Shown: piece by piece, positions 1 through 64,000 of the stretch | Numbering within the stretch: the stretch's first letter is position 1 | Layout: every line of letters begins with the position of its first letter | NCBI GenBank assembly: GCA_035934015.1 | Contig: DASYYH010000003.1 | Coordinates: 1 to 64,000 of the forward strand | DNA: 64,000 nucleotides | Direction of reading: 5' to 3' | DNA from: Candidatus Acidiferrales bacterium | GTDB lineage: Bacteria; Acidobacteriota; Terriglobia; Acidiferrales; UBA7541 | The notes under the pieces: model-generated | What the model saw: only the letters and a program-made list of their open reading frames with translations | The model's database searches: none | Told to the model about the DNA's origin: nothing | Position numbers and translations under genes: made by a program

Positions 1-2
1 CG

Positions 3-104
3 GTGAAACGCAAACTCTCGGCTCGCGCACCCGGTCGCACGCTGCGCATGCAAGGCCGTCAAGCCCTGCTGCTCGGTTTGAGTTTCAATTTGTATCGCCT
101 GTAG
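3..104 (+). pseudogene. 3' end of a probable transposase (partial)
   Basis: The frame is open from the window edge and ends at TAG 102-104. The 33 visible residues (VKRKLSARAPGR... then LLLGLSFNLYRL) are basic, then hydrophobic, like the extreme C-terminus of several DDE transposases. The rest lies outside the window, so the family cannot be named. Whether the gene is whole or a remnant is unknown. A mobile-element end here fits the scrambled Rhs region that follows. Confidence 0.35.
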
Positions 105-1169
105 CATCGACGCCTTTTTCATAGGATGTCAACAGAGCCATCATGTCTTTTCGTTTTTCTTGGTCCTAAACCATAACGTTCGGTCTTACAAACCGCGACG
201 CGCTGTCAAGCCCTCTGGCTCCTGGTCTACCAAGCTGTTTAGACGTGCGTTACGTTATGCATCTCAGTAAAATAGGATCTAGCCGGTAAAAAGCTTTAAT
301 AACCTTGTTGGGTTGTTCCGTAACAGGGGCCATCTACGCCAAACTAGCAAACGGAAAAATTCCATGCAACGCGGGGAAGTATCATATCGCCGCGCGAACG
401 TCGCGACGGCAGTTTGGTCTGCCAACCTGCCTCGACGTGCCTCGGTTATGCGTTTCGACGAAACCCACGACGCAGACGGTGTGCGGGTAGCCCGCCTCAA
501 TTCCCATGTCTTTGTCTTTCTTAACAAGCATAACGGAGCGCACTCGCCTCCTTCTATATGATAACATAATACGGATTAGAGGAAGATACGCTTGGGGGCA
601 AATTTGTGTCAAGCGGTATTTGAGCGTTTTGGAGGGAAAGGTGCGGAATTGCAAGTTGCACAAACGAGTTGGGTTAAGCGGCTCGTCTACAATTTCTGTA
701 GTTATGGATAGAACGATTCGCCTGGGATGGCGGTAGAGGTGAACAAGGCTTGCGGTGGGGGCTGCCGAGGGGCATCCATTGCGGAGACGGGCTTGGGTCG
801 AGGTGCTGGCTCGGCGCGCAGTGCGATAGTGGTGGACGTGGACTTCCCTCGGATGAACAGCTTTCAACGGAAATGCATTTTCAGAGGCAGACGGGCTGGG
901 TTGAGTGCCGATGCGATGCGCTTCGCTTCGTGGTGGTTGTGGATGAGGTTTCCCGGCGGAGGCGGACCCGCCGTGAAAGGACTGCCAACAAGAGCATATT
1001 TTAGGGACACGTCGCGTTAGCTCAATGCGCTTTATGGGCCAGGCGAGCGGTTCAGTCGTCGGGAGAGGTGATGGCGGCACGCTCCGCAAAGGAGGAGTCA
1101 TAAGGTACGATCCCGGGCGGTTTTTTCGTCCATGGTAAGCGCGCCAAAGGGGTTCGGGTTCCCTGCGTG
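105..1169. other. gene-poor stretch, no supported gene
   Basis: Open frames exist on both strands, the longest a 239-codon minus-strand frame at 382-1101. Their translations are Arg/Pro/Ser-rich, match no family I know, and lack a ribosome binding site. I see no RNA gene. A 13-base sequence at 1001-1013 recurs inverted at 2989-3001 and may mark an old insertion boundary. The stretch is probably decayed sequence between a mobile element and the Rhs tips. Confidence 0.5.
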
Positions 1170-1706
1170 ATGCAGCACAAATGACGGGCAGCGGCCGAGA
1201 ATCTCGTACTCGCGGGCGAAAAAGCGCGGGCCGCGCAGAGATGCGAAGGCTCAGCCTTCGCGCTTCGGGCGCGCGCCAGAGGAGGAGGGTTTACGCGGCT
1301 GCGCCGAGAGTTGAAATTACGGAGGACGGGACAATGGGTAGCCGACTCGTTGTGTCGCGTGTCCAAAGTGCGCCGGAGAAAAAGAATTTACGCGACGCAG
1401 CGGCTCAGCGCGTCGTAACTGAGCCCGAATGGCCCAGCGCTCAGGAATTGGCCAGGCTAGTTCGTGCTGCAAATGGCAGATTCTTCCTACGCGACTGCAG
1501 CGAGAGTTGAAATTGCGCGCATGGAGGCGGCAGGGCGATGGAAGCACTGGGTTAGCGGCAATGTGCGAAAACGCGGATGGCGAGACGCTTCAATTCCCCT
1601 CTGACGCTTCGATGGGAAAAATCTTCGCCAACATCGGAGCTGCGCGGCGCGCGGAGATGCGAAGGCGGGGCCTTCGCGCTTTGGACGCGCGCCAGAGAAA
1701 AAGAAT
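1170..1706 (-). pseudogene. degraded Rhs tail with internal repeats
   Basis: On the minus strand around 1212-1180 the codons read REYEILGRCPS. This is the same signature as the Rhs core 'REYEILGRWPSPDPAG' in the three larger copies, but it quickly runs into stops. Between about 1228 and 1735 a degenerate unit recurs three to four times at irregular spacing. It includes 'agaatttacgcgactgc' and 'gagagttgaaatt'. An inverted pair 'gcgaaggct/agccttcgc' lies at 1241-1261. I read this as a fourth, decayed Rhs tip eroded by small duplications. Confidence 0.5.
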
Positions 1707-2234
1707 TTACGCGACTGCTGCGGCGATGCCGGCCGGGTCGGGCGAGGGCCAGCGGCCCAGAATCTCGTATTCGCGATACGCCGCGTCGTAGAGATTCGTC
1801 GTGGTGTTCTCCGCGTTCCCCGCAAACGCAATGTTCGTCACGCCCGTGCTGCCTGAAGCTGCATACGTCTCGCTCCTTCGGCTACGCTCAGGACAGGCTC
1901 CCGGCGCATACGCCAAATCATTGTACATCGTCCGTGAGGTCGTGGAAGCGAAGCGCGAACTCCCGATCCAGTCGGAATGCTGATAATACGGCGACGAGCC
2001 GCTGGACTGCCACACCTCCGCCGTCTCGCCCGGCATGGGAACCCACGCTTTGACGAACGTTTGGCCATTCATCAACTGCATCTGGAATCCTGTGGGAGAG
2101 TACTGAATTTGCGTGTAGCTGCCTGATTGCCCTTGCTCCACCATGCGTCCCAACGCACCATAGGTCATGGTGACAGAATCAATCGTCGTGGGTAGCGCTG
2201 CCACGGAAGAGTCGTGATCTACGAAAAACTCCAT
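1707..2234 (-). pseudogene. Rhs core fragment, truncated tip (Rhs tip 1)
   Basis: The 175-residue fragment matches the Rhs repeat-associated core seen in the neighbouring copies. It runs from 'YGALGRMVEQ' through 'FQMQLMNGQTF' and 'YYQHSDWIGSSRF' to 'GRWPSPDPAG', and stops about 7 residues later. There is thus no variable C-terminal tip. The first 20 or so residues do not match the other copies and there is no Rhs body upstream, so independent expression is doubtful. It carries the shortest form of a palindromic insertion ('CPERSRRSE'). It is probably a cassette that lost its toxin end; it could still donate core sequence for recombination with a full-length rhs gene elsewhere. Confidence 0.7.
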
Positions 2235-2282
2235 ACTCCAAAAAGACCAAAAAACGAAGCCCGACCAACCCGCACTCGTCCC

Positions 2283-2717
2283 TCACGGCCTTGTCGAAAG
2301 CTCAATCTTTGCCAAAGCAGTTCGATAGGCCACGAAATAACCGAGAGGCCCACTGAATAACCACACGACAATAGTGATAGTGATGGCGAAGTTCGCCGAG
2401 ACCAAGCCCATCTTTACCGCCGAGTAAGACAGCGCCGTCACGGCCAGCTCGATGAATGCTGTGGATGCGATGGCCATGTTGCGAGCGCGCCGCTTCGGAG
2501 GGTCTTCGCGCCGTCGGTTTATTCTATCGAAGAAAGGCCCAACCACAATTGGCGCGACTGCCAAGGCGATGTACGGACCAACAAGTCTGTGCACAGATAT
2601 CTTAAAAAGCCATAGGCCCAAGAACAGTGATCCCGTCTCCAGCAGTAGCCAGGTCCCCAGATACCAGAACATCCATACGAAGCAACTCTCATTGGCCCTG
2701 GAGAGTGAAAGCTTCAT
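2283..2717 (-). CDS. small multi-pass membrane protein, possible Rhs-tip immunity
   Basis: The protein has 144 residues. I chose the ATG at 2717 because AGGAGG sits 7 bases upstream; the frame also extends upstream to 2789 without such a site. Four hydrophobic segments are visible, at about residues 12-35, 42-62, 82-105 and 110-132, with a basic loop 'RINRRREDPPKRR' between the second and third. I do not recognise the family. It lies just upstream (in transcription) of the truncated Rhs tip 1 and downstream of tip 2. That is the usual place for an immunity gene, and a membrane immunity protein would suit a membrane-acting toxin. This role is inferred from position only. Confidence 0.6.
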   Translation of the reverse strand: MKLSLSRANESCFVWMFWYLGTWLLLETGSLFLGLWLFKISVHRLVGPYIALAVAPIVVGPFFDRINRRREDPPKRRARNMAIASTAFIELAVTALSYSAVKMGLVSANFAITITIVVWLFSGPLGYFVAYRTALAKIELSTRP

Positions 2718-3064
2718 GGCGCGCCTCCTACGATCCGGGGCCACAGGTGACTGCCTGCTTGATTGCTGAATACGCCCTCTTCGTCTCAAAGATGCTGATG
2801 CCCGTCAGGGCGACACCCCCCTGCCGATACGGCTACTGCTCCAAAGCTAGCCGCTGCGCTTTGTTTTCAACACGTTAACCGGGAGCGCCCGAAGGTTAAC
2901 CGCCAGCGCCGGAAATTTTGTAAGACGTTGATTTTTCGATGGTTCCTATACAGCAACCCAAGTTGCTGTGCAGCACCCTTTTAGGGGTGACGTGTCCCTA
3001 AGAACACCCCGTGCGAAGCACGGCTCTTTACGGCGCTCCCCGGCGCTCCCCGTTAACCAGGTGG
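2718..3064. other. gene-free spacer with short inverted repeats
   Basis: I see no gene in this stretch. It contains the palindrome 'cagcaacccaagttgctg' (2951-2968), two variants of 'gttaaccg..agcgcc' around 2874-2920 and again near 3050, and the 13-base inverted partner (2989-3001) of the sequence at 1001-1013. These look like mobile-element or REP-type debris between cassettes. Confidence 0.45.
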
Positions 3065-3553
3065 CTAACCCCTCGCTCTCATCCGCCGGGACTTGACGTA
3101 AACTATAAATAGAACTGCCACAGCGATGACATCGAATGCGACGCCCAACGGAACGTGATAATCGAACCAGGCGTTTAAGAGGAGCACGAGCACGACGATC
3201 ACCCAGAACACAGGGGAACGCCCCTTGAATCGATCAAAAAATGTAGGCCGCACTGGTTGGATGGTGTGCTCGCCTTTTGGTGAAGATTCGGGAATTTTGG
3301 AACCTAGTACACGTCCGCCGAATAGTTCTCGTCCCCACTTGTCAACTTCTACGCCACAACTGGGACACGTCCAACCACCCCACATCTCTTGGCGAAGAGA
3401 CTGCGGATGTCGCAGCTTTGGAAGCGGCGTGTTGCAGCGCGGGCAAGAAACATCGCAAGGATTGATTCCCCACCTGTTCTTTGCAAGAGTTCCGTAAATC
3501 ACTACGGCCCCACCGACAGCCAGCAAACCCAGAATCACGACCAGAGGAATCAT
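3065..3553 (-). CDS. membrane protein with internal zinc ribbon, possible immunity of Rhs tip 2
   Basis: The 162-residue protein starts at ATG 3553, with AGGAAG 8 bases upstream. An N-terminal membrane segment (about residues 2-23) is followed by a soluble part with two CxxC pairs ('CPRCNTPLP' and 'CPSCGVEVD'), a likely zinc ribbon. Two closely spaced hydrophobic segments follow near residues 112-152. It begins 47 bases after the stop of Rhs tip 2 on the same strand, the standard place for a toxin tip's immunity gene. I know of no described immunity family with this layout, so the role is inference. Confidence 0.65.
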   Translation of the reverse strand: MIPLVVILGLLAVGGAVVIYGTLAKNRWGINPCDVSCPRCNTPLPKLRHPQSLRQEMWGGWTCPSCGVEVDKWGRELFGGRVLGSKIPESSPKGEHTIQPVRPTFFDRFKGRSPVFWVIVVLVLLLNAWFDYHVPLGVAFDVIAVAVLFIVYVKSRRMRARG

Positions 3554-3600
3554 CGCCGCTCTTCCTTTCGACCGCGCTGTGCGACCAGTTCGCCCGGGCC

Positions 3601-5064
3601 CTAAGACGGGCCGTAGGCTCCGGTGTTAGAGCAAACAAAAGTAGCCGCAGCGCCCAAAAACACACCTGCCCCTGCACCTGCCACGCCCCCAACGACTCCC
3701 CCTACGATCGCACCGGGGATGGCACCAAGGCCAGCCGTGGGAACTCCTAGGCCATCTGCCCCTGCAATTGCCCCTCCTATGGCACCCTTTGTTGCGCCGC
3801 TCGCCATCCAGTTCAATATCCCACCGGAAGGAGAGTGTCCGCAAAGGTCCCATTTGGCTGCGGCCTTAGCTTTTTGCCACAGAGTCGGCGACGGCTGCGG
3901 TGTCGGTGTTTGCGGTGATTGCAGTGACTGCGGTGATTGCAGTGACTGCGGTGGCTGCGGAAACTGGGGACTGAATATGAAAGCGGTCCCCGTTGGTTGG
4001 AAGGGGTCGACTGTAAATGTACAAGCCACAACCGGGCAGAACGGCTGTGGCTGCGACGAGCTAACCACTGGAATGTTGTTTATCCCGAAAAGAACGGGAG
4101 GCTGCCCAGATACTCCCTGACCAGGTTGGAATCCCCCGTTGGGGATTTGTCCGCTATCGTCTCCGACGTAGGCACCATCGAAGGTGCCACTTCCGCCAAC
4201 GCCAAGGGACCCAGACCAATCACTAAAGTAATTGCCGCCGCCGCCGAAGGGATTCTGGTGGATGAAGCAGCCGCTCTGCTGCTGAGGAGGATCGGCCTCT
4301 GCATCGCTGGCGTCTGTATCCGACGGCCCGTCACCGGAAGCCTGCTGCGAGGTGTCCGTGGGCGTCGCTTCCACCGTGGTACATGACCAAGTTCCCAACC
4401 GATCCATCAGCATCAATGGATTGTTGGTCACATAACTGTAGCGATTCCAGCTTTGCGGATTGGCCGGATTCGCGGCGGCCATGCCTGCCGGATCGGGCGA
4501 GGGCCAGCGGCCCAGAATCTCGTATTCGCGATACGCCGCGTCGTAGAGATTCGTCGACGTGTTCTCCGCGTTCCCCGCAAACGCAATGTTCGTCACTCCC
4601 GTGCTGCCTGAAGCTGCATACGTCTCGCTCCTTCGGCTACGCCCACCACGGTGGGCAAGCTCAGGACAGGCTCCCGGCGCGTACGCCAAGTCATTGTACA
4701 TCGTCCGTGAGTAAGTGGATGCGAAGCGCGCGCTCCCGATCCAGTCGGAATGCTGATAATACGGCGAAGCGCCGCTCGCCTGCCACACCTCCGCCGTGCC
4801 GCCGGGCATGGGAACCCACGCTTTGACGAACGTTTGGCCATTCATCAGCTGCATCTGGAATCCGGTGGGCGAGTACTGAATTTGCGTGTAGCTTCCCGAT
4901 TGTCCTTGCTCTACCATGCGTCCCAGCGCGTCGTAGGTCACCGTGACGGAATCCAGGTACGCAGGCGGTACGCAGCGCTGCTTAAAGTCTCGGTCCAAAG
5001 ACGCCATGTCATCATCCGGTGGAGGATCGATTTGTTGCAAAGGGAAGCGTGGTGGGCGTCCCAC
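3601..5064 (-). CDS. orphan Rhs C-terminal tip with glycine-zipper tail (Rhs tip 2)
   Basis: The frame has 487 codons from a GTG at 5064. Rhs homology begins only near residue 38. Core motifs follow, including 'GRWPSPDPAG' at about 185-194 and 'NNPLMLMD' near 215. The remaining ~260 residues are variable: acidic/Gln-rich, then Gly-rich, then Pro/Gln repeats ('PQSLQSPQ'). The last ~70 residues form a glycine-zipper hydrophobic segment (GxxxG spacings around 'GAIPGAIVGGVVGG'). Known Rhs proteins release their tip as a toxin; such a tail suggests membrane insertion rather than nuclease activity. Without the Rhs body it is probably a silent orphan tip, expressed only after recombination. Confidence 0.7.
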   Translation of the reverse strand: MGRPPRFPLQQIDPPPDDDMASLDRDFKQRCVPPAYLDSVTVTYDALGRMVEQGQSGSYTQIQYSPTGFQMQLMNGQTFVKAWVPMPGGTAEVWQASGASPYYQHSDWIGSARFASTYSRTMYNDLAYAPGACPELAHRGGRSRRSETYAASGSTGVTNIAFAGNAENTSTNLYDAAYREYEILGRWPSPDPAGMAAANPANPQSWNRYSYVTNNPLMLMDRLGTWSCTTVEATPTDTSQQASGDGPSDTDASDAEADPPQQQSGCFIHQNPFGGGGNYFSDWSGSLGVGGSGTFDGAYVGDDSGQIPNGGFQPGQGVSGQPPVLFGINNIPVVSSSQPQPFCPVVACTFTVDPFQPTGTAFIFSPQFPQPPQSLQSPQSLQSPQTPTPQPSPTLWQKAKAAAKWDLCGHSPSGGILNWMASGATKGAIGGAIAGADGLGVPTAGLGAIPGAIVGGVVGGVAGAGAGVFLGAAATFVCSNTGAYGPS

Positions 5065-5124
5065 TGAATCCGCGAGACCACGAAGCCGCCCGATTCTGAC
5101 TCCTTCTCGGCTTCGTGTCCGCGC

Positions 5125-5400
5125 TCATTTAGACTGGCCCCTCTGTCGCCATGCCAAGATCTCGCGCGTAAACCACCACCATAGAGTAGACACAAAAAGC
5201 ACAACGCCGATATCCACGATAGCTTCAAACCACCGCCACGGGTATCGTAGGCCAGCTCGTCCTGCAGCCGCCCTGAACGTTACGTAATCTATCGCACGAT
5301 ACAGAATGATAAAAGGGAGACCGAAGCGGAGTACGGACTGCCAGAAACTGGCGCACTTGAGACTCCCTTTCGCTAGCTTCTTCGTAAATGGTTCATGCAT
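5125..5400 (-). CDS. 91-aa membrane protein, candidate immunity for Rhs tip 3
   Basis: I chose ATG 5400 because AAGGAG lies 7 bases upstream; the frame extends upstream to 5442 without such a site. The protein starts MHEPFTKKLAKGSLK. It has two hydrophobic segments (about residues 20-37 and 55-76) separated by a short basic loop, and a basic C-terminus. It begins 31 bases after the stop of Rhs tip 3 and ends 60 bases before tip 2, so it is sandwiched between tips. The pattern tip, small membrane protein, tip matches toxin/immunity cassettes with membrane targets. The family is unknown to me. Confidence 0.6.
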   Translation of the reverse strand: MHEPFTKKLAKGSLKCASFWQSVLRFGLPFIILYRAIDYVTFRAAAGRAGLRYPWRWFEAIVDIGVVLFVSTLWWWFTREILAWRQRGQSK

Positions 5401-5431
5401 CGTGATCTCCTTCCAATCCAGGTCACCCCAT

Positions 5432-6493
5432 CTAGCCGCCACCGCAGGCTGCGAGACTGGATTTCAATTGGTTTATGATCTGCCTTGTGTCGACATAGTT
5501 GTGATACAGCTGCACTGCGGTTCCCTCTAGTAGCCCCCCAAGGAAACCGACGACTGCACCGGGGACGGCTGCCTCCACACAACCGACCTCAACGGTGGTC
5601 ACGCACCCAATCACGGCCCCACTTACCGTCCCTGCGACTGCTGCCTTGAGTGGATTCTTAAACTGATTCCGAAGTGAATACAAATCCGCAGCAGCGGCGT
5701 CAGCATTTGTATAAGCTTCAATCTCGCAATTTTCTACATCATCAGGAGATTTGGGCGATGTCGGTGATTGCGGCGTGGGGTTGCCTGGGCTGCCGGGGCC
5801 GCCACCCCCACCGAAGCAGTCGCCGCCTCCGCAGAGGTCTCCGCCACCGGGGCCGCCTCCGCCGAGATTAAAAACATAACAAGTTTGATAATTGAGTTCT
5901 CCGACGCATAGCGTCTGCACTCCACCGCCGCCACCACCGCTGCTACTACCACCACCGCACGGCACTAGTGCCCCGTCTACGTCACAATAGCCCCCGTTGT
6001 CAGGACCACAATCGACGTCATTCGGGACTCCACCCTGTCTGGCTGCAGCATAGGAGAGCGGCCCTCGTTCTTGCATGCCTGCCGCGAAGCAGCCCTTCGG
6101 CCCGAACCCCGACGGATCGATCAATAGCAGCGGGTTGTTGAACACGTAAGCATAGCGATTCCAGCTTTGCGGATTCTCCGGATTCGCAGCCGCGATGCCT
6201 GCCGGATCCGGCGACGGCCAGCGGCCCTGAATCCCGTACTCCCGGTATTGCGCATCATACAACGCTGCCGACGTATCCTCGTTGTTCCCTGCAAACGCAA
6301 TGTTCGTCACTCCCGTGCTGCCCGTCGCTGCATACGTCTCGCTCCTTCGGCTACGCCCACCACGGTGGGCAAGCTCGCCCAGGCGGGCAAGCTCAGGACA
6401 GGCTCCCGGCGCATACGCCAAATCATTGTACATCGTCCGCGAGTAGGTGGATGCGAAGCGCGAACTCTCCAGCGAAGATTTGTTTTTTTCCAA
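5432..6493 (-). CDS. orphan Rhs C-terminal tip with Gly-rich and membrane-like tail (Rhs tip 3)
   Basis: The frame is 353 codons from a TTG at 6493 with no ribosome binding site. Rhs similarity starts abruptly at 'SSRFASTYSRTMYND', so this copy lacks about 100 core residues that tips 1 and 2 still have. 'GRWPSPDPAG' and 'NNPLLLIDPSG' mark the end of the core. The variable tip is Cys- and Gly-rich (long G runs), then has a soluble helical part, then a hydrophobic glycine-rich segment (around 'AVAGTVSGAVIGC' and 'GAVVGFLGGLLEG') and a short polar tail. It is most likely a silent toxin tip. The 5' junction near 6470 adjoins the virion module. Confidence 0.65.
   Translation of the reverse strand: MEKNKSSLESSRFASTYSRTMYNDLAYAPGACPELARLGELAHRGGRSRRSETYAATGSTGVTNIAFAGNNEDTSAALYDAQYREYGIQGRWPSPDPAGIAAANPENPQSWNRYAYVFNNPLLLIDPSGFGPKGCFAAGMQERGPLSYAAARQGGVPNDVDCGPDNGGYCDVDGALVPCGGGSSSGGGGGGVQTLCVGELNYQTCYVFNLGGGGPGGGDLCGGGDCFGGGGGPGSPGNPTPQSPTSPKSPDDVENCEIEAYTNADAAAADLYSLRNQFKNPLKAAVAGTVSGAVIGCVTTVEVGCVEAAVPGAVVGFLGGLLEGTAVQLYHNYVDTRQIINQLKSSLAACGGG
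6357..6392 (-). repeat. two nested 18-bp palindromic insertions inside Rhs tip 3
   Basis: Compared with Rhs tip 1 (1871-1900), tip 2 has an 18-base insertion at 4643-4660 containing 'cccaccacggtggg'. Tip 3 has the same 18 bases at 6357-6374 plus a second 18-base unit at 6375-6392 containing 'gcccaggcgggc'. Each unit ends 'gggcaagc' and keeps the reading frame (CPERSRR, CPELAHRGGRSRR, CPELARLGELAHRGGRSRR). The flanks 'ccttcggctacgc' and 'tcaggacagg' also occur in part at 17320-17336. Confidence 0.85.
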
Positions 6494-6646
6494 GCATTTT
6501 CTTGCGAGCGACGCCCTCGATTGTGTCCAACTTGATCAGCTACCGCTCACGATATACTGCACCATGGACAATCATCTTGGCAATGGCGCAAGGCTTGCGA
6601 GGCGGCAGAGTGATGGAGATGCTTCAGGCGCGCGGCGATTGTGGCG

Positions 6647-7411
6647 CTAGCGGCAATGGCCGGAGGAGCAGAGGGCGGCGGAGGAGATTGCGCCGCCGAT
6701 GAGGAGGAGTTTCGCGTCGTGGCCGAGGCGGCGCCAGAACGAGCCGCCCTTGAGCGCCTTGAGCGCGGCGTCGCGCTGCTCGCCGGCGGCGGAGAGTTCT
6801 TCGCCGGCGAGTTTGAGCTGCCGATTTTTTGTTTGTAAATCCTGCTGCGCGGCGGCGAGCTTCGCCTGGCATTCCTTGCACGATTCCACGTAGTCGCGCA
6901 GAGCGGGCAAGTCAATTTGCGGAATCGTGGCCAGCGCGGGCGGAAGCGAGTTCCCTGCTGGCGTTTGCGCGGGCTGGAGCGCGGATTTTGGCGCTGAAGA
7001 TTGTGGCGCAGCGGACGCAGCAACATTCGATGATGCTTGCGCGGAAGCGGCCGCGCGCGAAGTTGCAGGCACAGTGATTTCGACGGGTTCCGGCGTGGGG
7101 ATTTGCTTCGGAAGCCATGCGGCGATTTGCGCGGCGGTTTTCAGTTGTGCGACTTGCGCTCGCATCGCGGCGATTTGCTGCGCGGTGGCGCGATCGCGCG
7201 ATTGCTCGGCGGCGGTGAGCGCGTCGTACTGCTTTTTCTGCTGCGCGAGCAACTGGCCCTGTGCGGCGATGGTTGCGGTGGCGTGAAGCAAAGCGTCGTG
7301 CGCGGAGAGCCACTCCTTAAAAACAAAACCGCTGGCGGCCAGCGCAGCGACGAGAAGCGATTCGCGCCAGTATTTTGCGACGGCAAGCGTCGCCGTGGCG
7401 AACATGCCCAT
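6647..7411 (-). CDS. coiled-coil membrane protein of the phage lysis region
   Basis: The 254-residue protein starts at ATG 7411 with GGGAG 11 bases upstream. It has an N-terminal hydrophobic segment (about 13-32), then long Ala/Gln-rich coiled-coil stretches (about 40-95 and 175-225) separated by a Pro/Ala/Ser linker. A 'CKEC' pair near residue 177 and a hydrophobic C-terminus (about 232-250) complete it. It is the last gene of the virion strand, after holin candidate and transglycosylase. The topology recalls spanin-type envelope proteins, but I recognise no family and the two-membrane layout is only suggestive. Confidence 0.6.
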   Translation of the reverse strand: MGMFATATLAVAKYWRESLLVAALAASGFVFKEWLSAHDALLHATATIAAQGQLLAQQKKQYDALTAAEQSRDRATAQQIAAMRAQVAQLKTAAQIAAWLPKQIPTPEPVEITVPATSRAAASAQASSNVAASAAPQSSAPKSALQPAQTPAGNSLPPALATIPQIDLPALRDYVESCKECQAKLAAAQQDLQTKNRQLKLAGEELSAAGEQRDAALKALKGGSFWRRLGHDAKLLLIGGAISSAALCSSGHCR

Positions 7412-7740
7412 TGGAAAATCTCCCTTTGCGAATTTACGATTGCGATTTCATTTTTGCGCGTGGACGATTCGAGCGGGAAGTATTGCGACGACGTTTCAGC
7501 GACAGAGATTCGGATCTGCAGAGCCGCGCCTTGCAGGCGCGCGGGCAGGGCAAGCCCTGCCCCTACGAAGGCAACACACGCGGCGAGTTATTTCACGCCG
7601 TCTAAATTGGTGAAGTCGCGCGGCGGCGATGGCACAGGAGCGCGAATGGCGTCGAGCGCGCGGCGAAAAGTTGCAGCGCAGAAAAGCGATGCGGCGAAAT
7701 GGGCTGGAAGCCGGCGATCGCGCAGGATTTTATGGGCGCG
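7412..7740. other. spacer with REP-like palindrome; minus frame continues past the transglycosylase stop
   Basis: A GC-rich palindromic repeat (roughly 7528-7570, 'gcagggcaagccctgc' and flanks) lies here. On the minus strand, the frame of the transglycosylase gene stays open after its TGA (7741) for about 45 codons to a TAA near 7602. It reads '...RALDAIRAPVPSPPRD' and 'FTNLDGVK'. There is no ATG, GTG or TTG near its beginning, so I do not call a gene. Confidence 0.45.
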
Positions 7741-8217
7741 TCACGACGCGGTTTTGTATTTCTCGGCGCACGCGAGAACCTCGCTGGCGTAGGAAGGATT
7801 CGCGCCGCCGTTATAGGCCTGGAGCGCGTCGGGCAGATTGCCGTGCTGCAGGCGCAGCTTTTCGCTGAGCGCGCGGCATTGCCATTCGATGCCCGTCGCG
7901 GGATCGCACAGCGCGGCGAGACGGCCGCGATAGCCGAGTTCGCGCGCGAGTTCGCCCATCACCTGGCCGAGTCCCCAGGAGAACGCGCGAGCGCGAGCCT
8001 CGGTCGAATCATGCAGCGCGCCGGAAGCGAGCATGGGCGCGATGTAGCGCGTGAAAAAAGCGTCCTCGTAGCGAATGGTCCACGGCTGCCAAGAGCTTTC
8101 GCGCTCGATCTGGCCGCAGACGATGTGAGCGAAGAGGCCGTGCGCGGTGGCGATGGCGCGAGCCAAAGCGATGAGATCATCGCGCGCGATTGCGTTTTGA
8201 TTTTGCGTGGCCGACAC
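7741..8217 (-). CDS. phage lytic transglycosylase (SLT-like)
   Basis: The 158-residue enzyme is predicted to cleave peptidoglycan between MurNAc and GlcNAc at lysis or entry. The start is GTG 8217, with AAGGGA about 7 bases upstream. The transglycosylase signature is clear: 'CGQIERESSWQP' holds the likely catalytic Glu40, 'SWGLGQVM' corresponds to the family's GLMQ motif, and 'ALQAYNGGANPSY' is the typical AYNxG motif. There is no signal peptide, which fits release through a holin; the holin candidate starts 432 bases upstream and ends 36 bases before this gene. It closely resembles stand-alone phage SLT domains in length. Confidence 0.85.
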   Translation of the reverse strand: MSATQNQNAIARDDLIALARAIATAHGLFAHIVCGQIERESSWQPWTIRYEDAFFTRYIAPMLASGALHDSTEARARAFSWGLGQVMGELARELGYRGRLAALCDPATGIEWQCRALSEKLRLQHGNLPDALQAYNGGANPSYASEVLACAEKYKTAS

Positions 8218-8253
8218 AGCAATTCCCTTCCCGGCTTTCTTTCGCGCGAGGCG

Positions 8254-8649
8254 TCAGTTCCCTGCTGAATGCGGATCGCGTGCGTCGCGGATGTGATCGC
8301 GGTCGTTGGGATGTTCATCGCGAGAATCGCGATTATTTTCCGCACGCGCATCGGCTGAAGAATCGGCATCGCGCGCAAAACAATCGGACGGAGCGGCGTC
8401 CCATTCGCGCGGCAGCGGCGATTGGCGAAGATAGAGCGCGACGCCGAGAATGGCGCTCAAGAGCGCGGAAACACCGCCGATTTTGAGCGTGTCGTGAATG
8501 CCCGCAGCGAGATTGAAATGATGCGGGTCAATGCCGATGGCAGCGAAGCCGGTGACAATGCCGTTTGCGGCGCCGGAAATGGCCGCGGCGGCGATGCCTT
8601 TGAGCCAGAGTTCAGCGGAAAACCATTTGCTGGAAATTTGTGCGGGCAT
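8254..8649 (-). CDS. putative holin
   Basis: The 131-residue protein starts at ATG 8649 with AAAGGA upstream. Two hydrophobic segments (about residues 17-38 and 55-74) are followed by a highly charged tail rich in Asp and Arg ('ENNRDSRDEHPNDRDH'). Small size, two membrane spans, a charged C-terminus and a position immediately before the transglycosylase gene are the usual marks of a phage holin. I recognise no specific family, so the role rests on topology and context. Confidence 0.6.
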   Translation of the reverse strand: MPAQISSKWFSAELWLKGIAAAAISGAANGIVTGFAAIGIDPHHFNLAAGIHDTLKIGGVSALLSAILGVALYLRQSPLPREWDAAPSDCFARDADSSADARAENNRDSRDEHPNDRDHIRDARDPHSAGN

Positions 8650-8800
8650 GAATTTCCTTTTCTACGAGAGCCGCTCAAGTGCGCAGAATTGCGCGCCTAG
8701 TGCCGAGGAAATAAAAATGACGGGCTAGCAACGGCGCGGCGGCTATATGCGCGCTATGTTGGTTGGTATTGTGCTTATCCGGGGAGTAAAATGAGCCGTC

Positions 8801-9496
8801 ATGCCCACGAACCTTGACTCCTCTCGCAAGTTCTGGGATCAGAAGGCGCAGCAAAATCCCTACTGGTACATCTCTTCCTATGGCCCTTACGAAGGCCGAG
8901 ATCTGAAGGAATTCTGGCGCTCCGGGGAAAATATCTGGCAAGAAATCAAAACCACGATTCACTACTTTCCTTCACCTTCTGATGCGGTAGTCGAAATCGG
9001 ATGCGGCATCGGCCGGCTGACGCGGGCCATTGCTCCAGAGGTCAAAGAAGTTTTTTCGTTTGATATTTCCGAGCAGATGCTGGAGCTTGCGCGGCAAAAC
9101 GTTCCATCGAACGTAAAACTGAATCTCGCGGAAGGAACTTCGCTTTCCCCGGTCCCGAATGCGAGCGTTGATTTGGCGCTTGCCTATTGCGTGTTTCAGC
9201 ATTTGCCGACGTTGAAGGATTTCGAGTCTTACTTGCAAGCGATGCATCGCGTGACGAAGCCGGGAGGCATCATTGCATTCACGATTTGCGAGCGCCATTG
9301 GACATGGTCGCTTTTGCCACTTCTCAGACTTAAGGGCTTCGTAAAAAGCAAACTGCATCTTCAGCCGCCAGATCTCTATAAGAAGGAGTGGCTTGGAATC
9401 CGCCTGCCTCTGGCGCAGATTCGCTCTATCTGCCCTGTAAATTTAGAAGTGAAATATATCGGAGGCGGCCGAACGCTTCTCTGGGGCCGCGTCTAG
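8801..9496 (+). CDS. class I SAM-dependent methyltransferase
   Basis: The 231-residue protein has the Rossmann motifs of the Methyltransf_11/25 type. Motif I is 'VVEIGCGIGRLTRAI' (about residues 63-77), the acidic loop is 'SFDISEQMLELAR', and 'DLALAYCVFQHLP' and 'VTKPGGIIAFTI' follow. The substrate is unknown. It is a plus-strand gene between the holin and tail genes, transcribed against the virion strand, so it looks like cargo or a leftover bacterial gene. A 'ggggag' lies ~20 bases upstream of ATG 8801, farther than usual. In phages such enzymes can modify surface glycans or nucleic acid; nothing here decides. Confidence 0.85.
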   Translation: MPTNLDSSRKFWDQKAQQNPYWYISSYGPYEGRDLKEFWRSGENIWQEIKTTIHYFPSPSDAVVEIGCGIGRLTRAIAPEVKEVFSFDISEQMLELARQNVPSNVKLNLAEGTSLSPVPNASVDLALAYCVFQHLPTLKDFESYLQAMHRVTKPGGIIAFTICERHWTWSLLPLLRLKGFVKSKLHLQPPDLYKKEWLGIRLPLAQIRSICPVNLEVKYIGGGRTLLWGRV

Positions 9497-9528
9497 CAAG
9501 CTTCCCTGCACTCTCAAGCAACACACGA

Positions 9529-12500
9529 TTAGTGAACCGTCATGGCGCGCGGGGCGCGGATGACGTAGATGTGCACGTCGGTCTGCTGCCAGGTGTCGGA
9601 AAATTGATTGCCCGTGATGGGCAGCGAACGGCCTTCGCCGAGGACTTCGACGCTCGTTGCACCCGCTGGCGGATTCGCGAGCGTGAATGTCTCGGTGAAC
9701 GGCGACGCGGCGCTGCAAAGATTCGTGGCGAAGATGTATTGATCGGTTTCGCCGGTACCGGAAAGCGCGTAGGAGTGCGTCACAAAATTCGCGGGCGCGG
9801 CGGGCCAGAGCGAGGATTGCGTATAAAAATACGGCGTGTAGGCGCTTGTGACGTTGCACGCCGTGGCTGCGGAAACGCTCGACGAAACTGCGGAGACAAT
9901 CCCGCCGAGGCCCAGAACCGGCGAATCCACCACGGGCGTGAGCAGCACGGGCGCGAGCGCGCGGATTTCGTTTGTGGCGCGCTTCGAATCGAACCACGCC
10001 TGGATATTGTTGTTGAGCGGATTGCCGCCCTGCGAAGCGAAAACGGACGACTCAAGCCCGCTCGAATCGACCCAACCCCAAGTCATCGCATCCGCGCCGA
10101 GCGAGCCATAGACCTGCACGCCGATGATGGCTTTCCACATTTGCTTTTTCATTTCGGCATAAGGAAATCCGTCGTAATTTCCGCTGCCGAATTGTTGCAC
10201 GACCATCCACGACGGGCGCGCGCCGAATGTTTGGCGGCCTTCGTCGTCGGCCCAAACGTCCACGCGGCTGGGAAAACAACGCGGCTGGGATGCAGCGGCG
10301 CTATTCTGGCCGTACATATTGCAATTTTGCGTTGCGGATTCTCCCGTAGCGTATTCCTCGGGGCTCGGAGCAGCGTTGTAGCCGTAGGGGTCGTAGCCAG
10401 TGAGATCGCAGATGTAGCGGCCGAGCAAAACCTGCTCGGGGCCGATGAAGACGCACGCGGTGGGAAGATTGAGATTGTCGGCGAGGAGCGTTTGCTGCTG
10501 CTCCCAGAGCGAGCCATAGGAATAGAAGCCGCATTCATCGCACATATACATGCCACCGGCGGATTGCGGATATTCGGCGGTCATCAGATTGAAAAGCTGT
10601 CCCCACATCGTCGGGTCGGTGCCGGAGCCGCCGACGGGGCGGAATTGATAGGTCGTGTCGGCCGTGGGCGGAGGCGCGCCGGATTGAACGTTCGAGAGCG
10701 TGACGCTTACACTGCAAGGAATGTCGCCGCCGGAGCCGAGCATTCCGCTGACGCCGAGCGGATACTGAATCGCGAACGAACTGTTCGCGGGCGGAGTCGA
10801 AGTCGAGCTGGTGGCGGCGTAGATGTTCCAGCCTTCCCAGCGCGCCGTCGGACAGGCGGGCATGATGAAAGTGACGCTACAATTTGTGCCCGCGCACGAG
10901 GACGAAGATAAATTCACCGTGAGCGGCGAGGACGGAAGCGTATTTTCCGGCAGCCGCGTTGGCGAATTCCCTGCTGGATTCGGATTCGCAAAAGCGACGG
11001 CTTCGAGAAAAAGATAATTCGCGGAGATTGTGCCGCCTGCGGACGCGGTGACCGTTGGCGCGAAAGTCGGCGGCGTGGTGCAAGGCGATGCAGCTTCGCC
11101 GACGAGGCAGCTTGTCCAGTTGTTGAGAATCTGCCAGTGCGTCATCGGCGAGCAAAATTCCGAATAGACTTTCAGATATGGCGTGAGCGTGTCGTTCGGC
11201 GGCACGAGCGACGGATTGATGCCGGAAAAAGTGGAGAACGAGCCGAGGACGCCGGAAAAACCTTGCGAGCAGTAATCGGTGATGAACGAGCCGTTCTGGC
11301 GAGTTCCACCGGAAGGCGCGTTGATCGCTTGCGGCGCGGCATTCACGGGACCAAGCGAGCCGATGCCCTGGATGTAATCCGCGTCGGTGGTCTGGCCGAC
11401 GGTGGTGTTCGCGCGAAACGTCGCGCTCCAGCGATCGTATGTGCCGAGGAGAAATGTTGGCGATTGATGGTGCATCCAGACGCTATTGGGGTCGTACCAA
11501 TTTTCGAGCGTGGCGCGAAATGCGGAATTTTCGTAGAAGCCGGCCCATACGACGTCGTTATCAATGAGCGAAAGACCGCTTGTGAGATAGAGCGACGGAC
11601 AAATCCAGAATTGCTGGCCGACCGCCAGAGAACCATACTGCGACGGCGTGAATTGCCACGGCTGGACGGATTGCGGCGAGGCGAATGTGTCCGTGGCGAG
11701 AACGCCAGTCGCGCAATTCGCGCTGGTGGCCAGCACAATTTTCAGTGTGAGTTGCGAAAGCACGTCGCCGGGCGGCGGATCGATTGTGGTGACGCCCATG
11801 ATTTCGCCGGCGACGGGCGTTGCGCCAGTTCCCTGCATATTCCAGAACGGGCTTCCGGCACTTATCGGTTGAATTTGCGTGAAGCGCTTCGGCGGAACGA
11901 GATCGTTCCACAAATAGCCGCGATAGTTGGGATAGAGCAGAAACGAGCGCAGCGGAAACCATTCGTCGTCGATTTCGATGCGCGTGACATAGACGACGTT
12001 CTGCTGCTGGTTCGTCCATGTGACTGTGCCATCGGTCGTTGTGCCGCCGGTGGTCGCGTTCCACGATGGAGCGGAAGCGCCGCTCGTGCCTGCCGAGGTC
12101 ACTTGCTCGACGTTGCCGCTGGCGTCCACGATTTCCGCGCCGAGAGCATACGACGCGTTCGCAACCCACGCAGGAGTTTCGAGCGTGAAGCGTTCGTCGA
12201 GATTCGTATCGGAGCCATGCTCGGTGATATTCGGATAGAACTCGACGAAGTTTTGCACCCAGCCGGAATTTCCGCCGGTGGGGCCGCTGACGGTTTGCTG
12301 ATCGCGCGCGATAGATCCCGGACCGGCGCCATCGCCGTGATTGTTGTCGAACGTGGAGACGCTGAGGCCGCTGGCAACGGAGCCTGCGGGAATGTTGATC
12401 TCCCAGCGCACGAGCCATGCTTCGTGATTGTGCAGCGCGAAGCCGGCGTCGAAGACACGCAAATTCGGCGCGCAGCCGGCGAGTTTCATCGCGTAGGTGT

Positions 12501-12735
12501 CGCCGGGATAAACGACGCTCGATTGAACCGAGGCGCAGCCTGCTTCATAGGCGTAGCCCGTAAAATTGCCCGCGGAGAAATTCCAGTTCGCGCCGAGCTG
12601 ATTCGCCACCAACTGATCGGGGTTTGGAGGCAGAGAAGTTGCGCCGCCAGCCTGCGCGAAAAGAGGCAGGGCTGCGAAAGAAAACGCAGAAAAACAAGCG
12701 CACGCGACGAAGCATGCGATCGAGCGCCGTTGCAT
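9529..12735 (-). CDS. large secreted/tail-associated protein with phage carbohydrate-binding-type domain
   Basis: About 1068 residues from ATG 12735; a GTG at 12753 overlapping the stop of the preceding gene (TAGTG) is an alternative start. A signal peptide ends in 'AALPLFAQ'. About residues 230-290 resemble a domain common in phage tail proteins ('YALGAEIVDASGNVEQVTSA', then 'DGTVTWTN'). A later part around 'GWNIYAATSS' resembles another repeated tail domain. The last third ('VDVWADDEGRQTFG', 'SWMVVQQFG', 'GVQVYGSLGADAMTWGW') looks like a glycoside-hydrolase barrel. Translational coupling to the pectate-lyase-type spike suggests joint action on polysaccharide. The exact enzyme is unknown. 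Confidence 0.7.
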   Translation of the reverse strand: MQRRSIACFVACACFSAFSFAALPLFAQAGGATSLPPNPDQLVANQLGANWNFSAGNFTGYAYEAGCASVQSSVVYPGDTYAMKLAGCAPNLRVFDAGFALHNHEAWLVRWEINIPAGSVASGLSVSTFDNNHGDGAGPGSIARDQQTVSGPTGGNSGWVQNFVEFYPNITEHGSDTNLDERFTLETPAWVANASYALGAEIVDASGNVEQVTSAGTSGASAPSWNATTGGTTTDGTVTWTNQQQNVVYVTRIEIDDEWFPLRSFLLYPNYRGYLWNDLVPPKRFTQIQPISAGSPFWNMQGTGATPVAGEIMGVTTIDPPPGDVLSQLTLKIVLATSANCATGVLATDTFASPQSVQPWQFTPSQYGSLAVGQQFWICPSLYLTSGLSLIDNDVVWAGFYENSAFRATLENWYDPNSVWMHHQSPTFLLGTYDRWSATFRANTTVGQTTDADYIQGIGSLGPVNAAPQAINAPSGGTRQNGSFITDYCSQGFSGVLGSFSTFSGINPSLVPPNDTLTPYLKVYSEFCSPMTHWQILNNWTSCLVGEAASPCTTPPTFAPTVTASAGGTISANYLFLEAVAFANPNPAGNSPTRLPENTLPSSPLTVNLSSSSCAGTNCSVTFIMPACPTARWEGWNIYAATSSTSTPPANSSFAIQYPLGVSGMLGSGGDIPCSVSVTLSNVQSGAPPPTADTTYQFRPVGGSGTDPTMWGQLFNLMTAEYPQSAGGMYMCDECGFYSYGSLWEQQQTLLADNLNLPTACVFIGPEQVLLGRYICDLTGYDPYGYNAAPSPEEYATGESATQNCNMYGQNSAAASQPRCFPSRVDVWADDEGRQTFGARPSWMVVQQFGSGNYDGFPYAEMKKQMWKAIIGVQVYGSLGADAMTWGWVDSSGLESSVFASQGGNPLNNNIQAWFDSKRATNEIRALAPVLLTPVVDSPVLGLGGIVSAVSSSVSAATACNVTSAYTPYFYTQSSLWPAAPANFVTHSYALSGTGETDQYIFATNLCSAASPFTETFTLANPPAGATSVEVLGEGRSLPITGNQFSDTWQQTDVHIYVIRAPRAMTVH

Positions 12736-12752
12736 GCAGCGAAAGAGATTCA

Positions 12753-15700
12753 CTATTGCACCGTCCAGTAATTTGCGCCGTCGCTGACAAGCCAAACGCC
12801 CGCAGTGGGAATCGCGAATGTGGTCGCGCCGTTGATGTTGCAGCCGGAAGTGGTGATTGTCGGCGTGCCTGCGCCGGTCATTTTCAGCATTTCGCGCCAG
12901 CCGTTTGCGAAACTCGCGCCGTTCGGGCACGGAAGCGACACGGCGACCGCGGAAGAATTGTTGAACGTCGTGAGGCCGTCCTCATCGGTTGTCTGAATCG
13001 TGTAGGAAGTTCCGGCCTGTGCATTTACGGCGCCGTGCGCGGCGAGCGTGCGATTGGAATCGGCGCTCGGAGTGGTGGAAGATGCGCACCAGTTCCCCGC
13101 TTGCTGGCACGGATACAAAAACGAATTGAACGCGTTCGCCGGCGAGCCTGCGGCTTCGAAGTAGCCGGGATTCGTGTTGCTGCCGCCGCTGCCGCTTTGC
13201 ACAAAAACATACGATGGATTCGTTTGCGAGCCGGAGCCGAGCGTAAGGCTATTCTGGCTCGTCAGCGTGAGCGACGACGCGGTGAGAGGGCCGGTGAGCG
13301 TCAGAGCGTGAGTGCTCGTCGTATAAAAAAAGTTTGTCGCGTCGCCGCCGAATGCGCCGCCGTTATTGAATTGCACGGCGCTGCTGCCGCCGCCGGGAGA
13401 ACCGCCGCCACCGCTGCCGGATCCGCAGGCGCTCGACGTGACGGTGATAAGTCCCGGCGAGCCGCCAGCCGCGAGACAATTTCCGTTTGTCCACGAGCCG
13501 GTGAAATACGGAACTGTGCCGGAAACTCCGAGCAGCGACGGACCGCTCGAGCCGCTGGTCAGATTGGCGAGCATCGGCCCGGCGGCCCAGGCGTTTGCGT
13601 TCGATGAGCTTGTGCCGCTGACGTAGAACGTTTGCGTGCTGCAATCGCCGGACGTTGTTCCGACCGCGCCGCCGCCGAAAACATTCGACGGCCACGCGAA
13701 CGTCCACGGCCCGCCGCCGCCCTGGCAAATGATGAAATCGAGCCACTGGCCGGGCTGCATGTTTTCGAGCGTCACGGAGGTCACGTTCGCGTTCATAATC
13801 AGCTCGAACGTGTTGCCGAGGCTGGCGTCGAACGTGGCGGAATTTCCGGATTGCGTGACGATCACTTCGGCAGCGCTCGCCGCATATGTGCTGAGCATGT
13901 CGGGATGAGTCCCGGCGCCGAAGGGCGCGGCTACAAACGCGCTCGCGCCATTATTCGCGAGCGAAAATGCCGATGTCGTCGCGTTGGCCTGCCATGCTGG
14001 AGCGCCTGCTTCATTGAAATTCAACTGGCTCGCGCCGCTCTGCGAATCGATGCCCAGGCCGTAAAAATACGGCGTGCCGGGATTTTCGGCTGTGCCAATG
14101 GATTCGACGTCGCTCTCGATGAGCCCCGTCGTGTGCGTGAGCCACGCGAGCGGCTGTGCGTCGGAAATGTTGCCGAGCATGTTGATGTGCGCGGACGCGC
14201 CGGTGGACAAATCGTCGACGATGTTCTCGTGGCCGCACTGCGAAAACGAATTGCGCTCGATGTCCAGCACCTGCGACGTATCGACGACGATCGGCGAAGG
14301 CGGATAGGCGGTGAGGTTGCACTGCATGAAATTGTTGCTGAGGTTGATGGCTCCGGGCGTGGGCGTGAAGCCCTGCGGCGGAATCGAATTGTCGCCGAGC
14401 TGCACGTTGTACGACGGCGGATTGCTGCCCTGCTGCTCGAAATAATTGCCGGTGATCTGATAGGGCGAACCATAGAGCATCTTCAGGTTGCCGACGACGT
14501 TGCCCTCGAAATCGTCGTCTTCGATGTTGATGTCCGCGCCGTTGACGATGAGTGCGCCAACGTAGTCGGACTGGATGTAGCTGTCTTTGATCGAAAAATC
14601 GTTGTTCGAGCCGGAGCCGAAAACGCCGATGCCGAAGCCAGCGATGTAAACGTTTTCGAGCTTGCCGCAGCAGCCGAAGCTCGTGTAGCCGTTGGCCGTG
14701 GATGCTGTGCCCGCGGTCGCTGCGTCGTTCGTGAAAATTTTCACGCCATCGAGCTGCGCGCCATTGGGATCGTAGATCGCGGCGTAGGCGGTTGTGTTTA
14801 CCGCGGGACGAAAGCCGAGGTTGGCGAGCGTGCCTGCGAAGGTCCAGCTTGTGCCGATGGCCAGAGGCGAAGAAACTTGCAGCGTTTCGTTGTTGGGGTT
14901 CGAGGAAACGAAAACGTTCCAGCCGGTCGCGCCGGTTTCGCTCGCCGGCGCAGTCACTTTGAAGCACTGGCCGCTCGCCGTCGTGATTGTCGCTTCGGGC
15001 GAAACGTTCGTTTGACCCTGCGCGCTCACGTAGGTCGCTTCGACGTAATACGCTTCCGCCGGACAGCCGGAGCCGCTGACCGTTGTAAGCGCAGGGGCAA
15101 GAGGCGCGGCGAGCGGTCCGCCGATGGTCGTGGGATACTTCACGCCCATGTTGCTCATCGCGAAGCCTTGCGCGCTGATGTTGAGCGCGTTCTGCGGCGT
15201 CGCACCCTGAAAATCGATGTAGCTCGGCGGCGCGTTTTGCGTGATGAACTGAAAATGGCCGATGCCTTCGAAGGTCACGTTTGGCGTGGTGACGTTGATG
15301 GCGGAGGTCGTCATGCACACGCCCGGAAAACTGACGATGCCGCCGATGGCCGCGCCGCTTGTTGGCAGCGAATTCACCGCAGCCTGAATCGCTGCGGTGT
15401 CGTCGTTCGTGTCGTTACAGAGCGCGCCATAAGCGCGGACGTCGCGCGTGATGCCGGAGCCGCAGCCCGCCGCGCTGGAATTTGGGACGCAGCCGAGCGT
15501 GATCGTCTCCGTGAATGGGACGATTGCTTTGCCGGGCGAATAGAATTCGATGAAATACGTGCCGGGCGCGGCCCAGAAACTGAAGTTGCCATTCGTGTCG
15601 GCGAGAATCGGATTGGCCGCGGGCGCGGAGAGCGCGGGGTCGGCGTAGATAGCCGCAAGCGGCGCGCAAGGCTCGCCGACGTTGCCCGGGCTCGTGGGAT

Positions 15701-15842
15701 TCGCGACGCAAACGGCGACGGCGCCATTCGAAAGCGGGCGATTATCGGCCGTGCGCGCGACGTCGTTGTAATGCACGCCCTGAGCGAGCGCGGGCGAAGC
15801 GGCGAATATCAATAGAGCGAGAATCCGCAATAGTTGTTTCAT
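12753..15842 (-). CDS. pectate-lyase-fold tail spike with Sec signal peptide
   Basis: The 1029-residue protein starts at ATG 15842 with AAGGAC upstream. The order is: signal peptide ending 'ASPALAQ'; an N-terminal carboxypeptidase-regulatory-like beta domain (about 22-110); 'DVRAYGALCNDTNDDTAAIQ', the hallmark start of the Pectate_lyase_3 right-handed beta-helix of tail spikes (about 138-560); a fibre domain ('FELIMNANVTS... QPGQWLDFIICQ'); a Gly/Ser linker; and a tail-fibre motif 'AVQFNNGGAFGGDATNFFY'. It probably binds or cleaves surface polysaccharide. The signal peptide is odd for a virion protein made in the cytoplasm. The next gene overlaps its stop. Confidence 0.8.
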   Translation of the reverse strand: MKQLLRILALLIFAASPALAQGVHYNDVARTADNRPLSNGAVAVCVANPTSPGNVGEPCAPLAAIYADPALSAPAANPILADTNGNFSFWAAPGTYFIEFYSPGKAIVPFTETITLGCVPNSSAAGCGSGITRDVRAYGALCNDTNDDTAAIQAAVNSLPTSGAAIGGIVSFPGVCMTTSAINVTTPNVTFEGIGHFQFITQNAPPSYIDFQGATPQNALNISAQGFAMSNMGVKYPTTIGGPLAAPLAPALTTVSGSGCPAEAYYVEATYVSAQGQTNVSPEATITTASGQCFKVTAPASETGATGWNVFVSSNPNNETLQVSSPLAIGTSWTFAGTLANLGFRPAVNTTAYAAIYDPNGAQLDGVKIFTNDAATAGTASTANGYTSFGCCGKLENVYIAGFGIGVFGSGSNNDFSIKDSYIQSDYVGALIVNGADINIEDDDFEGNVVGNLKMLYGSPYQITGNYFEQQGSNPPSYNVQLGDNSIPPQGFTPTPGAINLSNNFMQCNLTAYPPSPIVVDTSQVLDIERNSFSQCGHENIVDDLSTGASAHINMLGNISDAQPLAWLTHTTGLIESDVESIGTAENPGTPYFYGLGIDSQSGASQLNFNEAGAPAWQANATTSAFSLANNGASAFVAAPFGAGTHPDMLSTYAASAAEVIVTQSGNSATFDASLGNTFELIMNANVTSVTLENMQPGQWLDFIICQGGGGPWTFAWPSNVFGGGAVGTTSGDCSTQTFYVSGTSSSNANAWAAGPMLANLTSGSSGPSLLGVSGTVPYFTGSWTNGNCLAAGGSPGLITVTSSACGSGSGGGGSPGGGSSAVQFNNGGAFGGDATNFFYTTSTHALTLTGPLTASSLTLTSQNSLTLGSGSQTNPSYVFVQSGSGGSNTNPGYFEAAGSPANAFNSFLYPCQQAGNWCASSTTPSADSNRTLAAHGAVNAQAGTSYTIQTTDEDGLTTFNNSSAVAVSLPCPNGASFANGWREMLKMTGAGTPTITTSGCNINGATTFAIPTAGVWLVSDGANYWTVQ

Positions 15843-15940
15843 GTGTCGTGTCCTTACGCGAAGGATAACGTAACGGATGGATTATACGGCGATGCGTGCA
15901 TATTGAATGCGATTGGCCGCGATGCGATCACGCCGCTTCC

Positions 15941-16195
15941 TCAGTGCGTGCGATCGTTCCAGTCGATCCAGCGGATCGAAGGCGAGGGCGGGCGCTCGAT
16001 TCTTTGCTGGTCGCAGAGGCGCGAAAGCAGATCGTAAATGTGCGGCAGATGGTTTGTGGCCATGTCCGCGACGAAAACGCGCATGATTTCGTCGTCGCGG
16101 ATGCGGCGGTAAATCCAGCGCAGAAACAGGACGAGCTGCACCGCCGTCGCGCCGAGGACCGCGATGGTCGTGGGATTCCAGAGTTTTGCGAGCAT
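15941..16195 (-). CDS. small single-span membrane protein
   Basis: The 84-residue protein begins MLAKLWNPTTIAVLGATAVQ, has one hydrophobic segment (about 9-27), then a basic 'RWIYRRIRDDE' and a soluble tail. The start at 16195 has no strong ribosome binding site. It lies between the ejection-like gene and the tail spike on the virion strand, 39 bases after the former. Function unknown; size and place fit an accessory lysis or injection protein. Confidence 0.55.
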   Translation of the reverse strand: MLAKLWNPTTIAVLGATAVQLVLFLRWIYRRIRDDEIMRVFVADMATNHLPHIYDLLSRLCDQQRIERPPSPSIRWIDWNDRTH

Positions 16196-16234
16196 GATAG
16201 GAGCATTTCGGATGAAATCGCCAGCAATCGCGCG

Positions 16235-16783
16235 CTAGCCGAAAAGAGCGCCGAGACCGAGGCCGACATCGCCGAGCAATGTGCTTACGCCGGGACCTTT
16301 TGACGCCTGCTCCTGCACATTGAGCAACTGCGCGGGCACGCCCATCGCGCGGCCCAGCAGATTCGTATTGATGTTGTAGGTGTTTTCGAGCGCGTTGAGG
16401 CCGGCCATTTGCTGATTGATTTGCTCGTTGGCGAAAGCGATTTGGTCGGACTGCGCCTGATTGGCGAGCGATTGCGCCTCCTGCTGGCCGAGCTCGGATT
16501 CGAGCGCGTTGTAGCCGGCGGTGTTGTTCGTGCGTGCGACGCGATTCGCGGCGGATTCCTGCAGGGCGTCGTAGGCCGTGCGCGCCGCGCCCATGCCCTG
16601 CTGCTCGATGGCGGATTGCTGCGCAGGCGTGTAGCCGGGACCGTTCAGAAGATTTTCGATTTCTGGCGTGAGGACGCCGAGCTCCTGCTGGCCTTCCTGA
16701 TTGGCCTGCGAGATGAGCTGGTCCTGCGCGCCAAGCTGCTGTTGCGATTCTTGCTGGACTTGCTGCTGTGCACCTCTGGACAT
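16235..16783 (-). CDS. Gln-rich helical phage virion protein (ejection-like)
   Basis: The 182-residue protein starts at ATG 16783 with AAAGGA upstream. It is almost entirely helical and rich in Gln, Ala and Asn ('QQQVQQESQQQLGAQDQL'), and ends in a Gly/Leu-rich hydrophobic stretch 'LLGDVGLGLGALFG'. This composition is typical of podovirus internal or ejection proteins that enter the host envelope with the DNA. Neighbours on the same strand are tail genes. The family assignment rests on composition and context. Confidence 0.6.
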   Translation of the reverse strand: MSRGAQQQVQQESQQQLGAQDQLISQANQEGQQELGVLTPEIENLLNGPGYTPAQQSAIEQQGMGAARTAYDALQESAANRVARTNNTAGYNALESELGQQEAQSLANQAQSDQIAFANEQINQQMAGLNALENTYNINTNLLGRAMGVPAQLLNVQEQASKGPGVSTLLGDVGLGLGALFG

Positions 16784-16846
16784 GATTCATTCCTTTCGCG
16801 AAAATTCATATCGGCCGAGCTTTGGAATCGGCTTGCCGATTCAAAG

Positions 16847-16875
16847 CAAGTGGCAAGTGACGAGTGATGAGTGAT
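16847..16875 (+). repeat. intergenic 'GTGACGAGTGA' simple repeat
   Basis: Short imperfect repeats of 'aagtg(g)c/acgagtga' occur here. The same motif recurs at 17301-17346, 30419-30462, 56518-56532, 59693-59747 and, more loosely, at 62490-62612, always between genes. Confidence 0.6.
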
Positions 16876-16897
16876 GAGCAAAAACAATGGCGACAAA

Positions 16898-17293
16898 TCA
16901 GCGCAGGCGCTTGCAGTAGGGCGTCCAGCGGTCGTCGCGGACCCAGCCGAACGATTCGAGGCGGCGGCCAAAGCGTTCCGCGATGCGCGGCGGCAGCCAG
17001 GCGTGGGCATCATCGAGGCCGCGAGCGCGCAAGTCGTGTGCGCCTGCGCGATGCAGCTCGAGCAGACGCGCATAACGATCTCGCGGAGCGCCCGCTTTCG
17101 GATCGACAAGCAGATACATCTCGCACGTCAGCCGCGCGAGAGATGCCATCACCGCGCGGCCGGATTCATCTTCGAGAACGAGTTTGCTGACGAAGATCGG
17201 GTCGCGCAGATCCGGAAAGGCGTAATCGAATCCTTGCGCACGATGCATGGCGAGGAGCGCGTCGAGATCGGCGTCAGTGTATTCGCGAATCAT
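16898..17293 (-). CDS. GNAT-like acetyltransferase domain protein of the phage strand
   Basis: The 131-residue protein starts MIREYTDADLDALLAMHRAQ, the typical beta1-alpha1 opening of GNAT enzymes. It has central strands ('RAVMASLARLTCEMYLLVD') and a late helix-strand part 'RRLESFGWVRDDRWTPYCK' like the GNAT C-terminus. The acetyl-CoA motif (Q/RxxGxG/A) is not obvious, so it may be a non-catalytic relative. Similar small GNAT-like proteins are often found among phage structural genes. The ribosome binding site at ATG 17293 is weak. Confidence 0.6.
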   Translation of the reverse strand: MIREYTDADLDALLAMHRAQGFDYAFPDLRDPIFVSKLVLEDESGRAVMASLARLTCEMYLLVDPKAGAPRDRYARLLELHRAGAHDLRARGLDDAHAWLPPRIAERFGRRLESFGWVRDDRWTPYCKRLR

Positions 17294-17484
17294 GGAAAGG
17301 CAGTGACGAGTGACCCTTCGGCTGCGCTCAGGGCGGGCAAGTGACGAAAAAAATCAGGCACGAAAACGCGACGCTGCAATTGCAAGTCGTGAACCAAAAT
17401 AAAACAAGATAGGGCAATGGCCACGGCGAGGTCCTTCGCATCGCAGAAAACGCTCTGCTCAGGATGACAATCCTAGCCGGATTG

Positions 17485-17823
17485 TCAAAACACGCGATGA
17501 CGCAGGAGCGGATTCACGCGCGCGAGTTTTTCGGCGAGGGTGAATGTGTCGTCTCCCGAAGCGACGCCGAATTGCGCGAGCGCGGAAGCGACGCGCTCGG
17601 AGACAGGCGTGCGCGCGAGCGGATGCGGCAACACTTCGAATTCCGCGTCGTTTTCGAGCGCGATGTGCGCGGCTTCGTCGGCCGTGATGAGCGCGAGGAT
17701 TGGCATGCCCTTCCCCTCTTCGGCCGCCGAGCTATCTGCCACGACGAAATGCGACTCGGCACAGCGCGGGGCGTGGCGCTGCCAAGCTGCCAAGGTTGTC
17801 AGGTAATAGCGCCTTCCAGTCAT
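17485..17823 (-). CDS. hypothetical phage-strand protein, 112 aa
   Basis: The protein begins MTGRRYYLTTLAAWQRHAPR and has a soluble alpha/beta character with a Leu-rich C-terminal helix ('EKLARVNPLLRHRVF'). GAGTG lies a few bases upstream of ATG 17823. It precedes the GNAT-like gene on the virion strand. I recognise no domain. Confidence 0.55.
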   Translation of the reverse strand: MTGRRYYLTTLAAWQRHAPRCAESHFVVADSSAAEEGKGMPILALITADEAAHIALENDAEFEVLPHPLARTPVSERVASALAQFGVASGDDTFTLAEKLARVNPLLRHRVF

Positions 17824-17899
17824 GGTTTCACTCTAAGCAAATGAAAATAAAGGATTTCGACGAATCTGACCGAATAGATTAATATTATTCATGTTCAGA

Positions 17900-17928
17900 T
17901 TGACAATATTAATTTTCTTGGATAGTTT
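17900..17928 (+). promoter_or_regulatory. sigma70-type promoter of the DUF2089/SHOCT operon
   Basis: TTGACA (17900-17905) and TAGTTT (17923-17928) are separated by 17 bases within an unusually AT-rich patch (17840-17940). The predicted start of transcription is about 15 bases before ATG 17951. Confidence 0.5.
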
Positions 17929-17950
17929 AGTTGCAAAAACGGAGCTGCGA

Positions 17951-18301
17951 ATGGATATTTCAAAGTCAATTTGCCCTGACTGCAAGCAGTCACTGACAGT
18001 CGCGAAGATGGTTTGCCCTAGGTGCAAGATGGCCATGGAGGGCGAATTCGATGTCTCGGCGCTGGGCAAGCTGCCGCTGGAAGACCAGGCGTTCGTGATC
18101 GCATTTGTGCGGCATCACGGGTCGCTCAAGAAGATGGAAAGCCTCTTTAACATCAGCTATCCCACGGTGAAGAACCGGCTGAACGCCATCGGCGCGGCGC
18201 TGGACAAAAGCTTCGAGGCGCCGTCGCCGAATTTGTATGTGCTGGAGCAGCTCGCGCGCGGCGAATTGACCGTGGACGAGGCGCTCGAACGATTGAGTTA
18301 G
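17951..18301 (+). CDS. DUF2089 family zinc-ribbon/HTH protein
   Basis: The 116-residue protein starts at ATG 17951 with GGAG 6-9 bases upstream. Two CxxC pairs ('CPDCKQ' and 'CPRCKM') form an N-terminal zinc ribbon. The middle 'FVIAFVRHHGSLKKMESLFNISYPTVKNRL' portion is a helix-turn-helix like that of DUF2089 proteins, and a C-terminal helical part contains 'ARGELTVDEALERL'. It is predicted to be a small DNA-binding regulator and is followed 45 bases later by a SHOCT-like gene, a pair seen together in many bacteria. It lies on the strand opposite the virion genes. Confidence 0.8.
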   Translation: MDISKSICPDCKQSLTVAKMVCPRCKMAMEGEFDVSALGKLPLEDQAFVIAFVRHHGSLKKMESLFNISYPTVKNRLNAIGAALDKSFEAPSPNLYVLEQLARGELTVDEALERLS

Positions 18302-18346
18302 GAGCTGACGCAAATTTACGAAAACGAATTTCGAAAAGGAGCGACG

Positions 18347-18793
18347 ATGAGCGAAGAGCGAAAGAAAATTCTGGAAATGCTGGCCGAAGGAAAAATCACC
18401 TCTGACGACGCGGCGCGATTGCTCGATAAGATTTCTGGCGCGGCTCCGGCAACCGGAACGCCCGCGTCGGCGGCGAACGCAGTGGCGAGTTCGGTCGCAT
18501 ACGGCACGCAAGCAAATGCAACGGACGCGAAGAAGCCGCGGTTTCTTCGCATTCAAGTCGAGCGGCCCGGGCGCGAAGGCACGAGCATTCGCGTGCCGCT
18601 TTCTTTTGTGCGCGGCGGACGCCACTGGATGGCGATTCTGCCGGAGCGCGTCTCGGAAAAGCTGCGCGAGCACGGAATCGACTTCGGCTCCCTGGATCGC
18701 ATGAACGATCAGGATTTCCAGCGAAAACTCGATGAAATGAATGTGGAAATCGAGAGCGAGAGCGGCAAGCGAGTTCGCATTTATTGCGAGTAA
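18347..18793 (+). CDS. SHOCT-like domain protein
   Basis: The 148-residue protein opens with 'ERKKILEMLAEGKITSDDAARLLDKI', the SHOCT-like helical hairpin. An Ala/Thr-rich linker (about 32-62) follows, then a folded part with 'FLRIQVERPGREGTSIRVPL' and a charged C-terminal helix. AAAGGAG lies ~6 bases upstream of ATG. It is probably co-transcribed with the DUF2089 gene from the promoter at 17.9 kb. SHOCT domains usually mediate oligomer or membrane-related contacts; the target is unknown. Confidence 0.75.
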   Translation: MSEERKKILEMLAEGKITSDDAARLLDKISGAAPATGTPASAANAVASSVAYGTQANATDAKKPRFLRIQVERPGREGTSIRVPLSFVRGGRHWMAILPERVSEKLREHGIDFGSLDRMNDQDFQRKLDEMNVEIESESGKRVRIYCE

Positions 18794-18931
18794 ATTCCAC
18801 GCAGTCGAAAAGATCTCGAACTATCAAATTGATTTCGGCGCCGCCCGCCGCGGGCTGAACGGAAGCCGAGAGTTCCCTTCCCTCATTTGCGATGGCGGGC
18901 GATGCGATGTAAGCTGCGAGAGGAGGGCCTC

Positions 18932-19861
18932 ATGTCGCTCCGACCTGTAAAGCGCATCATTCAATCCAAACCGACGCTCGAAGGAGCCGGTGTGCATCTG
19001 CGGCGCGCGTTCGGCTTCGGCAATACCAAGGATTTTGACCCGTTTCTGCTGCTCGACGATTTTCGCAACGACGTGCCGGAAGATTACCTCGCGGGTTTTC
19101 CGTGGCATCCGCATCGCGGCATCGAAACGATCACGTATGTGCTTGCCGGAACCGTCGAACACGGCGACAGCATGGGCAATCGCGGCGCGATCGGCGCGGG
19201 CGATGTGCAGTGGATGACCGCGGGCAGCGGAATCATCCATCAGGAGATGCCCAAGGGAGATCACGCGGGCCGCATGCACGGATTTCAGCTATGGGGCAAT
19301 CTTCCATCGGCGCTGAAAATGACGACGCCACGCTATCAGGAAGTCAAAGCGGCGGAGATTCCCGAGCTGAAGGACGACGACGGCACGCACGTTCGCGTCG
19401 TATGCGGAAATTTCTGGGGCATGAAAGGTCCCGTCGAAGGCGTCGCAGCCGATCCGATTTATCTGGATGTATCTGTGCCTCCCGGCCGGCACAAAACGCT
19501 GCCGGTGGAGACGACGCGGCATGCCTTCGCCTACGTGTTTGCCGGAAACGGAAAATTCTGCAATGCTTCGCGGCCGCTCGAAGTGCCCACAGAGCCTGTC
19601 GGGTGGCTGGAGACGAAACCTCCGACGCAAGCGGAAAACCGCTCGCTCATTTTGTTTGACCGCGGCGATGAAGTGGAAATTCGCGCGGGCGAAGACGGCG
19701 TGCGATTTTTGCTGGTCTCCGGAAAGCCAATCGAAGAACCCGTAGCGTGGTATGGCCCGATCGTGATGAACACGCAGCAGCAGCTCCGCGAGGCGTTCCA
19801 GGAACTGGACGAAGGAACGTTTCTGAAGCCGCCGGCGAAAAAGGCGGGCTCTTCGCGATAA
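18932..19861 (+). CDS. pirin family protein (cupin)
   Basis: The 309-residue protein is predicted to be a metal-binding bicupin, some members of which oxidise quercetin. I chose ATG 18932, preceded by GAGGAGGG; the frame is open further upstream. The four metal ligands are present: His59 and His61 in 'WHPHRGIETITYV', and His103 and Glu105 in 'IIHQEMPKGD'. The C-terminal pirin domain follows ('HAFAYVFAGNGKF'), and length is normal. It stands between phage genes but looks like an intact bacterial gene; no functional link to virions is apparent. Confidence 0.9.
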   Translation: MSLRPVKRIIQSKPTLEGAGVHLRRAFGFGNTKDFDPFLLLDDFRNDVPEDYLAGFPWHPHRGIETITYVLAGTVEHGDSMGNRGAIGAGDVQWMTAGSGIIHQEMPKGDHAGRMHGFQLWGNLPSALKMTTPRYQEVKAAEIPELKDDDGTHVRVVCGNFWGMKGPVEGVAADPIYLDVSVPPGRHKTLPVETTRHAFAYVFAGNGKFCNASRPLEVPTEPVGWLETKPPTQAENRSLILFDRGDEVEIRAGEDGVRFLLVSGKPIEEPVAWYGPIVMNTQQQLREAFQELDEGTFLKPPAKKAGSSR

Positions 19862-19904
19862 CGGCGAGTTTGTTTTTTTATTGGCGGATTCCCTATCGCA
19901 TTGA

Positions 19905-20927
19905 TCACGAACTGAAATTGTAGTTGTGCGTCAGCACTGACGCGGCGGCGCGGCCGGCGAAAAATTCGTGCGAAGGCTCGCACGCGACGATGACCTTGGC
20001 ACCTTCTTCGGCGACGAGTTCGATTTTCTTCAGCGTCAATCTTCCCAACCGGCCAACCAAAATATCGCCGAGGCAAAGGCGCTCGGCGCGGACAGGCGCG
20101 CCATCGGCAAGCGTGAAGACGTGATGCGGCGTCACGTCGAGCGAATCCTCGTTTGAAAATGTGAGGCGGACAAACGCGTCGGCGGGATGAACTTCGTGAC
20201 GCACGACGCGCGTCCACCTTTCGTTCAAGAACCCATCGTGGCCGAGAATATGCTCGCCGACGCGCACGTTTTCGATGGCGATGGTGTCACGGTCGCGCGA
20301 GAGAACCATCATTCCCGCGCGAACGCATGAACCGGAGCCGCCTCCGGAGCCGCCGCCTGTGCCGGATGTCGTGGTCGCGGCGATCATCGCGCCCGCGGAA
20401 AGCGGAATGCGGCCCTGCAATGATTGTTGTTGCGCAGCGGCGATGGTTTTTGAGGTAAACGCGTTCGGCGGATTCCCCGCCGCGGCGGGCCAACCTGCTC
20501 CGCCCGCGACCCAGGCGAGCGCGAGAAGCGTGTCGTCCCAATACGGATAAAAATAATACGTGGTGCCGGGCGAGAGACTCGCAATAGCGAGCGAGCCGTT
20601 TGCGACGGCTGTTGTTGTGCCGTCGGCGCGATAAATCACGAGGCCGGACCACGACCAGGTGATGCTCGAAGTGGTGCTGGCGTAGGTGAACGAGCCGTTC
20701 CACGTCGGCGGGACGGAGCCTTTCATGAGCACGCCGGGCCTGGTGGGATCGACGTCGTTGGACGTGAGCGCAGCGGCGGAGACGCGCGCGAAATCCGTGC
20801 CGTCGGTGACGTCGGTATCCATCGAGAGCTTCAGATTGTTCACGCCGGAGACGATGCGGTTCATCGCCTCATAGAGATGCGTGCTGATTTTTTTGAGCGC
20901 TTCGATTTGGGGAATATTCAGCGGCAT
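19905..20927 (-). CDS. tail-fibre-like protein with C-terminal Hint (intein-like) domain
   Basis: The 340-residue protein starts at ATG 20927. Residues 1-190 have a helical start and beta-rich fibre-like segments ('PPTWNGSFTYASTTSSITW', 'GTTYYFYPYWDD'). A Gly/Ser linker leads to Cys201. From there a complete Hint domain is readable: block A 'CVRAGMMVLSRDRD', 'IENVRVGEHILGHDG', block B 'TPHHVFTLADG' (266-276), 'RLCLGDIL', and the C-terminal blocks 'HEFFAGRAAASVLTHN' ending at His334-Asn335, followed by only YNFSS. All residues needed for N-S acyl shift and Asn cyclisation appear present. It probably self-cleaves or attaches to a partner, as in bacterial intein-like domains. The next downstream virion-strand gene is at 17.8 kb; plus-strand genes lie on both sides. 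Confidence 0.8.
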   Translation of the reverse strand: MPLNIPQIEALKKISTHLYEAMNRIVSGVNNLKLSMDTDVTDGTDFARVSAAALTSNDVDPTRPGVLMKGSVPPTWNGSFTYASTTSSITWSWSGLVIYRADGTTTAVANGSLAIASLSPGTTYYFYPYWDDTLLALAWVAGGAGWPAAAGNPPNAFTSKTIAAAQQQSLQGRIPLSAGAMIAATTTSGTGGGSGGGSGSCVRAGMMVLSRDRDTIAIENVRVGEHILGHDGFLNERWTRVVRHEVHPADAFVRLTFSNEDSLDVTPHHVFTLADGAPVRAERLCLGDILVGRLGRLTLKKIELVAEEGAKVIVACEPSHEFFAGRAAASVLTHNYNFSS

Positions 20928-20994
20928 GATTCGATCGTTGTCTTAGACCCGTCTAGGTTCGTGAATTTGATAAGATGCGCGCGCGGATCATTTC

Positions 20995-21552
20995 TTGCCA
21001 CTAACGAAAGACAAATCCGGCGGCATCCTCGGCGCGGAGTCGCTGAAAATTGTTCTGGTATCGGTCGCGGCGGCGATGGGCTACGGAATTGTTCACGACG
21101 AAGTGACGATTCGCGTTTGCGCGGAGTATTTCACCGTGGCGCACGCGCATTTGCCGCTGCTGCACTCAAGCTCGGCGACGATAGTCGCGCTTGGCTGGGG
21201 CGTCGCGACATCGTGGTGGGCCGGGCTGGCAATCGGAATCGCGCTGGCGATTGCGGCGCGCGCCGGCTCACTCCACAAATTCACATGGCGAGATTTTCTG
21301 CGGCCTATTGCGTGGCTGCTTTTCGCGATGGCCGCGGTCGCTGCGCTCGCGGGATTCGCGGGATGGTGGCTCACGGAAACAGGCCGCATCACGGCGATGC
21401 AAGCATGGGCCGCGATGCTGCCGTTCGACCGGCAAGGCGTTTTCATGGCCGATGTGTGGGCGCACGCGTCGAATTATCTGAGCGGCTCGATCGGCGGCTT
21501 GCTGCTGGTTGCGCACACGCTGTGGCAGCGCGTCAGCGCGCCGATTGCATGA
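20995..21552 (+). CDS. multi-pass membrane protein, unknown function
   Basis: The 185-residue frame starts at TTG 20995; no ATG or clear ribosome binding site was found. There are four hydrophobic segments, at about residues 16-35, 60-88, 100-125 and 155-175, separated by short loops with 'VAHAHLPLLHSS' and 'FTWRDFLRP'. The arrangement resembles small bacterial integral membrane proteins of unknown role. It lies on the plus strand directly upstream of another membrane-protein gene and divergent from the Hint gene, so 20928-20994 probably holds promoters for both. Confidence 0.6.
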   Translation: MPLTKDKSGGILGAESLKIVLVSVAAAMGYGIVHDEVTIRVCAEYFTVAHAHLPLLHSSSATIVALGWGVATSWWAGLAIGIALAIAARAGSLHKFTWRDFLRPIAWLLFAMAAVAALAGFAGWWLTETGRITAMQAWAAMLPFDRQGVFMADVWAHASNYLSGSIGGLLLVAHTLWQRVSAPIA

Positions 21553-21694
21553 ATGAATCTGCCGCCACATGCGGCGACCCAGAATTGGCTTGACAGTCCA
21601 CGCTGTCTTCCCGTGTAATTACGAAACTCTAACGCATTTTGCGTCCGTGAGTTGAGGCTGAACGGGAAGCCTTCAGGTCGGATGGTGTCAACGA

Positions 21695-22753
21695 ATGCTG
21701 CGCGCATGGTGGAACCAATTCTGCGAAATCAATAAGAGCATCTTTCGCCTGAAGGGCGATGATTTCGCGTATTTCACGATTGTCGGGCTTGTGGTGATCG
21801 TCGCGGATGTGGTGGCGGCATTTTCGACAATTTACGTGAGTTTTTTGAAATTTGTCGTTGGCTTGCTGGTTTCGGATGACAACCTGCGCGCGCGAATCCT
21901 TGCCGAACCGCTATCGGGACACGCAGAGTTTCGAATTCTCTTCATGCTCTCGTTGATGGCCGCGGTGTACCTGTTCCTTTATGCGTTCCGCGCGCCTGAA
22001 GTGCTCATGCGACGGCAGAGAGATGCTGCTGCCGCGCGAGACGGGATGGCGGCGCAGATCAAACGACTCGAACACGACAAACAGGCGCTGGTGCTGAAGT
22101 CGAATTACCGCGACCAGCTTGCCGCCGCCGTGGGCATGAGAGTGACGTCCGTCAAACGATTTTGTTACATTCTCAACGAAAAGGGCGACAGCCGAGTTCG
22201 CCAGGAAGAGACGTTTGTCGTGCTGGGCCTGGAAGTTAAACACCTGGTGCGAAAATTGCGGTCGTACACGGCGACCGGCCGCAAGCAGCCAAAGATCGAG
22301 GCGCTCGGCCTGCCCGCGGACCGGCAACCGGAGACCACTTGCCAGCAATCCGGGCCGGAGACACGGTTTCACATCCGCTTCAAAGATGCGATTCCCAAGG
22401 GTCAGGCCGTCACTCTGCTGATTACCGAGGAAATTGACGGCAATTTCAAAATGGCCTACGGAAAAGACTCCGAAGAGGAGTATGTGGGCCACTGGGTTTA
22501 CGAGCCGACCGAACTTCTGGAGTTATACGTCGAATTTCCGAAAAATTATGACATCTCACGCGAAGACGTTTGGAACCGCACGACGTATGGAATGAGCGAG
22601 ACAAGGCATCACGAAGAGGAAGAACGGATGCACAAGGAAGGTGCAGTGAGCCGCACGTTCAACGCCGATGGCAAGCTTGCGCTAGGGCTAACGGTTAAGA
22701 ATCCAATTTTGACTCTTGCGTATCAACTGTGCTGGAAGCCCAAAAAGGCGTAA
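21695..22753 (+). CDS. two-span membrane protein with coiled coil and large soluble domain
   Basis: The 352-residue protein starts at ATG 21695. Two hydrophobic segments (about 27-60 and 84-100) are followed by a charged coiled coil (about 105-140, 'RRQRDAAAARDGMAAQIKRL') and a ~200-residue soluble part. The latter contains 'FHIRFKDAIPKGQAVTLLIT' and ends in basic residues. I do not recognise the family. The layout suggests a membrane-anchored sensor or scaffold. It is a plus-strand gene within the virion cluster, with no partner gene other than the membrane protein before it. Confidence 0.7.
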   Translation: MLRAWWNQFCEINKSIFRLKGDDFAYFTIVGLVVIVADVVAAFSTIYVSFLKFVVGLLVSDDNLRARILAEPLSGHAEFRILFMLSLMAAVYLFLYAFRAPEVLMRRQRDAAAARDGMAAQIKRLEHDKQALVLKSNYRDQLAAAVGMRVTSVKRFCYILNEKGDSRVRQEETFVVLGLEVKHLVRKLRSYTATGRKQPKIEALGLPADRQPETTCQQSGPETRFHIRFKDAIPKGQAVTLLITEEIDGNFKMAYGKDSEEEYVGHWVYEPTELLELYVEFPKNYDISREDVWNRTTYGMSETRHHEEEERMHKEGAVSRTFNADGKLALGLTVKNPILTLAYQLCWKPKKA

Positions 22754-22889
22754 AGGAATTAAGGTAAACCCTTGTGAAGAAAGTAGGCAGGATTTCAGTT
22801 GCTACTGGCCACCGGTCATTACATCGTTCATCAGTTTCATAGCCACCCTCCGCAGCATTGAATTCTAGAAGGATTATACACCACTATCG

Positions 22890-22960
22890 GCAACTTGCGC
22901 CCACTTTTTGCCATTTGTGTCCAGTTTTGGCTGTTTTTGTATCCACTCTGGCAATAGATC
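22890..22960. repeat. IS21-like terminal repeat remnant
   Basis: Three similar units lie about 20 bases apart: 'gcccactttttgcca', 'gtccagttttggct' and 'atccactctggcaa'. Multiple short direct repeats of this kind are found at the ends of IS21-type elements. No istA or istB reading frame is present, so at most this is a solo end left after loss of the element. Confidence 0.35.
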
Positions 22961-22997
22961 CGTGTAAGGCTCATGTTTTAAGCGCTTTCGGCCGGCC

Positions 22998-25382
22998 CTA
23001 ATTGTGGCCGCGGACGAAGGAGAAGGGTGAGGGCTTGGCCCAGGGGACGCATTTCGTCAGCGAAAACCAGGAGCCTGCGGCGTTGGTGGCGAACTGGTAG
23101 GCGACGCGCTCGGCGTTGAGATTGGAGATGATCTCGAGATCCTGCGGCGCAGGATAACTGAGCGCGAGCGAGCCGAGAAGCGTTTCGGTCGCGTTGCCGG
23201 GCGTGAAGGCGTTGATGTTGAGTGTGCCGGAGCCTTGCGCGAAGGCCGTCAAATAGCCGAAAAGATCGCGGCCGGTGGCGCCGGTGCGCGAAAGAAACGC
23301 GGTCGTGTAATGGGAATTGATGGCTGCGCCGTCGTCGGAGAATTGGCCTTCGGTGAGCTGATAGATTTTTCCGTTGGCGATGTTGTTGCCGAGAAAAAGC
23401 GCGGCGGTGCCGTTGGGGCGCTCGATGAGGCTGGCGCAATTCGCGGCGATGAACCACGGCGCCCATTTGCGCGCGTTGGGCGGCGACGAAACGGCCATCC
23501 ACAGCGGGTCCTGAAAACCTTCGACGTAATCGAGCACGAGAATTTCGTTGGGCGTGGTCGCGCTGCCCATGGGCACGCCGACGTAGATGCGTTTGTGCTG
23601 CGTATCGACAGTGACCCAGAGCGAGCTGCCGTATTGCCAGTTGATGGCGTCCCAGGTGGGCTGAATTTCCTGCGACAATTTTTGCGGCTCGCCGCCAGTG
23701 AAAAGATAGAGGCCGGCGCGCGAAGCGATAACGACCCAATCTTCGCCGATGCCGACGCCGTGCACGGAAGGCGTGCCGACGGAGTTGGAAACTTCCTCGA
23801 CGTCCCAGAAAGCAGGCTCGGTGGCGCCGTTGTCGGCGGTGACGTAGAGGCTGCGCTCCTTGACGAAATACAAATTGTTGCGGATGACGAAGGCGGAGCG
23901 AACGGCCTGGCCGTTGTTCACGGCGATTTCGATGAGGCCTTGCACGCCATCGTAGGCTTCGGGGTCGGAGTTGCGCGAGGCGCGCACGATGGAAGGGCTT
24001 TGCGCGGCGTTGGTCGGGAAGATTTCGATGTTGTCGACGAGAAATGATTCGCCGCTCGGCGAAGGGGTGCCATCGGCATAAACCTGAAGCACGAGATCGC
24101 TGGGAAGCGAAGTTTCTGGCGGCATCAGCTCGGCGATGAATTCCTGGTAGCCGGTGGTGGCTTGCTGCGCGGTGACGGCGAGGCCGCTGCCGAAAAATCC
24201 GTGCGATAAGCTGTAACAATTGATGCGGAAAGTTCCCTGCGTGAGATTCGCGGAGCGGGCCACGCGCGCACGAACGGAATAATCGGTATTCGTTTTCAGT
24301 AGCGGATTGCCATTCACGTCGGTGAGCGCGGTTTGCTGAATATTGCCGCGCTCGATGGTGGCGCCATCGGCGGTGATGCGATAGGCGTCGCCCCAGACGA
24401 CGTTGCTCGATTCGCGCGATCCGCCGGCGCTGAACGTTGGGCCGAGCGTCCAGCCAAGCGGACGGCCGTTGCTGGAAGCGTCCCAGCCGCCATCGAAAGA
24501 AAGATTGCGCCAGTTGGGCATTTTGGCGCGCTCGCCCCACCAGAAGAGGCGTTCGGAATACGCGGCGACGCCGAGCTGATCGGGTAGCTCGACGTTGGCG
24601 AAAAGATCCTGCATGCTGACGCCCGAGAGAAGAATGCCATCGGTGAAGTCGACTTCAAGCGACGTGGTGACGTTGTCGTTGATGGTCATCGAGGACGGAA
24701 TCTGATAAAAGGTTGCGCCGCCTGCGCCAGTGAAAGCGAGCAAGCGCTGAACGACGTTCGATGGGCCGGTGGGAATGTTCGTAATGTTGGCTTTGAAACC
24801 GCCAGCGGCCGTCCACGAAACGGGCGGCGAAGGCATGGTCCAATAGCCCTGGCGCGTCACGAAAATCACGGCGCATTGATGTACGCCGGGGGAAATGCTG
24901 CCGGAAGTTGTGGCGTCGGCGACGGCGGGGCCTTCGGCGGGGCCGATCTGGCTGACGCGATCGAAATACGTGTCGTCATACTGGCGCGGAATGTCCTGGC
25001 CAAGCGTGCCGCTGGAAAAGGCCATGTATTCGCGGCCAAAATAATTCGTGCTGGCGAGAAAAAGGCCGGGCGCGACGACGCTGCTGACGATGGAGAGCAC
25101 GCCCGGCGAAGTTTCCTTCCAGAAATTTCCGAGCGAATCGAGCACCAGCAGGCGCTGCACGAGATCCGTGGTGATGTAGGTTTTCAGGCCGTTGATGTTC
25201 GGCGCGCCGCCGAGCGGCGGATACATCGAAAGCAAGCCGGGGCGCGTGCGGACGCCGCCGGGGAAAAATTCGATGTCGCGCACGTCGGGCGACATTCCGA
25301 AAGGCACGTCGGAAGGATCGAGCAGCGTCATCCACGTGCCGAAGTGCGTCAACTGAATCGGGAAGAAAGATTCGATGGACAT
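22998..25382 (-). CDS. phage tail/stabilisation protein, 794 aa
   Basis: The protein opens MSIESFFPIQLTHFGTW and soon has 'MSPDVRDIEFFPGGVRTRPG', a pattern typical of large podovirus tail or head-closure proteins. A beta-rich body follows with 'GVHQCAVIFVTRQGYWT', 'SLWVTVDTQHKRIYVGVP' and 'NEILVLDYVEGF' propeller-like elements, then 'YTTAFLS' near the C-terminus. No membrane segment or signal peptide is present. It sits in the tail region of the minus-strand cluster. The assignment is by overall character and context. Confidence 0.7.
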   Translation of the reverse strand: MSIESFFPIQLTHFGTWMTLLDPSDVPFGMSPDVRDIEFFPGGVRTRPGLLSMYPPLGGAPNINGLKTYITTDLVQRLLVLDSLGNFWKETSPGVLSIVSSVVAPGLFLASTNYFGREYMAFSSGTLGQDIPRQYDDTYFDRVSQIGPAEGPAVADATTSGSISPGVHQCAVIFVTRQGYWTMPSPPVSWTAAGGFKANITNIPTGPSNVVQRLLAFTGAGGATFYQIPSSMTINDNVTTSLEVDFTDGILLSGVSMQDLFANVELPDQLGVAAYSERLFWWGERAKMPNWRNLSFDGGWDASSNGRPLGWTLGPTFSAGGSRESSNVVWGDAYRITADGATIERGNIQQTALTDVNGNPLLKTNTDYSVRARVARSANLTQGTFRINCYSLSHGFFGSGLAVTAQQATTGYQEFIAELMPPETSLPSDLVLQVYADGTPSPSGESFLVDNIEIFPTNAAQSPSIVRASRNSDPEAYDGVQGLIEIAVNNGQAVRSAFVIRNNLYFVKERSLYVTADNGATEPAFWDVEEVSNSVGTPSVHGVGIGEDWVVIASRAGLYLFTGGEPQKLSQEIQPTWDAINWQYGSSLWVTVDTQHKRIYVGVPMGSATTPNEILVLDYVEGFQDPLWMAVSSPPNARKWAPWFIAANCASLIERPNGTAALFLGNNIANGKIYQLTEGQFSDDGAAINSHYTTAFLSRTGATGRDLFGYLTAFAQGSGTLNINAFTPGNATETLLGSLALSYPAPQDLEIISNLNAERVAYQFATNAAGSWFSLTKCVPWAKPSPFSFVRGHN

Positions 25383-25419
25383 GTTTTGTGCCTGGAATTG
25401 CGGTGATAACCTAGAGCGA

Positions 25420-25752
25420 ATGCGGCCTTCCGAGAAAAATGAAAAAGCGAGCTGGCGGCCCAGCGCGGCGGGAAAAATGCGCCTCGATTCCCTGCTGCCT
25501 GACCAGCGAAAAGCGCCGCGACAAAGCCCGACGCGGCGATTGCGGCCGGCGGTTTTTACGCTGGTTTTTCTGTTTGCGGCCTACGAGTTTGCGCACATGT
25601 GGCGCGAGCCGGAGATGCGCAAGATGCGCCCGCAGCTTGCGATTGTCGCCGGCGTCGTGATTTTTATCGCCGCGTTCGCCATTGCGAGCGTGTTGCTGCG
25701 GAGTTGGCGTTCCCCGAAACACGACGACAAGCAAAGCACTCTAAAACTTTAG
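25420..25752 (+). CDS. small two-span membrane protein (tentative)
   Basis: A 110-residue frame from ATG 25420 (an upstream ATG at 25375 would overlap the tail gene). A basic N-terminus (about 1-40) is followed by two hydrophobic segments (about 43-58 and 70-92) and a charged tail. There is no good ribosome binding site. It diverges from the tail gene and converges on a minus-strand membrane gene. Clear membrane segments make it plausible, but it could be chance. Confidence 0.4.
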   Translation: MRPSEKNEKASWRPSAAGKMRLDSLLPDQRKAPRQSPTRRLRPAVFTLVFLFAAYEFAHMWREPEMRKMRPQLAIVAGVVIFIAAFAIASVLLRSWRSPKHDDKQSTLKL

Positions 25753-25758
25753 AAACGA

Positions 25759-26250
25759 TTACTTCGGGCGGTAGAGCGGATTCGGGAGATCGAGCTTCTT
25801 TTTGCCGAGCATGTCGGCGGTGCCGCCGAGAGGATTGCGGAAGCCGCCAGAATTTGCGCTGGCTGGCGCTGCCGGAACGGGCGCGGCGACGGTTTCCGTT
25901 ACGGCGGGCGCTTTGGGCGTGCTGGAATTCCCTGCACCGGCGGCGTGCGACGAATCGGCGTGCTCCTCGACGGGCTCGCCAGCGGAAATGGTCTCCTCCC
26001 AGCCCGTAGGAATCGGCCGGCCTACGTAATCGGTTGGGAGTTCGTGCTGCTTGGCGATTTTTTCGAGCGCTGCGGCGATGCGTCCGAGGTCGCGCGTGAG
26101 CTGCTCGGTTTCCTTCGTGCGTTTCAGGACGATGAAGCGCTGGCGCGAACCGCTGCCGGTCATCCAAACCAGGATGATGATGACGGCGATGGCCGCCGCG
26201 CCGATGGCCATCGGATGCGCCCAGAAATAGTTGACGAAAGAATCGAGCAT
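25759..26250 (-). CDS. membrane-anchored protein of the phage strand
   Basis: The 163-residue protein starts at ATG 26250 with AAGGAG 6-7 bases upstream. A single N-terminal membrane segment (about 13-30) is followed by a helical charged region ('RTKETEQLTRDLGRIAAALEKIAKQHELP') and a Pro/Ala/Thr-rich linker. It ends 'KKKLDLPNPLYRPK'. Function unknown. The gene belongs to the minus-strand cluster next to the tail gene. Confidence 0.6.
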   Translation of the reverse strand: MLDSFVNYFWAHPMAIGAAAIAVIIILVWMTGSGSRQRFIVLKRTKETEQLTRDLGRIAAALEKIAKQHELPTDYVGRPIPTGWEETISAGEPVEEHADSSHAAGAGNSSTPKAPAVTETVAAPVPAAPASANSGGFRNPLGGTADMLGKKKLDLPNPLYRPK

Positions 26251-26335
26251 TGCGGCTCCTTCAACGCCAATTCCAAGTATAGCGCGGCTCACGCGGCATA
26301 CAAGGACGCTGCGCGAATGTGTTCACAGAGACGAG

Positions 26336-26402
26336 ATCGGGCGGGCCTGAAGGCCGCCCCTACGGCATTGTAGGGCCGGGCTTCAGCCCCGGCCGGGCAT
26401 TA
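26336..26402. repeat. REP-type palindromes upstream of RAYT
   Basis: Two GC-rich palindromes lie here: 'gcgggcctgaaggccgcc' (26340-26357) and 'ggccgggcttcagccccggcc' (trimmed core around 26374-26394). The first recurs at 26939-26956 at the 3' end of the transposase gene, so the gene is bracketed by copies in direct orientation. Confidence 0.8.
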
Positions 26403-26429
26403 TTTAGCCCAGAGTAGTAGTATTCGCGA

Positions 26430-26990
26430 ATGCATGAACGGCGCTTAATTCGTCTACCGCGAGATCAGTATGTTGGTGCCAGCTGGTTCTTCGTAACCAT
26501 TTGCTGCCACGAGAGACAGGCAATTCTTGCCGATGGAGATAAGGCCTCGCGCGTGGAGAACCATCTCAGAACTGTCGCGCAAGCCCAAAACTTCTTGGTT
26601 CATGCGTGGTGCATCATGCCCGACCACATCCATATGCTAGTCAAAGGGGCCAGCGAGGGAAGTAATCTGTTGCGCTTTGTGGTGTTGTTTAAACAGGCTA
26701 CGGCGATGGACCTATCCCGTGGGTTCGGAGTCTGCCTTTGGCAGCGATCATTCTACGACCACCGAATCCGGCGACATGACGAGGTCAGCAGAGTCGCTGC
26801 ATACATATGGATGAATCCCGTGCGGCGAGGCCTGTGTAGTGCACCGACAGAGTATCAATTCTCCGGCTCGTTCACATGTGCGTGGAAGAGACACGCAATA
26901 GTTCGGCGAACTTGGTTGCCTCCGTGGAAGCGGGAATGGGCGGGCCTGAAGGCCGCCCCTACGGAACCACTGCGTGGCATTGGGAATTGA
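26430..26990 (+). CDS. REP-associated tyrosine transposase (RAYT, Y1/HUH)
   Basis: The 186-residue protein is a single-strand DNA nuclease of the IS200/IS605-like Y1 superfamily that mobilises or maintains REP palindromes. 'MPDHIHMLVK' holds the HUH motif (His66, His68). 'LWQRSFYDHRIR' holds the likely catalytic Tyr109, and 'YIWMNPVRRGL' is the usual RAYT ending. The C-terminal ~17 residues (AGLKAAPTEP...) are translated from the downstream REP copy, so the frame runs into the repeat. It is flanked by REPs on both sides and inserted between virion genes on the opposite strand. Confidence 0.9.
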   Translation: MHERRLIRLPRDQYVGASWFFVTICCHERQAILADGDKASRVENHLRTVAQAQNFLVHAWCIMPDHIHMLVKGASEGSNLLRFVVLFKQATAMDLSRGFGVCLWQRSFYDHRIRRHDEVSRVAAYIWMNPVRRGLCSAPTEYQFSGSFTCAWKRHAIVRRTWLPPWKREWAGLKAAPTEPLRGIGN

Positions 26991-27054
26991 TGAGGTGCTG
27001 AGGTAGCCTGCAGAAATTCGAACTGACGCAGAGCGCGAGTGATGGTGAGCTCCG

Positions 27055-27414
27055 CTAGCGCAGGCGGGGGAAGATGCCGTAAAACGTGATGGTGTCGGCG
27101 GAGATGGCTGCGGGATACGCGCCGGAGGCGAGTTCGGCGAAAGCGCCCGCGGAGCCAGCCTGCTCGAACATTTTGACTTTATTGCTGTTGATGGCTGTGC
27201 CGGAAGAAAAAACGTAATCGTAGCCAGCGAGGCCATCCATCCACGCCGTGCCTTGAATCGGCGGCTGCGTCGTGGGAATGCCGAGCGAGCCGATTTCGGT
27301 GAGATCGAGCGTGTCGCCGCCGGTCGCGTAATTGCCGGAAGCGGAGATGGTGCCGGCGACGTGGATGCGTTTGCCGTCGTCCCAATAATCAACCAAAGTG
27401 AATGCCAGTGCCAT
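27055..27414 (-). CDS. small phage virion protein, 119 aa
   Basis: The start is ATG 27414, with GGAGG 8 bases upstream. The protein begins MALAFTLVDYWDDGKRIHVA and is beta-rich with Gly/Thr/Ser, with no membrane segment. 'DTLDLTEIGSLGIPTT' and 'GYDYVFSSGTAINSNKVKMF' resemble small structural proteins found with phage capsids and tails. It lies between the connector gene and the tail genes. I cannot name its family. Confidence 0.65.
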   Translation of the reverse strand: MALAFTLVDYWDDGKRIHVAGTISASGNYATGGDTLDLTEIGSLGIPTTQPPIQGTAWMDGLAGYDYVFSSGTAINSNKVKMFEQAGSAGAFAELASGAYPAAISADTITFYGIFPRLR

Positions 27415-27727
27415 GAGATTCCTCCAAAGTGAGTTTCGAGAATGTTGAACGGGCGCAAGCCGTGTGAATTGAGCGAAGTGCGCGAAATTGGCCGTGAAAT
27501 CCATGCAACCTACGCGCGCGGAGCGTCATCGCAAAGGACTTGAAGGCGGCCTCCGGAGCGCGTGGACAGAGCGCATTGGTGCGTTTGCCGCTGGTGCATT
27601 CGTGTTGCGCGAACGGCTGGCCGCGCGGATGATTCGGCGAGAGGGATTCGGCGCTCGTGTGTTATGATTTTGTGCTCTGTGTAACGCCGAATCGCATCAA
27701 GCAATCTTGAATTCGAGGAGAGGAAAT
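27415..27727. other. divergent spacer, possible 54-codon ORF
   Basis: This spacer separates a minus-strand virion gene from a plus-strand gene. It holds a 54-codon plus frame (27503-27667, MQPTRAERHRKGLEGG...) that is Arg/Ala-rich with no known similarity and no clear ribosome binding site. It probably also contains promoters for both flanking genes, but I see no convincing -35/-10 pair. Confidence 0.35.
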
Positions 27728-29647
27728 TTGCGCCGTGTGCTGGCGGCGTTCGCCATATTTGCGACGCTTATTTGGTTGGTAACGAGAACCTCTCGTCCCG
27801 TTCGGGCGCAGCAGGCGGCCGCGCAGAAATCCAGCGCCAGCGCGGCGCTGACTGTGGCTTCGGGCGCGCAGTATGCCAACGTGCGCGGCCTGGCGGTTGA
27901 CGCTGCGAACGAGCTTTACGTTTCGCTGAGCGCCATGCCGCCCGCAGCGCAATGCGTCTCGCCGGGAACAACAACTTCCGCTTCAAAATCCAAGTTAGCC
28001 GCGAATCTGACGGTGATCGTCTTCTCGAATTGCGCTTCGGCGCCAAACGAAGATCCTTCGGGCATCGCCGTGACGCCGCAAGGACAAGTGTATCTGGCCA
28101 ATCGGCTGCAAAATACGATCCGGCTGCTCGATACGGTCGGCGGAAAAGTGACCGTGGTGCCGCGCGCGATGCAAAATGGCGCTGCGGCGAGCGCCAGCCA
28201 TCTGAATCTCTTTGAGCCTGCGGGATTGTCGCTCGGCGCGTTCGAAAATCTTTACGTCGCGGACCGCGGCAATAACCGCATCGTGACGTTGAATTCCGGC
28301 GCGGACAATTTTAGTTATCTGGCGCACGTCCTGGACGCGGATGTTGTCGCTGCGGATTCCGCGCGCGGCGAACTGTACGTGGCGTCGCCGGGGTCGAATC
28401 AAATTTTCAAAATTGACCTGGCTACAAACGGCGTGGCTCCGTTTGCGGGCACGGGCGGCGTGCCGGAATCGGACGCTGCGCAAATCGCTTCGCCGATTGC
28501 CGCGACATCGGCAACTCTTGCAGCTCCGGATGGCGTGGCGGTGGATGGTGCGGGAAACGTGTTCGTCGCGGACACAGGCGCGAATATGCTGCTGCGCGTG
28601 GACGCGAAAACGGCGATGCTGACGCGCGTCGCGACGGCTACGAATTTCAGTTCGCCGGCCGCGCTGGCCATTGACCGGCAGGGCGACGTGTTTGTTGCGG
28701 ATCGCGGCAACCAGCGCGTGCTGGAATTCCCCAAGCTCTCTGCGCCCGCTTCGCCGGCGAATATTTTTCTGACGCCTTCGTCGTGGGATTACGGCGACGA
28801 ACCGACGGGCGGCATGGCGCCGGTGGAAGCTTTTACGCTGACGAATAATTCCACCGTGGCGATTGCGCTCAACAGCAACAGCTTCACTTTTGCGGGCGCA
28901 AATCCCAACGACTTCACCGAGACGACCAGCTGCATTCCGCAAGTCGCGGCGAATGGCGGGACGTGCCAGGTCAACGTGACGTTTATGCCGCTGGGCACCG
29001 GGGCGCGCTCGGCGACGCTCGAAGTGGCAGACTCGGATCCGTCGAGCCCGCAAACCGCAGCGCTGAGCGGCACGGGCGACGATTACCAAATCAATGGAAC
29101 GATCATTGACACGACGCAGAGCGTGATTGCCGGAACGACCGCGACCTACAGTCTTTCCGTGACCGCGGACAACGTTTTCAGCGGAACAGTCACGCTGCAA
29201 TGCCCGACGATTTTGCCGAACGGATCGAATTTGACGTGCCAGACTTCGCCGCCGTCGCTTTCGCTGACGCCGGGAGCGACGCAGCCGTTCAAAGTGATGC
29301 TCGGCACGGGCGCGGCGACGACGAAAGTGCCGCCGGCCTGGCCGCGGAAAATTCCGCCGGCGCGTTTGCCGATGATGTTGATCGCCGCGATTTTGGCGCT
29401 GCTGGCGCTTGTGCTGCGAATCGTGGCGAGGCGTTCCGCTGTTGAGACGCTCCGCGCCGGCGCACGGCCGCGGCGAACGCGGCTGGCCTTCGGATTTGCG
29501 CTGGTCGCAGCAATGGCCGCATCCGGTTGCGGAGGCAACACGATAACGAATCCAGTGGCGACGAATCCGGGCACGTATTCGATCATGATTCTGGCGACGG
29601 CGCAAAACGCGACGCGCTCGATCACGCTGATACTGAACGTCAATTAG
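27728..29647 (+). CDS. secreted NHL-type beta-propeller with choice-of-anchor domain and membrane tail
   Basis: About 639 residues. I favour TTG 27728, preceded by GAGGAGAGG, over TTG 27707. A signal peptide or anchor at about 4-28 ends 'RPVRAQ'. NHL-like blades recur ('ANVRGLAVDAANELYVS', 'FENLYVADRGNNRIVTL', 'PDGVAVDGAGNVFVADTG', 'GDVFVADRGNQRVLEF'). A HYDIN/SPD-2-like domain follows ('WDYGDEP... FTLTNNSTVAIAL... CQVNVTFMPLGTG'), then an Ig-like part, a membrane segment near 560-575 and a second hydrophobic stretch ending 'GCGG'. The pattern is common in secreted Acidobacteriota proteins. It is probably a bacterial surface protein, not virion. Confidence 0.8.
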   Translation: MRRVLAAFAIFATLIWLVTRTSRPVRAQQAAAQKSSASAALTVASGAQYANVRGLAVDAANELYVSLSAMPPAAQCVSPGTTTSASKSKLAANLTVIVFSNCASAPNEDPSGIAVTPQGQVYLANRLQNTIRLLDTVGGKVTVVPRAMQNGAAASASHLNLFEPAGLSLGAFENLYVADRGNNRIVTLNSGADNFSYLAHVLDADVVAADSARGELYVASPGSNQIFKIDLATNGVAPFAGTGGVPESDAAQIASPIAATSATLAAPDGVAVDGAGNVFVADTGANMLLRVDAKTAMLTRVATATNFSSPAALAIDRQGDVFVADRGNQRVLEFPKLSAPASPANIFLTPSSWDYGDEPTGGMAPVEAFTLTNNSTVAIALNSNSFTFAGANPNDFTETTSCIPQVAANGGTCQVNVTFMPLGTGARSATLEVADSDPSSPQTAALSGTGDDYQINGTIIDTTQSVIAGTTATYSLSVTADNVFSGTVTLQCPTILPNGSNLTCQTSPPSLSLTPGATQPFKVMLGTGAATTKVPPAWPRKIPPARLPMMLIAAILALLALVLRIVARRSAVETLRAGARPRRTRLAFGFALVAAMAASGCGGNTITNPVATNPGTYSIMILATAQNATRSITLILNVN

Positions 29648-29695
29648 CACACGCGCAGAACGCCTGCGATTCCCTGCTCGCCTGATTTTTCCAGA

Positions 29696-30397
29696 CTACA
29701 AATAAACGACGCGGCGGCGATGACCGTAAGGCTTGCGCCGGCGGCCCTTGAATTGTTCGGGGCGAACGTAGCGCTCGATCAAATTATTCGTGGACATCTG
29801 CGCTGCGCCCATCATGTCCGCGGCCAGCGCCTGCGCGCCGCGCGAACGCGCCGCGAGCGCCGCGACGGAATACGCGAGCGGATCGATTGACGAACGGATC
29901 TGCACGGGATCGGTTCCCTGCACGAGCGCGGGCAGCGATTTTTCGTAGCGCACGCGAAGCGTGATCTCCTGCGTCGCGCCGATGAGCTGAATGGTATCCT
30001 CGCGCCATTCCCACATGCGCAGATACGAGCTGGGCTGAAAATTCGGCAGGCCGCTAGTGATTTTTTCCATGGGAATAAAAAGGTCGCTCGAATTCGCGGC
30101 CTGCTCCCAGAGCTGATGCGGCGCGAGAAGATCCGTCGGAAGCTGCGGCGAGCTGACGTCGCTGATTTCCGTGACGGTGACGCCGCTCGCGAGCGGCAGA
30201 TTGAGGTCCTGCTGCGCGACGAGTACGGAGACGCCTTCTTCGGCGAGCTCGCGTTGCAATGCGCGATAGGCGGAATTCAAAAACGGAAAAAGCACGGCGT
30301 CGGAAAAAACCGCGCCTGCGGCGTCGTTGAGCAGCGAGCGCGCGAGAGTGAGCACGTCTTCCGCTTGGTCGTATGCCGTGGTGGAAATTACGGGCAT
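29696..30397 (-). CDS. phage connector/adaptor protein
   Basis: The 233-residue protein starts at ATG 30397, with GGAGG 9 bases upstream. It opens 'AYDQAEDVLTLARSLLND' and 'FLNSAYRALQRELAEEGVS', the helical pattern of phage head-tail adaptor proteins in which long helices pack beneath the portal. 'PTDLLAPHQLWEQ', 'YLRMWEWREDTIQL' and 'LRVRYEKSLPAL' follow, matching the beta insertion of that group. The C-terminus is basic. It lies between the fibre gene and tail genes on the virion strand. Confidence in structural role is good; the precise family is less certain. Confidence 0.7.
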   Translation of the reverse strand: MPVISTTAYDQAEDVLTLARSLLNDAAGAVFSDAVLFPFLNSAYRALQRELAEEGVSVLVAQQDLNLPLASGVTVTEISDVSSPQLPTDLLAPHQLWEQAANSSDLFIPMEKITSGLPNFQPSSYLRMWEWREDTIQLIGATQEITLRVRYEKSLPALVQGTDPVQIRSSIDPLAYSVAALAARSRGAQALAADMMGAAQMSTNNLIERYVRPEQFKGRRRKPYGHRRRVVYL

Positions 30398-30418
30398 TGA
30401 GAAACCTCCGAAAACTGT

Positions 30419-30462
30419 GACAAGTGACGAGTGAAAAGTGACGAGCGACAAGCGACGACACA
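30419..30462 (+). repeat. intergenic 'GTGACGAGTGA' simple repeat
   Basis: Four imperfect units of 'agtgacgag(t/c)ga' occur just upstream of the connector gene. They have the same sequence character as 16847-16875 and 59693-59747. Confidence 0.65.
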
Positions 30463-30498
30463 CGAAACAAATGCAAGAAAGCGTGGCCGTCGCAACGA

Positions 30499-33375
30499 CT
30501 ACTGGTTTGCGACACCGGGCGACGTGGCGAAGGCGCTCGTGCCGTCGAAAACGAAACTTTGCGCGCTGCACTTCCCTGCCGTCGTGCCGATGGTCATCGC
30601 GCCGCGCATGCTGCCCGGCCAGGCGAAAGTGAACGGGCCGCCGGAAGACGGCTGGCAAATGATGAAGTGCAGCCACTGGCCCGGCTGCGCGTTGCTGAGC
30701 GTGCTGGATGTCGCGCTGGCGTTGAGCGTGACTTCAAATGTGTTGCCGAGGCCGGCGTCGAAGGAAGCAGTACCGCTCGATTCCGCGACGGCGACGAAGC
30801 CGGCGGTCATGCCGTAATTATCGACGAGCCCGGCGTACGATTGGCCGCCGAAAGGCGCGAGCTTCATCGTGGTTTCGCCGAGATGCGCATTGAAAGTGAA
30901 GCTCAGCGCGGACGAGGATGCGTTCGTGGTCCACACGGTCGAGCCGGAGTTTCGCCAGGTGATGCCGCTCGCGCCGGAGGAGGAATCGATGATCGGTCCG
31001 AAAAACGTAGGCGAAGCAAAAGGCGGCGCGACAAGTTGATCGCTCGTGTTTTTCGAGAGCGTTACGTCGGCGGTGTTGGCGTGATTGCGCCAGGCGATGG
31101 CGTCGCCATCGGCGAGGCGCAGGGCGCCGCTTTGCGCGGGATTCGCGGAGAGCGTTTGAAACGCAGGCGCGGCGAGATTGTCGTTGCGCAGGCCGCAGAT
31201 GGTGGCGACGAGGCAGGTCGAATCGTATGTTTTGAGCGCGTTCGCGTACGCGGCGATTTCATTGGGGCTGATGGTGCCCGCGGAAATGTAGTTCATCACC
31301 GGCGCGTAGGCTTGAATCGTGTACGTGGCGTTGAAGGGCGCGAAAAACGTGAGCAGCGCGGGATTCGTGGCGGCGGCAGTGACTTTGTAGATGCAATTCT
31401 GCCAGGACCATTCGCCGTCGCCGAGAACGGGATCGCCGGTGCAGCCGCCCGTGAGCGCGTTGCCTGTGCCGCCGACGGTGATTTGCAGCGCGGTGAAGGA
31501 GCTGCCGGAATATCCGTTGGCCGTGGCTGAGCGTACCCATGCGCCGGCGACGATGTAGTCGCCAACGGCGATGGCATGATTCTGCTGATAAAACGAAAGC
31601 GTCTCGAAGCCGGTGGCGCTCGTGTTAGACGCCTGCGAAGCGTTCGTCGAACCATCCGGCGCGAGAAAACCGGATGGCGTGAAAGTCGTTGTGCCGGAAT
31701 ATTGCGAAAGTATCCAGGACGAAGGATTGGTCGGCGCGATATTCGCGAAGCGCACGGGCGCGAGGCCGAAATTGCGCTGCGCGTCGTCGCGCTTGCCGAA
31801 AACCCAGCCGCCGATGAATCCCGATTGTCCCGCTTGCAGCGGAGAAATGGTCGAAGCGGCGAGTGTCTCGGGGTATTCGTTGAGGACGGTGCTGGGGCCG
31901 GAAGGTTCGCCGCCGAAAATGCCGCTCGCGGTGATGACTGCGTTGCCGTCGTTTTCGACCGCAGGCGTGGGCGCGGTGGCGTCGGCGACAGAAATGTTGC
32001 GCAGATCGTTCAGGCTGCCGTTCGAGGACGCGGTGAACCAGACCGCGCCTTTGCCGTCGGACTGACCTTCGGTGATGAAGCCGTCGACTTTCAAGCCGTC
32101 GGCGACAATGCCATTGGCTTCGATGCCGCCATCGCTGCAATGCGAATTGTAGATGTAAACGAGGCCGGGCGGATCCGTCGTCCCTTCATTATCGAGCGCC
32201 ATGCACTGATGCTGCTCCGTGCCACCAGTAGCGGAAATATTCGAATCGAAATTGCTATCGTGAATATAAATCTCGAAAGAATTCGGGCCGATGAGCATCG
32301 TGGGGCCGTTCGATGCGGATGAGCCGGTGACGTAAAAATCGTCGTCTTTGAACGTGAGGTCCGCGGCGCCGGACAGGGTCGCGAAGCTGCCGTTGGAATC
32401 CTTGCCGAGGAGCACGCCGATGTTGCCACCGGCTTTGATGCGTTCGAAGCTCATCGGCCGCGATTGGCCGGAAATCCAGATGGCCGGATGATTGGAATCG
32501 TTGCCGGTCACGTTGCAACTGGGCGTCTGGCCAGAGCTGCCGTTATTTCCCGCGCCGTCGCAAACGATGCTGACATTTTTCATCACCAGCCAGCCGGAAG
32601 GCGGCGAAGAAAAATTCGGATCGTTGGGGCCGAGGATTTCGAGGCCCTGGCCCGTGACGGGTCCGCCGAATGCGGCGTTTTGTGCCAGATGAATCGTGCC
32701 GCCGCAATCGGTGAAAGAACAACCTGCGGAGCTGGGCAGATTATTCCACGCAGTATAAATATCAGCGACGGCTGTGCCGGGAGATTTGCCGTCGTTGGCG
32801 TCATTGCCGTTCACGGAATCGACGTACTGCACACCGTAACCGGGATCAGGTTTGAGCGCGGCGTTGCTTGTGAGCGCAAGATTGGCGTTGAACGAGCCGG
32901 CGGTGAGCGTGCCGGTGACGTTTGCATTTCCGCCGACGCTGAGATTTCCGCCGAGACTGAGCGTGAGCGCGCTGATGGCATTTGTAGCCGTGAGCGAACT
33001 GAAGAGCGCGTTCGAAGGATTGATGGGCAGCAGAACGTCGTGCATCGTGTACGTGTTGACGCCCGGGCCGTAGATTTGCACGGTGTACATTCCCGGCGCG
33101 GCATAGAAATGAAAGTTGCCGAGGCCGTCGGTCGAGAGCGGATTGGCCGAGGCCGTGGCGAGGGTCGCGTCGGTGTAAAGATTCGCGAGCGGCGTGCACG
33201 GCGTCACGGTGACGTTCGCGGGCTGCGTGCAGACGACGATGGTCGCGCCGGAGACGGGCTTGCCGTTTTCGCCGAAGACCACGCCGTCGTGGCGTGAGCC
33301 TTGCGCGCGCGCAGTAGATGCGGCGAAGATGAATAACAGCGCAGCGGGAATTACAAAGTCAAAGATTCGTTTCAT
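30499..33375 (-). CDS. phage tail fibre/spike with Sec signal peptide
   Basis: About 958 residues from ATG 33375 (AAGGGG ~12 bases upstream; the frame is open to 33531). The signal peptide ends 'AASTARAQ'. The N-terminal beta domain (about 24-110, 'HDGVVFGENGKPVSGATIVV') is paralogous to that of the 12.8-15.8 kb spike. A long beta-helix-like middle follows ('GVQYVDSVNGNDANDGKSP', a right-handed-helix opening). A carbohydrate-binding-like region leads to a C-terminal fibre domain ('SFDAGLGNTFEVTLNASATS', 'GQWLHFIICQ', 'TFAWPGSMRG') also shared with that spike. Probably a receptor-binding or polysaccharide-binding protein. Confidence 0.75.
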   Translation of the reverse strand: MKRIFDFVIPAALLFIFAASTARAQGSRHDGVVFGENGKPVSGATIVVCTQPANVTVTPCTPLANLYTDATLATASANPLSTDGLGNFHFYAAPGMYTVQIYGPGVNTYTMHDVLLPINPSNALFSSLTATNAISALTLSLGGNLSVGGNANVTGTLTAGSFNANLALTSNAALKPDPGYGVQYVDSVNGNDANDGKSPGTAVADIYTAWNNLPSSAGCSFTDCGGTIHLAQNAAFGGPVTGQGLEILGPNDPNFSSPPSGWLVMKNVSIVCDGAGNNGSSGQTPSCNVTGNDSNHPAIWISGQSRPMSFERIKAGGNIGVLLGKDSNGSFATLSGAADLTFKDDDFYVTGSSASNGPTMLIGPNSFEIYIHDSNFDSNISATGGTEQHQCMALDNEGTTDPPGLVYIYNSHCSDGGIEANGIVADGLKVDGFITEGQSDGKGAVWFTASSNGSLNDLRNISVADATAPTPAVENDGNAVITASGIFGGEPSGPSTVLNEYPETLAASTISPLQAGQSGFIGGWVFGKRDDAQRNFGLAPVRFANIAPTNPSSWILSQYSGTTTFTPSGFLAPDGSTNASQASNTSATGFETLSFYQQNHAIAVGDYIVAGAWVRSATANGYSGSSFTALQITVGGTGNALTGGCTGDPVLGDGEWSWQNCIYKVTAAATNPALLTFFAPFNATYTIQAYAPVMNYISAGTISPNEIAAYANALKTYDSTCLVATICGLRNDNLAAPAFQTLSANPAQSGALRLADGDAIAWRNHANTADVTLSKNTSDQLVAPPFASPTFFGPIIDSSSGASGITWRNSGSTVWTTNASSSALSFTFNAHLGETTMKLAPFGGQSYAGLVDNYGMTAGFVAVAESSGTASFDAGLGNTFEVTLNASATSSTLSNAQPGQWLHFIICQPSSGGPFTFAWPGSMRGAMTIGTTAGKCSAQSFVFDGTSAFATSPGVANQ

Positions 33376-33457
33376 AAATGACTGGCCCCTTGTCAGCGAT
33401 GCATCGCGGCCCGAGGGTAATCGCTTTCGATACGTCATTTTGTTACTATCAGCCTCT

Positions 33458-34072
33458 ATGAACACCTGCGCACCCTCAGATGTGCCCGCGTGGATTTCCG
33501 CTACGTTCACTTTTGTTATAGCGTTGGCCACGATTCTCTACGTTGTATACACACGCAGTCTTTGGAACGAGACCAAGAAATCGGCGGATGCAGCGAAAAC
33601 AGCGGCTGAAGCTGCCAAAACATCGGCCGACATCGCGGCCGCAATGTACGGGCCAATTATCCAGGTTGCGAAATTGGGATTTGCCAGATCTCCGGCGACT
33701 CTGATCAATTCCAACCTTTTGGTGAACAGCAGCTTCGATCTCCAAATTACGTTCAAGAATTACGGCTCAGTCTCTGCCTTGGCTGACCTCGACATCAAAG
33801 CCGGTCTAAGAAGCAGACAGGGCAATCGTATGATTAAGGAAGGGTTCGAATTAGCCGCTGGAAGTGAGTGCCCAATCAGCATATCTGTAAGGATACAACC
33901 CGAAGATCTCACGCAGATCCAGAAGGGCGAGATATACAGCGTTAATATTACCTGCACATATGCGACCCTAGACGGCCAGAAACGTCACAAGTACGAAACG
34001 GAGAGAGTGCTTAGTCGCCATGACTATAGTTTTACCGCCGAGACCAACCGTACGACTCCATTGAACACTTAG
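33458..34072 (+). CDS. membrane-anchored protein, unknown function
   Basis: The 204-residue protein from ATG 33458 has one membrane segment (about 14-34), a short Ala/Lys-rich coiled coil ('ETKKSADAAKTAAEAAKTSADIAAAM') and a beta-rich C-terminal domain ('DLQITFKNYGSVSALADLDI', 'IYSVNITCTYATLDG'). This layout resembles many bacterial single-span proteins of unknown function. GC content is lower here than in its neighbours, suggesting separate acquisition. It is a plus-strand gene diverging from the fibre gene. Confidence 0.65.
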   Translation: MNTCAPSDVPAWISATFTFVIALATILYVVYTRSLWNETKKSADAAKTAAEAAKTSADIAAAMYGPIIQVAKLGFARSPATLINSNLLVNSSFDLQITFKNYGSVSALADLDIKAGLRSRQGNRMIKEGFELAAGSECPISISVRIQPEDLTQIQKGEIYSVNITCTYATLDGQKRHKYETERVLSRHDYSFTAETNRTTPLNT

Positions 34073-34122
34073 CGCAGCGGAGGATTTGCGCGAAATACGG
34101 GGCGTTTGCGGATGTGGTCGAT

Positions 34123-34770
34123 CTACGATTCGCTGTGTTGCTTGCGGGGTGATGATGGCCGGGCGGCGCGATCGGGCGGCAGATATTTCGCCGCGCGGTC
34201 CGCATCGAGAATTGCGCCGCAGTGCTTGCACAGCGCGACGCCGGCCTTCAGTTTCTCGCCGCAGACGGGGCAATCGACCGAACGCTTGGGCACGTAGGCC
34301 CATTCGCGTTCGAGGCCCATGGCGAGCGCAGCGCGGCGATGCATGTCGGAAATTTCGCGATAGGAATGGCCGCGCGCCCACATTTCGTCGGCTTCGGCGA
34401 CGAGTTGCTGATACCACGCATCGCGGCGCGCGCGAGCTTCGGTGAGTTCGTTTTCCGTGGGACGTTCGCCGGTGCAGACGAAGATGCCGTGATTTTCGAG
34501 GTCCTGAATGATGTCTTCGGAAATTTCGCGCGCGGAGATGACGAATGGAAAGCGGCGATTGTCGCCGAGATCGAGCGCGTCGCCGCGCGGTGTGACGATG
34601 ACAAAGGCATAGTTTTCGCCCTTCGGGCACGATGGAATGTGGAAGACGCCGTAGGTGCGCGTGACGTAAAAATCCTGATCGGAGACGGAGGCGATGGTGG
34701 CCGACGCTTCGTGCGCGGCGCTTTTCGGATTGGCAATCGTGGCCGTGCTTGGGGTCGTAGTCTGGGTCAT
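34123..34770 (-). CDS. phage-strand protein with C-terminal zinc ribbon, 215 aa
   Basis: The chosen start ATG 34770 follows AAGAGA; the frame is open upstream. The N-terminal ~45 residues are Thr/Ser/Ala-rich. The middle has 'YVTRTYGVFHIPSCPKGENYAFVIVT' and 'RFPFVISAREISEDIIQDL'. The end has 'CPVCGEKLKAGVALCKHCG', a clear double-CxxC zinc ribbon. The family is unknown. It is followed by a plus-strand gene and preceded on the same strand by the 197-aa gene, with 74 bases between. Confidence 0.6.
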   Translation of the reverse strand: MTQTTTPSTATIANPKSAAHEASATIASVSDQDFYVTRTYGVFHIPSCPKGENYAFVIVTPRGDALDLGDNRRFPFVISAREISEDIIQDLENHGIFVCTGERPTENELTEARARRDAWYQQLVAEADEMWARGHSYREISDMHRRAALAMGLEREWAYVPKRSVDCPVCGEKLKAGVALCKHCGAILDADRAAKYLPPDRAARPSSPRKQHSES

Positions 34771-34844
34771 GGAGTCTCTTTCTTCCGTTAGATTGTTGCA
34801 GCCGCGGCTTCGCGACGCGCGAAGACGCGGAAAGGCAAGATGCG

Positions 34845-35438
34845 TCAGGCGACAGCGATGTGCGGCGCACCGTGAAATGCGGGGCCCGTGTCGTTGAGCA
34901 ACGCATCGGCGCGCGAATCCCAATCGCGCTCGCGGCGCGCTTCCCTTCTCTCGAGCGCGGCGCGATGTTCCTGGCACGGTTGCGCGCGCGCGAACTCGAC
35001 GGCGCGGATGATTGCTTCGCACGCAGCGGGAGAAAGCGGAATGAATTCTCCGCGCGGGCCTTGCAGCGTGAAGCAGTGCTCGTACTCGCCGCGCCGCGGA
35101 TAGGGGCCGAGTGCGGGAATCGAAACGCCGCCGGCGCGCTCGATGGTTTGTGCGTACCACTGCTGCGGCGAACCGTAAGATTCGGGCGGCAACCAGCGCT
35201 CGATGTGCCAGCGGTCAAATGGAAAGTATTTGGGCACTTCGCGCAGCTCGATGATTTCGCGCGTGACGTTGCCATGGGCGTCGGTGTCGGTCCATTTGCC
35301 GCCGATCCATGTGAGCCGCGACCAGCCCCAGACGACGCGAAAGTTCGGCTCGCCGAAGCGGTTGAGTCCGCCAGCGCGCGCGAGGCGAAGCTCGAGCGAT
35401 ATGGGGGCGATGTGCGTTTCGCGAAGAATTTCGATCAT
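34845..35438 (-). CDS. hypothetical phage-strand protein, 197 aa
   Basis: The protein from ATG 35438 begins MIEILRETHIAPISLELRLA and is soluble and Trp/Arg-rich ('RVVWGWSRLTWIGGKWTDTD', 'FDRWHIERWLPPESYG'). The C-terminal part is charged and helical ('HRAALERREARRERDWDSR'). It is the first of two adjacent minus-strand genes between capsid and fibre. I see no known domain; position suggests a virion or assembly role. Confidence 0.6.
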   Translation of the reverse strand: MIEILRETHIAPISLELRLARAGGLNRFGEPNFRVVWGWSRLTWIGGKWTDTDAHGNVTREIIELREVPKYFPFDRWHIERWLPPESYGSPQQWYAQTIERAGGVSIPALGPYPRRGEYEHCFTLQGPRGEFIPLSPAACEAIIRAVEFARAQPCQEHRAALERREARRERDWDSRADALLNDTGPAFHGAPHIAVA

Positions 35439-35596
35439 GATTTGAAGACGCCAGCAGCTTGACACTGCCAAGCAACTCGCATAGCATCTGTCCCCAGAAT
35501 TTTCATCCTTCCCTTTGCATCGAAATGCGGACCCTTGGGGCAATTTGGAGACTTCCGCGGGGCGCGGAAATTTGAAACATTTGCACGGAGGAGTGC

Positions 35597-36358
35597 ATGA
35601 AACGACGCATCGTTGGAATTGCAGGAATCACGGCTGCGCTGATCGCCGGAATTTTGTTCGCGCCGAAGCCGGCCGCTGCACAGCAGCAAGATTATTACAC
35701 CTATGTATCGTATTGGGCCGTTCCGAGAGCGCAATGGGCCGCGTTTGAAAAGCAACTGGACTCAGGCAATGCGATGCAGCAAAAGCTCGTGGCCGACGGG
35801 ACGCTCGTCGCATGGGGCAATGACGAAATTCGCGTTCACCAGGAAGACGGCTGGACACATGAAACCTGGATGATGGCCAATAGCCGCGCGAATCTTTTGA
35901 AGGCGCTCGAGGCGGAGTGGTCGACGGCTACGAACGCCAACTACGTTTCGGCAACGAAGCACGTGGATTATTTCCTGCATACCCTCGCGCACAGCGGCAA
36001 GACGGCGACATCGTCGAGCGGATATATGCGCGTGGCGATTTATCAGGCCAAGCCGGGAAGCGCTGAACTGCTCGAGCATCTCTTGATGTCCCAGGTGAAG
36101 CCCATGCTCGATTCAGCCATCAGCAAAGGCACGCTGCTGATGTACAACATCGATACCGAAGAAATTCACACTGACCCGATGGGCGCATACGATCTCGCAA
36201 TGCTATTCCCGGATGGTGCGGCGATGGACAAGTTCTACGCCGATTTCGCGGAAACCATGAAGGCGAACCCAGCGTTTGGTGATCTATTTAACAGCCTGAC
36301 CGTGACAGAAGCTCACCGCGACTCGTTGAGCCGCGCGGTGAACTTTCAGCATCAGTAG
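35597..36358 (+). CDS. secreted protein of unknown function, 253 aa
   Basis: A strong ribosome binding site (GGAGGAG) precedes ATG 35597. The signal peptide ends 'APKPAAAQ'. The mature part has two related halves, each with a Tyr/Trp-rich opening ('YYTYVSYWAVPRAQWAAFEK' and 'YMRVAIYQAKPGSAELLEHL'), suggesting a duplicated ferredoxin-like or dimeric alpha/beta-barrel fold. No catalytic motif is evident. It is a normal bacterial periplasmic gene on the plus strand between phage genes. Confidence 0.75.
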   Translation: MKRRIVGIAGITAALIAGILFAPKPAAAQQQDYYTYVSYWAVPRAQWAAFEKQLDSGNAMQQKLVADGTLVAWGNDEIRVHQEDGWTHETWMMANSRANLLKALEAEWSTATNANYVSATKHVDYFLHTLAHSGKTATSSSGYMRVAIYQAKPGSAELLEHLLMSQVKPMLDSAISKGTLLMYNIDTEEIHTDPMGAYDLAMLFPDGAAMDKFYADFAETMKANPAFGDLFNSLTVTEAHRDSLSRAVNFQHQ

Positions 36359-36477
36359 CAGCGTAAGGGTGGGAAAAACCGCTCTTGCGGTCCGCAGATT
36401 GTCGTATTCGCGTGTGAGTAGATAACGTTGTAGTGAACTATCTACTGTGTTATAAGTCAACCGCTGAGGCGCGTTTC

Positions 36478-36565
36478 GGAGAGTGCTGCCAGAGAGGGCA
36501 CTGGACACGCCTCAGAAGCGTTGGGGGTTGGGAACAGCCTCGGAGTTCGAGTCTCCCACTCTCCG
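36478..36565 (+). tRNA. tRNA-like gene, best read as tRNA-Leu(CAG)
   Basis: A 7-bp acceptor stem pairs 36478-36484 (ggagagt) with 36558-36564 (actctcc), with discriminator G36565 and no encoded CCA. A T-arm has loop TTCGAGT and 4 good pairs plus one C-C mismatch. The anticodon loop CTCAGAA (36511-36517) on a 4-bp stem gives anticodon CAG. There is a long variable arm (GGTTG/CAGCC), as in Leu or Ser tRNAs. The D-arm region is longer than usual and hard to fold, so it may be a decayed or phage-borne tRNA. Confidence 0.5.
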
Positions 36566-36638
36566 TTCTTGCTCTCAACGCGGCATTGCAGCGGCGGTTT
36601 TTCTGTGGTATCGTTTGGTTGCTTCTGAGGCGTGTCCA
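36502..36638. repeat. 18-bp inverted repeat around tRNA-like gene
   Basis: 'tggacacgcctcagaagc' at 36502-36519 (anticodon arm of the tRNA-like gene) recurs as its exact reverse complement at 36621-36638. The two arms enclose ~100 bases. It could be an attachment-site relic or a folded RNA element. Confidence 0.7.
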
Positions 36639-36657
36639 AGACACGTTTGAATTTCGA

Positions 36658-36684
36658 GGGCGGCGGAAACGCCGCCCTTTTTGT
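36658..36684 (+). terminator. rho-independent terminator
   Basis: The stem gggcggc/gccgccc with a short loop (ggaaac) is followed directly by a T run on the plus strand. It would end transcription from the tRNA-like gene and insulates the capsid gene end at 36691. Confidence 0.75.
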
Positions 36685-36690
36685 TTTTGA

Positions 36691-37971
36691 TTAGTAGCCG
36701 GTGGGAATGGCGAGCGAATCGATATAGGCGCCGGAGCGCGGGGATTCGTTCCAGACCTGGAAGCCGGTGACGAAGTAAAAGATGTACGCCGCGGAGAGGC
36801 CGCCCGAAGCGCCATAAATCGGGAACACGGTTTGGCCGCCGACGTCGTAGAAATCGATGTCCTGCATCACGGCGCGTCCCCAGTGCGACAAATCGAGGAA
36901 GTCGATGCGCGCCTGATTGGCGTTGATGGAAGATTTGATGGGCACGCCAGCCATGGTCAGCTCGCCGGTGAAGAGCAAGTCGAGATCGCTGGCGCGGCCG
37001 CCGGCTCCTTCCTTGATGATTTGCGAAATGCTGATGCCGAGCTGCTCCCATGCGTTTTCCTGTTCGAGCGCCGTGTAAGCGATAAGTTTGCCGATTTGAT
37101 TTGTGCCCAGCGCTTTGCGGACTTTGTTGATCGCGAGGCGAACGACGCCGGGAGTGATGGCGGCGTTGTTGCCGGCAACGTGCGGCGTGGCAAGCTCGAC
37201 GGGATACGTGGCGCGATTGAGGTTGAGCCACGTGCCCGTGGTGGCGTTGGTCTGATGATACGGCACGCCGAAAAGCGAGATGGGTTGCGCGCCGGTGAGG
37301 CCGTCGTGAACGACGGCGTCGCCGACGGAAGCGCCAGTCGGAAGATTATCGATCTGAATGAATTTGTTGAACGGATCGACAAGCAGGATGTTGGACGTGA
37401 CGCTCGCGGCGACGTTGCGGTTGGTGGTGAGCGTCGAATCGTAAAACTGAATCGTCTGGTTGTAGTAGAAGAGCGCCGCGCCCGGAGGCGTGGTCAAATT
37501 GATTTGCGCGCCGACGCCGGCGGGCAGGCCGGTGGTCACGATGGAGCCGACCGTGCCGAGGACCCCGTTGCCGTTCGTTTGCATGACTTTGTCGAGAAAA
37601 CTTCGGAACTGCGCCATGCCGTTTTTCACTTCGCGCTTGGCGGCGTTCTCGACAGCTTTCTCCGGCGAATTCGTGCTGTACTCGACGAGCTTGGTGATTT
37701 CGACGGCGTTCCGGAAAAATACGGGCGTGACTTGCGCCACGTCGTAGGTCGTGCCGGAGCCGCGGCCCAGATCGCCGCCGTCGAGATTGGCCAGGCCGGC
37801 TTTGCCTCCGGGACGGATTTGCAACGGGAGGCGCATATTTCGGCTGGAGACTTTTTCGACGTCGCCGCGCTGCTGGATCATGGTGAGCAGGATGTCGTCC
37901 CGCTCGTAGAGCAGCGGGAGTTTGTCGCGTACTTTTTCGAGCTGCAGTGCAACGGACTGCGCATTTTGCAT
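36691..37971 (-). CDS. major capsid protein
   Basis: The 426-residue protein starts MQNAQSVALQLEKVRDKLPL. Its mix of an N-terminal helical arm, 'VTPVFFRNAVEITKLVEYST', 'GVPYHQTNATTGTWLNLNRA', 'KVRKALGTNQIGKLIAYTAL' and 'LDLLFTGELTMAGVPIKSSI' matches HK97-fold capsid proteins of podovirus type (P22-like length, ~430). It is predicted to form the icosahedral head around the scaffold. The scaffold gene lies upstream on the same strand, separated by plus-strand genes. AGGAG is ~18 bases upstream of ATG 37971, farther than usual. Confidence 0.8.
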   Translation of the reverse strand: MQNAQSVALQLEKVRDKLPLLYERDDILLTMIQQRGDVEKVSSRNMRLPLQIRPGGKAGLANLDGGDLGRGSGTTYDVAQVTPVFFRNAVEITKLVEYSTNSPEKAVENAAKREVKNGMAQFRSFLDKVMQTNGNGVLGTVGSIVTTGLPAGVGAQINLTTPPGAALFYYNQTIQFYDSTLTTNRNVAASVTSNILLVDPFNKFIQIDNLPTGASVGDAVVHDGLTGAQPISLFGVPYHQTNATTGTWLNLNRATYPVELATPHVAGNNAAITPGVVRLAINKVRKALGTNQIGKLIAYTALEQENAWEQLGISISQIIKEGAGGRASDLDLLFTGELTMAGVPIKSSINANQARIDFLDLSHWGRAVMQDIDFYDVGGQTVFPIYGASGGLSAAYIFYFVTGFQVWNESPRSGAYIDSLAIPTGY

Positions 37972-38353
37972 TTGTGCTATTGAGTTGTTCTCCTAGGAGT
38001 TGAAATTCAAAGCGATGGTGCGGGGTCTTCAGTCAGGGTCGGTGAAAGCGTTGCTTGTCTTCGGTTCCATGTCGCCACAAGAAAGCGCGAGGCGTAAGAC
38101 ATCCATAAAATCAAGCGAAAACGCGGGCGAGGAAGCTTCTGTACGCAAAAATATACGAAACACAGTTTGCGAATTGCGGCCCGGAGGCGCGGTTTGGTCG
38201 GCTAGTACGTTGGTACCAGTGCGAAAGTGCTGAACGTACTGGCAGAATGTAACCCTCGCGCTATATCAGCGTGCCCGGCAAAATGCAAAACTTACGCATA
38301 TTCAATGAACGGCCCGCGGCGAGCGCGGGCAATAATCGAACTGAGGCGCGGCA
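37972..38353. other. divergent spacer between capsid and PilZ-receiver gene
   Basis: No gene is seen. An 8-base inverted repeat 'agtacgtt/aacgtact' (about 38203-38241) could form a hairpin or operator. An A-rich patch near 38135-38160 may contain promoter elements, but I cannot identify a clear pair. Confidence 0.4.
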
Positions 38354-39316
38354 ATGGGTGAATTGACAGTCGACACGATCGCAACACTCGAAAAACCAAT
38401 GGCGGAAGCAACGGAAACCAACGAAGCAGCGGCAGCGGCGGACCGTTCGCCCGAACGCCGCCGGCGCCTGCGCACGAAGCTCTCGGCTCCGGTGCGCGTG
38501 CGCGCGAATGCAGGCGTTTCGCAGAAGGCGGAAGTCTGCACGACGGTGGACGCGTCGCGCGACGGCTTGCTCTTCACCACGCAAAGCTTGGAATACCGGC
38601 GCGGCATGGATTTGGCGGTCACGTTCCCCTATTCCGGCGCCGCCGGCGGCGTGCAGCACGAGCGCACTGCCGTCGTTGCGCGCGTTTTCGAAATGCCCGA
38701 AGGGCGATATGGCGTCGGCATCCGATTCTACGAAGGCAAGCGGCCGAACTTCACCGCTGAAGCCGCCGAGGATGCGAAGACCTCTTCGTCTGGACAAAAG
38801 GCCGGCGCTGTGGCGCTGGATCTCGAAAAACCGAAGCCGCTGGTGCTCGTCGTCGAAGAGGACCGCCGGGCGCGCGAAGCCATGACGCTGGTTCTGAACA
38901 ATGAAGGATACGCCGTCGAAACCGTGGAGACCGGCGCGGAAGCCGTGGAAATTTTGCGGCAGCGCACGCCGAACCTGCTGATCACGGAAATCGAAATCAC
39001 GGATATGTCCGGCTACGATCTCTGCTTGATCGTAAAATCAAACGAGAGATTGCAGCGCGTTCCCGTGGTGATGACTACGCGCGCGGGGCAGCCCAACGAT
39101 TATTCGACAGCGCATGCGCTCGGCGCAATCGTTTGCATGTCGAAGCCGTATAAGCAGGAGCGCTTGCTGCACGTCGTGCGCATGCTCGCGCCGACGGCGA
39201 CGGCGCAGGAAATGCCCGCGCTGCCGAGCATGGGGCGCCAGGGTCGTGTCAACGGCCGTGGGCACGCGCATCAAGCGAACGGTCACGCGCACAATAAGCA
39301 TCGCGCGCGGCGGTAA
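38354..39316 (+). CDS. PilZ-receiver protein with Asp-to-Glu phosphosite
   Basis: The 320-residue protein has an N-terminal PilZ domain (about 31-130) with the c-di-GMP motifs: an Arg cluster 'RSPERRRRLR' and 'DASRDG' (66-71). A linker leads to a CheY-like receiver (about 162-280): acidic pair in 'VLVVEEDRR', Thr241 and Lys264 ('CMSKPYK') are kept. The expected phospho-Asp is Glu212 in 'NLLITEIEITDMSGYDL', so it is probably locked or phosphorylation-independent. The C-terminus is His/Arg-rich ('HAHQANGHAHNKHRARR'). A close paralogue lies at 42.1 kb. It likely senses c-di-GMP for surface or motility control; the partner is unknown. Confidence 0.85.
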   Translation: MGELTVDTIATLEKPMAEATETNEAAAAADRSPERRRRLRTKLSAPVRVRANAGVSQKAEVCTTVDASRDGLLFTTQSLEYRRGMDLAVTFPYSGAAGGVQHERTAVVARVFEMPEGRYGVGIRFYEGKRPNFTAEAAEDAKTSSSGQKAGAVALDLEKPKPLVLVVEEDRRAREAMTLVLNNEGYAVETVETGAEAVEILRQRTPNLLITEIEITDMSGYDLCLIVKSNERLQRVPVVMTTRAGQPNDYSTAHALGAIVCMSKPYKQERLLHVVRMLAPTATAQEMPALPSMGRQGRVNGRGHAHQANGHAHNKHRARR

Positions 39317-39432
39317 GCTTTCCGGCTACGCGATCTGCGCGGAGCCGCTTCCCTCAGTTGCTGGTGGCAGGCGCATTGCCTGCCATCGGCAAAAATCATA
39401 GCTTCCCATTCCCGTATGCAGAACAGTCGGTC

Positions 39433-39480
39433 GTAGGGGCGACCCTTGGGTCGCCCGGGCGAGGCAAGCCTCGCCCCTAC
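39433..39480. repeat. 48-bp REP/BIME-like palindrome, copy A
   Basis: The element begins 'gtaggggcgacccttggg' and ends 'caagcctcgcccctac', with two palindromic halves around a 'cccgggc' centre. The reverse complement recurs at 50427-50474 with one base changed. The RAYT gene in this window is a candidate driver, though its own flanking REPs differ. Confidence 0.85.
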
Positions 39481-39538
39481 AGTGTTCTTCCGCGGTGATT
39501 GCGCGAATACTATGCCAGTGGTAATCTTCCCCTACTCC

Positions 39539-40573
39539 ATGCCTTACAGTAATTTTCTTCGAAGAGATGTCGCCCTGCTTCCCGTGGCGGCAATCCTTCT
39601 TGCTGCGATTCCCTTTTTCGCAGTATTTGGCCACGACACCCAGGAGAGTAAGAAGGAACTCAAAGCACAGGCCGAAGCGCTGCTCGCAAAATCGCAAGGG
39701 TTGAGCAATATCGAGGCGCCAGGGAGCCCTCCGTTTGTTCTCAACATGAAAATTCATTACCGGATCGGCGCGCAGTCCATGGATGGTCAGGGGCAAATCA
39801 TTTGGCTGGCGCCGGATCATTATCGCGAGGCGTTTAACTCGCCCGGCTACGAGTACACAGAAATTGTGCGTGACGGGTATCAATATCTTTCAAGAACTAA
39901 GGACGAGATGCCGTTGCAGATGTATGAGCTTCGCAATGCAATTGTCGCGGCGATGCATGGCGGTGTAAATCCCGCAGACCTAAAAATCAAACAAGTGAAG
40001 GCCGAACCGAGCGATAGTCACATAATCTGTGTTGATTATGACGCGTTTGCACCGATCACCGATTGTCTGGACGGCGACGGCGATGTAGTCAGTTCAGAAA
40101 TGCAGACGAAGGACGTCCAAGGTATTCTGGCGCGACATTACGAATTCAGTGATTTTGCTGCTTTCGAAGCGAAGCGGTTTCCTCGGAAAATCGCATTTCG
40201 CGGCGGCGACGGCGATGGCATTGAAATTGAGGTCTCGCAGCTTGCGGCAGTGAAGACAGTTGCGCCTGTTGCGTTTAATGTTCCAGCCGGAGCAATGAAG
40301 GAAGCCTGGTGCGAGAGCCCAACCTCGGAGCCACTACATCCGGCTTCTCGCGTAGACAATCGTAACGAATTTATGACACTTCTGGATGCTGAGGCGTCGG
40401 TATATCTCGTGGTAGACGCGAACGGGCACGTGCGCGCGGGAACCGTCATCCATCAAACACGTGCAATCAGATATGACGATCTAAAGACAATGTTTCGGGC
40501 CATGCGTTTTCCCCGTACTCTTTGCGGCAACAATGGAATCGAGTACGAGACAATAATGCATTTCGGTCATTGA
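39539..40573 (+). CDS. secreted protein with TonB-C-like end
   Basis: The 344-residue protein has an N-terminal signal anchor ('VALLPVAAILLAAIPFFAVF'). Starts at 39512 and 39539 are both possible, neither with a clear ribosome binding site. The middle is beta-rich ('FVLNMKIHYRIGAQSMDGQG', 'EIVRDGYQYLSRTKDEMP'). The last ~60 residues ('VYLVVDANGHVRAGTVI' to 'FRAMRFPRTLCGNNGIEY') have the shape of a TonB C-terminal domain. There is no catalytic motif. It lies between the PilZ-receiver gene and the scaffold gene and is of bacterial type. Confidence 0.65.
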   Translation: MPYSNFLRRDVALLPVAAILLAAIPFFAVFGHDTQESKKELKAQAEALLAKSQGLSNIEAPGSPPFVLNMKIHYRIGAQSMDGQGQIIWLAPDHYREAFNSPGYEYTEIVRDGYQYLSRTKDEMPLQMYELRNAIVAAMHGGVNPADLKIKQVKAEPSDSHIICVDYDAFAPITDCLDGDGDVVSSEMQTKDVQGILARHYEFSDFAAFEAKRFPRKIAFRGGDGDGIEIEVSQLAAVKTVAPVAFNVPAGAMKEAWCESPTSEPLHPASRVDNRNEFMTLLDAEASVYLVVDANGHVRAGTVIHQTRAIRYDDLKTMFRAMRFPRTLCGNNGIEYETIMHFGH

Positions 40574-40584
40574 TCCGTTTCCTT

Positions 40585-41784
40585 CTACAAATTGAGAATG
40601 TCGGCGTCGGAGAGGCGCTTGTAGTCGACGTCGCGCGGCGAGAGCGGCTTGCGATTAACGCCATCAGATGGCGAGGCGCCGGCGATATCGACGCGCTTGG
40701 CGGCGGATTCGTGGCGCGAGAGTCGTTCGCGATTCGCGGCGACGACGCTGCCAGTCCATTCGCCGATGACGCGCTTGGCGATCGCGGGCAGCGCCTGCTT
40801 GGCGCGCCCGGAGAGGAGCGCGACGATGGCGCGCTGATGTGCGGCGTCGCCCGTGCCGCCTTGAAACGCGTCGCGGAGCTGCTGGCCGAGCTGGCGATTG
40901 GCGCGCAGCGTCGCGTCAATTTCGCGATAGATTTCGCCGACGATGCGCGTGCGCGTCGCGGCAGAAACGCTTTGCGGCAAAAGGTGTTCGACCTGCGACT
41001 GAATCGCCCCAATGATTTGCTGCACAGCGGCGGCGTTGGTGGAATGAAAGAAGGCGATTTTCGCGGCGCGCTGTGGATCCACGAATGGCTGCGCGGGATT
41101 GGCCGGCGCGACGGGCGCAGCGGCGCCTGGCGTGGGAACTGGCACAGCAGGAGGCGTTTGACTCGCGGCTTGCGCTGCGGGTGGCGCATTTACATGCGCG
41201 GCAGCAGTTGTCGCAGGCGCTGATGCGTTTACTGTGCCTGTCGTGGCTGCTGCAGTTGTTTGCGTTAGCGCGGCGGGCGGATTTGCGTTTGCTGCGGCGA
41301 GCTTCGCCGAATGTGCGTGCATCGCTTGCGCCAGGCCGTGAAACGCTGCGGGCGACAATTCGTGCATGTGCGCGGCGAGCGCGGCGTGATCCGCGGGCTG
41401 CGCGGAGAAAAACATGGCGTCGAGATCGTCAAGCTGCGCTTTCGCGTCGCGCGCCGCTTCCGGCGTGGCGAACACGGAGCGATAGGCTTGCGCTTCGGCG
41501 AACGCCTGCTGCAATTCCGGATGCGCCTCCAGAGCTTTTGTTGCTCGCGCGGAAAGCGCGGGCGGAGCGGAAGTGCTGGCCGCGGTTTCCGCCGGAGGAT
41601 TTGCGCCGCTTGCCGCGGAGGCGCTGCTTGCGTCGTCCGGCGGCGGCGCCGGCTTTGCGACGGCGGTTACCAAGCCGAGAATTTCGTCGTCGGAGGGATG
41701 CTGCTGCGCCGAACGCGAATGCGCTGCGCGAGCGGTGGTCGAACGCGCGCCGCGCGACGGAACTGCCGTTGTATTTACAGCCAT
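40585..41784 (-). CDS. phage scaffolding protein
   Basis: The 399-residue protein starts at ATG 41784, with AAGGAG 8 bases upstream. It is rich in Ala, Pro, Gln and Thr, with helical stretches ('QQAFAEAQAYRSVF', 'RAAKIAFFHSTNAAAVQQII', 'RIVGEIYREIDATLRANRQL'). A long Pro/Ala linker covers about 190-260 and a basic C-terminus is present. This acidic-helical, low-complexity composition between portal and capsid genes is what P22-type scaffolds look like. It is predicted to guide capsid assembly and leave the head. No protease gene is seen. Confidence 0.6.
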   Translation of the reverse strand: MAVNTTAVPSRGARSTTARAAHSRSAQQHPSDDEILGLVTAVAKPAPPPDDASSASAASGANPPAETAASTSAPPALSARATKALEAHPELQQAFAEAQAYRSVFATPEAARDAKAQLDDLDAMFFSAQPADHAALAAHMHELSPAAFHGLAQAMHAHSAKLAAANANPPAALTQTTAAATTGTVNASAPATTAAAHVNAPPAAQAASQTPPAVPVPTPGAAAPVAPANPAQPFVDPQRAAKIAFFHSTNAAAVQQIIGAIQSQVEHLLPQSVSAATRTRIVGEIYREIDATLRANRQLGQQLRDAFQGGTGDAAHQRAIVALLSGRAKQALPAIAKRVIGEWTGSVVAANRERLSRHESAAKRVDIAGASPSDGVNRKPLSPRDVDYKRLSDADILNL

Positions 41785-42086
41785 GAATTTTCTCCTTTTC
41801 TCAAATTTGCCGGTGCGATAGCGCGCGGCGAAAACAATGCGAACAGGCCAAGCGATGGTTCCGTTCAGAGCATCTGAGGCTCGGCGGCACAGTGGCAAAT
41901 GCAGCACAAACGAGCTTTCGTACTATTGGCCGCGGTGCTACTCTCGGTGGAGTATAAACGTGCTCGGGCCGCGCCATTTGCGCCCGCCGCAACCTGTCGC
42001 TCGACCGCCGCAATGGGACGATCGCAAGGGGGCTTGAGAGCGCTGCCAGCGAAAGCGATTTCTGGCGTGCCTCATGAGGTGCTGCA
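41785..42086. other. divergent spacer between scaffold and second PilZ-receiver gene
   Basis: Small frames are present but none has family similarity. The scaffold's ribosome binding site lies at its left end. Promoters for both flanking genes are expected here, but no clear element is visible. Confidence 0.4.
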
Positions 42087-42980
42087 ATGGGAACTTTGAA
42101 TTCCGAAAATTTGATGGACTCTCCGAAAAGCGCGGAAGCTGATTCCGAGCGGCGTCGGCGCAAGCGTGTGCGCGTCTCAGCGCAGGTGCGCGTGCGCGCC
42201 ACGGATCCGCGCGCCAAGGACTTCACCGAAATTGCGATGACCGTTGACGTCTCGCGCGACGGAATTCTTTTCGCGACCGACCGGCGCGATTTCTGGAAGG
42301 GCATGTCCATCGGCGTGACATTTCCCTTCTCCAATGCGCCCGGCGCGTTGAATTCGGAAGAACCCGCCGAAGTCGTTCGCACCGTCGAGCTGGCCGAAAA
42401 TCGCATTGGCGTCGGAGTTCAATTTCGCCGCAGCCAGCAAAAAGCCACAGCGGCAACGGCTGCCGCGGGGCCTGGTTCCAAAGAAAAATCGCAGACGCAC
42501 GGCGCTTCTTCGGCGGCGAAAGGCGCGGCGCTGCCGGCTTCGAATGCGCGGCCCATCATTCTTGCCGTCGAGCCGGATCAGCGCGCGCAGGATCAGTTGA
42601 AAAATCTGCTCGCGCCGGAAGGCTATGACGTCTTCGCTGTTTCCACTGGAGCTGCGGCGCTGGATATTCTGAAAACCACGATTCCTTCGTGCTTCATCGC
42701 GGAGGTCGAAGCGGGCGACACGTCCGGATACGATCTCTGCCTGATTATCAAGAACAGCGACCGGCTGCGGCACGTGCCGGTTGTGCTCGTGACGCGCAAC
42801 GCCACTCCCGCCGACTACGCGGCGAGCCACAATTTCGGCGCGGTCGTTTGCATGGCCAAGCCTTTCAAGCCCGAGCGCATGCTGCAAGTCGTGCGGCTTG
42901 TCGCGCCGCCGAATCGCGGCGACAAATCGGCGTACGGCAACACGCGCGGCGAAACGCCCCTCATCGAACGGCATTTGTAA
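42087..42980 (+). CDS. second PilZ-receiver protein with Asp-to-Glu phosphosite
   Basis: This 297-residue protein is a paralogue of the one at 38.4 kb. The PilZ domain has 'ERRRRKRVRV' and 'DVSRDG' (54-59); a Lys/Ser/Ala linker (about 115-153) follows. The receiver has Asp164 in 'LAVEPDQRAQ', Thr236 and Lys258 ('CMAKPFK') but Glu206 instead of Asp in 'SCFIAEVEAGDTSGYDL'. Both paralogues share this substitution and the 'SGYDLCLI' stretch, so it predates the duplication. The gene reads against the virion genes on both sides. It probably acts as a c-di-GMP-responsive adaptor, inferred from the domains alone. Confidence 0.85.
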   Translation: MGTLNSENLMDSPKSAEADSERRRRKRVRVSAQVRVRATDPRAKDFTEIAMTVDVSRDGILFATDRRDFWKGMSIGVTFPFSNAPGALNSEEPAEVVRTVELAENRIGVGVQFRRSQQKATAATAAAGPGSKEKSQTHGASSAAKGAALPASNARPIILAVEPDQRAQDQLKNLLAPEGYDVFAVSTGAAALDILKTTIPSCFIAEVEAGDTSGYDLCLIIKNSDRLRHVPVVLVTRNATPADYAASHNFGAVVCMAKPFKPERMLQVVRLVAPPNRGDKSAYGNTRGETPLIERHL

Positions 42981-43007
42981 ACTCCAGAGACGCACTGCCA
43001 AATCCTC

Positions 43008-43778
43008 TTAGCGGATAATAACAATCTTAACTTTCACGTCTTTTGAAGGATTTCCGTTTTCTAGAGTCTTTAGGAACGGCCCAAAAGTCTTTATGGGTGA
43101 AGCTCCGATGGCCCAAACTGGCAGCGGCTGACCGTAGTCGAGAAAGAAGTGCGTGGCACCGCCCGTTGGGTCCGGTTCAGCATTCGCTTCTTGCGCTGCG
43201 CGTCGAGAATCCTTGCGAGCGGCAGCAGCCTCCGCTGAGGATACCGTTGAGGTAGCGGCAACGCGCCGTCTTTGCCTGCGGATCGCTTGGTCGCGGCGCG
43301 GCGCACTGAGGTTGAGCGCGAGCGCGAAACTGGTTTTGGTCCACGTTTGCTTAGCGTGCAGAAGCTCCGCATCATCCATGTATGCAGTCAAATAGCTCGG
43401 CTGGCTCGGAGGGAACCGATCCTCGGGTCTGCCATACAGAAATGCGGTGCCGTCACTCCCGATCCAAAACATTCGCAAGACTTCGCCATACGGCATCAGC
43501 TTATAGATCGCCCATGCGAGACCCTGATTATTGAAAGCTGGTTGAATATATAGTTGCAACTGATACGAGCCTTTCTCTGCGGGTACCCCCGCGTCATAGC
43601 CATCGGCTTGCAGATGGTTGGCGTAAATTTCGTCCTGAATTGCTTGGATTAGCGAGTGAATATCGCCACTGCTGACAGGCGCTTCCGGGATCGATGTGCG
43701 GCACTGTTGCGCAGCAGAAGAACACTGAAGAAGTAATAACCACAGGCCAACAGCAAATATTTGGAAGCGGCGGTTCAT
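43008..43778 (-). CDS. secreted protein with SleB-like C-terminal segment
   Basis: The 256-residue protein has a signal peptide ('FAVGLWLLLLQCSSAAQQ', with a possible lipobox-like Cys). The middle (about 35-150) has 'SLIQAIQDEIYANHLQADGY' and 'FWIGSDGTAFLYGRPEDRF'. A basic Ala/Arg-rich linker follows, then the C-terminal ~55 residues 'DPTGGATHFFLDYGQPLPVW' and 'IKTFGPFLKT'. This ending is shared with the next gene upstream and resembles the 'GATHY..' half of SleB-type cell-wall hydrolases. Full catalysis is doubtful. It starts 11 bases after that gene's stop, so the two are probably co-transcribed. Confidence 0.6.
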   Translation of the reverse strand: MNRRFQIFAVGLWLLLLQCSSAAQQCRTSIPEAPVSSGDIHSLIQAIQDEIYANHLQADGYDAGVPAEKGSYQLQLYIQPAFNNQGLAWAIYKLMPYGEVLRMFWIGSDGTAFLYGRPEDRFPPSQPSYLTAYMDDAELLHAKQTWTKTSFALALNLSAPRRDQAIRRQRRRVAATSTVSSAEAAAARKDSRRAAQEANAEPDPTGGATHFFLDYGQPLPVWAIGASPIKTFGPFLKTLENGNPSKDVKVKIVIIR

Positions 43779-43788
43779 TCCACACTCA

Positions 43789-44535
43789 TTAGTGTTTTAG
43801 ATGGTAAACCCGGATGTACACTTTACCACCTTTCTTAGGGCCATGCACGCCGCCTTGGCCCGAGGTAATCCGGAAAGGACCAAACGATTTTATGGGCGTC
43901 TTTTTTGCAGCCCACGCAGGAGGTGCCTGGCCGTAATCCATATAGTAATGTGTTGCTCCGATGGTTGGGTCCACACCGGACGCAGCCCCTTGCGCCGCTT
44001 TGAGCGAGTCGTTATAGGCGTGCTTCACTGGAGGGTAATTGTGGATCGCATCGACTTCTTTCGAACGGAGATTTTCAGGCGCTACTATACCGAGTTTCCC
44101 CGATGTTTCGCGGTTTTCAAGTACGTGAGCTATATACAAACGGGCATCATGGAGATCTTGTGCACTGCCAGGGCCGTGCTTGGTGATAGGTCGTAAGTCC
44201 GAAGTCTCGTTGTACACGCGATTCGCATTTTGAACGGGGGTCTCGGGTTCTTGCGTCGTTTGCGGCGATTTCTGGGCAGGATGTGTTTGCTGCGGCGCTG
44301 GATGCTGAGAAAGGTGCTGCCGCTGATTCGCGGAGTTGGGCTGCTGGTCGGCCAGAAGCCGGATTCCCGGCTCGCGCTGACGCGCATCATAACCAGGCAC
44401 CGGGTCAGTCTCGTGTGGCGTATGAGGTCCGAGAAATTCGTTGCGAAATTCTCTTTCGGGATCGTTCAAGCGGGCGCGTTCGAGAGCTGCACCGTACTGC
44501 GGATTCATGTAATACCGTTCGTTGATCAAAGGCAT
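43789..44535 (-). CDS. phage-strand protein sharing the SleB-like C-terminal segment
   Basis: The 248-residue protein starts at ATG 44535, preceded by AGAGGAC. The N-terminus 'MPLINERYYMNPQYGAALER' is polar; residues 60-110 are Gln/Pro-rich. The region 'DLHDARLYIAHVLENRETSG' to 'VKHAYNDSLKAAQGAASG' is helical, as at the front of Hydrolase_2 domains. The end 'VDPTIGATHYYMDYGQAPPAW' (split around 'KSFGPFRI') matches the following gene. There is no signal peptide. It may be a virion-associated cell-wall enzyme or its non-catalytic relative, located between portal and scaffold genes. Confidence 0.6.
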   Translation of the reverse strand: MPLINERYYMNPQYGAALERARLNDPEREFRNEFLGPHTPHETDPVPGYDARQREPGIRLLADQQPNSANQRQHLSQHPAPQQTHPAQKSPQTTQEPETPVQNANRVYNETSDLRPITKHGPGSAQDLHDARLYIAHVLENRETSGKLGIVAPENLRSKEVDAIHNYPPVKHAYNDSLKAAQGAASGVDPTIGATHYYMDYGQAPPAWAAKKTPIKSFGPFRITSGQGGVHGPKKGGKVYIRVYHLKH

Positions 44536-44737
44536 CTTGTCCTCTTTAGCGCAAGTAAATCGGTCGACCAGCAATGAGGGTTTTTAGGTGGGCGAAAACA
44601 GAGTCGCGTTTGCGTGAATGCCTAGCATGCAAGAGACGTCGTCGCATTCCGCAACTGCAACAGCGGACTCATTTTCGCCCCACCCAAGAAGCGTTCCGGA
44701 CTCGCTCGGAATGACAACAAGAGGCAAAGCGGCGCGA

Positions 44738-47185
44738 CTATTTCGTCGGGCCAGCGTTGCGCGCCGACTGCGTGGCGGCTTGCGTTATCTGCGCCTGTTG
44801 CCGGAGCAGAAATTTCTGATGCACTTGTGCGTGCGCGCGGACGTTGGCGTAGCCCGCGGGGGATGCGATTTTCGCCGCCTGGCCGGCGTCGGAGGAAAAC
44901 CAGCACATGCAGGACTCAAGTTCGATGGCGTGATTATCCGTGAATTCGTCGGGCATGATGGACGGCAGAAGTTTTTCAGCAGAGGCGCCAGATTCCCCGG
45001 CCTTCGCAGAAGGCGCGAAGGATGGGCCACCCGCGGTATTTTCATGCGGTGAAGACATAGGCTGAGAACTCGCGACACCGGAAATCACGACCGGCTGTTC
45101 TTCGAGCAACTGCGAAATCTCGCGGTACTGCTTGGTGCGCGATTCTTCGTCAGGAATAACAAGCTCGTCGAGACCGATGAGGCGCTTGAGCAAGCCCAGA
45201 TTCGACGGATCGCCGAGCACGGCTTGAATGCGCGGATCTGGATTGGCCATCAACTGCATCAGCACACCGCGCTGCTCGGACCACAGCGTCGGATATTGCT
45301 CTTCCGTTTCCGGATGCGAAAACAAATTCCCTTTCAAATCGGCGAGGCGAATCCATTTCGATTCGAACGCTGCGCCGGCGCCCAAGAGTGTGATTTCGAC
45401 GTCGCCGGGGCGATTTTTGCGGAAGCAATCGACGGCCGCGAGCATCAAGTCGGCGTGAAAGAATTTCATGCGCCGCCAGACAAGCCCGATGCGGCCCATG
45501 GCTTGATCTCGCGCCATGGCATAGCCGCTCGCGGTGCTGGTGTTCGTCATCGCGCCGCCAAAAAGCGCGGGGAATGCGCCAGTGAGAAATTGCGCGACAG
45601 GGCCCATCAGGTCGGCGGCGTGCATCGAGAGATCCGGCGGAATGCGCGCGGGCGCGGGCTGGAAAAATCCCGCGGCGAGAGGCATGCCGGGCTTAGCTTT
45701 CGCCGGATAATGCGCGCCGGGCTCGGCGGATTGCGATTGCAGCGCATCGAAATCGAGCACTTCGCTATCGGCGTAAATCGGCGGGATTCCGTATTCGTAG
45801 GTTTCGATCTGCATGTTCGAGAGCGTGTTGAAACGCTCCTGCACGCTGATGAGCGAATCGCCGAGCGCGGGACGTCCGCTCGAGCCGTCGCCGGGCATCG
45901 CGTGCATCACGCGCCAGTGGTCGTCCACGTTTTCGTTGCGCGATTCGCAGTAGGCGTCGCCGGCGAAGGCCACATAGCAGCCGTCGGGAAATAATTCGAG
46001 CAGTTCGGCGCGCAGCGCTTTGTCGTCGAGCTGATAAAACGCCCACGGGCGCAGCCAAGTGCGCTGAAACGTGATGAGATTCGGATTGTAATCGCCGCCA
46101 GCGGTCAGCGGTCCGCCCTGCGATTGTTCGAGCCGCGCGAGGCGTTCATACTGCGCCGATTCTCCTGCGGCGATGGGCGCGCCGATTTTGTCCGCGGCGT
46201 GCGGATAGGCCGCGCGCAAACGCGCCTGATGCACTTCCATGTTCCATTGCAAAAATGGATATTCGTGAATTTCGTTGGCCCACGGCGGAGTTTTCAGCTC
46301 CAGCGCGCCGACGATGGTGATGATTTCCTGCCCGTTCGCCACGCGCAACGTGCGCACGCCCGCGGGAACCGTGACGATTTCTTCGGGCACGAAATTCTCT
46401 TCGAGCAGCAGCGCGCCGCACATCGCGCAGCTCATCGGTGCGCCATCTTGCGGGCCGGGATGCTGGGTCGGCGCGTTTTTCGTTTCCGCGCCGCACGCCG
46501 GGCAAATCCACACACCGCCGATTTTCACTTGCCGCTCGTCGAGCTCCATTTCCGGATGAAAACCGAAGCGCTGGCCATCCACGACGTAGCGCACATGCGC
46601 GCCGATTTTGCCGCCGGTCCAGAGATGAAACGCTTCCTCGACGAGCAAATTGCCGACGCGATTATTCAGTTCGATGAGTTTCGAGACTTCGCTCGCGGCC
46701 TTTGCCGAAGCGACGTCCGCTTCTGTCTCCGCCGACTGCGGAAAAAATCGCACGCGCGGAATATCCTGGCTGAGAACGGAAATAATCGAGAGGCCGAAGG
46801 CCTGATAAATGTTGGTGACGAATTCGTAGCGCGGCATATCTTCGAGCGAGCTTTGATCCGCGAATTTCTCCTCGAAGGGCAGATGCCAGTTCTGGTCGCG
46901 GTCGCTCCACCAGAGATATTGCATGCCGCGCCAGAATTGATGAGCTTGCTTGATGCGGCGAATTTCGGCGCGGCGCGAGATTTCGGATTCAGTAGTCAGT
47001 TCGAGCACGATGCGGCGCAGCGCGTTTTGCAGCCGATCGGGAAGCTGCTCGTTGTTCTGACCGAAGGCATTCGCGGCCATTGCCGTCGCGCGCGTGGCCA
47101 GCCGGTCGGTTGCGTTTCCCTGCTCTACCGGAACGGACGCGGGATTCGGCGCCGATGTTTGTTCTGACGATTGTTTGAGAGTCAT
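44738..47185 (-). CDS. portal protein with embedded zinc ribbon
   Basis: The 815-residue protein has the size and motifs of podovirus (P22-type) portals: 'RRIKQAHQFWRGMQYLWWSD', 'YEFVTNIYQAFGLSIISVLS', 'ITFQRTWLRPWAFYQLDD', 'NTSTASGYAMARDQAMGRIG' and a long Gln-rich C-terminal helix ('FLLRQQAQITQAATQSARNA'). It forms the DNA channel of the capsid vertex. A double CxxC zinc ribbon (Cys228/231 and Cys253/256) is inserted in the wing-like part, which is unusual. The ribosome binding site at ATG 47185 is weak. The gene lies between TerL and scaffold in standard order. Confidence 0.8.
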   Translation of the reverse strand: MTLKQSSEQTSAPNPASVPVEQGNATDRLATRATAMAANAFGQNNEQLPDRLQNALRRIVLELTTESEISRRAEIRRIKQAHQFWRGMQYLWWSDRDQNWHLPFEEKFADQSSLEDMPRYEFVTNIYQAFGLSIISVLSQDIPRVRFFPQSAETEADVASAKAASEVSKLIELNNRVGNLLVEEAFHLWTGGKIGAHVRYVVDGQRFGFHPEMELDERQVKIGGVWICPACGAETKNAPTQHPGPQDGAPMSCAMCGALLLEENFVPEEIVTVPAGVRTLRVANGQEIITIVGALELKTPPWANEIHEYPFLQWNMEVHQARLRAAYPHAADKIGAPIAAGESAQYERLARLEQSQGGPLTAGGDYNPNLITFQRTWLRPWAFYQLDDKALRAELLELFPDGCYVAFAGDAYCESRNENVDDHWRVMHAMPGDGSSGRPALGDSLISVQERFNTLSNMQIETYEYGIPPIYADSEVLDFDALQSQSAEPGAHYPAKAKPGMPLAAGFFQPAPARIPPDLSMHAADLMGPVAQFLTGAFPALFGGAMTNTSTASGYAMARDQAMGRIGLVWRRMKFFHADLMLAAVDCFRKNRPGDVEITLLGAGAAFESKWIRLADLKGNLFSHPETEEQYPTLWSEQRGVLMQLMANPDPRIQAVLGDPSNLGLLKRLIGLDELVIPDEESRTKQYREISQLLEEQPVVISGVASSQPMSSPHENTAGGPSFAPSAKAGESGASAEKLLPSIMPDEFTDNHAIELESCMCWFSSDAGQAAKIASPAGYANVRAHAQVHQKFLLRQQAQITQAATQSARNAGPTK

Positions 47186-47265
47186 AAGATTGTGCCGTAC
47201 GGAACGCAGTGGCTAGTGACGATTGGCTGGCGGCTAGACACGCCTGAATCCACAACGGTGTTCAA

Positions 47266-47688
47266 TTACGCGCGCGGGACGACGTTGCGCGGCGCGGGAA
47301 AAGTTTCTGTGTTGGATTCACGTTCGCGCTGCGCGGCGCGCAAGTCTTCGATTTCCAGCGCGCGCCCAATTTGGTGCCACGAACGTCGCCGAAGCGGCGC
47401 CGCGTGCGAGTTCCCGTCTGAGTTCGCAGCAGCCGGCCGAACGGCCGTCGCTACAAAACCGTGGATGTTGTTCTCATCGTGGCCGGTGTTGATGCGCGCC
47501 GCAACCGATGCCGAGCGAATCGGCGGAATGCCCGCCACGCCGAGAATGGAATTCACCAGCGCGCGATTTTCCGCGCGCAGCCGCGCCACTTCGTCTTCGA
47601 GCGCGCGTACGTAGCTTACGCGCGGCCGTCTTGCAGCACGCGAGCGCAGTCCCGCGGCAATTTTTCGCCAAATAGTTTCGAACGGCAT
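47266..47688 (-). CDS. small coiled-coil phage-strand protein, 140 aa
   Basis: The protein begins MPFETIWRKIAAGLRSRAAR, has a short coiled coil ('VRALEDEVARLRAENRALVNSI') and an Arg/Ala-rich remainder. It has no membrane segment. It lies between the DUF4145 gene and the portal gene on the same strand. Ribosome binding is weak (ATG 47688). Function unknown; possibly an assembly helper. Confidence 0.5.
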   Translation of the reverse strand: MPFETIWRKIAAGLRSRAARRPRVSYVRALEDEVARLRAENRALVNSILGVAGIPPIRSASVAARINTGHDENNIHGFVATAVRPAAANSDGNSHAAPLRRRSWHQIGRALEIEDLRAAQRERESNTETFPAPRNVVPRA

Positions 47689-47718
47689 TCGATGTCGTTG
47701 TTGTTGTTGCTAGAGTCT

Positions 47719-48447
47719 TTACGGCTGCGCTGGCTGCGGCGGCGTTTGCGCAGGTGTGGGTTTACGCGCAGCAAGCCGCGCAGGAGTGACATAGACACTG
47801 TCAAAAAAATGCTTCGTAAACGCAATGATATCGTCCGCATCGTTCTCTGAAACGTCCTTCAGACCATCCTTGTCAGGGTGAGCGCCGTCGTTGCCTGTAA
47901 GCCTGACCTCGCGAGCGTAATCCTTAAGGGAAGCCGTAAGCTTGCCCTTCATTGCAAGCTCGTCAATCTGCTCTACTAACTTCTTGTCCGAGGCGCCGAC
48001 GTGCAGCACGCTGCTCTGAATGGCGCGGCGACACATCGTAACAGTCGCCTTGTACGCTTTGATCCACCTGCAACGGAGCGCCTCCGCGAAATCTTCGCGA
48101 ATTGACGACGGCACCGCCTCATCAACCGAATCGTTGGGCTTGCCAAGCGGATAGAAAGCCTCCAATAGATACGGTCCCGTGGCTAGATTCCTTCGTCCGA
48201 CGAGGAGAATGAAGCTTTTGCAATTCTGGCATTGAGCCGGATGCACCATCCTTAAAGTGCCATTGTCACAATATGGCCCGCCGACTGGCTCGAAATATGA
48301 GGGGACGCCGCAGTGTGGACAGCTACCTCTTCCGCCAACCTTGGCAGACTGGGGTCCCAAATTGACGAGTTCCATGGCCAGATTGTAGCACGGCCATAGC
48401 ATGTCAATGCCTTGCAGAATTGCGTCAATGAACGAGCCTTCTGGCAT
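47719..48447 (-). CDS. DUF4145 protein with N-terminal zinc ribbon
   Basis: The 242-residue protein starts at ATG 48447, just 9 bases after the TerL stop. A zinc ribbon spans about 43-76 ('CPHCGVPSYFEP' and 'AQCQNC'). The DUF4145 helical domain follows (about 115-215), with 'RRAIQSSVLHVGASDKKLVE', 'IDELAMKGKLTASLKDYARE' and 'GNDGAHPDKDG'. A Pro-rich tail ends the protein. DUF4145 occurs as part of restriction and other defence proteins but also alone. In a packaging operon it could be an anti-phage or superinfection gene carried as cargo. Function is not established. Confidence 0.75.
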   Translation of the reverse strand: MPEGSFIDAILQGIDMLWPCYNLAMELVNLGPQSAKVGGRGSCPHCGVPSYFEPVGGPYCDNGTLRMVHPAQCQNCKSFILLVGRRNLATGPYLLEAFYPLGKPNDSVDEAVPSSIREDFAEALRCRWIKAYKATVTMCRRAIQSSVLHVGASDKKLVEQIDELAMKGKLTASLKDYAREVRLTGNDGAHPDKDGLKDVSENDADDIIAFTKHFFDSVYVTPARLAARKPTPAQTPPQPAQP

Positions 48448-48455
48448 GGTTTAGC

Positions 48456-50186
48456 CTACCTTCGGCGCCAGCGGGAGAAGCGGCCAAACACGGGCTGATT
48501 TCGCTGCGGCAATTCCAGTTCGGCTTTGCGCGCTTGAATGGCGCGGATCGTTGGATCGCTCGACGTAACGCGTTCGCTCAGCTCCTGTTCGCGCGGCGGC
48601 TTTTGCGGACGCGCCGAAGCGCGCGATTTCAATCCGTAGCGCGCGGCGTCGGCGGCGTCGTCGCCGTCGCGTTTGGCGATGTCTTCAACGTTCGCCGAAT
48701 CACGCACGAGTTCCGGCAGCGTGCGAATCAACTCCGGACACGAATCGGCGATGAGCCACTCGCCGGCGTCGAGCTTTTGATACATCAGCATCCAGCCGCC
48801 GACGCGATCGTTATCGGCAGGAACGGGCCGCGGCAATCCCGCCGCCGCGAAAACGTCGCCCATCTGCTCGGCGATGGAAGATTCATCCGTGCGGCGCGCG
48901 AAAGCGTCGGGCGAAAGATAAATCGCGTCGATTGTTTCGCGCTTCCCTGCCCCATCGAGCGAGCGCTCGACAATCGCCGTGGCCAGAGCGCGCGGCGCGA
49001 GATGCTGCGCCGTGAATTCGCGATACGTAATCGTACTCGTGCGCGATCTCGCCGCATCATTCGGAGAAAGCGTCGAAGAGGAGAACGCGGCGGCATCCGG
49101 GACGTGCGACGCCGGCCGCGCCGGGGTGGACGGAGGAGCAGCGTCACCGGCTTTCGGAAACGCCAAGTTGTTCGTAGACAGGCTTTCGCCATGTTCGTGC
49201 GTCTGGCGTTCATCGAGCCGGTGACGTTGATCCTCTGCTGCGAGTACGCCGCTCGTGTGCCAATAGACCGCGGCGGGATGCTCGAAGCCCCAATCAATGG
49301 AAATCCAGCGCGGCCACCATTCGGCGGCGGCGATGGATTCCGCGCGAATCACGCTGCGTTGCGCATGGAAATTCGTGAAATACTGGCCGGAAAAAACGCT
49401 CCAGTCGCCATCGAAAAACGCGCGACGAAAATAATCGGGGAGCTGTTGCAGTGTTTTCAGATACGAAGCGTCGGCGGCATAAATCGGATTGTCCCAGACG
49501 CGCGCGGAGATGAATGCATAGTCCTCGGGATCGTATTCGCGCGGGTCCATACCCGGCGCGGGCTGTTTATCAATGAAAAGCGCTTTCACCCACGCGTGGC
49601 CGACGTTTCCGGGATTCGTCGCGCCAGCCATGCACGGACGCGAGCCGTTCACGGGACAGCGATTGCGGCTGGTGAGAAATTGCCACTGGCGCAGCGTGAA
49701 ATGCGTCAGCTCGTCAATGCCGATGAAAAGGAATTCGCTCGACTGATACTGGTAGATGTCGTTTTCCGTCTGCGAATAGCCAAAGCGCGTCGTCGAGCCA
49801 TTGAGCCACATGACGGTGTGCTTCGCTTCGTTATACGAGCGATAGAGTTCGCGCGGAACGTCGCGGCGAAAATAGAGCAGCAGCGAGCTTTCGAGTTCCG
49901 GAAACGTCTTGCGCAGCAGCAGCGTGTTCGCGCCGGCGCAATCGTTGGCCTGCTTGATCGCTTCCATCAGCAGCGCTTTGGATTTTCCCGGGCCCGCAGC
50001 GCCGCCAAACAACCGATATTTCGCGTCGCACGTGTGAAATTCCGTCTGCTTCGGGAACGCGCTGTAGAGCAGCTTCGGCCGGCGCGCGGATTTCGCTTCG
50101 CGTTCAAGCTCTTCTTCGCGGCGCGCGCGTTCGAGGCCGCAATCGCGGAGCCAGCGATCCACTGCGGAATTGGCCGTTATGGACAT
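48456..50186 (-). CDS. terL: terminase large subunit
   Basis: The 576-residue ATPase/nuclease packages DNA into the head. Walker A is 'GGAAGPGKSK' (61-70); Walker B 'FLFIGIDELTHF' has Asp158-Glu159. The RNase H-like nuclease begins at 'ISIDWGFEHPAAVYW' with Asp298 as the first metal-binding acid, 'IYLSPDAF' gives the second, and 'DGDDAADAARYGL' the third. A low-complexity Ser/Ala/Pro stretch (about 325-395) is inserted between nuclease motifs and is unusual. It is followed directly by the DUF4145 gene and preceded by small genes including a TerS candidate. Confidence 0.92.
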   Translation of the reverse strand: MSITANSAVDRWLRDCGLERARREEELEREAKSARRPKLLYSAFPKQTEFHTCDAKYRLFGGAAGPGKSKALLMEAIKQANDCAGANTLLLRKTFPELESSLLLYFRRDVPRELYRSYNEAKHTVMWLNGSTTRFGYSQTENDIYQYQSSEFLFIGIDELTHFTLRQWQFLTSRNRCPVNGSRPCMAGATNPGNVGHAWVKALFIDKQPAPGMDPREYDPEDYAFISARVWDNPIYAADASYLKTLQQLPDYFRRAFFDGDWSVFSGQYFTNFHAQRSVIRAESIAAAEWWPRWISIDWGFEHPAAVYWHTSGVLAAEDQRHRLDERQTHEHGESLSTNNLAFPKAGDAAPPSTPARPASHVPDAAAFSSSTLSPNDAARSRTSTITYREFTAQHLAPRALATAIVERSLDGAGKRETIDAIYLSPDAFARRTDESSIAEQMGDVFAAAGLPRPVPADNDRVGGWMLMYQKLDAGEWLIADSCPELIRTLPELVRDSANVEDIAKRDGDDAADAARYGLKSRASARPQKPPREQELSERVTSSDPTIRAIQARKAELELPQRNQPVFGRFSRWRRR

Positions 50187-50236
50187 GAGCGATTTGTTGC
50201 GTGAGTCAGCGTGTGCGGACGCGATAGCGCGGCGAA

Positions 50237-50404
50237 TTAAATTCCCGTCTGCTTGATTTTATTGCCAATGTACATGGCCGCCGCGCCGCCGAGGAAGCAC
50301 GCGGCAATCCCGGCGTGATGCACGCTGAAAATCGCGCCGACGACGAGTGCAGCCACGCCTCCCAGCTGAACTGCGTAACCGATGATGGACTTCGATGCGC
50401 TCAT
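50237..50404 (-). CDS. 55-aa membrane protein of packaging region
   Basis: The start at ATG 50404 has GGAGG 7 bases upstream. The protein begins MSASKSIIGYAVQLGGVAAL and is almost entirely hydrophobic, with two spans (about 6-24 and 29-45) and a basic end 'GNKIKQTGI'. It resembles small phage membrane proteins. It sits between the TerS candidate and TerL. Function unknown; a second holin is possible. Confidence 0.6.
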   Translation of the reverse strand: MSASKSIIGYAVQLGGVAALVVGAIFSVHHAGIAACFLGGAAAMYIGNKIKQTGI

Positions 50405-50426
50405 GTTTCCTCCGGATGAAGACTTT

Positions 50427-50474
50427 GTAGGGGCGAGGCTCGCCTCGCCCGGGCGACCCAAGGGTCGCCCCTAC
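50427..50474. repeat. 48-bp REP/BIME-like palindrome, copy B
   Basis: This is the reverse complement of the element at 39433-39480 with one base changed. It sits between the 55-aa gene start and the TerS candidate's stop. Confidence 0.85.
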
Positions 50475-50489
50475 GAAATGCTGCGCGTG

Positions 50490-50906
50490 TTACTGCACCG
50501 TCTCGGTGCGGTCGGAGCGCGGAATATCGTGAACGATTTCCGTTGGCGCGTCGGCTTCTGCAGCGGCACGTGCCGAGGGCGGATCGAGATGCCGCGACGC
50601 TTCCTTCAGATAATCGAGCAGCAATTTATTGCGCGCGGCTGTTCCTTCGGCTTCTTCTTTCTTCGGCTGCGCCAGCTCGTCGACTTTTTGATTCAGCACG
50701 ATGCTGATCTTCCATTCGTCGAGGCCGGTGGCGCGCAGCGCGGTGCGCATGCGGACGCGCGGACGCGGCGCAGCAAGAAGCTGTGGTTTTTGTTTTGCGG
50801 ACATGGGCTGAGTCGGTTTGCGTTTCGCTTTCTGTTTTGCAGGCGCGCGGCGCGGCTTTTTCGCTGCGCGGAGGCCTCGCGGCGCGTGTTTTTTCTTGCG
50901 CGCCAC
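50490..50906 (-). CDS. basic protein, possible terminase small subunit
   Basis: The 138-residue protein has a strongly basic N-terminus ('KPRRAPAKQKAKRKPTQP'), then a helical part 'RTALRATGLDEWKISIVLNQ' and 'RNKLLLDYLKEASRHLDPP', and an acidic end. A DNA-binding basic arm plus helical core immediately upstream of TerL is what a TerS would look like, but I do not recognise the fold. It follows the first virion gene directly (stop 50909 to start 50906). Confidence 0.45.
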   Translation of the reverse strand: MARKKKHAPRGLRAAKKPRRAPAKQKAKRKPTQPMSAKQKPQLLAAPRPRVRMRTALRATGLDEWKISIVLNQKVDELAQPKKEEAEGTAARNKLLLDYLKEASRHLDPPSARAAAEADAPTEIVHDIPRSDRTETVQ

Positions 50907-50908
50907 GG

Positions 50909-51277
50909 CTAGCTAAGAATCTGCACGGTGACGCCGCTGCCGCCGGTGATCGAGCTGACCTTGGCGCGGATAAATTTGGCGCGTACGCCGGAGACGGAGC
51001 GAAATTCGCCGGCCGTCACTGTGGACGTGTCGATCGTCGCGTACTGCGCGTCCACGTCGTTCATGGCCGCTTGCAGCACGATGGAGACGGCGGAAGGCGC
51101 GGTGCCGTAGATCGTTTGCCAGCTGATGCTGCGGCCGTTGTCGGGGAAACCGGAATAGCTCGGCAGCGCAAATTGCTGGCTGGCCTGGCCCGCGGCGGGC
51201 GATTCGGCGTTGAATGCCACGGCGATGTCGCCGGGATAGACGGAGTTCGGCGGATTCTGCGTATTGTAATTCGGCAC
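50909..51277 (-). CDS. small virion-strand protein, first gene of cluster
   Basis: The 122-residue protein starts at GTG 51277; AAGGAG lies 7 bases upstream and fixes this start, though the frame is open further. It begins VPNYNTQNPPNSVYPGDIAV and is beta-rich without membrane segments ('QTIYGTAPSAVSIVLQAAMN', 'FRSVSGVRAKFIRAKVSSIT'), ending in a strand 'GGSGVTVQIL'. It may be a head decoration or fibre-assembly protein. As first gene it probably follows a promoter in 51278-51370. Confidence 0.6.
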   Translation of the reverse strand: MPNYNTQNPPNSVYPGDIAVAFNAESPAAGQASQQFALPSYSGFPDNGRSISWQTIYGTAPSAVSIVLQAAMNDVDAQYATIDTSTVTAGEFRSVSGVRAKFIRAKVSSITGGSGVTVQILS

Positions 51278-51658
51278 AAAAGACTCCTTCGGAACGAAAA
51301 GAGATGGCGCACGAATGCGCGTGCGCAGGATGCGAGATGGGTGCCCGAGCGCGTGAAAACGCGCCAGAAAATAAAAACGCCGGCGAGGACCGCCGGCGTT
51401 GAAATTCAGTGTGGGATTCGCGTGGCACTTGCTTGTCACACGAATCGAGGTTACAAGAAAAACTTTTACGCTCAGGCCGTTTTTTTGTCAAGTACCAATT
51501 TATCTAGGAGAAAATCGTCTACGGTAGAATTTTCGGCGAGGCGCTGAAAATGCAAGATTTGAACGCGCCGAGGCGGCGAAAAAATATTTTCGCGCGCGAA
51601 GGCGCATAGTACTTCACCCGCCGGATGGCGCGCCAGAAGTGCCGGGCGTCGCGCCGTT
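51278..51658. other. spacer between chromosomal operon and virion cluster
   Basis: No gene is seen. The stretch contains the minus-strand terminator at 51371-51400. An AT-richer patch ('gtcaagtaccaatttatctaggag') near 51487-51510 may contribute to a promoter. This is a candidate for one boundary of the phage-derived region. Confidence 0.45.
51371..51400 (-). terminator. rho-independent terminator ending the membrane-protein operon
   Basis: A 10-bp perfect stem (aacgccggcg/cgccggcgtt) with a 5-base loop is followed on the minus strand by TTTTTATTTT. It lies after the 51659 gene and before the first virion gene. Confidence 0.8.
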
Positions 51659-52165
51659 CTATTGTGGCGCCGACGCATCCTCGGAAGAAGCCGTTGTCTC
51701 GGGAAAAGATCGAGGGGAGTCTGCGAACAGTGCTTCCACCGACGGACGCGTAAATAAAATTAGCCACCACGTCCCCGGCACAATTAAAAATAGCATTCCG
51801 ATCAGAGCCAGACCGAGTGGTGAATCGAACAGCGATGGCCCCCCCGTACGTCCGTGATTTGGCAAAGTGAGGTATATGTCGATCCAAATATAGGCTCCAG
51901 AACCGACCATACCTGTCGCGATACAAAGAATGCTCCACCGCGCCCAACGCCGGAGACGAAAAATCCCCCATGATGTTGCAAAGAACCCGAATCCGATGAC
52001 TAGAATCCGCAGTACCGGCAAAGTCATGGCGCGGACAACGCGCATGTTTTCTCCGGGATGCAACCGAAACGCAAGGGAGACAAGGTTCACGAATCCAGCG
52101 AGGAGCGCGATTGCATAAAGCAGCAGAACGCCTGCGGCTACCATGACGCCCACAGAACGTTTCAT
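51659..52165 (-). CDS. multi-pass membrane protein, MKRS family copy 4
   Basis: The 168-residue protein starts MKRSVGVMVAAGVLLLYAIA, has four hydrophobic segments and ends soon after 'WWLILFTRPSVEALFADSP'. It shares with its upstream neighbours the start 'MKRS.GV', a 'WGIFRLRRWARW' loop and the 'WWLILFTR' ending. Its ATG overlaps the stop of the preceding gene by four bases (ATGA). Last gene of the operon; function unknown. Confidence 0.7.
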   Translation of the reverse strand: MKRSVGVMVAAGVLLLYAIALLAGFVNLVSLAFRLHPGENMRVVRAMTLPVLRILVIGFGFFATSWGIFRLRRWARWSILCIATGMVGSGAYIWIDIYLTLPNHGRTGGPSLFDSPLGLALIGMLFLIVPGTWWLILFTRPSVEALFADSPRSFPETTASSEDASAPQ

Positions 52166-52704
52166 GGGGGAGTACCCTTATCCGCAGGAAATGTGCGGGG
52201 ATCTGCAATCGCAACGGGCGGCGAGGCGAGAGGCGCTGCGCCGCGCGTGGAGAATTCGAGGATGACGCGCTTGCGCGTGAAGAGAATCAGCCACCAGATG
52301 GCGATTCCCAGCGGAATGAGCATTCCAACGACGGCAATGATGACGCCAAGTTCCACAAATTGCGCGGGAACGTTCGGCTGCGACTCCATGATTCGCGGAA
52401 CGATCGCCGCGCCGAGGATTCCCATGCACGAGAAACCAATGGCCAGCACGCTCATCACGATCGCGGAGATGCGCGCCCAGGGCCGCAATTGCAGGACGCC
52501 GATGCCCGTGGCGACTCCCCAAATCATGCCAAGCGCGTACATCGCGGCGACCATGATTTCCAAGCCGCGTTGTTCTTGCGGGAGTTGCGCAGAGAATTGC
52601 GCAACGAGCCCGCCGAGCAACATGACAGCGGTCATCAACAGCAAAAGCGCGCTGCCGATGAACATGACGACGGCTGCAGCCGTCACAGCGCCGGAACGTT
52701 TCAT
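52162..52704 (-). CDS. multi-pass membrane protein, MKRS family copy 3
   Basis: The 180-residue protein starts at ATG 52704 (MKRSGAVTAAAVVMFIGSAL), overlapping the stop of the 523-aa gene by four bases. It has four hydrophobic segments, 'LRPWARISAIVMS' in the middle, and 'WWLILFTRKRVILEF' near the end. The domain is the same as in the flanking genes and in the 523-aa protein. Function unknown. Confidence 0.7.
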   Translation of the reverse strand: MKRSGAVTAAAVVMFIGSALLLLMTAVMLLGGLVAQFSAQLPQEQRGLEIMVAAMYALGMIWGVATGIGVLQLRPWARISAIVMSVLAIGFSCMGILGAAIVPRIMESQPNVPAQFVELGVIIAVVGMLIPLGIAIWWLILFTRKRVILEFSTRGAAPLASPPVAIADPRTFPADKGTPP

Positions 52705-54272
52705 TGCGGCGTTCCCTGCTCTGCGGATGGCGCGGGCGAATATGGCGCGAGAGGCGCAGCAGCACACGCCTCGCGAAAGGCGCGCCGCCGCGTGAAAAGA
52801 AAATAAAGCAGCACGGCAAACAACGCCGTCGAAAAAACCAAGCTGATGTCACGAAAAACATTCATATGCTCGAAAGGACTGGATGCCGGAGAACCATCCG
52901 GGAGCTTGATTTGCGCAGTGAAGTTTTCTATCTGGGCGTGAACTTCCGAGTTATACCTGACGCGCTCCGGTGAAATGAACATCAGGCCATAATTGGCGAT
53001 TCCCGCGAGAAGAAAAACAATCAGCGCGTCGAGCGCCCAACTCCTGCGCCGGAGAATCGCCACGCCAAAAATGACGGGCGCGATTCCAAAAACAACATAA
53101 AACGCATTGACGCCCCAGCCGTGTACCAGAAATCCGAAAGCGAGCAAAGGCGGCTTCATGTTCATCATTCTGGAATAGAAGGGGCCAACGAAAGTAAGCG
53201 CACCAAAAATAATTTCCACAACGGCGATGACGCGAATGCTCACGGGAATTTCCGGCGCGGCCAACGGGACCGCTGTGGCCGGCACGATTTGCGGTTGCGG
53301 CTCAAAGACCGGCGATGAAATCGGGTGCATCGAAGGCAGCGAACTCACCGCTGCAAATTCGCCGGCCACGCGCGGGCGCGTGAACAGGACGAGCCACCAA
53401 ACCGCAATTCCCAGAGGAATGAGCAGAGCGCCGACTCCTGCGATGATTGCGTCGCGCATGGAGGAAGCGGGAATATCGGGAGGGGGTGGCGTCAAGAGCG
53501 GCGCGATGACGATGCCAATGGAACCGAAAACGCAGAATGCAATCGCAATCCCGGCCGTGACAAATATTAGAATGCGGCCCCACGGACGGCGCTTAACGAC
53601 GCCTACGCCCGTGATTATGCCCCATGCAGCGATGAACAAGTAGAAAAACGCCACCATGACCAACATGCCGCGAAACGGAAAACCGAAGTCGGGTTGCGGT
53701 GGTGCGAGAGCTGTGAGCGGCATCATCACGGCCAGGAACAGCATGAATGCAGAGCCGAAGAACAGAACGATGGCGGAAGCGTCGACAGCGCCGGACCGCA
53801 AAGGCAGCGCGTTCCCTTCTCCAGCCGCCGGGGCAAATTGGGCGCGCACGCTGCGGCGCGTGAAAAGAATCAGCCACCAGACGCCGAGAGCAAACGGAAT
53901 CAGCGTAAGCCCGACCAGGTGAATATATTGCTGGGAAATAAAGCTTCCGCCGCTAATGGTGGGAACACCCGTGGTTGCGCGAATGAGTTTGTGCGCGCCG
54001 ATCAAATCGGGGACGTTGATGAGGACGAGCAGCGCGGAAATGATCAGCGCGCAGAGCCAGGCCCAGCGGCGCAAACGCAGAATCGCTGTTCCTGTGGCGA
54101 TGCCCCAGATTGCGAACGCCATTTGGAAAATAGAGAGTGCGATGAGCGCCCCAAGCTCTTCCCCATGCATCGCGGACGCGTTTCGGAGCGGCCAGGCCGC
54201 GTATACGCAAAACGCAGCGCTGGCGGCGATAACAGAAATCGCTGCTGCGGTGACTCCCGGGGAACGTTTCAT
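52701..54272 (-). CDS. 523-aa membrane protein built from repeats of the MKRS domain
   Basis: The protein contains at least two full copies of the domain seen singly downstream. The first copy (1-165) runs from 'MKRSPGVTAAAISVIAASA' through 'LRLRRWAWLCAL' to 'WWLILFTRRSVRAQF'. The second (about 170-320) runs from 'SGAVDASAIVLFFGSAF' through 'KRRPWGRILIF' to 'WWLVLFTRPRVAGEF'. The third (about 340-500) is more divergent ('LRRRSWALDALIVFLLAG', 'YFLFTRRRAF'). About twelve membrane segments are visible. Start and stop each overlap the neighbouring gene by four bases, so the operon is translationally coupled. Tandem duplication and fusion is clear; the biochemical role is not. Confidence 0.75.
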   Translation of the reverse strand: MKRSPGVTAAAISVIAASAAFCVYAAWPLRNASAMHGEELGALIALSIFQMAFAIWGIATGTAILRLRRWAWLCALIISALLVLINVPDLIGAHKLIRATTGVPTISGGSFISQQYIHLVGLTLIPFALGVWWLILFTRRSVRAQFAPAAGEGNALPLRSGAVDASAIVLFFGSAFMLFLAVMMPLTALAPPQPDFGFPFRGMLVMVAFFYLFIAAWGIITGVGVVKRRPWGRILIFVTAGIAIAFCVFGSIGIVIAPLLTPPPPDIPASSMRDAIIAGVGALLIPLGIAVWWLVLFTRPRVAGEFAAVSSLPSMHPISSPVFEPQPQIVPATAVPLAAPEIPVSIRVIAVVEIIFGALTFVGPFYSRMMNMKPPLLAFGFLVHGWGVNAFYVVFGIAPVIFGVAILRRRSWALDALIVFLLAGIANYGLMFISPERVRYNSEVHAQIENFTAQIKLPDGSPASSPFEHMNVFRDISLVFSTALFAVLLYFLFTRRRAFREACAAAPLAPYSPAPSAEQGTPQ

Positions 54273-54826
54273 TGCGAACCTCCTGCGCTGGCGGCGGGCG
54301 CGCGCGGATGATCATAGGCAAAGGTGACGCGCAGTTGCGCGACAGCCTTCGCGAACTTCTGCGGCAGCGGCGCGAACGGCGCGGCTTTGGCGATGGCGAT
54401 GCGCGTCGCGGCGTCGATGGAAGCGTCGCCCGAGGAATGCGCGAGCGAGAGCGCGCCCGCGAGCGAGCCGTCGCGATGCAGCGCGAAAGTGACGATGACT
54501 TTGCCTTTTTTGCCGCTCGCCGCGCCGGGAATCGCCGTGAGCCACGCGTGCGTGGTTGCGTCGGTGAACGCGGAAACGAAATTGCCCCAGCCTTCTTTGT
54601 TTTTTACGCCCGCGATTTCCAGCGTTTCGATGAGCATCGCGTGCGAATGCGGCGAAGCGCCCGCGGGACGCACATCCGCCTCGAATTCGATCACGCCGTG
54701 AAACGTGAGCGTGACGTTCGGCTCCGCGACAGGCTCCGGCACCCCCGGCCGCTCGACCTGCGCGACCGCCCGCGGCGCGACAAAAAGCAGCAATGCGAGT
54801 GCACCGATGATGCTTCGCAGCCGCAT
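54269..54826 (-). CDS. secreted TonB C-terminal-like protein
   Basis: The 185-residue protein starts at ATG 54826 with GAGGAGG upstream. A signal peptide ends 'APRAVAQ'. The C-terminal ~80 residues ('KGKVIVTFALHRDGSLAGAL', 'SSGDASIDAATRIAIAKAAP', 'LRVTFAYD') match a TonB C-terminal domain, but there is no N-terminal anchor or Pro-rich spacer as in a real TonB. First gene of the MKRS operon. It may be a periplasmic structural or binding protein. Confidence 0.75.
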   Translation of the reverse strand: MRLRSIIGALALLLFVAPRAVAQVERPGVPEPVAEPNVTLTFHGVIEFEADVRPAGASPHSHAMLIETLEIAGVKNKEGWGNFVSAFTDATTHAWLTAIPGAASGKKGKVIVTFALHRDGSLAGALSLAHSSGDASIDAATRIAIAKAAPFAPLPQKFAKAVAQLRVTFAYDHPRAPAASAGGSQ

Positions 54827-54975
54827 TGTGTTCCTCCTCGATCCGCCAAAAGCTGATTAGCTATCGAATACTTAGCGCAGAGTATACGCGCGGATGCGCA
54901 TTCCGCGCAACGCAAGGAGAGCACACGACAGCGGCGAGTAATGACAACAGCAGCGTGTTCGATGCGATAGGGCGC

Positions 54976-55482
54976 TTACGCCGGAGGCGAAATCGCGTAG
55001 ACGAGATGCAGGATGCCTTTGCGTACCGTTTCGCTGGCGACGGTCATTCCCATTTTTTCGGCGACGCGGCGCGAAGGAAGATTTTGCGGGCGAATCAGAG
55101 AAATCAATCGCGGCGCGCAAAGCGTCTCGAACCCATACGCGACGCACGCGCGCGCAGCCTCCGTAGCGTATCCCTGGCCCCAGAGGTCGCGGCGAACGTG
55201 ATAGCCGATTTCGATTTCGCGCTTGCCGTCGACGTCCTGCAGCGCGTGGCCGCAATCGCCGATGATCCTTCCGGTTTTCCGCAGCACCATGGCGTAAAGC
55301 CCGTAGCCGTTGGCGTCATAGCTGGCCATCCAGCGTTCGATCCATTGCGCGACTTCTTCGCGCGAAAACGCGTGCGGATAATATTGCATCGCCACCGGAT
55401 CGCTCAGCACGGCGGCGAGCGCGCCGGCGTCCTCCGGCTCCATGCGGCGCAGCACGAGCCGCTCGGTTTCCAGCACAGCCAT
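54976..55482 (-). CDS. GNAT acetyltransferase (RimJ/RimL-like)
   Basis: About 168 residues from ATG 55482, which begins the typical 'MAVLETERLVLRRMEPED'; an ATG 10 codons earlier (55512) is also possible. The acetyl-CoA binding region is 'YHVRRDLWGQGYATEAARAC' (RRxxxGQGYA), and 'NLPSRRVAEKMGM' follows as in Acetyltransf_3 enzymes. It probably acetylates a protein N-terminus or small molecule; the substrate is not evident. It stands alone, transcribed like its neighbours. Confidence 0.9.
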   Translation of the reverse strand: MAVLETERLVLRRMEPEDAGALAAVLSDPVAMQYYPHAFSREEVAQWIERWMASYDANGYGLYAMVLRKTGRIIGDCGHALQDVDGKREIEIGYHVRRDLWGQGYATEAARACVAYGFETLCAPRLISLIRPQNLPSRRVAEKMGMTVASETVRKGILHLVYAISPPA

Positions 55483-55590
55483 GGAGGGCGGCTTCCCGTC
55501 GCAGATGCTCATCGAAGTAATAGTTTCCGTAGTGGCGAGACCTGCCTGCGCAGGCAGGCTTCAGTTTTGCCTGCTGCTGCGGCGGAAAAA

Positions 55591-56445
55591 CTAAATCAAA
55601 TGCTTCAGGTGCGCAAAAAAAAGGCCGACGCCGGAGGAAAAATCCAGCCAGCCGTGCGCGATCATTCCCGGCGCCAGCGATTTTCGCCACCATGCGGCGC
55701 CTCCGAGAATCAACCCGATCGCCACGATGATGGTCATATGCGCCCAGCCCTGGTAGCCATGTCCCAGGCCGAAAATGACCGCCTGAATCACCACGGCGGC
55801 CGCAGCGCTGCCGGTCATTCGCCGGAATTGCTCCTGCAAATAGCCCCGGAAAACAAATTCCTCGCAAAATCCCGCTGAAATTGTCAGCAGAGCCCAGACC
55901 GGCAATTCGATGAACGCATGCGGCACAAGCTCCGTGACGACCTTCGTGCCTTCGCCGCCCGCCGTGCGAAAAGGCACAGATAGAATCCCCGCGATAACCA
56001 GAATGGAAAACCAGACGCCCAATCCAATGCCAATATCGCGGTAGACGTCGCCGGCGCGATTCCACCGCGCGTTCACGCGATTCCGCACCGTTTCTCCGCG
56101 GGCGCGCATGCCGAGATAAACATACACAAACAAAAACCACTCCAAAGCCATCGTGCTCGCATAGGTCATCAACCGCGCCTCGAGCGAAGGTCCGCCAGTG
56201 GCCGCGGATTTCGCAACAAAAGTGCGCGAAAGAAAAAATGACGCGTAGGAATTGCCGAAGACCAAAATCAGAAGCCCGATGGTGTGCCAGAGCGGCGCGA
56301 TCAGGCGCTCTTTCGGCGGCGTCGCGCGGAGAGATTCGGCGGGAGCGGCGGATTCGGACACGGCGTCAGCGCCTCTTCGCGCCGCCGGTTTGCTCCACGG
56401 CGGCGAGGAAGCGTAGCCGGTTACGCCGCCAGCGTCAACGGACAA
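55591..56445 (-). CDS. CPBP family intramembrane protease
   Basis: The 284-residue protein (TTG 56445; a GTG at 56361 is an alternative start) has an Arg/Pro-rich N-terminus and about seven membrane segments. Catalytic motifs are 'CEEFVFRGYLQ' (Glu195-Glu196, Arg200), His229 in 'FGLGHG' and His264/Asp268 in 'MIAHGWLDFS'. The family includes CAAX-type proteases and bacteriocin self-immunity proteins. Nothing nearby indicates a bacteriocin, so a general membrane-protein or protein-processing role is more likely. Confidence 0.9.
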   Translation of the reverse strand: MSVDAGGVTGYASSPPWSKPAARRGADAVSESAAPAESLRATPPKERLIAPLWHTIGLLILVFGNSYASFFLSRTFVAKSAATGGPSLEARLMTYASTMALEWFLFVYVYLGMRARGETVRNRVNARWNRAGDVYRDIGIGLGVWFSILVIAGILSVPFRTAGGEGTKVVTELVPHAFIELPVWALLTISAGFCEEFVFRGYLQEQFRRMTGSAAAAVVIQAVIFGLGHGYQGWAHMTIIVAIGLILGGAAWWRKSLAPGMIAHGWLDFSSGVGLFFAHLKHLI

Positions 56446-56537
56446 TCTGCGCTCTGCGACTTGAGCGGTGAAGTGAGCCTATTCCACTCGCCCGGTCGGG
56501 TCTGAAGCCCCGACCCTACTTGTCACTCATCACTGCC

Positions 56538-59468
56538 TTACTCGTACCGCAGCGCGACGATGGGATCGACTTCCGTTGCGCGGCGCGCGGGAATGTAGCA
56601 CGCAGCCAGCGCCACAACCGTCAGCAGCGCGGCGACGGCGATGATCGTGACGGGATCGTTCGCGTGCACGCCGTAAAGCATCGAGTTCAAATAATGCGTC
56701 ACGCCGAGCGCGATGGCGACTCCCACAACTGCGCCCGCGAGCGCGAGGACAATTCCCTGCTTGACGACCATGCGCAGGACGTCGCCCGCTTGCGCGCCGA
56801 GCGCCATGCGAATGCCGATTTCGCGCGTGCGCCGCGAGACTTCATACGACAGCAAGCCGTAAAGCCCGATGCACGCCAGCACCAGCGCGAGCAAACCGAA
56901 AAAGCTCGAAAGCCGAGCGATCAGCCGCTCCTGAAACAGCAGCCGGTCGATTTCCTCCGATTCCGTGGTCACCTGGAAGAGCGGCAAATTCGCATTCACC
57001 TGCGCGACGACTTTGCGGATCAGCGGAAGCAGCGCCTGCGGGTCCGCCGCGGTGCGCACTTCGAACGATGCGCCGCCGCGCCGCTGCGGCTGATACATCA
57101 TGGCGTGAATATCGCGGCGCAGGCTGTTGTATTTCGTGTCCGCCACGACGCCGACGATCTCGTAGCCGGGATTCGCCGGGCCGTTCGCGTCCGCCGACGC
57201 TTCGCCGAATTGCTTGCCGAGTGGATTTTTTTTGCCCAAATATTTTTCGACGAACGCCTGATTCACGACGACTGGCGTCGGCGCGGAAGTCGGCGTCGCA
57301 CCGCCATTGGTGTCCGCAATGGCGTAATCGGATGCGTAAAAATTCCGTCCCGCGAGAAACGGAATATGCATCGCGTCAAAAAAGTCCGGTCCGATTTGCA
57401 GAACGTCCGCCTCGGATACCTGGTCCTGCGGCGTTCCGGGCCAATGGAAACCCGTGATCATCAAGCCGCCGCTCAAAAGCGGCATCTGCGAATAACTCAC
57501 CGATTTGACGCCCGGCGTCGCCGCCAGCCGCCCCTGCAAATCGCGATAGAAGCTGTTGATCTGCGTGTCTTTGTAACCGGCGAGCGTAGGATCGATTCCG
57601 AAAATGATGATGTTGTGCGCATCGAAACCCATGTCCACACTGCGCAGATTTTCAAGCGTGCGCACCAGCAGTCCCGCGCCCACAAGCACGACAATCGCCA
57701 GCGCCACTTGCGCCACCACGAGTCCATTGCCCAGCCTGAAAATGCCGAACCATCTCCCGCCGCCCGCGTGTCCCGCGCCGGCCGAGCCGCCTTCGCCTTC
57801 CTTGAGCGCCGGAGTCAAATCCACGCGCGCGCTGCGCAGCGATGGCGCGATGCCAAACAAAATTCCCGTCAGCAGAGATACCGCAATCGTGAATCCAAGC
57901 ACGCGCGTGTCCACGCCAAGCGCAAACGTGAGCGGCCGCGTCTGATTGCTCGAAACGAAAGACACAATCGCGTGCGCGCCCCAGTACGCGAAACAGATTC
58001 CGAGAATTCCGCCGAGCGCCGAAAGCAGTACGCTTTCCGTCAGAAGCTGCCGGATGACGCGCATGCGTCCCGCGCCCAGCGCCAGTCGCACGGCGATTTC
58101 TTTTTGCCGCGCCGCCGCGCGCGCCAGCATCAGCCCGGCGACGTTCGCGCACGCGATCAGCAAAATGATTCCCACGGCCAGCATCAACACGTAAAGCGGA
58201 TCGGAAAATCGGCCGCGATCGCCGGTAAGGCCGCTCTGCGCGGGCACAAGCGCGATTCGCGGATCATCCGAAGGATTCGATAGCGTGTGCGGGCCGTTGT
58301 TTGCGGATTGCGCCGCGTTCGCACCTTGCGGGCCGCCCGCGGGAGCTCCTGGCTGCGGTCCGCCGATGATGACCGGTTTATTCCCCGCCGATTTCGGCAT
58401 CGGCAACGGACCGCCGCCGATTTCGCGATGAAAAAATGGCCCACCACCCTTTCCCGAAGGCATAGCCCCAGCTGGAGGCGCGCCCGCGCCGATGGGCCTG
58501 TTGCCGCCGCCCGGAGACGGCCCTCCGCCCATCATGACCACCATTCCTCCGCCACCCGAAGCTGGCCGCCCGCCTGGCCCCCTTCCCATCGCGCCGCCAT
58601 TGAAAAGCGGCACCGCGCCGTGAATCATTTCGTTGTAGAAAAGATTGCTTACCGCCGTTTGCGTCTGCGCGACAGGAGTGCCCGGTTTCATGCGCCCGAT
58701 AATCGTCAGCCACCACGAGGCAACGTCGTCCTGCCGCTTGGCCATCCCCAGCCGGTCGATGATCTGCTGGCGCGGATCGATGCGGTCGCCCATGTCGAGC
58801 GGCAGCCAGATGTCGTAGTCTGAGCCCGGCGTGATGCCGGTGAACCGCGCCTCGGCCACACCGATAATCGTGAACGGAATGTTGTTCAGCTCAATCGTGC
58901 GGCCGACGACGTCGCGCGAGCCGCCAAATGCGCTCTGCCAGTAGCCGTAATTCAGCACGGCGACCGGCGCTGCATCCTGCCGGTCATCGCTCCGTTCAAA
59001 AAGGCGGCCCACGGCGGTTTTCACGCCCATCGTCTTGAAAAAATCGCCAGAGACAAGCTGGCCACTGATGACCGTCGCCGGACCGTTGCCGGTCAAATCG
59101 AGGCGGCCAGAGTTGGCAAACGCTGCGACGCTCGAAAACGCGCCGGACGTTTCGACCTTGCGAAAAAACGGCTCGGAAAGCGAGCAGCCGGAGGGATTCT
59201 TCGCGCCGAACCCCATTTCCGACGCGCAATCCCCGAACGCCATCATCGAATGGATATCCGGCGGATTCCGCGCGCTCCACTGCAGCAACACCAACTGCGA
59301 AGGGTTTTCCACCGGCAGCGCGCGCAGCATCACCGCGTCAATCAGGCTGAAAATCGCAGTGTTCGCGCCGATGCCCAGCGCCAGCGTCAAAATCGCCACA
59401 ACGGCGAAGCCCGGCGACTTCACGAGCATGCGGAATCCGTAGCGAATGTCCTGCAGGAGCTTGTTCAT
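56538..59468 (-). CDS. large ABC transporter permease (MacB/FtsX type)
   Basis: The 976-residue protein starts [20 protein letters not shown]. It has TM1 (about 21-43), a MacB_PCD periplasmic domain (about 45-290), an FtsX core (about 425-560), a second periplasmic part, and a C-terminal FtsX core (about 850-965) ending '[15 protein letters not shown]'. This double-FtsX layout is common in Acidobacteriota. No ATPase is nearby; it likely pairs with one encoded elsewhere. An unusual Gly/Pro/Met-rich insertion occupies about residues 290-400 ('[19 protein letters not shown]'). Probably exports a substrate or remodels the envelope; it is unrelated to the virion genes. Confidence 0.88.
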
Positions 59469-59692
59469 GGCGTGTTGTCCCCCTCTGGCTGAGCCATCTT
59501 ACGCGGTACAGACGAACGATGCGACAAATGGGAAGCAGGAGCGTGCCGCAGGGTTGCAAGCCCCGCGCGGAAATTTTCGCGCCCCGCCGCAATGCACGAT
59601 GCCTATTCGGGCCCACTCCTGCGACTTTGTGAAGCGCAGAATTCGGCTCGACTGTAAGGGCAAGAACGATGCCCATTGGATGTGCAGCCGCT

Positions 59693-59747
59693 TGTCACTC
59701 ATCACTTGCCACTTATCATTCATCACTTGTCACTCGTCACTGCCTTA
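59693..59747. repeat. intergenic 'TCACTCGTCAC' simple repeat
   Basis: Five imperfect units of 'cac(t)tcatcacttg/cactcgtcac' lie between the two permease genes. A shorter copy lies at 56518-56532 just after the first permease's stop. They are the same family as 16847-16875 and 30419-30462, on the opposite strand. Confidence 0.65.
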
Positions 59748-62255
59748 TTCGTACCGCAGCGCGACCATCGGATCGAGCCGCGACGCGCGTCGCGCCGGAA
59801 TGAAGCTCGCCGCGAATCCGATCGCCGCAAGCAGAACGACCGCAGCCGCCAGCGTCAGCGGGTCGCGCGCCTTCAGCCCGAAGAGCAGCGAACTCGCCGC
59901 CTTGCTGCCCGCCAGCGTCAGCCCCACGCCCACGACGACGCCAATCGCAATCAGCACGCCGACTTCGCCCAAAATCATGCGAATCACGCCTCCGCGCTGC
60001 GCGCCGAGCGCCATGCGTATGCCGATTTCGTTTGTCCGCTGCGCGACCGTGTAGGAAATCACGCCGTACAATCCAATCGCCGCCAGCAGCACCGCGAGCA
60101 CGCCGAAAAATCCGCACAGCGTGGCCATCAGCTCATCCTGCGTGAGCGTGTTGCGAATCTGCGTGGTCAACATCTTGAACTGAATATCAATCACCGGGTT
60201 GACTCCCACGATGGCATCCTTGACGGCGTTGGGCAGTCCGGTCATACCGCCGCGCGAACGAATCAGGAAGGTCGCGCCGGAGTCGATAAATGGCGGCTCG
60301 AGCTGCGCGAACGGAAAATACATCACCGCGCTGATGGTCTCGTGCATGTCGTCATAGACGGAGTCCTTCACCACGCCGACAACCTGATAGATGCGCGGAG
60401 GCTTCCCCGGATCGTTCCACACGCGAAAGGTCTGGCCAATCGGGTTTGGCGCAGCGGTCAGAAACTTTTTCGCAAATGTCTGATTCACGATGGCCACTTT
60501 CGGCGAGGTGGCTGTGTCGTCATCGTTGAAATCGCGGCCCGCAACGATGGGAATTTTCAGCGTCGCGAAATAGCCCGGGCTGTCGAAATCTTCATACGAA
60601 ACCATGCCTTCGTGATGATTCCCGTCTTTGTCGAGAATCCAGTCGTTGCTTTGGTTGCCGCTCATCGGTGAGCGCATCGACGCTCCCGCTGCCGCAACGC
60701 CCGGAACGGCGCGGATATGTTCGATCAGATTGCGAACATACTGCGTCCGCTGGGCGTCCGCAATGTTGGCGCGCGTGTAATCAACGTTGGCAACGAGCAC
60801 GCCGTTTTGCTGAAAGCCCGGATCGCGGGTCATCAGGTTGCGCAAGCTGCGCGCGAAGAGCAGCGCTCCGGCCAGCAGCACGAGCGAGAGCGCCACCTGC
60901 GACGCCACCAGCACGCGCTGCAAACGGAAGCGCTCGCGCCCGGCAGTCATCCCGCGCCCGCCCGTCTTCAAGACCGAGCCCGGCAGCACGCGTCCTGCGC
61001 GCAAAGCAGGCGCCAGCCCAAAAAGCACGGTCGTCAGAATGGCCAGCCCCGCCGCAAATCCGAGCACGCGCCAATCCGTCGGCATGTCGAGAAAAACCGG
61101 ATTACCCGGCGTGCTGATGAACGCGATCAGAAAATGACTCAGGCCCGACGCCAGAAATCCTCCGAGAATCGCGCCGGAAAAAGCCAGCACCGCGCTTTCC
61201 GAAAGCATCTGCCGAATCAATCGTGAGCGCGACGCTCCCAAAGCCAGCCGCACGGCGACTTCGCGTTCGCGGCCGCTGGCCCGCGCCAGCAGCAGATTCG
61301 CCAGATTTGCGCACGCAATCAGCAAAACCAATCCCGATAGCCCAAGAAGCAAAAACAGCGGCTCGGAGGAATCGCGCCGCATCTGCGAAAATCCGTTGGC
61401 CGCGGGTTGCGCTTCGATCTTGTAGGCAAGATAGTGCTTCACGCCGTCCGGGTCATATTGCGGCGGAATGGTTTCCTGCAACGATGCCGGCGTAATCACC
61501 GCAAGCTGTGCAGCCGCGCGCTTCAAATCCCAGCCCGGCTTGAGCCTGCCGATGATGGAAAGCCACCAGTCCTCGCGCGTCCGCGGGCCCGTGATTCGGC
61601 TGAATTCGCTGCGCAGAATCGGCTCGGCGCAAACCGTGAGCGCCACATCGAAGCGGTCGCCAACGGAGACACCATAAAAGCTAGGAGGCGTGACGCCAAG
61701 GATGGGAAACGAGTGCCCGTCCAGCGTCAGCATCTTGCCGATGACCGACGCGTCCCCGCCATACCGCTTCTGCCAGAATTCATAGCTGATGTCGGCCGCG
61801 CCCGAACATCCCGCAGGATCCTCCGCCGGTGAAATCAGCCGTCCGAGAACGGGCTCGATGCCCAGCACGCGGAAAAACTCACCGGAAACCCAAAGCACAT
61901 GCGCGTTGTCCACTTCCCCGCCGTTGGCGAGGTTGTCCTGCTCCTGGCTCCACGCGGCGATTGACGAAAACGCTTCTTGTCTCTCCTCGACCTGCTGCCA
62001 CAACGGATATGTGAAATTGGCATAAGCCCCATTGAAACTCCCCGAACCCCAGTGATTCATATTCAAGTGGACGATGGTGAGTGTATCGGGGTCTTTCACC
62101 GGCAGAGTGCGCAGCCGCACGGCGTCGATAAGTTGGAATATGGCAGCGTTCGCGCCGACGCCCAGCGCCAGCGTAAAAATTGCCACCGCCGCAAACGCCG
62201 GCGACTTCGCCAGCATGCGCAAGCCGTAGCGGAGATCCTGCAGCAGGTTCCCCAT
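59745..62255 (-). CDS. large ABC transporter permease (MacB/FtsX type), paralogue
   Basis: The 836-residue protein starts at ATG 62255, with AAGGGGG upstream. It has the same architecture as its neighbour: 'LLQDLRYGLRMLAKSP', TM1, MacB_PCD, FtsX core ('[20 protein letters not shown]'), second periplasmic domain and C-terminal FtsX core ('[20 protein letters not shown]') ending 'RRASRLDPMVALRYE'. It lacks the Gly/Pro insertion. Probably a tandem duplicate that has diverged; no ATPase adjoins. Confidence 0.9.
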   Translation of the reverse strand: MGNLLQDLRYGLRMLAKSPAFAAVAIFTLALGVGANAAIFQLIDAVRLRTLPVKDPDTLTIVHLNMNHWGSGSFNGAYANFTYPLWQQVEERQEAFSSIAAWSQEQDNLANGGEVDNAHVLWVSGEFFRVLGIEPVLGRLISPAEDPAGCSGAADISYEFWQKRYGGDASVIGKMLTLDGHSFPILGVTPPSFYGVSVGDRFDVALTVCAEPILRSEFSRITGPRTREDWWLSIIGRLKPGWDLKRAAAQLAVITPASLQETIPPQYDPDGVKHYLAYKIEAQPAANGFSQMRRDSSEPLFLLLGLSGLVLLIACANLANLLLARASGREREVAVRLALGASRSRLIRQMLSESAVLAFSGAILGGFLASGLSHFLIAFISTPGNPVFLDMPTDWRVLGFAAGLAILTTVLFGLAPALRAGRVLPGSVLKTGGRGMTAGRERFRLQRVLVASQVALSLVLLAGALLFARSLRNLMTRDPGFQQNGVLVANVDYTRANIADAQRTQYVRNLIEHIRAVPGVAAAGASMRSPMSGNQSNDWILDKDGNHHEGMVSYEDFDSPGYFATLKIPIVAGRDFNDDDTATSPKVAIVNQTFAKKFLTAAPNPIGQTFRVWNDPGKPPRIYQVVGVVKDSVYDDMHETISAVMYFPFAQLEPPFIDSGATFLIRSRGGMTGLPNAVKDAIVGVNPVIDIQFKMLTTQIRNTLTQDELMATLCGFFGVLAVLLAAIGLYGVISYTVAQRTNEIGIRMALGAQRGGVIRMILGEVGVLIAIGVVVGVGLTLAGSKAASSLLFGLKARDPLTLAAAVVLLAAIGFAASFIPARRASRLDPMVALRYE

Positions 62256-62617
62256 CGGTTCCCCCTTCTTCAGCTAATCTGCTACGCCGTAAACTACGGG
62301 AGACTTTCTATTCCAGCTTGAACACACACGCCCCACAATATCCAGACGCGCGAATTGAATTTTGGATAGCAGCCCTGCCGCAAACAATTCAGGAATGCAA
62401 AGCGCTTCCCCGCGCAGCGGTTCAGTTGGGCCAGCGACGAAGCTCATGATCAGTTACGAGAATCGCAGCGTTTTTTGTTCGCCGCTTTCCCGTCACTGGT
62501 CACCGTCCACTTGCTTGCCGTGAGCCCGTCCGCCGTGGCGGACGCAGGCGAAGGGATACCGTCTTTCGCTTTGCTTGCTCGTCGTTGTCCTCTGTCCACT
62601 GACCACTGATCTCTGTT
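62256..62617. other. spacer with imperfect repeats between permease and coiled-coil gene
   Basis: No gene is seen. Scattered copies of 'gtcac/tccactg' motifs (62490-62612) resemble the simple repeats elsewhere, and a palindrome 'gtccgccgtggcggac' lies near 62527-62542. Promoter elements for the permease gene are presumably here, but none is clear. Confidence 0.45.
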
Positions 62618-63484
62618 TTATTCCGGCTTGGCCGTTCCATTAGCGACGGCCTGATCGAGCAAGGTTTTCAATTGTTGTGCCACTTGCTCAGAGGCTTGCC
62701 CTTCGCGCTCGCCGAGTTCGGACTGCTGATTTCCCAGCTCCGATTGCTGATCGCCCAGTGCGGATTGCTGGTCGCCGATTTTGGATTGGGCATCGCCCGC
62801 CTGCGATTGCAGGTCGCCGATGCGGCTCTGCAAATCGCCGAGTTCAGACTGCAAATCGCCCAGTTGATCTTGCGTGCCGCCCTGCGCGCTCAGCCGCTTC
62901 GCATCCGCTTCGACCTTGGCGAAATCCGCGCTCATATCCGGAACCGGCACTTTCACGTCGCGCTGGTGCCGCCCAAGGTCCCGCTGTTTTTCGCCTAGCG
63001 CGCGTTGCTGGTCGCCGAGGGCCCGCTGCTTTGTCGCCAGATCCTCGACCGGCGCAAAGAGCGCCCGCGCCCGCTTCACCGTGGCCGGATCCCTGATCTC
63101 ATACGTTTTGCCGTTCTGCCGGAACGTGAGCTTCGTCGGCGAAATTTTCACATACATCGAAGACGGTGTGCTCTCCGACCCGTCCCAGGCTTCGCAGAGA
63201 TCGTCGCCGACGGCAATGCCGATGCCCATGCCATGTCCCGTTCCCGCGCCGGCGTCAGTGCTCACATTCCGGTCGTTGCTAGTCATCGCATAGCAGCTCT
63301 GGCCGCTTCCGGAGACCCTCAGCCGCATCCCGCCTTCGTTGTTCGTAAGGAGCGTGATGGTGTCGTTATCGTAATTTGCCTTCGACTGCGCGCGAACGAA
63401 TAGCGGTGCAACGTTCGCAACAAAAATCAGCGCGGCGCTCGCCGCAGTCCATCGCATTGCACTTCGCATCGAAATTTGATTCAT
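62618..63484 (-). CDS. secreted protein with 7-residue coiled-coil repeats
   Basis: The 288-residue protein starts at ATG 63484, with AAGGAG 8 bases upstream. A signal peptide (about 5-33) ends 'LFVRAQ'. The mature N-terminal domain (about 34-130) is beta-rich and has two Cys. It is followed by 'KRARALFAPVEDLATKQRAL' and two runs of 7-residue repeats: 'GDQQRALGEKQRDLG' and, at about 205-262, eight units of the 'GDLQSEL/GDQQSAL' kind. It ends 'LDQAVANGTAKPE'. A paralogue follows upstream. Such repeats make an elongated envelope protein. Function unknown. Confidence 0.75.
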   Translation of the reverse strand: MNQISMRSAMRWTAASAALIFVANVAPLFVRAQSKANYDNDTITLLTNNEGGMRLRVSGSGQSCYAMTSNDRNVSTDAGAGTGHGMGIGIAVGDDLCEAWDGSESTPSSMYVKISPTKLTFRQNGKTYEIRDPATVKRARALFAPVEDLATKQRALGDQQRALGEKQRDLGRHQRDVKVPVPDMSADFAKVEADAKRLSAQGGTQDQLGDLQSELGDLQSRIGDLQSQAGDAQSKIGDQQSALGDQQSELGNQQSELGEREGQASEQVAQQLKTLLDQAVANGTAKPE

Positions 63485-63548
63485 CGTTTTGCTCCTTCGC
63501 TCACCCTGTTTTTTCTGTTCACGGGCCACTCACCGCTGACCACTGTAT

Positions 63549-64000
63549 TCATTCAGGCTTGGCAATTCCCTTCGCAATCGCGTCGCCGAACATGTCGCGC
63601 AATTGCCGCGACGCCTTGCGCGCTATTTCCCCTTGCTGCTGTCCAATTTCGCCCTGCTTCCGTCCGAGCTCGCCCTGCTGGCGTCCAAGCTCTCCCTGCT
63701 GCCGGCCAATCTCCGATTGCTGCACGCCGGCATCCGACTGGAAGCGGCCAACCTCGCTCTGCAAGCGGCCGAGTTCGGATTGAATGCGGCCCAGGTCGCT
63801 TTGCGTCCCGCCATTTGCGCGCAGAGCGTCCAATTCCGCCTTCACGCGCTGCAGCTCCGGCGAAATATCCGGCACTTTGACTTTCACGGCGTCCATTTTT
63901 TCGCCCAGCGCGTCTTGTTGCTTGCTCAATGCATCCTGCTGGCGGCTCAATTCGTCTTCCTGCTTCGAAAGCTCATCTTCCGGAGCAAAAAGCGCCTTGG
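63549..64000 (-). CDS. paralogous coiled-coil protein, 5' part beyond window
   Basis: The frame is open to the window edge and shows the C-terminal ~150 residues. 'KALFAPEDELSKQEDELSRQ' matches the 'ARALFAPVEDLATKQ' of the next gene, and the repeats here are 'GRLQSEVG/GRQQGELG'. It ends 'DAIAKGIAKPE', like the paralogue's 'QAVANGTAKPE'. The two genes are tandem duplicates with 64 bases between. The missing N-terminal part presumably has a signal peptide. Confidence 0.75.
   Translation of the reverse strand, partial: KALFAPEDELSKQEDELSRQQDALSKQQDALGEKMDAVKVKVPDISPELQRVKAELDALRANGGTQSDLGRIQSELGRLQSEVGRFQSDAGVQQSEIGRQQGELGRQQGELGRKQGEIGQQQGEIARKASRQLRDMFGDAIAKGIAKPE

Follow-up and report, generated by a model that had tools for sequence, protein, structure and literature searches.

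Why does a soil acidobacterium carry a row of Rhs C-termini with small membrane-protein genes at a locus that has no Rhs body? This question is raised by an array at positions 6497-1183 of the window, i. e. the stretch of 64,000 nucleotides analysed here, in which all elements lie on the minus strand. The array is located at the end of a contig; the draft genome comprises 28 contigs with 3.37 Mb in total and is 98.6% complete. We think it quite likely that it consists of displaced orphan Rhs C-terminal toxin/immunity cassettes whose body is gone, with tips that insert into membranes and partners that confer immunity. That these are real Rhs toxin-tip/immunity cassettes is highly probable, since each of the three pairs of tip and partner is also present in other Acidobacteriota, in one of which tip B ends a full-length Rhs protein. 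A membrane-depolarising mode of the tips, suggested by analogy, is likely.

The array contains two complete Rhs core-plus-tip fragments (A and B), with a gene for a small membrane protein after each of them, as well as a third membrane-protein gene (144 aa), the end of a lost tip, a truncated core and a core remnant of ~30-32 nt. In the order of transcription, which runs into the contig end, the elements are:

6480-6497, minus strand: partner Z stub, the first ~6-8 codons of an older orphan partner gene (DNA alignment to G003:C304)
6104-6484, minus strand: Rhs core fragment A, ending in DPAG-X26-DPSG (TIGR03696, DPxG motifs)
5435-6103, minus strand: tip A, a Gly/Pro-rich linker and then a glycine-zipper hydrophobic C-terminus (homologous tips in G727:C160 and G283:C37)
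5128-5400, minus strand: partner A, 91 aa (strong Shine-Dalgarno sequence; two-TM genes after the homologous tips)
4390-4957, minus strand: Rhs core fragment B, DPAG retained, second motif degenerate (DRLG) (TIGR03696)
3604-4389, minus strand: tip B (alignments of homologous tips, profile matches)
3068-3553, minus strand: partner B, 162 aa, with an N-terminal TM segment, a four-Cys zinc ribbon and a C-terminal two-TM hairpin (homologues, AlphaFold2)
2728-2811, minus strand: tip C remnant, the last ~28 codons (match by eye to a tip end in G050:C41)
2286-2717, minus strand: partner C, 144 aa, about four TM segments, strong Shine-Dalgarno sequence (homologue in G050:C41)
1707-2234, minus strand: truncated Rhs core without a tip (TIGR03696, 2e-5; 88% identical to core B)
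1183-1214, minus strand: core remnant (REYEILGRCPS), ~30-32 nt (direct-repeat family, translation)

The initial annotation had counted three core-plus-tip fragments and one remnant, with a membrane-protein gene after each fragment. This holds for A and B, and the remnant is present as well, but the third fragment is the truncated core, which ends about eight residues past its DPAG and is followed neither by a tip nor by a membrane-protein gene. The 144-aa gene belongs to a third cassette whose tip remnant (2811-2728) had been overlooked.

On sequence grounds, the identity as Rhs core can be regarded as firm for A and B and as weaker for the truncated core: The Rhs_assc_core profile (TIGR03696) matches fragment A (5432-6493) with 2.6e-12 and fragment B (3601-5064) with 4e-12, both above the cut-off, and the truncated core (1707-2234) with 2e-5, which is under the curated cut-off. 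The core copies are direct repeats of 269-295 nt with 72-90% identity, far above chance. They differ in the two DPxG aspartyl protease plug motifs: both are present in A, B has DRLG in place of the second, and the truncated core has just one.

The partners retain the signals for their own translation. Pairing with the anti-Shine-Dalgarno sequence upstream of partners A, B and C amounts to -8.8, -5.6 and -10.2 kcal/mol, in agreement with the good ribosome binding sites noted initially, and to -0.7 and -3.3 kcal/mol upstream of the first start codons in the tip frames A and B. Tips A and B are thus partial cores with polymorphic tips that lack translation initiation signals. Since they have neither start signals nor an Rhs body, the tips are probably silent in the source genome. 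If the partners, which retain ribosome binding sites and open frames, have any role, it is probably that of orphan immunity proteins against neighbours that still deploy such tips.

Several observations indicate that the body is absent not only from the array, where the initial annotation had rightly seen none (no YD/RHS-repeat body was found there), but from the genome. First, Rhs cores are present on contigs C3 (the array), C6, C11 and C23, i. e. at three orphan loci beyond the array, and all of them are short frames without an upstream body. Second, RHS_repeat (PF05593) gave no match in the source genome. Third, a 1250-aa Rhs body from G068 used as the query yielded long matches in G003, G001, G283, G024 and G043, and in the source genome only its last ~40 residues were matched, at the core edges. 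The source genome thus appears to have lost its Rhs delivery body, and the evidence for this is good but, at 98.6% completeness, not final. Neither RHS_repeat nor the body query revealed a full-length rhs gene with a matching core in the same genome, as had been envisaged in the initial annotation, and the recombinational switching proposed there is unlikely today because no Rhs body was found. Full-length Rhs proteins do exist in relatives: tip B is carried by a 1491-aa open reading frame in G283, and an rhs gene for 1579 aa is present in G003.

The latter genome, which belongs to the same genus, shows what a more complete locus looks like. Its full-length Rhs begins with a signal-peptide-like segment; downstream come first a gene for a partner of 168 aa with several TM segments and then a displaced core-tip. 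The tip of this Rhs is unrelated, is not a zipper and has a different partner. A second copy of this partner, 84.5% identical, stands alone exactly where the array of the window starts: at this site, G003:C304 has an intact multi-TM gene (partner Z). The DNA homology between the window and G003 extends from the phage-like flank to window position 6480 and ends there, which means that the array starts inside the older orphan partner gene and that core A is joined to its first codons. The junction between core A and partner Z would have been made by deletion or recombination.

Upstream of the array, no main rhs gene is present; this place is occupied by a prophage-like region on the minus strand, which has a terminase (5.1e-41) and whose endolysin- and holin-like genes directly precede the array. 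This direct neighbourhood, together with the orphan partner in the matching flank of G003, could mean that the cassettes are not left over from a chromosomal rhs locus but belong to the adjacent prophage as cargo. We consider this improbable, as no related tip or partner was found in IMG/VR with the queries used (partner B and the core had no relatives there) and the cassettes occur together with Rhs cores and bodies in other genomes. Three IMG/VR matches of tip B were tape-measure-type phage proteins, hit via their glycine repeats, and a viral origin of tip B was rejected.

The apparent loss of the body also raises the possibility that the array is simply the graveyard of a dead rhs locus, whose tips and partners have no present function. 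The truncated core, the tip that is down to 28 codons, the degenerate protease motif of core B and the array junction inside another partner gene all fit pure decay, as does the absence of the body from the genome. Yet the three partner frames are open, two of them with strong Shine-Dalgarno sequences, and partner Z has been retained as an orphan in G003. Moreover, partner C differs from its homologue in G050 by dN 0.25-0.27 and dS 1.1, and this dN/dS of about 0.22-0.25 argues against decay, although it is averaged over time in an active locus. For partner Z, dN is 0.08 and dS is 0.5-0.6. On average, purifying selection has acted on partners C and Z, though some of it may stem from an active locus. 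Taken together, decay alone is possible but doubtful, and displaced cassettes with partners that may still confer immunity remain our preferred reading.

The C-terminal ~92 aa of tip B (3879-3604) form a glycine zipper, in which a pair of Cys and a Tyr are invariant in the alignment of homologous tips; eight of the 12 invariant columns of this family alignment are Gly. A profile of the tip matches nine genomes at E<1e-10, and the comparisons used its last ~90 residues. Tip B can be taken as a genuine Rhs end, since it terminates the 1491-aa Rhs open reading frame of G283:C92, which has an RHS repeat match. Its predicted model is a helical hairpin of low confidence (mean pLDDT 64), and a fold search with this model gave no significant match, including to Tse5-CT. 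For partner B, AlphaFold2 predicts helices at residues 2-27, 114-133 and 137-160 (mean pLDDT 70). Searches of tip B and partner B against the PDB and by fold yielded no significant match.

Homologues of partner B are encoded directly 3' of tip B in G017, G076, G283 and G555. In G017:C3 and G076:C128, which were found by core and tip searches and belong to genomes of the same family as the source genome, the downstream gene encodes a membrane zinc-ribbon protein that shares 52-61% identity with partner B in the part common to both. The tip profile search led to G555, in which the gene after tip B encodes a protein of 177 aa with a zinc ribbon and a C-terminal hairpin, i. e. with the composition of partner B. 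In G283:C92, the pair of tip B and zinc-ribbon partner was located by the partner search. The tip B family thus stands beside a zinc-ribbon membrane partner at five separate loci, three of which (G017, G076 and G555) were located independently of the partner. Among 58 distinct Rhs C-termini surveyed, such a partner follows 5/6 tip-B-type ends and 0/52 others, a comparison that is partly circular as the partner had led to one of the loci and four zinc-ribbon cases had been used to build the profile. The automated count was 4/5 tip-B-type ends; the G555 tip, which was outside the length limit, was added to give 5/6. Other relatives of tip B are followed by small TM genes (G547, G259 and G653) or just by a 56-aa open reading frame (G732). 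By module, the partner of tip B consists of a zinc ribbon with one or two TM segments (G017, G076 and G283), of two TM segments (G547), or of both fused (the window and G555).

Zinc-ribbon relatives of partner B also occur outside rhs loci, for example in Mycobacterium and in pheS-pheT neighbourhoods, and the family is therefore not exclusively devoted to immunity. This suggests recruitment of the zinc ribbon, in whichever direction.

The other two cassettes follow the same pattern. Relatives of tip A are encoded in G283:C37, after an Rhs core, and in G727:C160, for which a single comparison gave a BLASTP value of 2e-10; two-TM genes come after both. Partner A itself has two hydrophobic segments by eye, one of which is over the TM threshold of the scan. 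For partner C, a homologue with 64% identity is encoded in G050:C41 directly after an Rhs core with a hydrophobic tip. By eye, that tip ends in a sequence, ALTGAVVLGGAGVLQAERAVSAVKQAATCGSGL, similar to the one that precedes partner C in the window, ALTGISIFETKRAYSAIKQAVTCGPGS, and cassette C has thus been reduced to the last codons of its tip plus the partner. In G653, which has a similar tip end, the partner is not detectably related to partner C. This co-conservation in separate loci, the full-length Rhs of G283 that ends in tip B and the G003 locus all bear out the earlier proposal of displaced Rhs tips with immunity genes.

As had been stated initially, the intact tips A and B end in glycine-zipper hydrophobic segments: their C-termini contain repeated GxxxG motifs in hydrophobic helices. 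Could these be translocation or membrane-anchor segments of Rhs surface proteins, with the small membrane proteins as accessory chaperones? Glycine zippers are also found in non-toxic lipoproteins (there are weak Gly-zipper Pfam and SlyB matches), and no catalytic domain follows the zipper. Still, polymorphic tips swap together with their partners as units, as polymorphic toxin cassettes do, the same-genus Rhs of G003 bears an unrelated non-zipper tip with a different partner, and characterised Rhs, CDI and T7SS toxins of like layout are ionophores (PMC9637101, PMC11630599, PMC12744356). Anchors with chaperones are thus unlikely, and we prefer toxic tips with immunity partners. A general rule that a hydrophobic tip means a TM neighbour was not upheld: among all surveyed Rhs ends, a neighbour with at least two TM segments was found for 13/23 hydrophobic tips vs 11/35 others, which is suggestive at most (p about 0.10). 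Because this general association is weak, the case for the cassettes rests on co-conservation at the family level. Pairwise comparison detected no shared family for all two-TM partners.

We infer toxicity, membrane insertion, protection and expression of the tips and partners, and the following chain of events appears most likely: Successive recombination and deletion at an rhs locus would have left displaced cassettes behind, and the body gene would have been lost. A full-length Rhs carrying one of the tips would release it into a neighbouring cell, where the glycine-zipper helices would insert into the inner membrane and depolarise it. The small membrane proteins would be the cognate immunity proteins, active in the same membrane as the tips. 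It is tempting to speculate, if only tentatively, that the bodyless bacterium keeps its scattered cassettes as a standing immunity island, and that the composite partner B is a recruited membrane zinc ribbon fused to a two-helix hairpin that neutralises a glycine-zipper ionophore.

PADLOC, Pfam and NCBIfam returned nothing above cut-off for the tips and partners besides the Rhs core. As judged from these searches, tips and partners would be new sequence families of a known kind of system, as no curated family covers them. The initial statement that they match no described family is thus correct for the sequence but not for the mechanism, for which Tse5/Tsi5, the CDI ionophores and EsxX are precedents; by analogy with these, its idea of membrane-targeting effectors is plausible. 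Of interest, in our view, are the partner that combines a zinc ribbon with transmembrane segments and the apparent lack of a body in the genome. The few Rhs ionophore-like systems are joined by at least three uncharacterised tip/partner families from Acidobacteriota. The tip B family is a natural experiment in immunity, as related tips have partners with ribbon and TM segments, with a hairpin, or with both fused, and a genome with orphan tips and no body allows one to ask whether immunity genes outlive the weapon.

In polymorphic toxin loci, toxin and immunity genes as a rule swap together as cassettes (PMC3482391), and among enterobacterial rhs loci, orphan Rhs-CT/RhsI modules without start signals are established for Salmonella LT2 (PMC3967940). 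The array resembles the latter in its core fragments and tips without initiation signals that are followed by a partner, in tandem and in the same orientation; the partner gene immediately 3' that travels with the tip, a trait of orphan modules, was seen for A, B and C. In Salmonella LT2, a full-length main rhs gene upstream permits recombination, whereas here no body was found in the genome. With respect to the mode of action, Tse5-CT of Pseudomonas aeruginosa is a pore former that inserts into membranes, and the two-TM protein Tsi5 blocks it (PMC9637101, PMC10684867). The cassettes share with this pair an Rhs C-terminal tip, which is membrane-inserting in Tse5, and a small membrane partner, but no sequence relation was found, and the tips have glycine zippers here. 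Tse5 is delivered by a T6SS, whereas a signal-peptide-like segment stands at the start of the acidobacterial Rhs of G003. The CDI ionophores include one putative glycine zipper group, and their immunity proteins of 72-100 aa are predicted two-helix hairpins (PMC11630599); similarly, the tips here have a hydrophobic helical glycine-zipper C-terminus and partners of 72-103 aa. The carrier is CdiA rather than Rhs, CDI has a separate entry domain, and no sequence relation was found. Finally, EsxX uses a glycine zipper to depolarise membranes, and the membrane proteins that confer immunity to it are retained as orphans in antitoxin islands (PMC12744356). EsxX is a T7SS LXG protein of Staphylococcus, and the soluble ExiAB are also required there, but the C-terminal glycine zipper and the polytopic membrane partners, which provide immunity in the case of ExiCD, are common to both systems.

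Displaced Rhs fragments are also found elsewhere in the genome that carries the array: More orphan core-tip fragments lie on three other contigs (C11:371371-375112; C6:154779-156778; C23:309469), and those on C11, three in number, are arranged in tandem. The tips of the fragments on these contigs are not glycine zippers. Within the Rhs cores of the array, we observed an in-frame palindromic element, the length of which rises in 18-bp steps from copy to copy:

1868-1900, truncated core without a tip, reads CPERSRRSE
4621-4670, core B, reads CPELAHRGGRSRRSE
6336-6400, core A, reads CPELARLGELAHRGGRSRRSE

An ELARRGGRSRR insertion similar to this element is present within one Rhs core of contig C11.

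Beside the array, a prophage-like region occupies 6647-50186 on the minus strand. It encodes a terminase large subunit (PHROG, 5.1e-41), and an endolysin is also present. Bacterial-looking plus-strand genes are scattered among those of the region, which also contains one tRNA gene:

36478-36565, plus strand, tRNA-Leu (CAG)

The same-genus genome G003 shares at least 6480-14000 of this phage-like flank at 82-86% DNA identity. Near the contig end, at 1226-1730, lie degenerate repeats of the families D6-D8, which measure 77, 42 and 30 nt. They are found in G003 as well (C304, 5741-6158), and it is possible that they represent a dispersed element.

Some relatives of partner B, the 162-aa membrane protein encoded 3' of tip B, are small membrane zinc-ribbon proteins that occur in non-rhs contexts, for example at pheS-pheT (L064, L070) and in Mycobacterium (L094, L095, L097).
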